From assembly GCF_001457795.1 (NCBI RefSeq), contig NZ_LN898210.1, positions 381,785 through 421,722 on the forward strand: a stretch of DNA of 39,938 bases, written 5' to 3'. The stretch is from Olsenella massiliensis. GTDB taxonomy: Bacteria; Actinomycetota; Coriobacteriia; Coriobacteriales; Atopobiaceae. Made by a program: the position numbers and the translations under genes. Below, in pieces: positions 1 to 39,938 of the stretch. Below the pieces are notes generated by a model. That model was not told where the DNA came from. It was given only the letters and a program-made list of their open reading frames with translations, and searched no databases. Position 1 is the first letter of the stretch; every line of letters begins with the position of its first letter.

Positions 1-721
1 CCCGGACGCCCTGGCCGGCGATGCGGCAGCGGGCGGGAGCGGCGTCGAGCGAGGCACGTACCAGCGAGAGGTTCCGCCGGGCGGGATATGCGGGCGACAG
101 GAGCATCTCCGCCTTCTCGACCTTGGGCGCGAAGGTCACGAGCGCCTCGTCCTGCTCGACCCAGTCGATCGTGCCGGCAGCGAGGTCGTCGAGGGCGCCT
201 GCCAGCTCCCGGGCCCCCAGCTCGCCCAGGCGACGCGTGAGCTCGGCGGCACCGAGGTCGCCCACGGGCAGCGAGGCCTGCCGACAGTAGGCTCCCGCGT
301 CGAGGTCGTGCACGAGGCGCATGATGGACACGCCCACGCGCTCGTCACCGGCCATCAGGGCGCGCTGTATGGGCGCCGCGCCGCGCCAGCGCGGAAGAAG
401 CGAGGCATGGACGTTGACGCAGCCTCGCGGGGGCAGGGCGAGCAGCTCGTCGGGGAGTATGGCGCCAAAGGCCGCGACGGCGACGAGGTCGGGCCGCGCG
501 TCCCTGACGGCCTGGACGAGGTCGGGCGTGACGCGACGGGCCTCGACGACGGGAATGCCCCGCCGCAGGGCCGCCGCCTTCACCGGCGAGGGGGCGAGCG
601 TCCTGCCGCGACCGCGCACGGCGTCGGGCCGCGTGACCACGAGCGGCAGCTCGTGGCCGTCAGCCAAAACGTCAAGGGACGGCACGGCGAAGTCGGGCGT
701 GCCCATGAAGACGACGCGCAT
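1..721 (-). CDS. fmt: Methionyl-tRNA formyltransferase, C-terminus beyond window
   Basis: Fmt transfers a formyl group from 10-formyl-tetrahydrofolate to Met-tRNA(fMet) for translation initiation. Reading the minus strand from the ATG at 721 gives 240 codons without a stop up to the window edge, so the C-terminal OB-fold domain is missing. The N-terminus MRVVFMGTPDFAVPSL is typical of the family. The catalytic triad is visible: Asn103 and His105 in CVNVHASLLPRWRGAAPIQ and Asp141 in HDLDAG. The folate-loop region reads VVTRPDAVRGRGR. The start is supported by an AGGAGGGG ribosome site that overlaps the stop codon of def, only 10 bases upstream. The def-fmt pairing is the usual one and couples adding the formyl group with removing it. 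Identification is secure from the motifs. Confidence 0.95.
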   Translation of the reverse strand, partial: MRVVFMGTPDFAVPSLDVLADGHELPLVVTRPDAVRGRGRTLAPSPVKAAALRRGIPVVEARRVTPDLVQAVRDARPDLVAVAAFGAILPDELLALPPRGCVNVHASLLPRWRGAAPIQRALMAGDERVGVSIMRLVHDLDAGAYCRQASLPVGDLGAAELTRRLGELGARELAGALDDLAAGTIDWVEQDEALVTFAPKVEKAEMLLSPAYPARRNLSLVRASLDAAPARCRIAGQGVR

Positions 722-731
722 GTCGCCCCTC

Positions 732-1274
732 CTATTCGACGGCGGTCTCGCCCGGGCGGGCGCCGGCGGCGAGCGCCTCCTGATATGCGCGCAGGGCGCT
801 CACGCGTCGCAGGGGGCTCAGGTGATCGACCATCGTGACGCCGCGCAGGTGGTCTATCTCGTGCTGCAGGCAGACGGCCAGAAGGTTGTCCTGGGCCTCG
901 TAGCGCATGAGCTCCCCGTCGAGGTTGGTCGCCTCGACCACCACGTGGCTGGGACGGGTGACGCCGACGCTGATGCCCGGGAACGACAGGCAGCCCTCAC
1001 TCGTGGTGCGCTCGGGACCGTCGGCGACGATGACGCGCGGGTTCACCAGCACGTAGGGGTTCCTTGGCCCGTCGGCGTAGTCTACGTCGATGACGATCAT
1101 CTGCACGAGCTCGCCGATCTGGGGGGCGGCAAGGCCGCAGCCGTCGGCGGCGTACATGTCCTCGAGCATGCGCCCGGCAAGCGCCCGCGTCGCGTCGTCA
1201 ATGGTCTCGACGGGGGCGCACGCGGTCGAAAGGCGCTCGTCCGGCGCGCGGACGATGTCGTTGAGTCCTGCCAT
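732..1274 (-). CDS. def: Peptide deformylase
   Basis: Removes the formyl group from the N-terminal methionine of new proteins; an Fe2+/Zn2+ metalloenzyme of 180 residues, a normal length. All three family motifs are present: GCGLAAPQIG at residues 45-54, EGCLS at 93-97 (metal ligand Cys95) and QHEIDH at 137-142 (His138, His142 and catalytic Glu139). The second position of motif 1 is Cys where many deformylases have a small or hydrophobic residue; this is a mild variation. The ATG at 1274 has a GAGGAG ribosome site 6 bases upstream. It precedes fmt in the same direction, and the fmt ribosome site lies across its stop codon. A 130-base gap separates it from priA upstream. Confidence 0.95.
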   Translation of the reverse strand: MAGLNDIVRAPDERLSTACAPVETIDDATRALAGRMLEDMYAADGCGLAAPQIGELVQMIVIDVDYADGPRNPYVLVNPRVIVADGPERTTSEGCLSFPGISVGVTRPSHVVVEATNLDGELMRYEAQDNLLAVCLQHEIDHLRGVTMVDHLSPLRRVSALRAYQEALAAGARPGETAVE

Positions 1275-1292
1275 GGGGGGCTCCTCTCACCT

Positions 1293-1322
1293 GGGACCAG
1301 GCCTTGACGGGCGGCTGGTCCC
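1293..1322 (-). promoter_or_regulatory. Inverted repeat in the leader of def
   Basis: GGGACCAG at 1293-1300 and CTGGTCCC at 1315-1322 form a perfect 8-bp inverted repeat with a 14-base loop, about 20 bases upstream of the def start codon. There is no run of T after it on the minus strand, so it is not an ordinary terminator. It could be an mRNA leader hairpin near the ribosome site or a protein-binding site. The role is unknown. Confidence 0.35.
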
Positions 1323-1404
1323 ATGATGTGGTGTCGTGTCATTCCTGTCCATAGTACTACCCAATGCGCAAGGCGTCGTTGCCGCTGGTTCCGGCATGCC
1401 GGGG

Positions 1405-3708
1405 TCACATGAGGTCGTAGGCGTCAACGTCCACCGACACGCTCACGCCCTTTGGCAGCCTGGCATCCGTGACGAGGCGTGAGAGCAGCCTTCCCACCGG
1501 CGCGTCCACGGGCGACTTGAGCAGAAAGTGCCGTCTGACGCGGTCCTTGACGCGCGCCTTGAGGCAGTCTGCGGGGCCGAGCAGCTCCCAGCCGTCCTCG
1601 TCGCCGACGTGCTCGCGCACCCTGGAAGCGACGAGGTCGGCGGCCGCCCTGACCGCGCGTGCGTCCAGGCCCCAGAACGTGACGTTGGAGAGCCTGCCAT
1701 ACGGTGGGTAGCGGCCCGCCTTGCGGTCCTTGAGCTCCGGCACGAGGAAGACGTCGCGATCATGTCGCAGGACGGCCTGGATGGCGGGATGCCCCGCCCA
1801 GTAGGTCTGGATGATGACCTGGCCCGCCGCCTCGCCGCGACCCGCCCGCCCCGCCACCTGCTCGAGCAGGTCGTAGCTGCGCTCGGCCGCGCGAAAGTCG
1901 GGAAGCTTGAGCGTCGTGTCGGCGTTGATGACGCCCACCAGCGTGACCGACGGGAAGTCAAGCCCCTTGGCGATCATCTGCGTGCCCAGCAGGACGGCGC
2001 AGGGCGCGGCGTCAAACTCCTCGAGCAGCCTCTGGTGCGCGCCCTTGCCGCGCGTGGTGTCGCCGTCCATGCGAATGACCTTGACCGTGGGGGGAAGCAA
2101 CGACACCAGCTCGTCCTCCACCCGCTGCGTCCCCACGCCGTAGGCGCCAAGGTACCTGCTGCCGCAGTTGGGGCAGCAGGTGGAGGGGTCCGGGTAGGCG
2201 CGCACGGGCCAGCTCCCGCCGCAGCTGTGACAGACGAGCTCGTGCGTCCGCTCATGGTAGGTGAGGGCCTGGGAGCAGTGCGGGCACTCGGGAACCGCGC
2301 CGCAGGCGCGGCACATGAGGAAGCTCGCGAAGCCGCGACGGTTGAGGAGCATGACGGCCTTCTCGCCGCGACTGACGACCTCCTGGAGCGCGTCGCGCAA
2401 CGGTTCCGAGATGACCGAGGCGCCGCCGCGGGCAAACTGGCCCTCCATGTCAACGACGCGGATGCGGGGCAGCCGCGAGGAGCCCGGGCGCTCCGTCATG
2501 ACGACGCGCGTCCAGAGGGCGCCTCCCCACGAACCCGCCGCGCAGCGCGCCAGGCTTTCGAGCGAGGGCGTGGCCGACCCCAGGACGAGGGCGCACCCGC
2601 GCTCGGCGACCAGGCGCGCCGCCACCTCGCGCGCATGGTAGCGCGGGGAGCTGTCTTGCTTGTAGGAGGCCTCGTGCTCCTCGTCGATGACGATGAGCCC
2701 CGGGTCGGCGAGGGGGGCGAAGAGGGCGGAGCGGGCGCCCACGACCACGTGCGCAAGCCCGCGACGCACGAGGTCCCACTGGTCGAAGCGCTCGCCGGCC
2801 GAGAGGCGCGAGTGCAGGACGGCAACGTCATCGCCAAAGCGCGAGCGAAACCTCCCCACGGTCTGCGCCGTCAGGGAGATCTCGGGGACGAGCACGATGG
2901 CTCCCCTCCCCTGGGCGCGCGCGGCCTCGATGGCGGCGAGGTAGACCTCCGTCTTGCCCGATCCCGTGACGCCGTCGACGAGCACGACGTCGCCGCGCCC
3001 ACGCACCCGCGCGCGCTCGATGACCGCGAGGGCCTCGCGCTGTCCTTCGGTCAGCGCCTCGGGGCGTCGGGCGCACGCCGAGGAGAGCTCGGTGCGCTGC
3101 GTTCCCCGCAGGCGTCGGTGCTCCTCGACGGTCACGACGCCACGCCGCGCGAGGGCTCGCACGGCGGCGGAGCAGCCGGGCAGCATGGCGGCAAGCTCCG
3201 CCATGCGCACCGCCCCGTCCGCGAGGGCCTCGATGAGGCGCCGCTGCCTGCTGGCGCGAGGGGCGGGAACAAAGTCGCGACCGGCGGGAGTGAGCGAGAC
3301 CCAACGCTCGTCAACGGGACCGCTCCTCTGGACGACGAGCTGCCACGGCTGCCCTTCGCCCGCGCGACGCATGGTCATGGTCTGTCCCGGGGCAAGCAGC
3401 GGCCTCACGGCGTCCGCGAGCGGGCAGGCGTACTCGTCGCTCACCCACCGAGCCAGCCGCGCCGCGACCTCGTCAAAGGCGGCGTCGGCCAGCACCCGGC
3501 GCACGGGCAGGAGTCGGCCGGCGTCAACGAGCGCGGGAGGCTCGTCCGACACGGCGAGCACGTAGCCGATGACGTCGCGGTGCGAGAGGCTCACGAGTAC
3601 CGTGCACCCCACGACGCAGGCTTGCGCGAGCTCGTCGGGAACGAGATAGTCAAAGCAACGACTGACGGCGCGCGCCGGGATGTCCGGCACGACGGACGCA
3701 AAGCGCAC
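1405..3708 (-). CDS. priA: Primosomal protein N', replication restart helicase
   Basis: PriA is the superfamily 2 helicase that reloads the replisome at stalled or recombined forks. The 767-residue protein has the expected order: an N-terminal DNA-binding region (1-200), Walker A GVTGSGKTEVY around 246-256, a DEEH box at 342-345, a zinc-binding insertion with eight cysteines between about 466 and 515 (CRACG, CPHC, CHSCG and CPNCG clusters), then helicase motifs TQMIAKGLDFPSV (576-588) and QVAGRAGRGE (617-626). The start is a GTG at 3708 with a GAGGGGG ribosome site; 33 bases separate it from metK. The metK-priA-def-fmt order suggests one transcript, although the 130-base gap before def could hold another promoter. 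All helicase motifs look intact, so it should be active. Confidence 0.96.
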   Translation of the reverse strand: MRFASVVPDIPARAVSRCFDYLVPDELAQACVVGCTVLVSLSHRDVIGYVLAVSDEPPALVDAGRLLPVRRVLADAAFDEVAARLARWVSDEYACPLADAVRPLLAPGQTMTMRRAGEGQPWQLVVQRSGPVDERWVSLTPAGRDFVPAPRASRQRRLIEALADGAVRMAELAAMLPGCSAAVRALARRGVVTVEEHRRLRGTQRTELSSACARRPEALTEGQREALAVIERARVRGRGDVVLVDGVTGSGKTEVYLAAIEAARAQGRGAIVLVPEISLTAQTVGRFRSRFGDDVAVLHSRLSAGERFDQWDLVRRGLAHVVVGARSALFAPLADPGLIVIDEEHEASYKQDSSPRYHAREVAARLVAERGCALVLGSATPSLESLARCAAGSWGGALWTRVVMTERPGSSRLPRIRVVDMEGQFARGGASVISEPLRDALQEVVSRGEKAVMLLNRRGFASFLMCRACGAVPECPHCSQALTYHERTHELVCHSCGGSWPVRAYPDPSTCCPNCGSRYLGAYGVGTQRVEDELVSLLPPTVKVIRMDGDTTRGKGAHQRLLEEFDAAPCAVLLGTQMIAKGLDFPSVTLVGVINADTTLKLPDFRAAERSYDLLEQVAGRAGRGEAAGQVIIQTYWAGHPAIQAVLRHDRDVFLVPELKDRKAGRYPPYGRLSNVTFWGLDARAVRAAADLVASRVREHVGDEDGWELLGPADCLKARVKDRVRRHFLLKSPVDAPVGRLLSRLVTDARLPKGVSVSVDVDAYDLM

Positions 3709-3741
3709 CAGTCCCCCTCTCGACCTCGACCCTGTCGCCCG

Positions 3742-4995
<1,254 letters not shown>

Positions 4996-5089
4996 GCGTG
5001 CGCTTCCTTTCCTCAGCAGTCACCAATCCTTGCCGGGCAGGTCAGGCACCCGACGATCGCACGCAACGAATACCCAAGAAGCGTGCGCG

Positions 5090-5860
5090 CTAAACCAAGG
5101 CGGCGTCGGCCCCGCCCGCGCGGCGCGCCTTGTCGGCCTTGAAGCCCTCGATGGCGGCCTTGGAGCCCATGCCGCAAACAAGAAGGTCGACCAGCTGGTC
5201 GGGGAGGCTCGCTCGCTGCCCGCCGTCTTTTCCTGCCGGGCCCTCGAAGATGCCGAAGGTGAAGGCGCCTGCGATGGAGACGGCGCACAGGCGCGAGTCG
5301 ATGTCAGGGCGCGCGAGGCCCTCGACCTTGGCCCGGTCGACCTGCGCCTCGAAGATGTCGATGATTCGGGTGAGGCGGGACTCGACGGCGGGCAGGACGG
5401 CCTTCCTTGTCCCGACCAGCTCGCGCGTGACGGCGAGCGCCAGCGGGCTTTGGGGCAGCATGCTCGAGGCGAGGACGCCGACGAGCCCCCTGATCGACGT
5501 GAGCGCCGACGGCGCGTCGGCGACGGCCGACTCGACGCGGGCCACGAGCTCGTCGACCTCACGGTCGAAGATGGCCTCCACAAGCGCGTCCTTGTCGGAG
5601 AAGTAGTAGTAGAGGGAGCCCTTTGACAGACGGCATCTGGCGCTGACCTCGCTCATCTGGAAGTCGGTGCCGTTGTGCTCGGACATGAGCTCGCCCGCGG
5701 CGGCCATGATCCTCTCGCGGGTGGCCGCGGACTTGCGCGTCTTGGCCTTGGCGCGTAGGCGGTCCTGGACGGCGGTCGTCACCCCCTCGCGGGCCGCGCG
5801 CACGCGGCGCACGCCCCTCCCTATGTCGACCGCGACGTCGCGGTCGTTAAGGATCCCCAT
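5090..5860 (-). CDS. TetR/AcrR family transcriptional regulator
   Basis: A 256-residue DNA-binding regulator. The TetR helix-turn-helix lies at about residues 48-95 and includes the family hallmark LSKGSLYYYFSDKDALVEAIF. The C-terminal part (about 100-240) is helical and would bind a ligand, but it gives no clue to which one. A basic N-terminal extension of about 45 residues precedes the DNA-binding domain, which is unusual for TetR proteins. I place the start at the ATG at 5860 (MGILNDRD) because GGAGGGA lies 10 bases upstream; a GTG at 5881 would add seven residues but has no ribosome site. It is divergent from two YhgE/Pip membrane proteins, and genes of that family are often next to a TetR gene, so it probably represses them. 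That target is an inference. Confidence 0.85.
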   Translation of the reverse strand: MGILNDRDVAVDIGRGVRRVRAAREGVTTAVQDRLRAKAKTRKSAATRERIMAAAGELMSEHNGTDFQMSEVSARCRLSKGSLYYYFSDKDALVEAIFDREVDELVARVESAVADAPSALTSIRGLVGVLASSMLPQSPLALAVTRELVGTRKAVLPAVESRLTRIIDIFEAQVDRAKVEGLARPDIDSRLCAVSIAGAFTFGIFEGPAGKDGGQRASLPDQLVDLLVCGMGSKAAIEGFKADKARRAGGADAALV

Positions 5861-6053
5861 ACATGACCACTCCCTCCGCACAGGGTTCTAGCATCGCACA
5901 GTTACGGTCTAAGAAATTTGAGGGCATTTTAAAAAGTTGAACTCCAACGGTTTTAAACAGCGTTCGAAATGGCTACATTCATACCTTGTCACACGCGGCA
6001 TCGCACACGGCCACGTGCGGTAACACGGCTCGGCAAGGCAGGAAGGGGCGTCC
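5861..6053. promoter_or_regulatory. Divergent control region between the TetR gene and yhgE
   Basis: About 190 bases, notably richer in A and T between 5908 and 5985 than its surroundings, separate two divergent genes. An imperfect inverted repeat is visible: AAAAAGTTG (5931-5939) facing CAACGGTTTT (5945-5954). TACATT at 5974-5979 could be a -10 box for the plus strand, but no good -35 box accompanies it. A TetR-type regulator would be expected to bind here and control both directions; which palindrome it uses cannot be settled by eye. Confidence 0.4.
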
Positions 6054-6618
6054 GTGCGCAAGGTATGGCAGATTTTTGTCCGCGACCTCAGGCGGCTGCT
6101 CAAAAACCCCGTCGCCATCATGATCGCGATCGGCGTGGCCATCATCCCCTCGCTCTACGCGTGGCTCAACATCCTGGCCAACTGGGACCCCTACGAGAAC
6201 ACCTCCACGGTGCCCGTCGCCGTGACCGTCGAGGATAGGGGCGCCGACGTCGGGGGCCTCGGCCACGTCAACGCCGGCGACATGATTCGCGAGCGCCTCG
6301 AGGAGAACACCCAGCTCGGCTGGACCTTCGTCGACGACGAGGACGAGGCCAGACGGGGCGTGGCGTCCGGCAGGTACTTCGCCGCCTTCTCCATCCCCGA
6401 AGACTTCACAAAACGCCTCTCCGACGTGCTCCACGGCGACGTCGAGAAGGCCCGCGTCGCCTACTACGTGAACGAGAAGGCCAACGCCGTCGCCCCCAAG
6501 GTCACCGACGCGGGATCGACCGCTCTGGAGAGCCACATCTCCAACGAGTTCGTCAACGTCGTGGGCAAGACCGTTACCGAGAGGCTCAAAGGCTTCGCCG
6601 GTCGCACCGCCGCCGTCA
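6054..6618 (+). CDS. YhgE/Pip membrane protein, N-terminal part of interrupted gene
   Basis: The first about 188 residues of a YhgE/Pip-type membrane protein (related to phage infection protein and the ABC-2 permease fold). The start is a GTG at 6054 with GGAAGGGG just upstream. One membrane segment (about residues 18-38, AIMIAIGVAIIPSLYAW) is followed by the family signature NILANWDPYENTS and the extracellular region. It aligns well with the paralog at 8889: NIAGSWDPYGNT and YQNEKANPIA there match NILANWDPYENT and YVNEKANAVA here. Family-like sequence runs to about GFAGRTAA; after that the frame enters unrelated DNA and stops at 6647. The exact junction near 6612-6625 is uncertain. The break is explained by the artefact at 6619-6867; the real gene most likely continues at 6868. 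Confidence 0.85.
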
Positions 6619-6804
6619 GATCATCGTCGCACGCCCTCGGGCATTGATGTCCGGACGCACGGCTAGACTGGACGCAGGGACGGACGACCGTGGGAGGCGC
6701 CATGAGGTTCCTGCATCTTGCGGACTTGCACATGGGGCGGCAGCTGGCCGGCTTCTCGCTGCTGGCTGCCCAACCCCACGCCCTTCCCCCGTCGCTCGAC
6801 CTGC
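6619..6804 (+). pseudogene. sbcD: Misplaced promoter and 5' end of an sbcD exonuclease gene
   Basis: This stretch does not belong to the surrounding yhgE gene. It holds a possible -10 box (TAGACT, 6663-6668), a GGGAGG ribosome site (6692-6697) and an ATG at 6702. From there it reads MRFLHLADLHMGRQL and then AGFSLL, the N-terminus of SbcD, the nuclease subunit of the SbcCD double-strand-break complex (the DLH is a metal-binding motif of the calcineurin-like phosphatase fold). After about 20 codons the match decays: LAAQPHALPPSLDLP where the family would read roughly like LADQRHALxxxLDLA. That is what sequencing errors near a read end would give. It ends directly at the P7-like primer at 6805. 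The left boundary is approximate. Confidence 0.75.
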
Positions 6805-6867
6805 CAAGAAGAGACCGGCAGACGAGTTATGGGCGTGACTGGAGTTCAGACGTGTGCTCTTCCGATC
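6805..6867 (+). other. Illumina TruSeq adapter with P7 and index (artefact)
   Basis: Positions 6835-6867 match 33 consecutive bases of the standard TruSeq index-read adapter (GTGACTGGAGTTCAGACG followed by TGTGCTCTTCCGATC) without a mismatch. Just before it, 6805-6828 resembles the 24-base P7 flow-cell primer with several errors (starts CAAG, has CGGCA and ACGAG in register). Exactly six bases lie between (ATGGGC, 6829-6834), the length of a TruSeq index. In frame the adapter translates as VTGVQTCALPI, a peptide known to recur in contaminated database proteins. This is synthetic DNA, not part of the organism. Confidence 0.98.
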
Positions 6868-8889
6868 GGCACCGTCGCCTCCGCACGCGACGCGCTCTCG
6901 CAGGTCAACGAAACGTGCGGCGGCCTCGGCGAGGGCCTCTCGTCGAGCCTCGACGCCCTCGCGGGCACGCGCACCAAGGCGAACACCTTGGCCGCGCAGC
7001 TCAACGGCGCCCTTTTGACCGGCGCCGCCACCATCGACTCCGTGAGCTCCACCGCCAGCTACGACGTCGGTCGCATCGCGGGCGACGTGGGCTGGGCCCA
7101 GGGCCGCATCGACGCCGCCATCGCCCAGGTTCGCGCGCTCGACGGCGCCACCACGAACGTCCGGACCGGCCTCGAGCGCGTCCGCACCTACACTGTGACG
7201 GCCGCCGGCAACGAATACGCCACGCAGCTCACGACCAAGGTCGACGCAAGCCTTGCGCTCACTGCCGAGCTCTCCGATTCGCAGAGGCGGGCCTTGGACA
7301 GGCTCCAGCAGATCTCCGACGGCCTCAAGGACGCGACGGACGGCGTCAGCGGGCTTTCCAACTCGGTGGGCAGCGCCGTCAGCGAAACCACCGGCGCTCT
7401 CGCCGACCTGCAGAACGACCTCGCCGCCACGACGATGCCGCAGCTCAACGAGGCACTCGACGGCTTCTCGAACACCGGCGGCACGCTCGCGGGCACGGCC
7501 CTATCGCTGCCCGCGATGCTCGCGCAGGCCGACAGCGCCCTGCGTGAGCTCGACGGCATCCTCAACCAGTGCTCGATCGCCCTTTCGACGACCGCGGACT
7601 CCGTGCGCGGCGCCTCCGACAGGATCATGTCCATCTCGGCCGACGTCGCTGCCGTCGAGTCCGCCGAGAGCTTCGACGGCATCAAGGACGCCCTCGACCT
7701 CGACGCCGAGAGCGTCGGCGACTTCCTCGGCTCGCCCGCCCAGCTCGTCAGCATGCCCGTCTACCCCGTCGAGAACTACGGCAGCGGCGTGACGCCCTTC
7801 TACACGAACCTCGCCCTGTGGGTCGGCGGCTTCGTCCTCGTGGCCATCTACAAGCTCGAGGTCGACCGCGAGGGCGTCGGCGACTTCAAGCCTTGGCAAG
7901 GCTTCTTCGGCCGCTGGCTGCTGCTCAACCTCCTCGGCCAGGCTCAGGCCGCGATCTGCTGCCTGGGCGACATCGCGCTCGGCATCCAGTGCGCCTCCCC
8001 CGTCGCGTTCGTCTTTGCCGGCATGGTCGAGAGCTTCGTGTACGTCTTCCTCATCTACGCGCTCTCGGTCGCCTTCAAGCACATCGGAAAGGCGCTCGGC
8101 GTCCTCATCGTCGTGCTGCAGATCCCCGGCGCCTCGGGCCTCTACCCGATTCAGATGCAGCCGGGCTTCTTCCAGGCGCTCAACCCTTGGCTGCCCTTCA
8201 CCTACGGCATCAACGCCATGCGCGAGGCGATCGCGGGCTTCTACGCCAACTACTATGCCCGTAACCTGCTCGTGCTTCTTGCCTACCTGATTCCCGCACT
8301 GCTTGTCGGCGTGACGGCGCGCAGACATCTGCTGAATATCAACAACCTCTTCGACCGCAAGCTCGGCGAGACGGACATGATGATCGCCGAGCGCACCGGC
8401 ATGAGGGACCAGTTCCGCCTGGCCACCATCGTCAAGGCAATCATGGACTCCGACAGCTACCGCGCGACCTTCCTCGCCGGCGCCGCCAACTTCGAGCTGC
8501 GCTACCCGGTGCTCGTGCGCCGCGGATTTGCCGCCCTCGTCGTGGTGCCGCTCGTCCTTCTTGCCCTCATGTTCGCGACCGAGGCCAAGTTTGCCATGCT
8601 CGTGCTGTGGGTTCTGTCGCTCGTGGCCATCTGCGCGTTTCTGATCGTCTGCGAGTACCTGCACGAGCGCGTGCTCGACAAGACGAACCTCTCCAACATG
8701 AGCAGAGACGAGCTCTTTGAGCTGCTCGACGACGAGCTCAAGGCCGAGTTCCTCGCGTTCGCGCCCATCGAGAGGATGCGCCTCGCCGTGGGGCAAGGCG
8801 CATCTAAGCCCGCCGCCGGCGCGACCGCGCGGGCCGCCGAGAAGACCACGACCGTGCGTGGACAGGACCAGAGGGGAGGCGATGAGTGA
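6868..8889 (+). CDS. YhgE/Pip membrane protein, C-terminal part of interrupted gene
   Basis: Resumes the yhgE-like coding sequence straight after the adapter, at GTVASARDALSQ, in a different frame from the N-terminal part. About 673 residues remain: a long alanine/serine/aspartate-rich extracellular region predicted to be helical or coiled-coil (to about 7740), then membrane segments characteristic of the family (APFYTNLALWVGGF appears here as TPFYTNLALWVGGFVLVAI) with the PGASGLYPIQMQPGFFQ motif. Compared with its paralog it carries an extra C-terminal part of about 200 residues with two more hydrophobic segments (near 8521-8575 and 8593-8655) and a charged cytoplasmic tail. No true start codon exists here; any start inside the adapter or sbcD piece is spurious. 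It overlaps the next gene in TGATG. Function in this family is thought to be export-related but is not firmly known. Confidence 0.85.
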   Translation, partial: GTVASARDALSQVNETCGGLGEGLSSSLDALAGTRTKANTLAAQLNGALLTGAATIDSVSSTASYDVGRIAGDVGWAQGRIDAAIAQVRALDGATTNVRTGLERVRTYTVTAAGNEYATQLTTKVDASLALTAELSDSQRRALDRLQQISDGLKDATDGVSGLSNSVGSAVSETTGALADLQNDLAATTMPQLNEALDGFSNTGGTLAGTALSLPAMLAQADSALRELDGILNQCSIALSTTADSVRGASDRIMSISADVAAVESAESFDGIKDALDLDAESVGDFLGSPAQLVSMPVYPVENYGSGVTPFYTNLALWVGGFVLVAIYKLEVDREGVGDFKPWQGFFGRWLLLNLLGQAQAAICCLGDIALGIQCASPVAFVFAGMVESFVYVFLIYALSVAFKHIGKALGVLIVVLQIPGASGLYPIQMQPGFFQALNPWLPFTYGINAMREAIAGFYANYYARNLLVLLAYLIPALLVGVTARRHLLNINNLFDRKLGETDMMIAERTGMRDQFRLATIVKAIMDSDSYRATFLAGAANFELRYPVLVRRGFAALVVVPLVLLALMFATEAKFAMLVLWVLSLVAICAFLIVCEYLHERVLDKTNLSNMSRDELFELLDDELKAEFLAFAPIERMRLAVGQGASKPAAGATARAAEKTTTVRGQDQRGGDE

Positions 8890-11147
8890 TGCGACCCTTC
8901 CTGGCATTTGTGAAGAGGGACGCCAAACACGTCTTCGCCAACGTCATCAGCCTCGTGGTCGTCGTCGGCATGGTCGTGGTGCCGAGCTTCTACGCCTGGT
9001 TCAACATCGCCGGCAGCTGGGACCCCTACGGCAACACCAAGAACCTCAAGGTGGCCGTCGCCAACTCCGACGCCGGCTACACGGGCGACCTCATCCCCGT
9101 CACGCTCAACATGGGCGAGCGCATAACCTCGTCGCTTGCCGAGTCGACCTCCATCGGCTACACCGTGACCACCGAAGAGCAGGCCGTCGAGGGCGTCCAG
9201 AGCGGCGAGTACTACGCGGCCATCGTGTTCCCCGCCGACTTCACGACCAACATGATGAGCGTGCTCTCCAGCTCGTCCACCAAGCCGACGGTGCTCTTCT
9301 ACCAGAACGAGAAGGCCAATCCCATCGCTCGGATCGTGACCAACAAGGCCTCGACCGCCGTCCAGCAGGACATCGATCAGTCCTTCGCCGAGTCCGTGAC
9401 CAACGTGGGCGCGGGCGTGCTCGACGAGCTGACGAGCTACCTCGACGACGACAAGCTCGTCGAGTTCACCGACAAGCTCAACGGCGCCGTGGCCGACGCC
9501 CAGGCGAGCCTCACCGACACGGCCGCGAACACGCGCAGTTTCGCGGGCATCCTCGACTCGACGACGGCGCTTCTTGGCAACGGCGCGTCGGGCGCGAGCG
9601 ACTCCGTCTCGGCCACGGCCGGCGTGGGCGCCGCGCTGCGCGACACCGCGGGCAACGTCCGCACGCTCGGCGACGCCGTGAACGGCGCGACCGACTCCGT
9701 GAACTCCGCGCTCGAGCGCAGCCAGGCGAGCATGGACGACGTGAAAACGTCAATCGACGCCGCCTTCGACCAGGCGGGGTCCGCCGCAGGGTCCTCGAAG
9801 ACCGCGCTCGAGTCCGCCGCGAGCGCCGTAGACGACCAGATCGCCGAGCTCGACAAGCTGCTCGCGGCCCTCGGCGACTCCGACACGCTGGCCCGCACCT
9901 GGTACGAGTCGTGGGACAACGGCGCTGACCCCGGCTTCAGCGGCCAGGTCGGAGTCTCGCGCGACGACGTCTACACCGCCTACGCGACCATCGACGGCCT
10001 GAACAGCAGCGTGACGAGCCTGCGCGCTTCTTTACAGGGCCTCTCCGACGGCCTGCGCAAGAGCGCGGGCGACATCGGCGGCGCCGGCAGCGACGCCGCC
10101 ACGTCAAAGCGGCGGCTCGAGGAGCTCGTCGACGCGGCCGAGGGCGGCATCACGCAGGTCAGGGGCGATTTCGAGGGCGACCTCAAGGACAGCCTGACCT
10201 CGCTCGCCCGTAAGATCGACACGGCCGCGACAGACGCCGACGCCATCGGCTCCTCCATTCAGATGACGCTCGACTCCGTGAACGGCACCGCCGCCGCGGC
10301 CGCCGGTGACCTCGCGAGCGCCAGGGACGGCATCACGACCGCCGCCGACTCGCTCGACGCCGCCGCCGCGCGGCTCGGCGAGCTCAACGGCTCCTTGAGC
10401 GACGCGCTGGCCTCCGGCGACATGGACACGATCCGCGCCATTCTTTCCAGCGGCTCGGCCGCCCTCGGCGATTTTATCTCGGAGCCCGTGAGCGTCGACC
10501 GCCAGGCGATCTACCCCATCGAGAACAACGGCAGCGCGATGGCGCCGTTCTACACCACGCTCGCCATCTGGATCGGCGGCGTCGTGCTCGCGGCGCTCGT
10601 CAGGTGCAACCCGAGCGAGGAGGCCGTCCGCGAGACGGGCGCCAAGCCGCGCCACTCCTACCTCGGGCGCCTCGTGTTCTTCGTGGTCGTCGGATTCGCT
10701 CAGTCGCTTCTGATCCTGCTCGGCGACCTGTTCTTCCTGGGCGTCCAGTGTGCGCACCCCGCGCTCTTCGTGCTCGCGGGGCTCACGGCGTCGCTCGTGT
10801 TCGTGAACGTCATCTACGCGCTCACGGCGAGCTTCGGCGACGTGGGCAAGGCCATCGCCGTCGTGCTCATGGTCATGCAGGTCGCGGGCTCGGGCGGCAC
10901 CTTTCCGGTTCAGATGCTGCCCGAGGGCTTCTTCCAGGCGGCCTACCCGTTCCTGCCGTTCGTCCACTCCGAGAACGCCATGCGCGCGGCGATGTTCGGC
11001 ATCTACGGCGGCGACTTCTGGGTCGAGCTCGCCACGCTCGTGGCCTACCTCGCGCCGGCGCTGCTGCTGGGCCTCGTCCTTCGCAAGCCGGTCGTGCGGC
11101 TGAACGAGTGGGGCGAGAAGAAGCTCGAGTCCACGAAGCTGATGTAG
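8889..11147 (+). CDS. YhgE/Pip family membrane protein, intact paralog
   Basis: A 752-residue membrane protein. One N-terminal membrane segment (about residues 16-36) is followed by NIAGSWDPYGNT, then about 500 residues outside the membrane rich in Ala, Ser, Asp and Thr, with repeated helical segments likely to form coiled coils. Five or six C-terminal membrane segments follow, including MAPFYTTLAIWIGGVVLAAL and the GSGGTFPVQMLPEGFFQ motif. This architecture is that of YhgE/Pip proteins, which share the ABC-2 permease fold. The ATG at 8889 overlaps the previous stop in TGATG and has AGGGGAGG 8 bases upstream; a GTG at 8886 is less likely. The two paralogs are probably co-transcribed and controlled by the divergent TetR protein. 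No ATPase partner is nearby, so the energy source and cargo are unknown. Confidence 0.88.
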   Translation: MRPFLAFVKRDAKHVFANVISLVVVVGMVVVPSFYAWFNIAGSWDPYGNTKNLKVAVANSDAGYTGDLIPVTLNMGERITSSLAESTSIGYTVTTEEQAVEGVQSGEYYAAIVFPADFTTNMMSVLSSSSTKPTVLFYQNEKANPIARIVTNKASTAVQQDIDQSFAESVTNVGAGVLDELTSYLDDDKLVEFTDKLNGAVADAQASLTDTAANTRSFAGILDSTTALLGNGASGASDSVSATAGVGAALRDTAGNVRTLGDAVNGATDSVNSALERSQASMDDVKTSIDAAFDQAGSAAGSSKTALESAASAVDDQIAELDKLLAALGDSDTLARTWYESWDNGADPGFSGQVGVSRDDVYTAYATIDGLNSSVTSLRASLQGLSDGLRKSAGDIGGAGSDAATSKRRLEELVDAAEGGITQVRGDFEGDLKDSLTSLARKIDTAATDADAIGSSIQMTLDSVNGTAAAAAGDLASARDGITTAADSLDAAAARLGELNGSLSDALASGDMDTIRAILSSGSAALGDFISEPVSVDRQAIYPIENNGSAMAPFYTTLAIWIGGVVLAALVRCNPSEEAVRETGAKPRHSYLGRLVFFVVVGFAQSLLILLGDLFFLGVQCAHPALFVLAGLTASLVFVNVIYALTASFGDVGKAIAVVLMVMQVAGSGGTFPVQMLPEGFFQAAYPFLPFVHSENAMRAAMFGIYGGDFWVELATLVAYLAPALLLGLVLRKPVVRLNEWGEKKLESTKLM

Positions 11148-11189
11148 CAAGAAGTGCGTCCTCGGCGGGCGGATGGGCCACTCTCGCCG

Positions 11190-11195
11190 TATACT
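11190..11195 (+). promoter_or_regulatory. Candidate -10 box for gltX
   Basis: TATACT matches the -10 consensus in five of six positions and lies 44 bases before the gltX start. No recognisable -35 box is found 16-18 bases upstream (the sequence there is GGGCGG-like). It is the best promoter candidate between the yhgE pair and gltX. Confidence 0.45.
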
Positions 11196-11238
11196 TATGG
11201 CGTATGTGAATCATGACCACCTGACTTGAGGAGACCCC

Positions 11239-12732
11239 ATGTCAGACAAGCACGTCCGCGTCCGTTTCGCGCCCTCCCCCACCGGCAAGCTCCATGTGGG
11301 CGGCGCCCGCACGGCCATCTACAACTGGGCGTTCGCCCGCGCGAATGACGGCGTCTTCATCCTGCGCATCGACGACACCGACCCCACCCGCTCCACCGAG
11401 GAGAACACCCAGGTCATCCTTCGCGCCCTACGTTGGCTCGGCCTCGACTGGGACGAGGGGCCCGAGGTCGGCGGCGACGTTGGCCCCTACAAGCAGACCG
11501 AGCGGCTCGACCTCTACCGCCAGGCCGCCCAGAGGCTCTGGGACGAGGGCCGCGCCTACCCCTGCTTCTGCACGCCCGAGCAGCTCGCCGCCGACAAGAA
11601 GGCCGCCCAGGCGCGCAAGGACCCCTTCCAGGGCTACCAGCGCCGCTGCCGCGACATCGACCCCGCCGAGGCCCGACGCCGCGTTGACGCCGGCGAGCCC
11701 TACGTCCTGCGCATCAAGGTGCCGCTTGACCGCGGCGATGTCGTGGTGCACGACGCCGTCCACGGCGACGTGACCTTCAACGCCCGCGAGCTCGACGACT
11801 TCGTCATCTTCCGCTCCGACGGCACCCCCACCTACAACTTCGCAACCGTCGTCGATGACGCCCTCATGGGCATCACGCACGTCATACGCGGAGACGACCA
11901 CCTGTCCAACACCCCGCGCCAGGTCATGGTCTACGAGGCGCTGGGCGCGCCCGTGCCCACCTTCGCGCACATCTCGATGATCCTGGGCGCTGACGGCAAG
12001 AAGCTCTCCAAGCGCCACGGCGCGACCAACGTCGAGGAGTACCGCGACGCCGGCTACCTCTCCGACGCCTTCGTCAACTACCTGGCCCTTCTTGGCTGGT
12101 CGCTCGACGGTGACACGACCATCGTCCCGCGCGACGTCCTGGCCTCCACGTTCAGCCTCGACCACGTGTCCAAGAACCCGGCGACCTTCGACCCCAAGAA
12201 GCTCGACTGGGTGCAGGGACAGTACCTTCAGGCCATGAGCGACGAGACCTTCTCCAGGCAGGTGCTCGTGCCCCAGCTCGTGGCGGCGGGCCTTGAGGGC
12301 GCGTGCGTCAGGGAGGCCTACGAGGCCCGACCCGCCTGGTTTGACCTCCTCTCGTCAGTCCTGAAGCCGCGCTGCACGCTCGCGCCTGACGTGGTCGAGA
12401 AGGCCCGCTTCCTCTACGCGGGCGACGAGCTTGAGCTTGACGAGGCGTCCGTCGCCAGGAACCTCGCGAAGGAGGGGGCGCGCGCCAGCCTCGAGGCCGC
12501 GCTGGAGGCGCTGGGGGCGCTGGGAGACGACGCCTGGGACGCGGCGTCCCTCGACGCCGCCCTTGAGCCCCTTCCCGAGCGCCTCGGCACCACCAAGCGC
12601 AAGTTCTACGGCGCTCTGCGCGTGGCCGTCTGCGGCAACCAGGTCTCGCCGCCGCTCGGGGCGTCCCTCGAGCTGCTGGGCCGCGCGCTCACGCTGGGCC
12701 GCCTCAGGCGCGCCCTCCCGCTCGCCCGCTAG
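11239..12732 (+). CDS. gltX: Glutamyl-tRNA synthetase
   Basis: Charges tRNA-Glu with glutamate; a class I aminoacyl-tRNA synthetase of 497 residues, close to the usual length. The HIGH-type motif is HVGG at residues 19-22, within APSPTGKLHVGGARTAIYNW, and the KMSKS-type motif is KLSKR at 255-259. The Rossmann fold, FRSDGTPTYNFATVVDD and RGDDHLSNTPRQ segments are all present, followed by the helical anticodon-binding domain. The ATG at 11239 has a GAGGAG ribosome site 5 bases upstream. It stands alone, convergent with feoAB. Two genes for its tRNA substrate lie 4 kb downstream. The sequence does not show whether it also charges tRNA-Gln for later amidation. Confidence 0.97.
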   Translation: MSDKHVRVRFAPSPTGKLHVGGARTAIYNWAFARANDGVFILRIDDTDPTRSTEENTQVILRALRWLGLDWDEGPEVGGDVGPYKQTERLDLYRQAAQRLWDEGRAYPCFCTPEQLAADKKAAQARKDPFQGYQRRCRDIDPAEARRRVDAGEPYVLRIKVPLDRGDVVVHDAVHGDVTFNARELDDFVIFRSDGTPTYNFATVVDDALMGITHVIRGDDHLSNTPRQVMVYEALGAPVPTFAHISMILGADGKKLSKRHGATNVEEYRDAGYLSDAFVNYLALLGWSLDGDTTIVPRDVLASTFSLDHVSKNPATFDPKKLDWVQGQYLQAMSDETFSRQVLVPQLVAAGLEGACVREAYEARPAWFDLLSSVLKPRCTLAPDVVEKARFLYAGDELELDEASVARNLAKEGARASLEAALEALGALGDDAWDAASLDAALEPLPERLGTTKRKFYGALRVAVCGNQVSPPLGASLELLGRALTLGRLRRALPLAR

Positions 12733-12768
12733 GGCGCGAGGCGGCGCCTCCCGTCATGCCAGGGCGCC

Positions 12769-15159
12769 TCAGCCGAGACCGAGCCCAAGGCCCGCCAGGC
12801 GCACGAGCAGGGCGACGAGCCAGGCGACGGCGCATTGGAACGCCACGACGCCCAAGGCCCAGCGCCCGCCCAGCTCGCGCCTGATCGAGGCGATGGCCGC
12901 CACGCACGGCGTGTAGAGCAGGCAAAACGTCAGCAGCGCCAGGGCGGCCGCGGGCGTGAGCGCGGCGGCGAGCCCTGCCGTCGTTCCAAAGAGCACGCCA
13001 AGCGTCGAGACGACGACCTCCTTTGCCATGAAGCCGGCGATGAGCGACGTGACGATGCGCCAGTCGGCAAAGCCGAGAGGGGCAAAGACGGGGCTCATCC
13101 AGCTGGCGAGGAGGGCCAGGATGGAGTCCCTGGGGTCCGCCACCATCGACAGGTCGGGACCAAAGGTCTGGAGCACCCAGATGGCCACGGCCGCCACGAA
13201 CACCACCGAGAAGGCCCGCCCCAGAAAGTCGCGGGTCTTGTCCCACACGAGCTGAACCATGCTGCGGATGCTGGGCATGCGATAGTTGGGCAGCTCCATG
13301 ACGAAGGGGACCGCCTCGCCCCGAGCCACCGTCGCGTGGCACACGAGCGCCGTGACGATCCCCGCCAGGATTCCCAGAGCGTAGAGCGACGACATCACGA
13401 GCCCGCCGTAGCCCGGGAAGAACGCGGCGGCGACGTACGCGTAGATGGTCAGCTTGGTCGAGCAGCTCATGAACGGCACGAGCAGGACGGTGAGCTTGCG
13501 GTCGCGCTCGGAGGGCAGGGTCCGCGTCGCCATGACCGCCGGGACCGAGCAGCCGAACCCCACCAGCAGAGGCACGATGGAGCGGCCCGACAGCCCAAGC
13601 CTGCGCAGGGGCTTGTCCATCACGAAGGCGACGCGCGCCATGTAGCCGGTGTCCTCCAGCAAAGACAGGAAGAGGAACATCGTCACGATGACGGGCGCGA
13701 TGGGCAGGATGGTGCCGACGGCGCTCAAGACGCCGTCCATGACCAGGGAGCGCGTGACGGGACCGGCGCCCAGGGCGACGAGCCCGGCGGCCACGGCGCT
13801 CGTCGCCCAGCCCACCAGGCCCTCGACGAGGCCGCTCAGGAAGGGGCCCACCACGTCAAAGGTGAGGACGAAGACGGACAGCATGATGAGCGCGAAGGCG
13901 GGCACGGCCGTCCAGCGTCCCGTCAGCACGCGATCGATGGCCGCGCTCCTCGTCCGCTCCCTGCTGACGCGCGGCTTCACGACGCACTGGGCGACGACGC
14001 GCTCGATGAAGGAATAGCGCATGTCGGCGATCGCGGCGGCGCGGTCAAGCCCGCGCTCCGCCTCCATGTTGCGCACGATTGCCTCGATGGCCTGTCGCTC
14101 GCCGGCGCCGAGAGCGAGCTTCTCTTCCACCAGCGCGTCTCCCTCGACGAGCTTCGTGGCCGCAAAGCGCAGGGGCACGCCGGCGCGCTCGGCGTGGTCC
14201 TGAACGAGGTGCATGACCGCATGGAGGCAGCGATGAACCGCGCCGCCGTGGTCGGCGGGCGAGCAGAAGTCCTGCCTGCCCGGGCGCTCCTGGTAGCGGG
14301 CGACGTGCAGGGCATGGCTCACGAGCTCCTCGACGCCCTCGCCGCGAATGGCGGCGATGGGCACCACGGGGATGCCGAGCAGATCCTCCAGGCGATTGAC
14401 GTCAACCGAGCCACCGTTGCCCTGAAGCTCGTCCATCATGTTGAGGGCGAGCACCAGCGGTCGGTCAAGCTCCATCAGCTGCATCGTGAGGTAGAGGTTT
14501 CGGTCGATGTTCGTGGAGTCGACGATGTTGATGATGCCCTCGGGCCGCTCCTCCAGGATGAAGCGACGGCTCACCAGCTCCTCCGCGCTGTAGGGGCTCA
14601 TGGAGTAGATCCCGGGCAGGTCCACGACCTCGGCGCCGTCGCATGAGCGGATGGGCCCGCTCTTGCGGTCCACCGTGACGCCCGGAAAGTTGCCCACGTG
14701 CTGATTTGCTCCCGTGAGCTGGTTGAACAGGGTCGTTTTTCCGCAGTTCTGGTTGCCGGCGAGCGCGAAGGTCAGCCTCGTCGTCGCGGAGAGCGCATGG
14801 GTGTGGTCGCTCGTGCGCGCGTCCTCGTCGCGGCTGCGCCCGCTCTCCCCCAGACCGGGATGCCTGGTTGGGCCAGGGGCCGGTCCCAGGCTCGACGACG
14901 CGCGTCCCGACGTACTCGTCGCAGCCACGGCAGAGACCTCGATGCGTCCGGCATCTGCCGCACGCAGCGTGAGCTCATAGCCGTGCAGGAGAAATTCCAG
15001 GGGGTCGCCGAGAGGCGCCCGCTTGACGAAGCGCACCCGGGCGCCGGGTATGATGCCCATGTCCAGGAAATGCTGGCGCAGCGCGCCGTCACCACCCACC
15101 CGCACAACCGTCGCCACCTCGTTCGGCCGCAGGTCGCGCAGCGTCTTGCCTGCCTCCAT
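12769..15159 (-). CDS. feoB: Ferrous iron transporter, FeoA-FeoB fusion
   Basis: Imports Fe2+ across the cytoplasmic membrane. The 796-residue protein begins with a FeoA-like SH3 domain (about residues 1-78: LRDLRPNEVATVVRVGG, FLDMGIIPGARVRFV). A low-complexity linker of about 45 residues rich in Ser, Gly, Pro and charged residues follows, then FeoB. The GTPase motifs are G1 GNQNCGKTT (135-143; most FeoB have GNPNSGKTT), G3 DLPG (180-183) and G4 NMMD (240-243). The membrane part contains the two gate regions, including GFGCSVPAVMATRTL and PFMSCSTKLTIYAY. I chose the ATG at 15159 rather than an upstream one at 15270 because GGAGGG precedes it and it begins 10 bases after the stop of the membrane-protein gene. 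No FeoC is present. Iron-dependent repressor control is likely, but no clear operator was found. Confidence 0.95.
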   Translation of the reverse strand: MEAGKTLRDLRPNEVATVVRVGGDGALRQHFLDMGIIPGARVRFVKRAPLGDPLEFLLHGYELTLRAADAGRIEVSAVAATSTSGRASSSLGPAPGPTRHPGLGESGRSRDEDARTSDHTHALSATTRLTFALAGNQNCGKTTLFNQLTGANQHVGNFPGVTVDRKSGPIRSCDGAEVVDLPGIYSMSPYSAEELVSRRFILEERPEGIINIVDSTNIDRNLYLTMQLMELDRPLVLALNMMDELQGNGGSVDVNRLEDLLGIPVVPIAAIRGEGVEELVSHALHVARYQERPGRQDFCSPADHGGAVHRCLHAVMHLVQDHAERAGVPLRFAATKLVEGDALVEEKLALGAGERQAIEAIVRNMEAERGLDRAAAIADMRYSFIERVVAQCVVKPRVSRERTRSAAIDRVLTGRWTAVPAFALIMLSVFVLTFDVVGPFLSGLVEGLVGWATSAVAAGLVALGAGPVTRSLVMDGVLSAVGTILPIAPVIVTMFLFLSLLEDTGYMARVAFVMDKPLRRLGLSGRSIVPLLVGFGCSVPAVMATRTLPSERDRKLTVLLVPFMSCSTKLTIYAYVAAAFFPGYGGLVMSSLYALGILAGIVTALVCHATVARGEAVPFVMELPNYRMPSIRSMVQLVWDKTRDFLGRAFSVVFVAAVAIWVLQTFGPDLSMVADPRDSILALLASWMSPVFAPLGFADWRIVTSLIAGFMAKEVVVSTLGVLFGTTAGLAAALTPAAALALLTFCLLYTPCVAAIASIRRELGGRWALGVVAFQCAVAWLVALLVRLAGLGLGLG

Positions 15160-15169
15160 GCGCCCTCCG

Positions 15170-16462
15170 TCACCTTGGGCCGCGCTCGGCGCCGTCAGGC
15201 GTCCTCGCGGGCGACCCCTGACGGCGCAGGCGGCCCTTGAGCTTGCTGCCCCCGAGCACCACGGCGCCATGGTCGCGGCGCCGCCTGGGCGCCAGCGTGG
15301 TCAGCCGCTGGCGGAGCCGCTGCACGCGCCGATATATGCTGGGCCCTCCCGCCTGCGAGCGCAGGCTCATGAGCGGGGCCGAGAGCAGGGTGGGGCCAAA
15401 GAAGGTCACGATGCGCCAGATGAGGAACCCTGCCGTGGTCGCGGCACCAAAATGTATGCCGTAGAACATCACGAAGCCTCCCTCGGCGCCGCCCGTTCCG
15501 CCCGGCAGCGGCACCGCCGACGCCACCATCTGGACCATGGAGGCGGAGGCGAGGCAGTCGATGAAGTCGGCGTCCTGGCCGAAGGCGCGCAGGACGAACC
15601 AGGGGATCATGTAGAGGAACGCAAGCTGAAGCATGGTCACCAACAGCGTGAGCAGCATGTCGGGAACGTCCCGGGCGGCGCGCATGAACGCGGACGAGAA
15701 CTCCCTCACCTGGACGTTGACCACCTCGTCCCAGTGCGCGCGGTCCTTGAGCCAGCCACGCCTGTCGAGCGCGTCGATGACGCGCCCGCCGACGCGGGAC
15801 ACGAAGCCGGGGCAGAGGCACACGAAGAAGAGCCCGGCGAGCTCCAGGAAGTGGACGCCGAAGACCACGAGGTTGAGGATGATGATGTCACCGAAGGTCG
15901 CGAAGAAGTACGAGAGCCGCGCCACGAGCATGAGGGCCGCAAAGAGCACGACGCCCAGCTGGAACATGATGAACCGCGTGAACTCGGTGGCGCTGGCCTC
16001 GCCCACGTCCAGCCCCGTGCGCGTGAGGCGGAAGATCTGCGAGGGGACCGCGCCGGCCATCATGGGAGTGAGGTTGCCAAAGAAGATGCCTGACGCCTCG
16101 ACGCTCACGAGGTCGCGCACGCCGACGGGCGAGTCGTGATCAAGGTAGACGGCGATCACGTACGCCAGGACGCCAAGGACGAAGTAGAGACAGTAGCATC
16201 CCGCCGCCTTGAGCACCCAGCTGACGTCAACGGACGAGAGCGCCGCCAGAAAGGTCGCCATCTGACCTGAGACGACGAGGAATACCACGTAGAGGCCCAC
16301 GACGGCACAGAGGAAGAGCGCGCCCTTTCGCGCCTTTCTGTCGCGCTCGCCCCCCTCGTCGAGCGCCGAGGGGGCCGCGCCCTCGGCCCGCGGGGGCACG
16401 TGGGGCGCCGAGACCCTGACGACGACCTTAGGCTTCCTTGTCTCGTCCGAAGCGTCTGACAT
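15170..16462 (-). CDS. YbhN/LPG-synthase-TM family flippase-like membrane protein
   Basis: A 430-residue integral membrane protein of the YbhN/UPF0104 group, related to the flippase domain of lysyl-phosphatidylglycerol synthase. A polar N-terminus of about 45 residues rich in Pro and Arg is followed by about eight membrane segments. Typical family segments are NLTPMMAGAVPSQIFRLTR and ASAVPLPGGTGGAEGGF. The C-terminal tail is very basic (RRRRDHGAVV, KLKGRLRRQG). No lysyltransferase domain is attached. The start at 16462 (MSDASDETRKP) has GGAGCAGG upstream; longer alternatives have no ribosome site. Its stop lies 10 bases before feoAB and the feoAB ribosome site follows it directly, so the two are probably translated together. 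A role in moving a lipid or lipid-linked sugar is possible but unproven. Confidence 0.85.
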   Translation of the reverse strand: MSDASDETRKPKVVVRVSAPHVPPRAEGAAPSALDEGGERDRKARKGALFLCAVVGLYVVFLVVSGQMATFLAALSSVDVSWVLKAAGCYCLYFVLGVLAYVIAVYLDHDSPVGVRDLVSVEASGIFFGNLTPMMAGAVPSQIFRLTRTGLDVGEASATEFTRFIMFQLGVVLFAALMLVARLSYFFATFGDIIILNLVVFGVHFLELAGLFFVCLCPGFVSRVGGRVIDALDRRGWLKDRAHWDEVVNVQVREFSSAFMRAARDVPDMLLTLLVTMLQLAFLYMIPWFVLRAFGQDADFIDCLASASMVQMVASAVPLPGGTGGAEGGFVMFYGIHFGAATTAGFLIWRIVTFFGPTLLSAPLMSLRSQAGGPSIYRRVQRLRQRLTTLAPRRRRDHGAVVLGGSKLKGRLRRQGSPARTPDGAERGPR

Positions 16463-16670
16463 CCTGCTCCATCCGTGCGTCGCGACGCCCATGAGGCCAC
16501 GGAGGCCCTCGGGGCCCGTGCCCGCCAGCGTCGTGCCCCTCAGTGTACCGTAGTGGACGTCCGCGTCCCGAGGCGGAACCGCTCGTCTCGCCGCGCACCT
16601 CCCCTTTCTGCGCAGGCGCCGCGATTCGTCACAAATTCTCCCATGGCGCAAAGTTCTTTGGCCTTCTGGC

Positions 16671-16699
16671 TTGCGCGCATTCCGCTCATGACGTATAGT
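16671..16699 (+). promoter_or_regulatory. Promoter of the tRNA-Gln/tRNA-Glu operon
   Basis: TTGCGC at 16671-16676 and TATAGT at 16694-16699 are separated by 17 bases, the ideal spacing, and lie 32 bases before the first tRNA. It is the clearest sigma-70-type promoter in the window. The next GC-rich run (GCGCTCACGCGC after 16708) could fit stringent-type control of a tRNA promoter, but that is only suggestive. Confidence 0.8.
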
Positions 16700-16731
16700 T
16701 CTTGCTTGCGCTCACGCGCAGGACACGTTCT

Positions 16732-16805
16732 TGAGCCGTCGTCTAACGGTAGGACAGCGGATTCTGGTTCCGTCAGTGGGAGTTCGATTCTCTCCGGCTC
16801 AGCCA
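16732..16805 (+). tRNA. tRNA-Gln (CTG anticodon)
   Basis: Folds as a standard tRNA. The acceptor stem is TGAGCCG (16732-16738) with CGGCTCA (16795-16801), discriminator G at 16802 and an encoded CCA at 16803-16805. The anticodon stem-loop is GCGGA-TTCTGGT-TCCGT with CTG at 16764-16766, reading the glutamine codon CAG. The T arm contains the standard GTTCGATTC. It is the first of three tRNA genes behind one promoter. Confidence 0.95.
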
Positions 16806-16827
16806 TGTGCCCTTGGAGTGCCTGCAT

Positions 16828-16904
16828 GGCCCGTTCGTCTAGCGGTTTAGGACGCCGCCCTCTCAAGGCGGAGATCACCAGTTCGAATCTGGTACGGGCT
16901 ACCA
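16828..16904 (+). tRNA. tRNA-Glu (CTC anticodon), copy 1
   Basis: Acceptor stem GGCCCGT (16828-16834) pairs with ACGGGCT (16894-16900), giving a G1-U72 wobble, which also occurs in actinobacterial tRNA-Glu; discriminator A and encoded CCA follow. The anticodon stem-loop is CCGCC-CTCTCAA-GGCGG with anticodon CTC (codon GAG). The T loop reads GTTCGAATC. It is identical over its 77 bases to the copy that starts 14 bases downstream. Confidence 0.95.
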
Positions 16905-16918
16905 TTCACTCCCCGACC

Positions 16919-16995
16919 GGCCCGTTCGTCTAGCGGTTTAGGACGCCGCCCTCTCAAGGCGGAGATCACCAGTTCGAATCTGGTACGGGCTACCA
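16919..16995 (+). tRNA. tRNA-Glu (CTC anticodon), copy 2
   Basis: A 77-base exact duplicate of the tRNA at 16828, separated by 14 unrelated bases. The same G1-U72 wobble, CTC anticodon and encoded CCA are present. It is followed directly by a strong terminator, so the three tRNAs form one short operon. High GC favours GAG over GAA codons, consistent with extra gene dosage for this tRNA. Confidence 0.95.
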
Positions 16996-17003
16996 TCAGC
17001 GCG

Positions 17004-17030
17004 AGGCCGCCGTGAGGCGGCCTTTTTTTG
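17004..17030 (+). terminator. Intrinsic terminator of the tRNA operon
   Basis: AGGCCGCC (17004-17011), loop GTGA, GGCGGCCT (17016-17023): a perfect 8-bp stem followed by seven T (17023-17029). It begins 8 bases after the last tRNA. A textbook factor-independent terminator. Confidence 0.95.
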
Positions 17031-17082
17031 TCCCTTTCGAACGCCACCCGCACCGCGCGAGCGCCCCTTTTCTCGCGCCCGC

Positions 17083-17088
17083 TATACT
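17083..17088 (+). promoter_or_regulatory. Candidate -10 box for the Nudix gene
   Basis: TATACT, five of six consensus bases, 36 bases before the Nudix start codon and just downstream of the tRNA terminator. No convincing -35 box is visible. Confidence 0.5.
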
Positions 17089-17123
17089 GCGGCTCAAACG
17101 CCAATCTCGGTCAGGAGGCCGCC

Positions 17124-17762
17124 ATGCGCCTGGACGCCCTGGACGTCGGAAGGCTCGTCACGCGAGGCCTGCGCCTCCTTGGGGACGAGGGCGCCGGGGG
17201 CGCCGCCGTCCTGGTGCCGCTCGTCTTCTCGCGCGACGACGGGGGCTGGGACGTGGTGCTCGAGGTCAGGGCCGCCACGCTGGATGTGCAGCCGGGCGAG
17301 GTCTGCCTGCCGGGCGGAGCCGGAAAGCCCGGCGAGACGCCTCGCGAGACGGCCGTGCGCGAGACGGCCGAGGAGCTCCTGGTCGATCCCGGACGCGTTC
17401 ACGTCCTCGCCTCGCTCGGCACGCTGCCGGGCCCGACCCCGCGACCCCTTCACGCCTTCGTCGGCACCATCGACGGCTATGACGGAAGCTTCAGCACGGA
17501 CGAGGTCGCCTCGACGTTTCGCGTGCCTTTGGCGTGGCTCCTCTCGCACGAGCCGCGCCGCGAGCGCGTGGCGCTCAGACGCAGCTTTGGGCCGGACTTC
17601 CCCTGGGAGCTGATCCCGGGGGGACGCTCCTATCCCTGGGGCGCCCGGGAGGACTGCATACCCTTTTACGAGACGGACCCCGTCATCTGGGGCGCGACGG
17701 CACGCGTCCTCGACCGGCTGGCGCGAGCCCTCGCCCGCGGCGTTGACGAGAGGGCCGTCTGA
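17124..17762 (+). CDS. Nudix hydrolase, probable CoA pyrophosphatase type
   Basis: A 212-residue Nudix enzyme. The Nudix box spans about residues 64-86 (GGAGKPGETPRETAV then RETAEELLV), giving the G-x5-E-x7-RE-x2-EE pattern with the metal-binding glutamates intact; the last positions (LL instead of xGU) are slightly irregular. The segment just before it, DVQPGEVCLPGG, resembles the LxxHPGQxxFPGG signature of the NudL/CoA diphosphatase group, so cleavage of CoA or a similar nucleotide diphosphate is the best guess. Substrate prediction in this superfamily is unreliable. The ATG at 17124 has a perfect AGGAGG 5 bases upstream; earlier in-frame starts overlap the terminator region. It is convergent with cca, 20 bases away. 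Confidence 0.88.
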   Translation: MRLDALDVGRLVTRGLRLLGDEGAGGAAVLVPLVFSRDDGGWDVVLEVRAATLDVQPGEVCLPGGAGKPGETPRETAVRETAEELLVDPGRVHVLASLGTLPGPTPRPLHAFVGTIDGYDGSFSTDEVASTFRVPLAWLLSHEPRRERVALRRSFGPDFPWELIPGGRSYPWGAREDCIPFYETDPVIWGATARVLDRLARALARGVDERAV

Positions 17763-17782
17763 GGCGCCGGGCCGCGACGGGG

Positions 17783-19180
17783 CTAGCGGCGCCGGGCCAG
17801 CAGCGAGAGGAGCGCCTCGCGGCTGTTGGCGACCTCGTCTGCGACGACGCGCTCGAGCAGGCCCGCCAGCGCCTCCCCCACCTGGGGCCCCGGGCCCGTC
17901 CCCAGCGCGTCCATGACGTCGGCGCCGCTCACGGCCAGGTCAGCGACGCGATAGCTGGAGCCGCGGGCCAGCTCGCGGCGGACGACGGCGGCGGTCTGGT
18001 CAAGCTCCACCGCGTAGGATGCCGCGGAGGCGACCTTTGACGCCGCGTCGGAGCGCATGAGGGTGAGAAGCGAGAAGACGAGCTCGGGGGCCCTGCCGGG
18101 ACAGTGGCGGTCAAGATGCAGCAGCAGGCGCCGGACGGCCTTGGCCGAGGGGGCAACGCCATGGTCGTGCAGGCGCACGAGGGTCCGGGCCCCCTCGACG
18201 AGGTCGCCCGGCAGCGCATAGCGCCTGAGAAGGTGCTCGGTCATCTGGGCCCCGCGCTTGGGATGGCCAAAGAAGTGACCCCGCCCGCTGGCGTCCACGG
18301 TGAAGGTGAGGGGCTTGGCGACGTCGTGCAGCAGCGCCGCCCATCTCAGCTCCCTCGTGGCCATTCCCCCCGAGAACGCCTCGACGGAGCGGCAGACGCG
18401 GGCCGTGTGCTCGAGCACCGTGTAGGCGTGATAGGGGCTGCGCTGGTCAAAGCCCACGCAGGCGCGCAGCTCGGGCAGGGCGCGGCACAGGGGCCCCGTC
18501 TGCTCCAGGAGGGCCCAGGCCAGCCTGCCGCTCGTGACGATGCCGTCCAGCTCCTGTCCTATACGCTCCTGGGCTATGTCCGCGAGCCCGCCCGCGCAGC
18601 CGTCGAGCGCGCACTGGGTGGCGGGCTCGATCGCAAAGCCAAGGCGGGCGGCAAAGCGGAGCGCGCGAAGGACCCTGAGCGCGTCCTCCTCGAAGCGCCT
18701 GCGCGGCTCGCCGACGGCCCGAATGACCCCTCGAGCCAGGTCGTCCGCCCCGCCGAAGAGGTCGAGCAGGCCGCGGCGGGGATGGAAGGCCATGGCGTTG
18801 ATGGTGAAGTCCCGACGCTCGAGGTCCCGGCGCACGTCCCGCACGAAGGTCACCTCGTCGGGGTGGCGATGGTCGCTGTAGCCCCCCTCGGTGCGGTAGG
18901 TGGTGACCTCGACGGGAGCACCCTCGACGACGGCCGTCACCGTGCCGTGCCGGGTGCCCGTCTCGTGCACCTCGACGCCCCGGGAGCGCAGGCACGTTGC
19001 CACCTGCTGCCATCGGGCGTCGGTGGTGACGTCAACGTCGTGCGAGGGTGCTCCCCGCAGGGCGTCGCGCACCCAGCCCCCGACGACCCAGGCCTCGAAG
19101 CCGGCGGCCTCGAGCGCGTCCAGGACGACGAGGGCGGGCGTGGGGAGACTATAGAGGGGCGTTCGTGGCGCTGTGCTCAT
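17783..19180 (-). CDS. cca: CCA tRNA nucleotidyltransferase
   Basis: Adds or repairs the 3' CCA of tRNAs. The 465-residue protein starts with a class II nucleotidyltransferase head: WVVGGWVRDALRGAPSHDVD (residues 31-50) contains the GG motif and the two catalytic aspartates of DVD. The RRDFTINAMAF motif follows, then RRFEEDALRVLRALRFAARL, which lies in the region recognising the base. A C-terminal HD-type domain has HAYTVLEHTARV and LLHDVAKPLTF, as in bacterial CCA enzymes with phosphohydrolase domains. The ATG at 19180 has GGAGGATC at good distance; an upstream start at 19309 would run across the promoter of the peptidase gene. The three tRNAs in this window already encode CCA, so here the enzyme would serve mainly in repair, at least for those. 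Confidence 0.94.
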   Translation of the reverse strand: MSTAPRTPLYSLPTPALVVLDALEAAGFEAWVVGGWVRDALRGAPSHDVDVTTDARWQQVATCLRSRGVEVHETGTRHGTVTAVVEGAPVEVTTYRTEGGYSDHRHPDEVTFVRDVRRDLERRDFTINAMAFHPRRGLLDLFGGADDLARGVIRAVGEPRRRFEEDALRVLRALRFAARLGFAIEPATQCALDGCAGGLADIAQERIGQELDGIVTSGRLAWALLEQTGPLCRALPELRACVGFDQRSPYHAYTVLEHTARVCRSVEAFSGGMATRELRWAALLHDVAKPLTFTVDASGRGHFFGHPKRGAQMTEHLLRRYALPGDLVEGARTLVRLHDHGVAPSAKAVRRLLLHLDRHCPGRAPELVFSLLTLMRSDAASKVASAASYAVELDQTAAVVRRELARGSSYRVADLAVSGADVMDALGTGPGPQVGEALAGLLERVVADEVANSREALLSLLARRR

Positions 19181-19232
19181 GAAGATCCTCCGCAGGCAGG
19201 CGGGAACAGTGGGGGCTGCGACCGTTTTCAGG

Positions 19233-19238
19233 AGTATA
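19233..19238 (-). promoter_or_regulatory. Candidate -10 box for cca
   Basis: Read on the minus strand this is TATACT, 53 bases before the cca start. No good -35 is seen. It is back to back with a candidate promoter for the peptidase gene about 45 bases away, so the two genes share a divergent control region. Confidence 0.45.
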
Positions 19239-19278
19239 GGCCAATTGCATGCGGCCCCGGCACGAGGCAGGCCGTCAA

Positions 19279-19287
19279 TGCTATGCT
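19279..19287 (+). promoter_or_regulatory. Candidate extended -10 promoter of the peptidase pair
   Basis: TGC followed by TATGCT forms an extended -10 element 43 bases before the first peptidase start. A -35 box is not recognisable, which is compatible with an extended -10 promoter. Confidence 0.45.
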
Positions 19288-19329
19288 CAACGTGCAAAAC
19301 GCCATGCACCTCATCATGAAAGGACAGCC

Positions 19330-20679
19330 ATGGACCAGGACAGGAGCGTCACCCCCGACGACCTCGCCGCCGCGCGCGCCGCCTTCGGCGCGCAGCGCGC
19401 CGACGTCGTCGCCAAGAACGCCGCGAGCTCGGCCGGCATACGGGCGGCCGCCCGCGTGCCCGAAGGCGTCGCGAGCAACACCCTGCAGTTTGACATCGAG
19501 CTGACCCAGGGAGAGCGCACCGACCAGCAGCGCTCGGGCCGCTGCTGGATGTTTGCGAGCCTCAACACCATGCGCCAGCGCGTCATCGGCGCCCACAAGC
19601 TCAAGACCTTCGAGCTCTCGCAGGCCTATCCCCTCTTCTTTGACAAGCTCGAGAAGAGCAACTGGTTTCTCGAGAACATCCTCGACACGCTGGACGAGCC
19701 GCTCGACGGCCGCCTGATGGCCCACCTGCTCGCCGACCCCGTCGGCGACGGCGGCCAGTGGGACATGTTCAAGAGCCTGGTGAGGAAGTACGGCGTGGCG
19801 CCCAAGGAGTCCATGCCCGAGACGGCGTGCTCGCGCGACACGCGCGAGATGGACGCCTATCTTACCCGCTACCTGCGCGGGGCCGCCAAGCGCCTGCGCG
19901 AGACGGCCGCCTCCGGCGCTGACGCCGGCGACCTTACGGCCATGAAGAAGACCATGATGGCCGAGGTGTACCGTCTGCTCGTCATCTGCCTGGGAGAGCC
20001 CCCCGCGCGCTTTGACGTGCGCCTGCGCGACAAGGACGACAAGCTCGTGCTCAGCGGGAGCTTTACGCCGCGAAGCTTCTTCGACGAGGTGGTGGGCATG
20101 GCCATCGACGACTTCGTCTCGCTGATCAGCGCCCCCACGGCCGACAAGCCCTTTGGCCGGAGCTTCACGGTGAGCCGCCTGGGCAACGTCTGGGAGGACC
20201 ACGGCGTCCGTCACCTCAACCTCCCCGTCGCCAGGCTCAAGGAGCTGGCCGTCGCGCAGATGCGCGACGGGCTGCCCGTCTGGTTCGGCTGCGACGTCGG
20301 CCAGAGCTACCTCTCCTCTGAGGGCATCATGGACACCGCCTCCCTCGACGTGGACGGCCTCATGGGCTTTGCCGTTGAGGCGGCCCTCGACCGGGCGGAG
20401 CGCCTTGACTACGGCGAGTCCCTCATGACGCACGCGATGGTCTTCGAGGGGGTGCGCCTGGACGACGCCGGCAGCCCCGTCCTGTGGAAGGTCGAGAACA
20501 GCTGGGGCAAGGACCACGGTCGCGACGGGTTTGACACGCTCTCGGACAGGTGGTTCGACGAGTACGTGTATCAGGTCGTGGTGGACAGGAAGTATCTCAC
20601 CGACGAGGAGCGTGCCGCCTACGAGGCCGAGCCCATCGTGCTCGAGCCTTGGGACCCCATGGGGTCGCTCGCACGCTAG
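19330..20679 (+). CDS. pepC: C1B peptidase, bleomycin hydrolase/aminopeptidase C family (1)
   Basis: A 449-residue cytoplasmic cysteine aminopeptidase of the bleomycin hydrolase family, which normally forms hexameric barrels and trims peptides. The catalytic residues are all visible: Gln66/67 and Cys72 in DQQRSGRCWMFASLN, His368 in MTHAMVFEGV and Asn390 in WKVENSWGKDHG. No signal peptide is present. The length matches the family (about 440-460). The ATG at 19330 follows an AAAGGACA ribosome site; a longer reading from 19249 would start within the promoter. The C-terminus ends WDPMGSLAR; in this family the extreme C-terminus can reach into the active site and limit the enzyme to aminopeptidase action. 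It is followed by a paralog in the same direction. Confidence 0.93.
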   Translation: MDQDRSVTPDDLAAARAAFGAQRADVVAKNAASSAGIRAAARVPEGVASNTLQFDIELTQGERTDQQRSGRCWMFASLNTMRQRVIGAHKLKTFELSQAYPLFFDKLEKSNWFLENILDTLDEPLDGRLMAHLLADPVGDGGQWDMFKSLVRKYGVAPKESMPETACSRDTREMDAYLTRYLRGAAKRLRETAASGADAGDLTAMKKTMMAEVYRLLVICLGEPPARFDVRLRDKDDKLVLSGSFTPRSFFDEVVGMAIDDFVSLISAPTADKPFGRSFTVSRLGNVWEDHGVRHLNLPVARLKELAVAQMRDGLPVWFGCDVGQSYLSSEGIMDTASLDVDGLMGFAVEAALDRAERLDYGESLMTHAMVFEGVRLDDAGSPVLWKVENSWGKDHGRDGFDTLSDRWFDEYVYQVVVDRKYLTDEERAAYEAEPIVLEPWDPMGSLAR

Positions 20680-20689
20680 ACCAGACGAC

Positions 20690-20714
20690 GGGCCCCGCCC
20701 CATGGGCGGGGCCC
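20690..20714 (+). terminator. GC-rich hairpin between the two peptidase genes
   Basis: GGGCCCCGCCC (20690-20700), loop CAT, GGGCGGGGCCC (20704-20714): a perfect 11-bp stem starting 10 bases after the first peptidase stop. It is followed by TCCTCTC, not a real U run, so it may act as a weak terminator or protect the 3' end of the upstream message. Confidence 0.5.
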
Positions 20715-20720
20715 TCCTCT

Positions 20721-20740
20721 CGGCGCGCGTCTGCGCGCCG
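20721..20740 (+). terminator. Second hairpin between the two peptidase genes
   Basis: CGGCGCGC (20721-20728), loop GTCT, GCGCGCCG (20733-20740): a perfect 8-bp stem just 6 bases after the first hairpin. No T run follows and it ends 32 bases before the next start codon. Together the two stems suggest partial termination or message processing between paralogs. Confidence 0.4.
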
Positions 20741-20772
20741 ACCCTGAGGTGACGCATGTGACAGGAGGACGC

Positions 20773-22239
20773 ATGGCAGAGGGAAGCGTACGCACGGATT
20801 GGGCGGCACGACAGGGCGAGGCCTTCTCGGCAGAGAGGGCAAACAGGGTCGCTCGCAATGCGGCGACGTCCATGAACGTCATGGCGGCCGCCCGCGACGT
20901 CACGAAGATGCGCTCCTACCATGACAGCTTCGCGGTGAGCATCAGGCGGACCGGCGAGGTGACCTATCAGAGACAGAGCGGCCGCTGCTGGCTGTTTGCC
21001 GCCTACAACGTGGCGCGCCAGGCGACGATGCGCCTCCTGGACGTAGAGAGCGTCGAGTTCTCCCAAGCCTTCGGCATGTTCTATGACAAGCTCGAGAAGG
21101 CCAACGCCACCCTCGAGCGCGTCATCGAGACCGTGAACCTTCCCGACGACGCCCGCGAGGTCCAGCAGCTGATGGACGAGGGCGTGGACGACGGGGGCTA
21201 CATGCAGTTTGCCCTGAGCCTCATCGAGAAGTGGGGCATCGTGCCCAAGGACGCCATGCCCGAGACCGCCTGCAGCAAGGACTCATCCCAGATGAACGCC
21301 CAGCTCGGGCGCCTGGTGCATAAGGCCGCCAGCGAGATGCGCGCCCAGGGGGCGCAGCTCGGCGGACCGGCGGCGCTCAGAGCGACCAAGGCGCGCTACA
21401 TGGAGGAGGTCTACCGGCTCCTCTGCGTCTGTTTGGGCGAGCCCCCCGCCCATGTGGACCTGACGCTCGCCGTCGGCCCGGCCTGCAAGGCCGACCCCGC
21501 GAAGATCGCCGTCGTCAAGCCCGACGACGACCGTGCCCAGGACGGCGAGGAGGAAGGCTCGGACAAGCCTCGACGCATCCTGCGTGACCCCCACATCACG
21601 CCGCGCGAGTTTGCCGAGCGCTACGTGCCCCTGGACCCCCGGGGCTTCGTGAGCCTGGTCTCCATCCCCTCAGAGCGCTTTCCCTTTGGGAAGGTCTACC
21701 GCGTGAGGCGCTGCGACTCCGTCATCGGCGGCATCAAGACGCGCTTTCTCAACGTGGCTCCCGAGGTCCTCGACCGCGCGGCCGCCTCAAGCCTCCAGAA
21801 GGGACGTCCGGTGTGGATGGCCTGCGACGTCATGCAGCAGTTCCCCCGCCACATAGAGGACTACAGGCACGTCCTCTCCCCCGACGCCGTGGACGTGAGC
21901 GGCCTCTTTGGCGTGGACCTCTCCATGGACCGCAGCTCCATGGTAGACATCGGAGAGACGCGCCTCACCCATGCCATGTGTCTCCAGGGCGTGGAGCTTG
22001 ACGAGGCGGGCGACCCCGTGGCCTGGCGCGTGGAGAACAGCTGGGGCAAGGACGCCGGCAAGGACGGCTACCTCGTCATGGACGCCGCCTGGTTCCGCCT
22101 GTACGGCGGCGAGGTGGACGTGACGCGCGACCTCGTCGATGACGAGCTGCTGGGCATATGGGACGACGAGTCACGCGACGTCGAGGTCGAGCCCTGGAGC
22201 GGGATGGGCCGCGCCCTGGGCGTCGGCGCCCGGGCGTAG
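20773..22239 (+). CDS. C1B peptidase, bleomycin hydrolase/aminopeptidase C family (2)
   Basis: A 488-residue paralog of the upstream peptidase. Cys72 lies in YQRQSGRCWLFAAYN, with the His in THAMCLQGVELDEAG and the Asn in WRVENSWGKDAGKDG, so the catalytic triad is intact. It differs by an insertion of about 30-40 residues in the middle (near 21490-21600), highly charged (DDDRAQDGEEEGSDKPRR), and by a longer C-terminus ending in MGRALGVGARA, which may change access to the active site. The ATG at 20773 has AGGAGG upstream; a GTG at 20749 is in frame but lacks a ribosome site. The two likely arose by tandem duplication and then diverged. Peptide use as carbon, nitrogen or amino-acid source would suit an anaerobic host-associated organism, as an inference. 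Confidence 0.92.
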   Translation: MAEGSVRTDWAARQGEAFSAERANRVARNAATSMNVMAAARDVTKMRSYHDSFAVSIRRTGEVTYQRQSGRCWLFAAYNVARQATMRLLDVESVEFSQAFGMFYDKLEKANATLERVIETVNLPDDAREVQQLMDEGVDDGGYMQFALSLIEKWGIVPKDAMPETACSKDSSQMNAQLGRLVHKAASEMRAQGAQLGGPAALRATKARYMEEVYRLLCVCLGEPPAHVDLTLAVGPACKADPAKIAVVKPDDDRAQDGEEEGSDKPRRILRDPHITPREFAERYVPLDPRGFVSLVSIPSERFPFGKVYRVRRCDSVIGGIKTRFLNVAPEVLDRAAASSLQKGRPVWMACDVMQQFPRHIEDYRHVLSPDAVDVSGLFGVDLSMDRSSMVDIGETRLTHAMCLQGVELDEAGDPVAWRVENSWGKDAGKDGYLVMDAAWFRLYGGEVDVTRDLVDDELLGIWDDESRDVEVEPWSGMGRALGVGARA

Positions 22240-22243
22240 GGCG

Positions 22244-22906
22244 ATGCCCATGGGAGGCGAGCGGCCGGGATGCCGCGAGGCGCTCACGACCCAGAGGGGT
22301 CTGATCAATGCCGTCATCTTCGACATGGGAAACGTCCTCATGCGCTTTGACGGGATGTCCTTCTCACGGGCTCACACGAGCTGCGAGGAGGACGCGCGAC
22401 TCGTCTTCAAGGCGCTCTTTGCCAGCACCGAGTGGAGCCTGCTCGATGCGGGCGTCATCGACGAGGAGACCATGGAGCGCGTCGCCCTCGCGCGCCTGCC
22501 CGAGCGCCTCCACGAGCCGCTGCGTCAGACCTTTGCCAACTGGGACACGCTCCAGGAACCCATCGGGGAGACCTGCGAGATCGCCCGAGCGCTGCATGAG
22601 GAGGGGCATGGCGTCTACCTGCTCTCCAATGCGGGCCTGCGCTTTGAGCGCATCCGCGGTAGCCTGCCCGTCTGGGACGTGCTCGACGGCTGGATCGTCT
22701 CGGCCTATGAACGGCTCATGAAGCCCGACCCACGCATCTTCCGGCTGCTCTGCGAGCGCTACGGCCTTGACCCCCGCAGGTGCCTCTTTGTGGATGACAA
22801 TGCGGATAACGTGGAGGGGGCCCGAGTGGCCGGCCTGAGGGGCCATGTCTTCCGGGGGACGCCCGGCCTTCGGCGGGAGCTGGCACGGCTCGACATGGAC
22901 GTCTGA
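22244..22906 (+). CDS. HAD superfamily hydrolase, subfamily IA
   Basis: A 220-residue haloacid-dehalogenase-type phosphatase. Motif I is VIFDMGNVLMRFD (nucleophile Asp27), motif II LLSNAG, motif III the Lys in RLMKPDPRIF, and motif IV FVDDNADNVEGA. The DMGNVL form of motif I and the helical cap between motifs I and II resemble the YihX/glucose-1-phosphate phosphatase-like group, but the substrate cannot be read from sequence. The start is uncertain: ATG at 22244 or 22250 are possible, neither with a good ribosome site, and conserved sequence begins only around INAVIF (near 22304). It begins 4 bases after the second peptidase stop, so it may be translated as part of that operon. It is convergent with the YigZ gene. 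Confidence 0.85.
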   Translation: MPMGGERPGCREALTTQRGLINAVIFDMGNVLMRFDGMSFSRAHTSCEEDARLVFKALFASTEWSLLDAGVIDEETMERVALARLPERLHEPLRQTFANWDTLQEPIGETCEIARALHEEGHGVYLLSNAGLRFERIRGSLPVWDVLDGWIVSAYERLMKPDPRIFRLLCERYGLDPRRCLFVDDNADNVEGARVAGLRGHVFRGTPGLRRELARLDMDV

Positions 22907-22911
22907 CACGT

Positions 22912-22947
22912 CGCCGAGGGGACGGCGGGAGGCCCGGCCGCGCGGGC
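22912..22947. terminator. Two short hairpins between convergent genes
   Basis: CGCCG-AGGGGA-CGGCG (22912-22927) and GCCCG-GCCGCG-CGGGC (22932-22947) are two adjacent perfect 5-bp stems filling the 44 bases between the HAD and YigZ stop codons. No T runs are seen. They could act as bidirectional weak terminators; short GC stems are common by chance at this composition. Confidence 0.3.
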
Positions 22948-22950
22948 GGC

Positions 22951-23583
22951 TCATAGCGTTCCGAGGCGCGCCTCCCCCACCTGGCACACGTCGCGGCCGT
23001 TGGCCAGCTCGCTCAGGGCCGCGACGAAGCGCCCCTCCTGACCCGCACGAAAGACGTAGGTGACCTGCACGTCCTCAAAGAAGATCGCGTCCTGCTCCCT
23101 GCCGTCGCACGTAAGGGCCAAATGCCGCGTCCGCTCGTAGGCGGCATAGGGGACGACGCAGGTCACGGGCACGACGAGTCCCTGGGTCACAAGGTCGCCC
23201 GCCTCTCGCGCCGCCGCGATCGAGCGCGAGGCGGCCTCGCCGTACGCCCGCGCGAGCCCTCCGGGACCCAGGAGCGTGCCGCCAAAGTAGCGAGTGACCA
23301 CGCAGCACACGTTGGCGAGGCCCGCCCCTCGCAGCTGCTGGAGGATGGGCTGGCCTGCCGTGCGCTGGGGCTCGCCGTCATCCGAGCAGCGCTCGCGGCC
23401 GTCCGCCAGCGCCCATGCCCAGGCGTTGTGTCGCGCGTCATGACGGGCTGCTCGTACCTCCGCCACTCCACGCGTCGCGTCACGCTCGCCTCCGACCGGC
23501 ATCAGCAGGCCGATGAACCGGCTGCGCCGGTCCTCAAACTCCCCCCGTGCCCTCGCACCCGCACGTAACGTGCAAAAGGTCAT
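22951..23583 (-). CDS. YigZ/IMPACT family protein
   Basis: A 210-residue member of the IMPACT/YigZ family (UPF0029 N-terminal domain plus a second ferredoxin-like domain). Hallmarks are KSRF-like RRSRFIG at 20-24, HNAWAWALADG (51-61), DDGEPQRTAGQPIL (68-81) and VVTRYFGGTLLGPGGL (95-110). The eukaryotic relative regulates the kinase GCN2; the bacterial role is not established, although links to ribosomes or translation have been suggested. I chose the ATG at 23583 because the length then matches the family; a start at 23691 would add 36 residues with no family character. Its ribosome site (AGGCGAC) is weak. It is divergent from the RNase P RNA gene. Confidence 0.9.
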   Translation of the reverse strand: MTFCTLRAGARARGEFEDRRSRFIGLLMPVGGERDATRGVAEVRAARHDARHNAWAWALADGRERCSDDGEPQRTAGQPILQQLRGAGLANVCCVVTRYFGGTLLGPGGLARAYGEAASRSIAAAREAGDLVTQGLVVPVTCVVPYAAYERTRHLALTCDGREQDAIFFEDVQVTYVFRAGQEGRFVAALSELANGRDVCQVGEARLGTL

Positions 23584-23744
23584 GTCGCCTGGCGTCCCCT
23601 GCACCGTCGTCCCCTCCTGTACGCCCGCCTGCGGCCAGCGCGCCTCGATTGGCCTGGGCGCTATCGTACGTTGTAAGGCCGCCCGGGGCAAACCTGAGGC
23701 TCGCCGCCGACGGGAGGCCGAGAGGCGCGGCGGGAGCGCGACTG

Positions 23745-23753
23745 TGCTACAAT
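23745..23753 (+). promoter_or_regulatory. Extended -10 promoter of the RNase P RNA gene
   Basis: TGC plus TACAAT gives an extended -10 element whose last base lies 5 bases before the 5' strand of the RNA's terminal helix, so transcription should begin at or near the first base of the mature RNA. No -35 box stands out. Confidence 0.7.
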
Positions 23754-23757
23754 CGCC

Positions 23758-24115
23758 ATCGCGAAGTGGGCCAGGCGACCGCGGGACGCGTCAGCGTCAT
23801 GAGGAAAGTCCGGGCTCCACAGGGCAGGAAGCTGGCTAACGGCCAGGCGGGGTGACCCGACGGAAAGCGCCGCAGAAAAGAAGACTCCCGCTGTCCTTTC
23901 GAGGATGAGAGAAAAGCTGAAACGGTGGTGTAAGAGACCACCAGCGCCCAGGCGACTGGACGGCTTGGCAAGCCCCTTCCGGAGCAAACGCAAATAGGAG
24001 CGCCATGGTGTGGCCCGCACCGCGCTCGGGTTGCGCGCTGGAGGGCGTCGGCGACGACGTCAGCAGATAAATGGCCGCCCACGACAGAACCCGGCTTATC
24101 GGCCCACTTCGCGAT
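23758..24115 (+). ncRNA. rnpB: RNase P RNA, bacterial class A
   Basis: Catalytic RNA that matures the 5' ends of tRNAs. The ends pair: ATCGCGAAGTGGGCC (23758-23772) is the exact reverse complement of GGCCCACTTCGCGAT (24101-24115), forming an extended P1 helix. Universally conserved blocks are in place: GAGGAAAGTCCGGGCTCC near 23801 and the CAGGGCA block after it, the AGATAAATGGCCGCC block around 24065, and ACAGAACCCGGCTTAT just before the 3' helix strand. The length of about 358 bases is normal for a type A RNA of a GC-rich actinobacterium. The ends are set from pairing and promoter position and may be off by a few bases. No U-run terminator is obvious directly downstream. Confidence 0.96.
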
Positions 24116-24213
24116 TCACTCTTCTGCATGCGACGTACGCGCCCGCGCCCGCCGTCTCTTGCCTACAGATCCCCTGAGACCGCGCGTTTTCGCCATTCAA
24201 GACGCGCTCGGGA

Positions 24214-24245
24214 CGAAAGAAGGCCCCCGCTTAGAGCGGGGGCCT
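24214..24245 (-). terminator. Terminator at the end of the division cluster
   Basis: On the minus strand AGGCCCCCGCT, loop CTA, AGCGGGGGCCT form a perfect 11-bp stem (24221-24245) followed by TCTTTC. It lies about 85 bases after the divIVA stop. The asymmetry of the T-rich side shows that it serves the minus-strand operon and not rnpB. Confidence 0.75.
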
Positions 24246-24290
24246 GCGCTATCGGGACCCTCGGCGATCAGGCGCCCCTGCGACCTCGCA

Positions 24291-24305
24291 CGGGGGCATC
24301 CCCCG
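24291..24305 (-). terminator. Hairpin directly after divIVA
   Basis: CGGGGG (24291-24296), loop CAT, CCCCCG (24300-24305), enclosed by outer arms GGCGCC at 24271-24276 and 24310-24315. It lies 25 bases past the divIVA stop and upstream (in transcription) of the stronger terminator. No U run; it may assist termination or stabilise the mRNA end. Confidence 0.35.
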
Positions 24306-24329
24306 CAAAGGCGCCTGCTGGCATCGGCG

Positions 24330-25022
24330 CTAGTCCAGGTCGTTGAAGTTGGTGTCCGTGATGGGCGCAAAGGTCGTTGCATCGCTGTCGGTGACCGGCG
24401 CCGGCTGCGACGGGGGCACGGGGGCGACCGGGGCGGCGAGCGGGCTGGCGGGCGCGGACCCGTTGGGAACGTTCAGCGTCTTCTCGGGGAAGACGGAGTC
24501 GGCGTCGTCCATGAAGTGCTGGAGCAGCTTCTTGTACTCGCCGCGGAACTCCTCGCGGGACTGCTTCAGACGGTCGATCTCGTCCATCTCGGTCTGCTTC
24601 TCGGCCAGGGCCTGACGGATGACCTCGCGGGCCTTCTGGTCGGCCTCGCTGCGAATGGTGTCGGCGTTGGCGCGGGCGTCGGCGATGAGCCTGTCGGCGC
24701 TCTGCTGGGCGACGATGAGAACCTGTGAGATCTGGCGCTCGGAGGCGCTGATGCCGGCGTCCTGCGCATAGGGGGCCGGCGCGGGTGCAAACTCGGCGGC
24801 GCTCTCGCTCTGTCCCCGCAGCTGGGCGACCTGCGCCTGGGAGGCGGCCAGCTGCTGCTCGGTAGTCGTGAGACGTCCCTTGAGGTCGGCGATCTTCTTG
24901 ATCATGGCGTCAACCTCGCTCGAGAGCTGGTCCAGGAAGGCATCGACCTCCTCGGTGCTGTAACCATGCTTCTTGGCCTCGGAGAACGTCATCGCCTCAA
25001 TGTCTTCAGGAGTGATAGCCAT
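24330..25022 (-). CDS. divIVA: DivIVA family cell division protein
   Basis: DivIVA (Wag31-like in actinobacteria) is a coiled-coil protein that senses curved membrane at poles and septa and places growth or division proteins. The 230-residue protein begins MAITPEDIEAMTF and has the membrane-binding domain signature GYSTEEVDAFLDQL around residues 20-33. A first coiled coil (35-75) follows, then an Ala/Pro linker (about 75-90), a second long coiled coil (93-165) and a Pro/Ala-rich C-terminus ending NFNDLD. The ATG at 25022 has AAAGGAA upstream. It is the last gene of the division cluster and is followed by a terminator. A 75-base gap to yggT leaves room for its own promoter (a TAGACT-like -10 is present), so it may also be expressed separately. 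Confidence 0.95.
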   Translation of the reverse strand: MAITPEDIEAMTFSEAKKHGYSTEEVDAFLDQLSSEVDAMIKKIADLKGRLTTTEQQLAASQAQVAQLRGQSESAAEFAPAPAPYAQDAGISASERQISQVLIVAQQSADRLIADARANADTIRSEADQKAREVIRQALAEKQTEMDEIDRLKQSREEFRGEYKKLLQHFMDDADSVFPEKTLNVPNGSAPASPLAAPVAPVPPSQPAPVTDSDATTFAPITDTNFNDLD

Positions 25023-25097
25023 CTTTCGTTCCTTTCAACGTTGTCCATGTGAGCTACGACAGTGGCCGCTACCACTGAACATAGTCTATCCCATATT

Positions 25098-25340
25098 TCA
25101 CAGCAGGACGCGCTCCACGACCTGCAGCGCCACGATGGCGACCCAGGGAGAGACGTCAATGCCGCCCACGACGGGGACGACGCGCCTGAAGAGCCCGACA
25201 TACGGCTCGACGATGGCGCTCAGGCCGCTGCGGAAGGCCTCGGTGGCCCCCCCGGGCCTGGCGGGAAGCCAGCTCATGATCGCCCAGACGAAGATCAGCA
25301 TCTGATAGGCGTCGAGCAGGCGTGCGAGCAGATGCAGCAT
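25098..25340 (-). CDS. YggT/YlmG family small membrane protein
   Basis: An 80-residue protein with two hydrophobic segments (about residues 8-28 and 58-78), the standard arrangement of half-length YggT/YlmG proteins. The family signature WAIMSWLPARPG and the EPYVGLFRRVVPVVGGIDVSP stretch are clear. Bacterial YggT genes are almost always next to sepF and divIVA and are linked to division or membrane protein organisation, but the precise role is not known. I start at the ATG at 25340, 4 bases after the proC stop, rather than at 25367, which lies inside proC. Confidence 0.9.
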   Translation of the reverse strand: MLHLLARLLDAYQMLIFVWAIMSWLPARPGGATEAFRSGLSAIVEPYVGLFRRVVPVVGGIDVSPWVAIVALQVVERVLL

Positions 25341-25344
25341 TCCG

Positions 25345-26163
25345 TCACTCCCCCCTTCCGGCGGCAAGGTCGGCCGTGCGCGTCAAGGCCGCGTCGACGC
25401 CGCGCTCGATTGCCTCGAAGAGCAGGGGTTCCATGGCCCTCAGCCCGGCCGCCGTCGTCCCGCCGGGCGAGGTGACCCGCTCCATATAGCTGCGCGGGTG
25501 GTCCTTGTCGTCAAGGAGCTGCTGCGCGACGCCCCGCATCGTCACGAGCACCATCTCGCGGGCCATGGCGGCGCCCAGGCCGTGCTCCACTGCGGCGCGC
25601 GTGAGCATGTCGGCAAAAAGCGCGACGTAGGCGGGCCCGCAGGAGACGACCGCTCCCTCGACGTCAAGCTGGTCCTCGCGCATGACGCGCGCCGACCCCA
25701 GGCAGCCGAACAGCGCCACGGCAAGGCTGACGTCCTGCCGTGTCGAGCGCGTCCCGGCGCAGACGGCGCTGGCGCCGGACAGCGCGCGCACCGGCAGGTT
25801 AGGCATGACGCGCACGACCCTCGAGGCGGGCAGGAGCGCCTCGAGGTCGCCGAGCGTCACGCCGGCGGCGATGGACAGCACCAGCCTGCCGTCCAGCAGC
25901 TCGCCGAGCCCTCGCACGGTCGCGGGGAGCACCTGCGGCTTTACTGCCAGGATCACGACGTCGGGCGCAAGGGCGGCCATCGCCGCCGCGTCGGAAAAGC
26001 AGCGAATCCCCAGCTTCTCAAGGGCCGTGCGCTTGTCCTGGTTGTGGTCGGCCACAAGGACGCGAGAGGCCTCCACCGTGCCCGTCCTCACGATGCCCGA
26101 GGCGATGGCCGATCCCATGGCGCCACCGCCGACGATCGCGATGCTCGTGTCAAGCGCTGTCAT
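25345..26163 (-). CDS. proC: Pyrroline-5-carboxylate reductase
   Basis: Catalyses the last step of proline synthesis, NAD(P)H-dependent reduction of pyrroline-5-carboxylate. The 272-residue protein has the N-terminal Rossmann motif IAIVGGGAMGSAI (residues 8-20), VRVMPNLPV, SCGPAYVALFADML and the C-terminal signature VTSPGGTTAAGL. Length and motifs are normal. It starts 2 bases after the sepF stop and ends 4 bases before yggT, so it is translated as part of the division operon. Neighbouring sepF-yggT-divIVA genes are usually contiguous; proC is the metabolic guest here. Other proline genes (proA, proB) are not in the window. Confidence 0.95.
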   Translation of the reverse strand: MTALDTSIAIVGGGAMGSAIASGIVRTGTVEASRVLVADHNQDKRTALEKLGIRCFSDAAAMAALAPDVVILAVKPQVLPATVRGLGELLDGRLVLSIAAGVTLGDLEALLPASRVVRVMPNLPVRALSGASAVCAGTRSTRQDVSLAVALFGCLGSARVMREDQLDVEGAVVSCGPAYVALFADMLTRAAVEHGLGAAMAREMVLVTMRGVAQQLLDDKDHPRSYMERVTSPGGTTAAGLRAMEPLLFEAIERGVDAALTRTADLAAGRGE

Positions 26164-26165
26164 GG

Positions 26166-26927
26166 CTACCTCTCGATGGTCCCGTCCTGGACAAGCTTGT
26201 CCACGTCCTGGTCGCTGAGCTCGATGCCCTGGGGCAGCACCACGAAGACGCGGTCGCCAAGCTCCTCCACCGCGCCTCCGAGACCGCAGGAGAGGCCAAA
26301 GCAGAAGTCGAGGACGCGCTTGGCCGTCTCGATGTTGGTGTTCTTGAAGGCCAGCACGACGGGCTGACCCGTGCGCACGCGCCGCACGACCATCTGGACG
26401 TCGTCATACGAAGCGGGCTTGATGACGTACGGAGGCAGCTTGCCCGACGTGCTCTGGCGCGGGATGGGCTTGAGGCCTATGTCGGCCGGGGTGCGGCCGC
26501 CCGTGGTGTTGCCCAAGAGCGAGTCATGCGAGCTCGACGCGTCGATGTCGTCGCGGTCATACTCGTCGCGATAGTCCCCCTCGCGCGCGTCGCGCTCGCG
26601 GGTGGCATAGCCTCCCCTGTCGCGCTCGACCGGGCGGGCGCGGCGCTCGTCCGCATAGTCGCGGCGCGAGGGCCGGTAGGGACGCTGAGACGCCGCCGTG
26701 GCGGCACCGTCCACCGGGCGCCCCGAGCGCGTGTAGACGGAGACGCTCTCGGCCTCCGGGCGGCGCGTGTTGCCGAGGACCCCCGAGGTCTCGTGCCCGT
26801 CGAGGTCGCGGCCGGCATATGCGGCGCCCTCGTCCTCATACCCGTCGCCGTAGTAGTCGTCGTCATCATAGAAGTCGTCGTCCCGCGGACGGAGCCTGTC
26901 CCTGATGTTGTCAAGAAATCCCATCAT
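26166..26927 (-). CDS. sepF: Cell division protein SepF
   Basis: SepF tethers FtsZ filaments to the membrane and is the main FtsZ anchor in actinobacteria, which lack FtsA. The 253-residue protein begins with the short amphipathic membrane-binding helix MMGFLDNIRDRL. A long, probably disordered linker (about 13-160) follows, first very acidic and tyrosine-rich (DDDFYDDDDYYGDGYEDEG), then rich in Arg and Asp. The conserved SepF domain is at about 168-250: PASYDDVQMVVRRVRTGQPV, NIETAKRVLDF and GDRVFVVLPQGIELSD. It is longer than the 150-residue Bacillus protein because of the linker. The start is one of two adjacent ATGs at 26927/26924, with AAAGGCAGG upstream. Confidence 0.95.
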   Translation of the reverse strand: MMGFLDNIRDRLRPRDDDFYDDDDYYGDGYEDEGAAYAGRDLDGHETSGVLGNTRRPEAESVSVYTRSGRPVDGAATAASQRPYRPSRRDYADERRARPVERDRGGYATRERDAREGDYRDEYDRDDIDASSSHDSLLGNTTGGRTPADIGLKPIPRQSTSGKLPPYVIKPASYDDVQMVVRRVRTGQPVVLAFKNTNIETAKRVLDFCFGLSCGLGGAVEELGDRVFVVLPQGIELSDQDVDKLVQDGTIER

Positions 26928-26985
26928 ACCTGCCTTTCCGACGGTCCGACGCGGGGTCGGGCCTCCTGAAGCCGCACGTTTTTTG

Positions 26986-27717
26986 CTACGCGATCGTATA
27001 CCCCGGGTCGAAGACGACCCTGCCCAACCTCACGATGGTAGAGCCCTCCTCGACGGCCGCCTGGAAGTCGTCGCTCATGCCTGCCGAGAGCTGCTCCAAA
27101 GGCAGTCCCGAGATCTGCCTGAGCTCCTCCGCCAGCTCGCGCAGGCCCGCGAAGGTCCTGCGCGCGGCGGCGGCATCATGTGCCGGCGCCATGGTCATGA
27201 GGCCCCTGACGGCAATGCCCTCCAGGCCGGCGAGCTGGTCGATGTCCCTTCGCAGCTCCTGGACGGAGAAGCCCCCTTTTGACGCCTCGCCGCTCACGTT
27301 GACCTCCAGCAGCACCTCGCTCACGATGCCGCGCCGGGCGGCGCGCTTGGCGATGGAGGTCGCAAGATGCAGCGACGACACGGAGTGGATGAGGGCCACC
27401 CTGCCCAGCACCTGATTGATCTTGTTGGTCTGGAGGTTGCCGACCATGTCAAAGCGCAGCGGGCTCAGCTCGGGATGAGCCGCCAGGGCGGCGAGCTTGC
27501 GACTGAGCTCCTGGGGTCGGTTCTCGCCAAAGCGACGGTAGCCCGCCCGCCAGGCGGCAGCCACCTGCTCGGGCCCGACCGTCTTCGAGACGGCGACGAG
27601 CGTCACGTCGTCGGCGCGCCGCCCGCTGCGACGGGCGGCCTCGCCCAGCAGCTCGAGGATGCGTGCGCGGCGGCGCCCGAGAAAGGCCACGGCGTCAATC
27701 TGACGCTCGTCACTCAT
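26986..27717 (-). CDS. YggS family pyridoxal-phosphate homeostasis protein
   Basis: A 243-residue single-domain PLP-binding protein (YggS/PLPBP/YlmE), a TIM barrel related to alanine racemase that controls cellular PLP levels. The PLP lysine is Lys45 in LVAVSKTV. Other family motifs are FGENRPQEL, MVGNLQTNKINQVL and LSAGMSDDFQAAV followed by EEGSTIVRLGRVVF. The ATG at 27717 overlaps the pgeF stop in ATGA, with GGGAGGTG upstream. The yggS-sepF-yggT neighbourhood is conserved across Gram-positive bacteria; this gene is followed by a 58-base gap before sepF. Confidence 0.95.
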   Translation of the reverse strand: MSDERQIDAVAFLGRRRARILELLGEAARRSGRRADDVTLVAVSKTVGPEQVAAAWRAGYRRFGENRPQELSRKLAALAAHPELSPLRFDMVGNLQTNKINQVLGRVALIHSVSSLHLATSIAKRAARRGIVSEVLLEVNVSGEASKGGFSVQELRRDIDQLAGLEGIAVRGLMTMAPAHDAAAARRTFAGLRELAEELRQISGLPLEQLSAGMSDDFQAAVEEGSTIVRLGRVVFDPGYTIA

Positions 27718-28541
27718 GCGACGACACCTCCCTCAGCCTGAGCGTCGATCATGGCAAGGGCGCCCTGTCGCCCGCAGCACCCGTTCTGGGCTCGATACGA
27801 GAAGAACCTCTCGGGGGAGCTGGCGGTGGAGACGCCCGCGTCACAGACCCTCTCCCTTTCCACCCCGACCCCCTCGAGCGCCACGCGCACCGCCTCGGCC
27901 AGATCAAGCCTGCGCCCGCCCGCCCTGACGCCGTCGCCGAACTCCCGCGCGAACCGTCCGAGCAAATCGTCGGACACCTCGTAGTCCTGTCCCGTCACGT
28001 GTGGGCCGATGTAGGCCACAAGCTCGGAGCAGCCGCATCCAAGCTCGTGCGCGAGCGCCGTCGCCGCCTGCGCGGCGACGCGCCGCATCGTGCCCTTCCA
28101 GCCCGAATGGGCGATGGCAAACCCCCCCTGCCCCACGAGCACCACGGGCAGGCAGTCGGCAAAGCAGAGCAGGACGGGAACGCGGGGCGCGACGCATACG
28201 ACGGCGTCGGCTCCCTCCCGCGCCCGCAGTCGGGCCTCTTCGAGCGCCTCGTCGCCGCATGAGCGTATGGTGACGATGTCGTCGCCGTGCACCTGCCTGG
28301 GCGCGACGAGGCGCTCGGCGCAGTCCTGCGCCCCTATGGCGGCAAGCGCGCGTCGACGGTTCTCTCTCACGTGCTCCGGACTGTCCCCGCAGGAGTCGCC
28401 CAGGTTGAGCGAGGCCCAGGGGCCTGAGGACACCCCACCTGCTCGCTCCGTGAAGGCAAGCGTCACCCCGCCGGGACGGCGCGCGTCGCCCAGGAAGCTC
28501 ACTCCCTGCGAGCTCAGACGGCTGAGGCTGGGGACGTCCAT
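27714..28541 (-). CDS. pgeF: Purine nucleoside/polyphenol oxidase-like protein PgeF (YfiH)
   Basis: A 275-residue member of the YfiH/DUF152 (laccase-domain) family. Current work on relatives assigns either purine nucleoside phosphorylase/deaminase activity or a peptidoglycan-editing role in removing misincorporated residues from muropeptide precursors. The conserved metal-site residues are present: His85 in RQVHGDDIV, Cys130 in CFADCLPVVL and His145 in IAHSGWKGT. The ATG at 28541 begins one base after the ftsZ stop (GAGGAG about 12 bases upstream), and the 3' end overlaps yggS by four bases. An editing role fits its place among wall and division genes, but the sequence alone cannot decide this. 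Confidence 0.9.
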   Translation of the reverse strand: MDVPSLSRLSSQGVSFLGDARRPGGVTLAFTERAGGVSSGPWASLNLGDSCGDSPEHVRENRRRALAAIGAQDCAERLVAPRQVHGDDIVTIRSCGDEALEEARLRAREGADAVVCVAPRVPVLLCFADCLPVVLVGQGGFAIAHSGWKGTMRRVAAQAATALAHELGCGCSELVAYIGPHVTGQDYEVSDDLLGRFAREFGDGVRAGGRRLDLAEAVRVALEGVGVERERVCDAGVSTASSPERFFSYRAQNGCCGRQGALAMIDAQAEGGVVA

Positions 28542-28542
28542 G

Positions 28543-29685
28543 CTAGATGCGACTCCTCTTGAGGAACTCGGGGATGTCAAACTCCTTGTCGTTGTTGGAG
28601 CCCGAGGAGCGCGTGGCGTCGCCGGCGCCCGATCCGGAGCCCGTCGCGCGCGACTTGGTGACGGAGGGCTGGCTGCGGGCGCTGCGGCGACTGTCCACGC
28701 CCAGCGAGGGGAGGGACTGCTGGACGTTGACGTCCTTGAACCCCGTGGCGATGACCGTCACCCGCACCTGGTCGCCCAGGCTCTCGTCGACGACCGTGCC
28801 AAAGATGATGTTGGCGTCGGGATCGACGTTCTTGGCCACGACGTCGGCCGCGTCGTTGATCTCCTGGATGCCGAGATCCTTGTTGCCGGCGATCGAGAGG
28901 AGCACGCGCGTCGCGCCGTCGATGGAGCTCTCGAGCAGGCGGGAGGCGATGGCCTCCTCTGCGGCGTCGATGGCCCTGCTGTCCCCCGAGGCCGTGCCCA
29001 CGCCCATCATAGCCGTGCCCGCGCCGCGCATGATGGTGCAGACGTCGGCAAAGTCGAGGTTGATGAGGCCGGGGACGGTGATGAGGTCGGTGATGCCCTG
29101 CGTGCCCTTGCACAGCACGTCGTCCGCCATGCGGAACGCCTCGATGAAGGTGGTCTTCTTCTCGGAGAGGTCAAGGAGGCGGTCGTTGGGAATGACGATG
29201 AGGGCGTCGACGCTGTCGGAGAGCGTCTGGATGCCGTCGGCGGCGCGGCTGGTGCGCGGACGGCCCTCAAAGGAGAAGGGCTTCGTCACGACGCCCACGG
29301 TCAGGGCGCCCACGTCGTTCTTGGCGATGTCGGCAACGACGGGGGCCGCGCCCGTGCCGGTGCCGCCACCCTCGCCCGCGGTGATGAAGACCATGTCGGC
29401 GCCGGCGAGGGCCTGCTTGATCTCGTCGTGCGAGTCCTCGGCCGCCTCGGCGCCCACCTCGGGGTTGGCGCCGGCGCCCAGGCCGCGCGTGATGTCCTGG
29501 CCGATGTGGACCTTGATGTCGGCGTCCGAGATGGCGAGCGCCTGGGCGTCGGTGTTGATGGCGACGAACTCGACGCCGCGGATGCCCTCCTCGATCATGC
29601 GGTTGACGGCGTTGGAGCCGCCGCCGCCCACGCCCACGACCTTGATGACGGCCATGTAGTTGCTGGGGATGTCTGAGTCGATCAT
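28543..29685 (-). CDS. ftsZ: Cell division protein FtsZ
   Basis: The tubulin-like GTPase that forms the division ring. The 380-residue protein has [15 protein letters not shown] near the N-terminus, the tubulin signature GGGTGTG at residues 106-112 and the T7 synergy loop NLDFADV at 209-215. A short Ser/Arg-rich linker ends in the conserved C-terminal peptide [12 protein letters not shown], which binds SepF. I chose the ATG at 29685 (MIDSDIP) because of an excellent GAGGAGG ribosome site; an in-frame extension to 29817 has no FtsZ character. It is the first gene after a 428-base non-coding stretch, so it probably has its own promoter besides read-through from the mur genes. Confidence 0.98.
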
Positions 29686-30113
29686 GGTTCCTCCTCGCTT
29701 GGTGGCAGACTCCGGCTCGTCGGTCTCGGTGGCCTCACGCCGTTGGGGCCCGCCCGTCTTGGGGGCTCGCACCCTGGCGTGTGCCTTGAGATGACTCGCA
29801 CGTTGTTTCGGTTTCATGCCTCGTCCCGCCTCGATACTGCGTGTGGTCGCTCCTAAGCTTCGTGACAGCGCATCGTAAAGGAACCATAAACCTCAGGTAG
29901 ACCCCTATGGCTTACACAAAGCGCGTTAGTGTCGCACATGCGGCAAACGAACGTCAACAATCGTCGGGAAATTGTGAAATGCCCAGGTGCGAGCGGCAGG
30001 TGAACTAAAATCACCCCTCTAGCTCCACTTGAGGCTTACCTTGATCACATCGTCGCGACGACACAGGCGAGCGTCGCGACGCGCGGGCGGGAGCACGCCG
30101 GCACGACCGGCGC
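29686..30113 (-). promoter_or_regulatory. Long non-coding region between ftsQ and ftsZ
   Basis: The largest gap in the division cluster, 428 bases. No convincing protein is encoded; the in-frame extension of ftsZ to 29817 lacks a ribosome site. The part from 29860 to 30020 is richer in A and T than its flanks, as for promoters. TTGACG (minus strand, 29957-29952) is a good -35 candidate, but the matching -10 (GACACT 18 bases on) is poor. Directly after ftsQ lie two copies of a palindromic decamer. The region most likely holds the ftsZ promoters and perhaps a regulator site. Confidence 0.6.
30051..30081. repeat. Two palindromic decamers CGTCGCGACG 21 bases apart
   Basis: CGTCGCGACG occurs at 30051-30060 and again at 30072-30081. 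Each copy is a perfect palindrome, and with flanks they extend to 12 bases (TCGTCGCGACGA and GCGTCGCGACGC). The centre-to-centre distance is 21 bases, two turns of B-DNA. They could be a pair of operator half-sites on one DNA face, or pair with each other as an mRNA hairpin with an 11-base loop after ftsQ. No U run follows. Confidence 0.6.
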
Positions 30114-31175
30114 CTATGTTCCCGTCGCCTCCTGCCCGGCGTCCGCAGGCTGGGCGTCCTGCCCGGCGGCGAGCCCAGAGGGCGCGCCGTCTCCGACGGC
30201 ACCGCTGCCCGCCTGGACGTCATCCGACTCGAGGGCGCGGTAGCCGGGACTGCTCGCGTTGCGCACGTTGACGTACGTGAGCCGGTGCTGATGCTCGTCA
30301 AGGATGCGCAGGATGGCCGACTGCTTGGCATCGACGTTCGCGGCGGGTCCCAGCGACACCACGACCCCGCTCGACAGGACGCAGGCAATCGAGTCCACGC
30401 TGGGTATCGAGTAGCTCACGATCTGGGACCTGAGCTCGTCCGAGAAGTTCTCCTGGTAGGACCGGACCGCCTCGATGACGTCGTCCGTGGACTCGTGGCC
30501 GGCCACGGGGCTCACGGTGCCGGGGGCCCCGGTCAGAAGCAGGACGCCAAGCTCGCTCGCCTTGGCGAGCGCCACCTCGTTGATGGTCTGCCCGGGCCCG
30601 ACCTCGAGGGGGCAGGGCTCGATCCAGACGCCGCCCTTGCCCAGCAGCCAGGCGATGTCCCCAGTCCCCATGACCACGATGGCGGCGACGTCGCGCTCGC
30701 GCACCGTGATGCGCAATCGGTCGGGAAACACCCTCGTGTAGCTGACGCCGTCGACCCAGGGGTTCTTCCTGAGTCGCTCGGTGACGGCGGCCTCGTCGAG
30801 GTTGAGCAGCGTCGAGCGCGCGTCCACGTTGGCGAGCCTGACGATGGTGGCGGCGTCCATGTGGGCGCTGGCGTCCGCCTCGACGCCCGTTATGGTGAAG
30901 GCGGACGTGTATGAGAGGGCGAGCAGGGCGAAAAGGCCCAGCAGGGCCATGGTGGCGAGGGCTATGCATATGACGATGGCGCGGCGTATGGGAATCTGCC
31001 TGCGGTCCCGCTCGGCGCTCGACGTCCGACGGTCCGGCGCGATGGTGCGCTTGGACGGCGTCGGGCGGGCGTCCTGCGGGTGCGGCCGTCGCGGGCTCGT
31101 GCGCCGGCGCAGGTCGCCCAGGGTGAACCTCCCCTCGCGCCCCGTCGGGCGTCGGGTGCCTCTCTGCCTTGCCAT
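30114..31175 (-). CDS. ftsQ: Cell division protein FtsQ/DivIB
   Basis: A bitopic division protein that links the cytoplasmic ring with the septal wall synthase. The 353-residue protein has an Arg/Pro-rich cytoplasmic N-terminus of about 63 residues, one membrane segment (about 65-90, AIVICIALATMALLGLFALL), a POTRA domain (about 91-160, starting FTITGVEADAS and including KNPWVDGVSYTRVFPDRLRI) and the FtsQ/DivIB beta domain to about 310. A low-complexity Ala/Gly/Asp tail of about 40 residues ends the protein. The ATG at 31175 is 5 bases past the murB stop, so the two are probably coupled; the ribosome site is weak. The N-terminal basic region is longer than in E. coli, as is common in actinobacteria. 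Confidence 0.94.
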   Translation of the reverse strand: MARQRGTRRPTGREGRFTLGDLRRRTSPRRPHPQDARPTPSKRTIAPDRRTSSAERDRRQIPIRRAIVICIALATMALLGLFALLALSYTSAFTITGVEADASAHMDAATIVRLANVDARSTLLNLDEAAVTERLRKNPWVDGVSYTRVFPDRLRITVRERDVAAIVVMGTGDIAWLLGKGGVWIEPCPLEVGPGQTINEVALAKASELGVLLLTGAPGTVSPVAGHESTDDVIEAVRSYQENFSDELRSQIVSYSIPSVDSIACVLSSGVVVSLGPAANVDAKQSAILRILDEHQHRLTYVNVRNASSPGYRALESDDVQAGSGAVGDGAPSGLAAGQDAQPADAGQEATGT

Positions 31176-31180
31176 GCCGA

Positions 31181-32095
31181 TCAGGTCCCGAAGCCCAGGA
31201 ACTTGACGTCAGGCGCAAGGTCAAGCCCAAAGCGGTCGAGGACGGCGTCGTGCATGCGTCCCATGAGCGTGATGACGTCCTGCGCAGTGGCGCCGCCCCT
31301 GTTGACGATCACGTTTCCCTGCGTCGCGCTCACCTGGGCGCCGCCTTCCGTGGCGCCCCTCAGCCCGCAGCGCCCGATGAGGCGCGCCGCCGACTCGTCA
31401 GGCGGGTCCCTGAAGACGGCGCCTCCCGAGGGGGCGCCCAGGGGCAGCGCACGGCGACGCTGCGCGACGTATCGGTTCATCTCGGCGGCGATGGCGGCCT
31501 TCTCGCCAGCGACGAGCCTCAGGTCTGCCTCCAGGATGATGGTGCCGGACCCGACGTCGGCATGGCGGCGTCCCCACTCGATGTCCGACGCGGCCAGGCG
31601 CGCGAGACGCCCGTCACGGTCGGTCACGACGACGCTCTCCACGAGCTGCCCTATCTGGCGCTCGCGCGTGCCGGCGTTGAGCGCGACGGCGCCGCCCAGG
31701 GTGCCGGGAATGCCCATGCAGAACTCCAGGCCGCCCAGGCAGTGCGTGAGCGTCTCGCGCAGGAGCTTGGGCAGGGGCACGCCGGCGCCGGCCGTGACGA
31801 GGCCGTCGTCGCGGATGACGACGCGCGACAGCTCGCGCCCCAGCTCGATCACGCAGCCCCGGTAGCCCTCGTCCGACACGAGGACGTTGGAGCCCTTGCC
31901 AAGGATCACCCATGCCATGCCCTCGCGGCCGAGCACCTCGAGCGTGCGCGTGAGCGCGCGCAGGCTGTGGGCGCGCACGAAGAGGTCGGCGGGTCCCCCG
32001 ATGCGCCAGGAGGTGCGGTGCGCGAGCCGCTCGTCGCGCAGCACCTCGCCGTCAATCGCGCCCGAGAGCGACATGTAGGCATTGAACAGGCTCAC
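31181..32095 (-). CDS. murB: UDP-N-acetylenolpyruvoylglucosamine reductase
   Basis: Flavoenzyme reducing UDP-GlcNAc-enolpyruvate to UDP-MurNAc. The 304-residue protein has the FAD-binding segments TSWRIGGPADLF (28-39), ILGKGSNVLVSD (64-75) and MGIPGTLGGAVALNAGT (127-143). The type II-like C-terminal domain includes GGAQVSATQGNVIVN. An oddity: the motif that normally reads PSxGSVF, whose serine is the general acid, reads PSGGAVF here (222-228), with Ala226 at the serine position. The start is a GTG at 32095 directly abutting the murC stop, with AGGCGGGA upstream; an ATG eight codons in is possible but has no ribosome site. It lies between murC and ftsQ, the usual actinobacterial order. Confidence 0.94.
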   Translation of the reverse strand: MSLFNAYMSLSGAIDGEVLRDERLAHRTSWRIGGPADLFVRAHSLRALTRTLEVLGREGMAWVILGKGSNVLVSDEGYRGCVIELGRELSRVVIRDDGLVTAGAGVPLPKLLRETLTHCLGGLEFCMGIPGTLGGAVALNAGTRERQIGQLVESVVVTDRDGRLARLAASDIEWGRRHADVGSGTIILEADLRLVAGEKAAIAAEMNRYVAQRRRALPLGAPSGGAVFRDPPDESAARLIGRCGLRGATEGGAQVSATQGNVIVNRGGATAQDVITLMGRMHDAVLDRFGLDLAPDVKFLGFGT

Positions 32096-33511
32096 CTAGG
32101 AGAGTCCCGCCTCGTCGCGCTCACTCATGGCCTCGATGAAGGCCGGCCCTATGGCGGTCACGTCGCCCGCGCCCTGCGTGATCACGAGGTCGCCCTCGCG
32201 GCACAGGGAGACGAGCCTCGATACGACCTTCTTGGCCGTGGGCTCAAAGCGAACCTCGCCGACGCCGCCCGCAGCGCGGATGTTGCCGGCGAGCACCTTG
32301 CCGGAGACGCCGGGGATGGGGGTCTCACCCGCTGAGAAGACCTCGCACACGACGAGGACGTCCGCGTCGTCGAAGGCATGGGCGAACTCGTCGGCGAGCG
32401 CCTGCGTCCTGCTGTAGCGATGGGGCTGAAACACACAGACCACGCGACGGTACCCCAGGGCCTTGGCGGCGCCCAACGTGGCCCTGATCTCGGTGGGATG
32501 GTGGCCGTAGTCGTCAACGACGGTGACGCCGTCGATGTCGCCCACATGCGTGAAGCGACGGTGGGCCCCCTGGAACGCGGAGAGCGCACGAGCCGCGGCC
32601 GCCACGTCCAGGCCGCAGACGTCGGCGGAGGCGATCGCGGCGGTGGCGTTGGCCATGTTGTGCCGACCCGGGTTGGCCTTGATGGTGACCTCGACCTCGC
32701 CGTGCTCGGGCGTGCGGACGCAGAGCGTGCTGACGAGGCTGTGGGGGCTGCTCTTCGCCGTGCAGACGTAGTCGCAGGACGCGTCGAAGCCGTAGGAGAC
32801 GAAGCGTCTGCCCACGGAGCGAGCCAGCTCCACCAGGTGGGGGTCATCCCCGTTGACCACGATGCAGCCGTCCTTTCCCACCAGGTCCATGAACTGGCAG
32901 AAGGCCCGCTCGACGTTCTCCAGGGTGCCGTAATGGTCCAGGTGGTCGGCCTCGACGTTGGTCACGATGACGACGTCGGGGTCGAGGAAGAGGAAGGAGC
33001 CGTCCGACTCGTCCGCCTCGCACACAAAGTAGGGACCTTCCCCGTTCCTGCCGTTGGTGCCGTACTCCTCGACGACGCCGCCGATGAGGAACGACGGGTC
33101 CTGGCCCAGATGGTCGAGCATGGTGGCGACCATGGACGACGTGGTCGTCTTGCCGTGGGTGCCGGCGACGGCGATGGTCCGCTGGCCCCGCGAGAGCACC
33201 GAGAGCATCTTGGCGCGGGGCCAGACGGGAAGGTTGAGCTCGCGCGCCCTGATGACCTCGGGGTTCGTCTCGGGGACAGCCGAGGAGGTCACGACCACGT
33301 CGGGGCGGGCCTCGTCAATCGTCGCGGCCCTGTGGCCTATGTAGGCGACGATGCCCACCTCCTCGAGGTCGCGGACGTAGCTTGACTCCTTGAGGTCGGA
33401 GCCCGTCACGCGGACGCCCCGCTCATGAAGGACGCGGGCGATGCCGCTCATGCCTGCGCCGCCGATGCCGACGAAGTGAACGCTCGAGAACTCCGGAATG
33501 ATGTCCGTCAT
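32096..33511 (-). CDS. murC: UDP-N-acetylmuramate--L-alanine ligase
   Basis: Adds L-Ala to UDP-MurNAc, the first amino acid of the stem peptide, using ATP. The 471-residue protein shows the N-terminal UDP-binding motif FVGIGGAGMSGIA (13-25), the ATP loop GTHGKTTTSSM (117-127), EADESDGSFLFL, TNVEADHLDHYG and, in the third domain, DDYGHHPTEIRATL and QPHRYSRTQAL. All are typical of MurC. The ATG at 33511 has AGAGGACC upstream at slightly long distance. An 88-base spacer containing the palindrome GGCGAGCTCGCC (33558-33569) separates it from murG; it is the only notable gap in the mur part of the cluster and might carry an internal promoter. Confidence 0.97.
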   Translation of the reverse strand: MTDIIPEFSSVHFVGIGGAGMSGIARVLHERGVRVTGSDLKESSYVRDLEEVGIVAYIGHRAATIDEARPDVVVTSSAVPETNPEVIRARELNLPVWPRAKMLSVLSRGQRTIAVAGTHGKTTTSSMVATMLDHLGQDPSFLIGGVVEEYGTNGRNGEGPYFVCEADESDGSFLFLDPDVVIVTNVEADHLDHYGTLENVERAFCQFMDLVGKDGCIVVNGDDPHLVELARSVGRRFVSYGFDASCDYVCTAKSSPHSLVSTLCVRTPEHGEVEVTIKANPGRHNMANATAAIASADVCGLDVAAAARALSAFQGAHRRFTHVGDIDGVTVVDDYGHHPTEIRATLGAAKALGYRRVVCVFQPHRYSRTQALADEFAHAFDDADVLVVCEVFSAGETPIPGVSGKVLAGNIRAAGGVGEVRFEPTAKKVVSRLVSLCREGDLVITQGAGDVTAIGPAFIEAMSERDEAGLS

Positions 33512-33599
33512 GGATGGATGGTCCTCTCAGACAAGGAGGGTGACAGATGACAAGGCGGGCGAGCTCGCCTCCCCTGCCTACTCTAGCGCATGGGCGGCG

Positions 33600-34739
33600 C
33601 TAGGCGTGACGGGCGAGGGGCGTCTGCAGGCTCTCCACTTGGTCGGCGAGGGCGACGGCCGCGCGGTCCTGCCTGAGCGCGCGGGCGGCCGCGCGCATCG
33701 CGGCGCGGCGGGCGGGGTCGTCCAGGAGCCCCAGGAGCTCCTGGGAGAAGGCGGGATCGTCAATGCGCTCGTCCGCCAGGACCACGGCCGCGCCGGCGTC
33801 AACCAGGTACCGGGCGTTGGTGGTCTGGTGGTCCGCCGTCGCGAAGGGATACGGCACGAGCATGCTGGGCACGGCGAGGGCCGCGATCTCCGCGATGGAG
33901 GAGGCGCCGGCCCTGCTGAGGACGAGGTCGGCCGCCGCGAGGGCCTCCCCCATGGCGTCAATGTAGGGAACGACCCTCCAACGCGCCGCCTCGTCGTCGC
34001 TCAGCGCCAGACGTCGCACGACGTCGTCATAGTCCTTCGCCCCCGTCGAGTGCAGGATGTGCAGGCCGGGCCGGGCGAGCAGCTCGTCCTTGAGCGCGCA
34101 GACCCCCGCGTTGAGATGACGGGCGCCCAGGGAGCCGCCGAAGACGAGCAGGAGCACGTCCCCGTCGGTGACGCCTGCGTGGGCGCGGCCCTCCTCGCGG
34201 CTGGCGTCGACGACGCTGCGACGCACGGGGTTGCCCGTGACCACGATCTGCGTGCTCGCGCCAACATGCCCCCGGAACGCGTCGATGGCGACGGGCAGCG
34301 AGACGCACACGCAGGAGGCCTTGGACGCCATGGTCTTGTTTGCCAGACCGGGGACGGAATTCTGCTCATGAAGGAGATAGGGCACGTCATGCGCGGCGCA
34401 CCATCTGAGGAGCGGCAGCTCGACGTAGGCGCCGAAGCCCACGGCGACGTCCGGCGCGCCCGCCGAGGCGACATGGGCGGCGACGGCGCGCTGGGCCCGG
34501 CGCATGTGGACCAGCGCCGTGGCGAGCGTCCAGGGACGCGCCCGATCGAAGCCCGTCACGTCCAAGGGGACGAACGGAAAGCCGGCCTGGGGCACCAGGG
34601 TCCCCTCGAGACGCGAGGGCTGACCGTAGAAGGTGACCTCGTGCCCGCGGGCCTTCAGCTCCTCCGCCAGGGCGAGCGCCGGGTTGATGTGGCCGGCGGT
34701 CCCGCCGGCGGCTATGGCTATGCGCGTCATGTCGGACAC
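33600..34739 (-). CDS. murG: UDP-GlcNAc transferase MurG (lipid II synthesis)
   Basis: Peripheral membrane glycosyltransferase (GT28) that converts lipid I to lipid II. The 379-residue protein has the first glycine-rich loop GGTAGHINPAL (12-22; most MurG have GGTGGH), GFGAYVELPLL (101-111), HEQNSVPG (124-131), the second glycine loop VFGGSLGARHLN and the donor-binding segment SRAGASSIAEIAALAVPSML with PYPFATADHQTTNA. The start is a GTG at 34739 with AAGGAG at ideal distance, 5 bases past the ftsW stop; an ATG three codons on is less well placed. Length and motifs are normal. Confidence 0.96.
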   Translation of the reverse strand: MSDMTRIAIAAGGTAGHINPALALAEELKARGHEVTFYGQPSRLEGTLVPQAGFPFVPLDVTGFDRARPWTLATALVHMRRAQRAVAAHVASAGAPDVAVGFGAYVELPLLRWCAAHDVPYLLHEQNSVPGLANKTMASKASCVCVSLPVAIDAFRGHVGASTQIVVTGNPVRRSVVDASREEGRAHAGVTDGDVLLLVFGGSLGARHLNAGVCALKDELLARPGLHILHSTGAKDYDDVVRRLALSDDEAARWRVVPYIDAMGEALAAADLVLSRAGASSIAEIAALAVPSMLVPYPFATADHQTTNARYLVDAGAAVVLADERIDDPAFSQELLGLLDDPARRAAMRAAARALRQDRAAVALADQVESLQTPLARHA

Positions 34740-34744
34740 GGCTA

Positions 34745-36250
34745 TCAGCTCCTTCTTCCGTCGTTGCGCCCGCCTCTGACGCGGGGTCCCGCGTCGTCGC
34801 GCCGGAGGCGGTCCAAGGCGCTGGGACCCAGGTCGATGCGACGGCGTCCCGGCAAGGCGCCCGGCTCGCGCGGCGTCGCGGCGCGCGGGGCCCGTCTGTC
34901 CACCAGCCTGAGCTGGGGGCCGTTAACGACCTGCTCGCGCCTCGAGCGAGGCGTCGCCTGACCCACGTGCTCCACCGGCGCGAGGTCGTCCCCCGTCTTG
35001 CCGACGACCCTGAGCCCCTGGCGACGCTCATCATACTCCGTCAGGCTGAGCCGGGACTCCTTTGACACCGACAGCATGAGCCCCACCAGCATGGCGCTCG
35101 ACATGATGGACGACCCGCCGTACGAGAGGAACGGGATGGGCTTGCCCGACAGCGGGAAGACGCCGATGACGCCGCTCACGTTGAGGAGCATCTGGATGAC
35201 CAGCAGGGAGGTGCAGCCCAGGGCGATGAGCTGGCCTGCCATGTCGGGGGCGTAACGAGCGATCCTGAGGCCGGCCCAGGCGATGGCGACGAAGCCCACG
35301 ATGACGCCCAGGGTTCCCACGAGCCCGCACTCCTCCCCCACGACGGCAAAGATGAAGTCGTTGTATGCCATGGGGAGGTAGCCGTACTTCTGACGGCTCA
35401 TGCCGATGCCGACGCCGGTGAGACCCCCCGAGCCAAAGGCGTAGAAGCCGCGGATGAGCTGGAAGCCCGTCGTGTCGGCGTACTTCCAGGGGTCGAACAG
35501 GGTCAGGATGCGGGCGCGGGAGTACGACTGGACGAGCGACAGCCCGAAGAACCCGACGACGCCGAGCGCGAGCAGGCCCATGACCAGCCTGCCGGAGGCG
35601 CCCGCCAGATAGGCCATGACCAGAAGCGACGTGACGATGACGAGCGACGACCCCTTGTCAGGCTGGGCCAGGATGAGCAGGACAGGCAGGCCCACACCCA
35701 TGCCCAAGAGCTTGACGAACTCGTGGTCGTCCAGCCTCCCCGCGCCAAAGCGCTCCTCAAAGAGCTGGGCGGCCGTGAGGATGACGGTGATCTTGGCAAA
35801 CTCGGAGGGTTGGAGCGTGACGGGGCCCAGCTCGACCCAGCGAGACGCCCCAAGGGCGTTCGAGCCCAGCCCCGGCACCCAGATCAGCAGCAGCAGCGCC
35901 AACGTGAGGGCCCATAGGGGCTTGAGCAGCACCCCTGAGAGGGTCCGATAGCCGACCTTGACCACGAGGGCGGCGGCGACAAAGCCCGCCAGGGCGAAGA
36001 GGGCCTGACGCTTGATGTAGTAGAGGGAGTCCCCCATGCCGGTCAGGGCCTCCACGGAGGAGCTGGAATACACCATGAGCAGGCCAAAGGCGGCAAGCGC
36101 GGCGGAGGCCGCCAGCAAGACGAGCCGCGGCCTCATGAAACGGGCGGGCACGCCCAGGATGAGGTCCCGGTCGCGTCGTCCCTGCCGCTCGGCGCGGCGG
36201 GCGCGGCGCTCCTGCGGGGTCGACGAGCCTGAGGGCGCGGCGCTCATCAT
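34745..36250 (-). CDS. ftsW: Septal peptidoglycan polymerase FtsW
   Basis: SEDS-family glycosyltransferase that polymerises lipid II at the septum with its cognate class B PBP. The 501-residue protein has about ten membrane segments between residues 40 and 395. Key SEDS features are QPSEFAKI (147-154), LAQPDKGSSLVI (194-205), the catalytic Asp298 in MAYNDFIFAVVGEE and IPFLSYGGSSI (372-382). A cytoplasmic tail of about 100 residues, basic and Pro-rich, extends beyond the last membrane segment, and a basic N-terminal tail of about 38 residues precedes the first. It overlaps the murD stop in ATGA. The cognate PBP gene (ftsI) is not in the window; it is expected upstream of murF. Confidence 0.96.
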   Translation of the reverse strand: MMSAAPSGSSTPQERRARRAERQGRRDRDLILGVPARFMRPRLVLLAASAALAAFGLLMVYSSSSVEALTGMGDSLYYIKRQALFALAGFVAAALVVKVGYRTLSGVLLKPLWALTLALLLLIWVPGLGSNALGASRWVELGPVTLQPSEFAKITVILTAAQLFEERFGAGRLDDHEFVKLLGMGVGLPVLLILAQPDKGSSLVIVTSLLVMAYLAGASGRLVMGLLALGVVGFFGLSLVQSYSRARILTLFDPWKYADTTGFQLIRGFYAFGSGGLTGVGIGMSRQKYGYLPMAYNDFIFAVVGEECGLVGTLGVIVGFVAIAWAGLRIARYAPDMAGQLIALGCTSLLVIQMLLNVSGVIGVFPLSGKPIPFLSYGGSSIMSSAMLVGLMLSVSKESRLSLTEYDERRQGLRVVGKTGDDLAPVEHVGQATPRSRREQVVNGPQLRLVDRRAPRAATPREPGALPGRRRIDLGPSALDRLRRDDAGPRVRGGRNDGRRS

Positions 36251-37665
36251 AGCCCCCTGTCGGCGGCCAGAGAGCGCACCAGGTCCCTGAAGACATCCCC
36301 GCGCTCCTCCATGTTTTGAAACTCGTCAAAGGACGAGCAGGCCGGCGAGAGGAGCACGACGTCACCCTCAGTCGAGCGCGAGACGGCGGCGCGGAAGGCG
36401 TCACGAAGGTGGGAGGCGCGCACGACCTCGAGGCCGCCATGGCGCCCCCGCGCGTCGCGAGCCCCCTCCAACGCCCGAGCCATGCGCTCGCCGGCGACGC
36501 CGAAGCACACGGCGGCCTTGCAGCGCGCGACGACGACGCGCGAGAGAGGCCCCAGGTCGAGACCCTTGTCATGGCCGCCCAGCAGCAGCACGACCCGCCC
36601 CTCGTCAAAGGCCGTCAGGGCCTTGGCGACGGCGTCGGGGTTCGTCGCCTTAGAGTCGTTGACGAAGCGCACGCCCGCCACCGTCCCGCAGGGCTCGATG
36701 CGATGCCTGAGCGAGCAGAACGAGCGCAGCACCCCGTTGACGACGGCGGCGTCAACCCCGAGCTCGAGGGCGACGCAGGAGGCGGCAAGGGCGTCCTCGA
36801 CGTTGTGGACGCCCTTGATGCCCATCTCGTCAACGCCCAGCAGCTCCGCCTCGAGCGCCTCCAGGCGCACCACCAGGCGCCCGTCGCGCACGAAGGCGGC
36901 GAGGGGCGATCCGGGGTCCGCGCGGGCGTCCAGCGTGAGCGTGCGTACGCCCCGCGCCATGAGGCGGTCGCGGGCGGCGCGACACCAGGGGTCGTCGGCG
37001 GAGACGACGGCAAGGTCGCCGCCTCCCAGGTTGGCAAAGATTTTCTCCTTGGCGGCGGCGTAGGCCTCCATGGAGCCGTGCCACTCAAGATGGTCGGGCG
37101 TCACGTTGAGCAGGCAGGCGACGCGAGGGTGGAACAGGCGCGTCGTCTCGAGCTGAAAGCTCGAGAGCTCGGCGACGAACCAGGTGTCGGCCCCGCGATC
37201 GGCGACGCGCTCGATGACGGGCGTGCCGATGTTGCCCACCGCGAGGGCGCCCGCGAGACCCTCGTCGAGCATGAGCTGGGCGAGCGTCGTGGTGGTCGTC
37301 TTGCCGTTGGTGCCCGTGACGGCCACCCAGCGCGCGGGGCTCTCCCGCCACGCGAGCTCGGGCTCCCCGATGACCTCGTCGGCATGGGCGAGCGCCGCGG
37401 CGAAGAACGCCGAGCGCCTTGGTATGCCCGGCGATACGACGGCAAGGTCAAACCGACCCTCGACGTCGTCCGTTCCCAGCACGCAGCGGGCGCCCTCAGA
37501 CTCGAGCTCGCAGGTCGCGACCCCCGCACGCGACTGCGCCCCGCCGTAGACCGTGACAGATTCCACGCGCGCGGCGGCCGGCCCCGTCAGGTAGCGGACG
37601 ACATCCCTGCCCGTCGCACCGATCCCCAGCACCAGGACGTCGCCGAGCTGTTTGCGTGATGGCAT
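36247..37665 (-). CDS. murD: UDP-N-acetylmuramoylalanine--D-glutamate ligase
   Basis: Adds D-Glu to UDP-MurNAc-L-Ala. The 472-residue protein has an N-terminal Rossmann-like domain (VLVLGIGATGRDVVRYL, 10-26), the ATP loop GTNGKTTTTT (118-127), VAELSSFQLE, LNVTPDHLEWHGSMEAY and, in the C-terminal domain, FVNDSKATNPDAVAKAL and LLLGGHDKG with LLSPACSSFDEFQNMEERG. All match MurD. The ATG at 37665 lies 9 bases after mraY and the 3' end overlaps ftsW by four bases, so expression is tightly coupled. Confidence 0.97.
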   Translation of the reverse strand: MPSRKQLGDVLVLGIGATGRDVVRYLTGPAAARVESVTVYGGAQSRAGVATCELESEGARCVLGTDDVEGRFDLAVVSPGIPRRSAFFAAALAHADEVIGEPELAWRESPARWVAVTGTNGKTTTTTLAQLMLDEGLAGALAVGNIGTPVIERVADRGADTWFVAELSSFQLETTRLFHPRVACLLNVTPDHLEWHGSMEAYAAAKEKIFANLGGGDLAVVSADDPWCRAARDRLMARGVRTLTLDARADPGSPLAAFVRDGRLVVRLEALEAELLGVDEMGIKGVHNVEDALAASCVALELGVDAAVVNGVLRSFCSLRHRIEPCGTVAGVRFVNDSKATNPDAVAKALTAFDEGRVVLLLGGHDKGLDLGPLSRVVVARCKAAVCFGVAGERMARALEGARDARGRHGGLEVVRASHLRDAFRAAVSRSTEGDVVLLSPACSSFDEFQNMEERGDVFRDLVRSLAADRGL

Positions 37666-37674
37666 GACGTCCCC

Positions 37675-38706
37675 CTAGCTCAGCTGGAAGTAGAGGGCAA
37701 AGCCCAGGGCGGCGAAGGCGGCCGAGACGATCCAGAAGCGGATGACGACCTTCGTCTCGCTCCAGCCGAGCTTCTCGAAGTGATGATGGACGGGCGCCAT
37801 GAGGAAGACGCGCCGGCCCGTGGACTTGAAGCTCACGACCTGGACGATGACGGAGAGCGCCTCGCAGATGAAGAGGCCGCCCATGACGAGCGAGGTGACC
37901 TCCGTCTTGGTGAGGACCGCCAGCGCGGCGAAGGACCCGCCCAAAGCCAGCGACCCCGTATCGCCCATGAAGATCGACGCGGGATAGCAGTTGTGCCAAA
38001 GGAAGCCCGTGCAGGCGCCCGCGATGGACGCCGCGAAGACGGCGAGGTCGCTCGACCCGAAGCTGAAGGCGACCATGGCCATGGCCAGCATGGTCACGAG
38101 CACGCAGCCTCCCGCGAGGCCGTCGAGGCCGTCGGTGAGGTTGACGGCGTTGGAGAGCCCCGCCATGAGCAAGAAGACGAAGGCCACGTAGAGCCACGGC
38201 ACCCGGACGACGGCGCCGCCCAGGCTCACGACGGTCGTGAAGATGCCCAGGTCAATCGTGAGACCTCCCGGGAACTCGATCGTGGGCGACGTGCCGCAGG
38301 CGTTGACGGCGCAGAGGCAGAACGCCACCGACACCGTGACGAGGCCCGCCATCTTCTGGGGCGGCGTGAGCCCGAGCGAGCGCTTGTGGGCCACCGACTC
38401 GATGTCGTCCATGAGGCCGAGGGCGCCCGTGGCGAGCATGACGACCAGGGCCAGGACGATCTCGGGCGTCAGGCGGGACTGGATGAGGCAGGTGACGACC
38501 ACGCCCAACAGGATGATGACGCCGCCCATGGTGGGGGTTCCCTGCTTCTGGAGGTGACGCTGGGGGCCGTCGGCGCGAATCTGCTGCCCCACCCCCTCGT
38601 GACGCATGAGCCGGATGAAGACGGGCATGAGGGCCCCCGTCAAGAACGCCGAGAGCGCGGCGGCGATGAACACCTGGTAGGTGGGATAGCTGGGGTTGCC
38701 GAGCAT
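37675..38706 (-). CDS. mraY: Phospho-MurNAc-pentapeptide transferase
   Basis: Integral membrane enzyme that transfers phospho-MurNAc-pentapeptide to undecaprenyl phosphate, forming lipid I. The 343-residue protein has about ten membrane segments. Catalytic and substrate motifs are present: Asp100/Asp101 in GLMDDIESV, NLTDGLDGLAGG (189-200), FMGDTGSLALGG (246-257) and APVHHHFEKLG (304-314) with the three histidines. The ATG at 38706 overlaps the murF stop by one base in TGATG. Placement between murF and murD is the standard dcw order. Confidence 0.97.
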   Translation of the reverse strand: MLGNPSYPTYQVFIAAALSAFLTGALMPVFIRLMRHEGVGQQIRADGPQRHLQKQGTPTMGGVIILLGVVVTCLIQSRLTPEIVLALVVMLATGALGLMDDIESVAHKRSLGLTPPQKMAGLVTVSVAFCLCAVNACGTSPTIEFPGGLTIDLGIFTTVVSLGGAVVRVPWLYVAFVFLLMAGLSNAVNLTDGLDGLAGGCVLVTMLAMAMVAFSFGSSDLAVFAASIAGACTGFLWHNCYPASIFMGDTGSLALGGSFAALAVLTKTEVTSLVMGGLFICEALSVIVQVVSFKSTGRRVFLMAPVHHHFEKLGWSETKVVIRFWIVSAAFAALGFALYFQLS

Positions 38707-39938
38707 CAGGCAAGCACCTCCCGGACAAACGCGTCAAGGCCGGCGGAGCGCGAGGCCTTGACCAGGACAAGGTCACCTTCGACGAGGACGGGGGCGATGA
38801 CGCGAGAGGCCTCGTCGACGTCGCCTGCGCGCTCGAGGCGGTCGGGCGAGAACCCCATCGTCAGGGCGGCGTCCGCCATGCGCGAGGCGAGGCGCCCGCC
38901 CACGAGGACCAGCAGGTCAGGATCGGCGGCGGCGGCATAGGCGCCCACATAGTCGTGGAGGCGGTCCGCCTCGTCGCCCAGCTCCGCCATCTCGCCCAGC
39001 ACCGCGACGCGCCGCCCCGCGCAGTCCATCGAGCGGAGCACGTCAAGGGCGGCTGCCATGGAGTTGGGGCTGGCGTTGTACGAGTCGTCTATGACGCGCG
39101 CCTTGCCCGGGCGCGACCGCAGCTCAAGGCGCATGCTCGTCTGGGGCATGCTCGCGATGGCGTCGAGGGCCTCGGCGCGGTCGACCCCGAGCAGGACGAC
39201 CATGGCCATGGCCATCAGGACGTCAGAGACGACGTGACGCCCCGGCACGCCCAGCGTGACCCTCTGGCGCCATCCGTCGGCGCAGACGAGGTCAAACGCG
39301 GCGCGACCCTGGTCGTCCAGGCTCAGGCGCTCCGCGTGGGTCAGGGCGTCGTCCCTGTCGCCCACGTAGGCGACGCGCACGCCGGCGGGACGAGCGTAGT
39401 CGTCCTCGATGAGGGCGGCGAAGTCGTTGTCCGCGCCCAGGACGAGACGGGAGGGCGCCCGACCTGCGGCGTCGTCGGACGGACGCATCCCCACGAGGAT
39501 CTCGGCCTTGGCGCGGGCGATGTTCTCGCGCGAGCCAAGCAGGCCGATGTGGCTGGTGCCCACGTTGGTCACCAGGGCGAGGTCAGGCCGGGCGCACGTG
39601 GAGAGGCGTGCGAGCTCGCCGGCATGGTTCATGCCCATCTCGCAGACGAGGACCTCGTCCTCGGGCGAGGCGGACAGGATGGTCAGCGGGAGCCCCAGCA
39701 GGTTGTTGAAGTTGCCCTTGGTGGCATGGACCGCAAAGCGACGGGACAGCGCCCGCGCCAGCATGTCCTTGGTGGTCGTCTTGCCCACCGACCCCGTGAC
39801 GCCTATGAGCGTCCACTGGGGGTTGCGCGCGCGCCACAGGGCGGCGAGGCGCAGCATGAGCTCCTCAGGGTCGTCTCCCTCGGCGCGCACGAGGGCGCTG
39901 CCGGCCGCGAGCGCCCGCCGCCTGAGCGCGTCGGTCGC
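38706..39938 (-). CDS. murF: UDP-MurNAc-tripeptide--D-Ala-D-Ala ligase, N-terminus beyond window
   Basis: Adds D-Ala-D-Ala to the muropeptide precursor, the last cytoplasmic step before MraY. The frame is open through the window edge at 39938 (411 codons including the stop), so the first part of the N-terminal domain is cut off; a GTG at 39890 is an internal valine and not the start. The visible protein has the ATP loop GVTGSVGKTTTKDML, HATKGNFNNLLGLPLT, EMGMNHAGELARL, NVGTSHIGLLGS and, in the C-terminal domain, VIDDSYNASPNSMAAAL with LGEMAELGDEAD and LVKASRSAGLD. The motif HIGLLGS and the GNFNN segment are typical of MurF rather than MurE. Confidence 0.96.
   Translation of the reverse strand, partial: ATDALRRRALAAGSALVRAEGDDPEELMLRLAALWRARNPQWTLIGVTGSVGKTTTKDMLARALSRRFAVHATKGNFNNLLGLPLTILSASPEDEVLVCEMGMNHAGELARLSTCARPDLALVTNVGTSHIGLLGSRENIARAKAEILVGMRPSDDAAGRAPSRLVLGADNDFAALIEDDYARPAGVRVAYVGDRDDALTHAERLSLDDQGRAAFDLVCADGWRQRVTLGVPGRHVVSDVLMAMAMVVLLGVDRAEALDAIASMPQTSMRLELRSRPGKARVIDDSYNASPNSMAAALDVLRSMDCAGRRVAVLGEMAELGDEADRLHDYVGAYAAAADPDLLVLVGGRLASRMADAALTMGFSPDRLERAGDVDEASRVIAPVLVEGDLVLVKASRSAGLDAFVREVLA

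Follow-up and report, generated by a model that had tools for sequence, protein, structure and literature searches.

Illumina library sequence and a displaced gene fragment interrupt a membrane protein gene in the Olsenella massiliensis assembly

A gene for an ABC-2-type membrane protein is split by 265 bases of false sequence, at positions 6603-6867 of the window, in the Olsenella massiliensis assembly GCF_001457795.1. The window is the whole stretch of DNA that was analysed, 39,938 nucleotides of contig NZ_LN898210.1 (positions 381,785 to 421,722), and coordinates without a contig name refer to it. That the false stretch arose as some sort of artefact, whether in the library or in the assembly, is practically certain. 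It very probably consists of leftovers of a mate-pair library, two bad read ends having been joined inside the gene by gap-closing or scaffolding software. The features of the locus are:

6054-6602, + strand: 5′ part of the ABC-2-type membrane protein gene, the real left flank; 183 codons, matching positions 8-122 of the 347 in the Pfam ABC2_membrane_3 profile
6603-6803, + strand: displaced second copy, 201 bases long and 94% identical, of the start of an sbcD-like gene with its upstream region
6805-6828, + strand: degraded Illumina P7 primer, 18 of 24 bases matching
6829-6834, + strand: index ATGGGC, equal to ATTGGC with one error
6835-6867, + strand: TruSeq index-side adapter, the first 33 of its 34 bases exact and the last T missing
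6868-8889, + strand: 3′ part of this gene, out of frame with the 5′ part and forming the real right flank; positions 156-340 of the 347 in the Pfam ABC2_membrane_3 profile

Results

Adapter, index and P7 primer

The feature at 6805-6867 is synthetic library sequence and not biology. The exact match of 33 bases at 6835-6867 to the TruSeq oligo has a chance of about 3 × 10^-21 at a given place under the base composition of the window. The P7 match at 6805-6828 is ungapped with 6 mismatches, the runner-up place in the window having 9, and 6 mismatches or fewer are expected at one given place with a chance of about 4 × 10^-7. P7, index and adapter stand in the order and at the spacing of TruSeq contamination, the first two being degraded, and the mismatches grow outward from 0/33 in the adapter through 1/6 in the index to 6/24 in P7. 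An earlier note, made from the letters of the window alone, had reported the exact adapter, the six bases ATGGGC before it, a degraded 24-base P7 before those and an increase of errors towards P7, and each of these holds in the counts above. It had also regarded the peptide VTGVQTCALPI, encoded by the adapter, as a false protein start. The peptide lies inside a 723-residue open frame at 6718-8889, and, as read from the sequence, the index error changes ATT to an in-frame ATG at 6829. No paper mentioning VTGVQTCALPI was found in the literature searched.

The assembly as a whole (1,818,711 bases in 13 contigs) was searched with the 33-base adapter, and 3 places were found at up to 3 mismatches against 0 with the reversed control. 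The two sister sites, both on contig C13 of this genome (G000), are:

C13:880493-880555: error-free 24-base P7, ATTGGC, exact adapter; 13 T before P7
C13:345129-345191: error-free 24-base P7, ATTGGC, adapter with 1 mismatch; 11 T before P7

Flow-cell oligos carry a T linker, which the runs of 13 T and 11 T before these P7 copies fit. ATTGGC is the reverse complement of GCCAAT, which is TruSeq index 6 and is read on the TruSeq adapter strand. In PMC7500414, index primer 6 shows GCCAAT and not its reverse complement, which backs the index number and not the orientation. By comparison with the two error-free copies, ATGGGC in the window is most readily taken for ATTGGC carrying a single error, and the speculative link of the earlier note between this index and the reverse complement of GCCAAT is thus backed from within the same genome. 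Its wider claim, that the assembly holds synthetic sequence at this locus, is likewise sustained by the order of adapter, index and P7 and by the sister copies.

Library sequence was also seen in other forms. In the region C13:343630-346691, a second, degraded adapter copy (7/34 mismatches) lies beside the P7, index and adapter, together with what by eye is a degraded Nextera junction (16/38 mismatches ungapped, against a background of 17-20); several bad reads may have been pieced together at this site. The P5 primer follows 11 T at C2:194-222, near the start of contig C2, and precedes the start of an apparent thymidylate kinase gene, a label given from reading.

Displaced fragment before the P7 primer

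The earlier note had confined the synthetic sequence to 6805-6867. That part is indeed synthetic, but the foreign stretch begins earlier, between 6603 and 6618, its left edge lying anywhere within these positions, and the false sequence is therefore larger than the adapter region alone. The other copy of the fragment at 6603-6803 lies at C13:778464-778664, where it belongs to an intact open reading frame of 393 residues. The first part of this frame matches the Pfam family Metallophos (calcineurin-like phosphoesterases), and the adjoining frame on C13 looks, in our estimation, like SbcC. The gene is labelled putatively sbcD-like because of this match and this neighbour.

Relative to the C13 copy, the fragment has 2 mismatches at 6613 and 6617, 0/116 at 6618-6733 and 10/70 at 6734-6803, so that its last 70 bases contain 10 of the 12 mismatches. 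A rightward read that deteriorates at its end would look like this, and the 7 errors in the 30 bases of index and P7 resemble the deteriorating end of a read leaving the adapter leftward. The two error-rich ends meet at 6804.

Split membrane protein gene

The two parts of the gene, which we presume to be YhgE-like, lie in different frames with the 265 bases between them. In a search of 41 genomes, each part had matches in 31, this genome among them, and the best relative is 69% identical in the 5′ part. Spacing was measured on the best-scoring 19 of the 30 relatives with a match. The parts lie in one open frame at 16 of these 19 loci, 35-42 codons apart (42 codons, n = 11; 39, n = 1; 35, n = 4). 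For the other three (G019, G028 and G014), hit coordinates put 129, 129 and 132 nt between the parts, or about 42 codons; at locus L159 the longest frame is another open reading frame, and the weak matches in L166 and L169 were taken for a neighbouring paralogue. Since relatives hold both parts in one frame at this distance, roughly 126 real bases (about 42 codons) are absent and 265 false bases stand in their place.

Among the lower-scoring relatives, G037 has its 3′ part divided between two frames (581 and 322 residues), with the break at query residue 90 and thus away from the present join. In G005, another of them, the strong match to this part starts at residue 131, which falls at position 29 of its contig. 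Directly after the split gene, an unbroken paralogous ABC-2-type gene (753 residues) occupies 8886-11147 of the window. Weaker second hits beside the first suggest that the same gene pair may be present in several relatives.

Traces of a Nextera mate-pair library

With up to 3 mismatches allowed, the genome contains 34 Nextera transposon ends, whereas the reversed control yields 0. Of the 34, 22 form 11 head-to-head abutting pairs with 0-4 mismatches over 38 bases, one pair being perfect. Such a 38-bp head-to-head junction is characteristic of Nextera mate-pair libraries. PMC11575248 gives CTGTCTCTTATACACATCT only as the start of Nextera-type sequences. Because of the abutting junctions elsewhere in the assembly, the reads of this genome most likely came from an Illumina Nextera mate-pair library with a TruSeq-type adapter carrying index 6. 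The protocol is described in PMC6298255, where tagmentation with junction adapters and bead capture of junction fragments are followed by ligation of a TruSeq indexed adapter; PMC4831475 likewise describes a Nextera mate-pair library. At C12:192900-193400, a short insert occurs together with a perfect junction and a degraded copy of the read-1 adapter. Within C13:276900-277400, two mate-pair junctions begin 122 bases from each other.

Relatives and other assemblies

The 33-base TruSeq adapter was found in none of the 40 relatives at up to 3 mismatches. Nextera ends, at the same threshold, were absent in 36 of the 40 and present in G012 (19), G039 (6), G028 (6) and G020 (3), while the reversed control gave one match, in G021. 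Measured from contig starts, 8/19 of the ends in G012 and 3/6 in G039 lie no more than 110 bases in. One abutting pair is found among the 6 ends of G028, whose assembly may share the junction problem on a small scale.

Among the records of genome_contigs, at least 120 stretches contain the exact 33-mer; the matches listed are a part of the total and not a random sample, and the window's own record is not among them, since such records may be left out. The listed loci contain 123 adapter copies, of which 120 are no further than 250 bases from the end of their stretch.

Discussion

Origin of the false stretch

A read from the 3′ part of the gene, running leftward, would have run off its short insert and on through adapter, index and P7, gathering more and more errors, and a second read running rightward from the sbcD-like locus would likewise have ended in errors. 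If such mate-pair reads were left untrimmed and passed to scaffolding or gap closing, a gap in the membrane protein gene could have been bridged by the two read ends. The joining of two reads, with software as the agent, is the most likely course of events. The adapter copy in the window lies well inside its 421,722-base contig, with about 33 kb between it and the nearer end, and gap closing accounts for this position. In PMC5552949 and PMC6182551, which describe workflows of this type, MiSeq mate-pair libraries were used, trimmed and untrimmed data were assembled and GapCloser was employed, the Nextera Mate Pair kit being named in PMC5552949.

Some observations count against a join of two reads. 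The left edge of the false stretch is uncertain. The changes in the displaced fragment are biased to C (10/12), which is not matched by the index and P7 errors read outward (3/7), and no Nextera end was found within the window itself at up to 3 mismatches.

The same class of artefact could instead have come from one chimeric library molecule, formed by intermolecular ligation and sequenced as such, which excludes a software join of two reads just as the latter excludes it. The derivation of the sbcD-like fragment from a different contig is as expected of such a molecule. The rise of errors towards 6804 from both sides is, however, unexpected in a single read, and since library molecules end with P7, genomic sequence ought not to come after it; a chimeric molecule is accordingly considered unlikely. 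That the strain itself carries inserted adapter-like DNA, derived perhaps from a laboratory construct, might be argued from the internal position of the stretch, as opposed to the copies near ends that predominate among the matches listed. Such an insertion is scarcely credible and was rejected, since P7, P5, T runs and Nextera junctions also occur elsewhere in the assembly, the oligo shows a gradient of errors along its length and the displaced fragment is present elsewhere with an intact sbcD-like reading frame. Chance similarity has a negligible probability: a 13-base core of the adapter gave 1 match in the window at up to 2 mismatches against a shuffle mean of 1.33 and is uninformative alone because this count is at chance level, but 33 exact bases followed outward by index and P7 in the correct order are not, and the exact match rules it out.

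Consequences for users of the assembly

The locus has no biological meaning and is a warning for users of the assembly, into which at least 3 TruSeq-type sites and 11 mate-pair junctions have been built. At 6603-6867 the membrane protein gene is falsely split, a spurious second sbcD-like start is placed at 6702 and an open frame is created whose false N-terminus includes VTGVQTCALPI. Anyone who infers gene loss, pseudogenes or fusions from this genome should check them against the artefact sites. Returning to the joining of untrimmed reads as the preferred explanation, we think it quite likely in general that closure of mate-pair assemblies with untrimmed reads can bury adapters, along with plausible displaced gene fragments, deep in long contigs. 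If this is true, screening of contig ends misses the buried adapters, and falsely split genes could reach the databases.

Comparison with known contamination

The locus resembles the known Illumina adapter contamination of public assemblies in that an exact TruSeq adapter is fused to genomic sequence, as in the at least 120 stretches listed. In contrast to those stretches, where the copies are mostly near ends, the copy in the window is internal and adjoins a displaced gene fragment. The genome also resembles assemblies with untrimmed Nextera mate-pair junctions through its 11 abutting pairs of transposon ends, whereas the feature at 6805-6867 shows the outer TruSeq and P7 end of a library molecule and not its junction.
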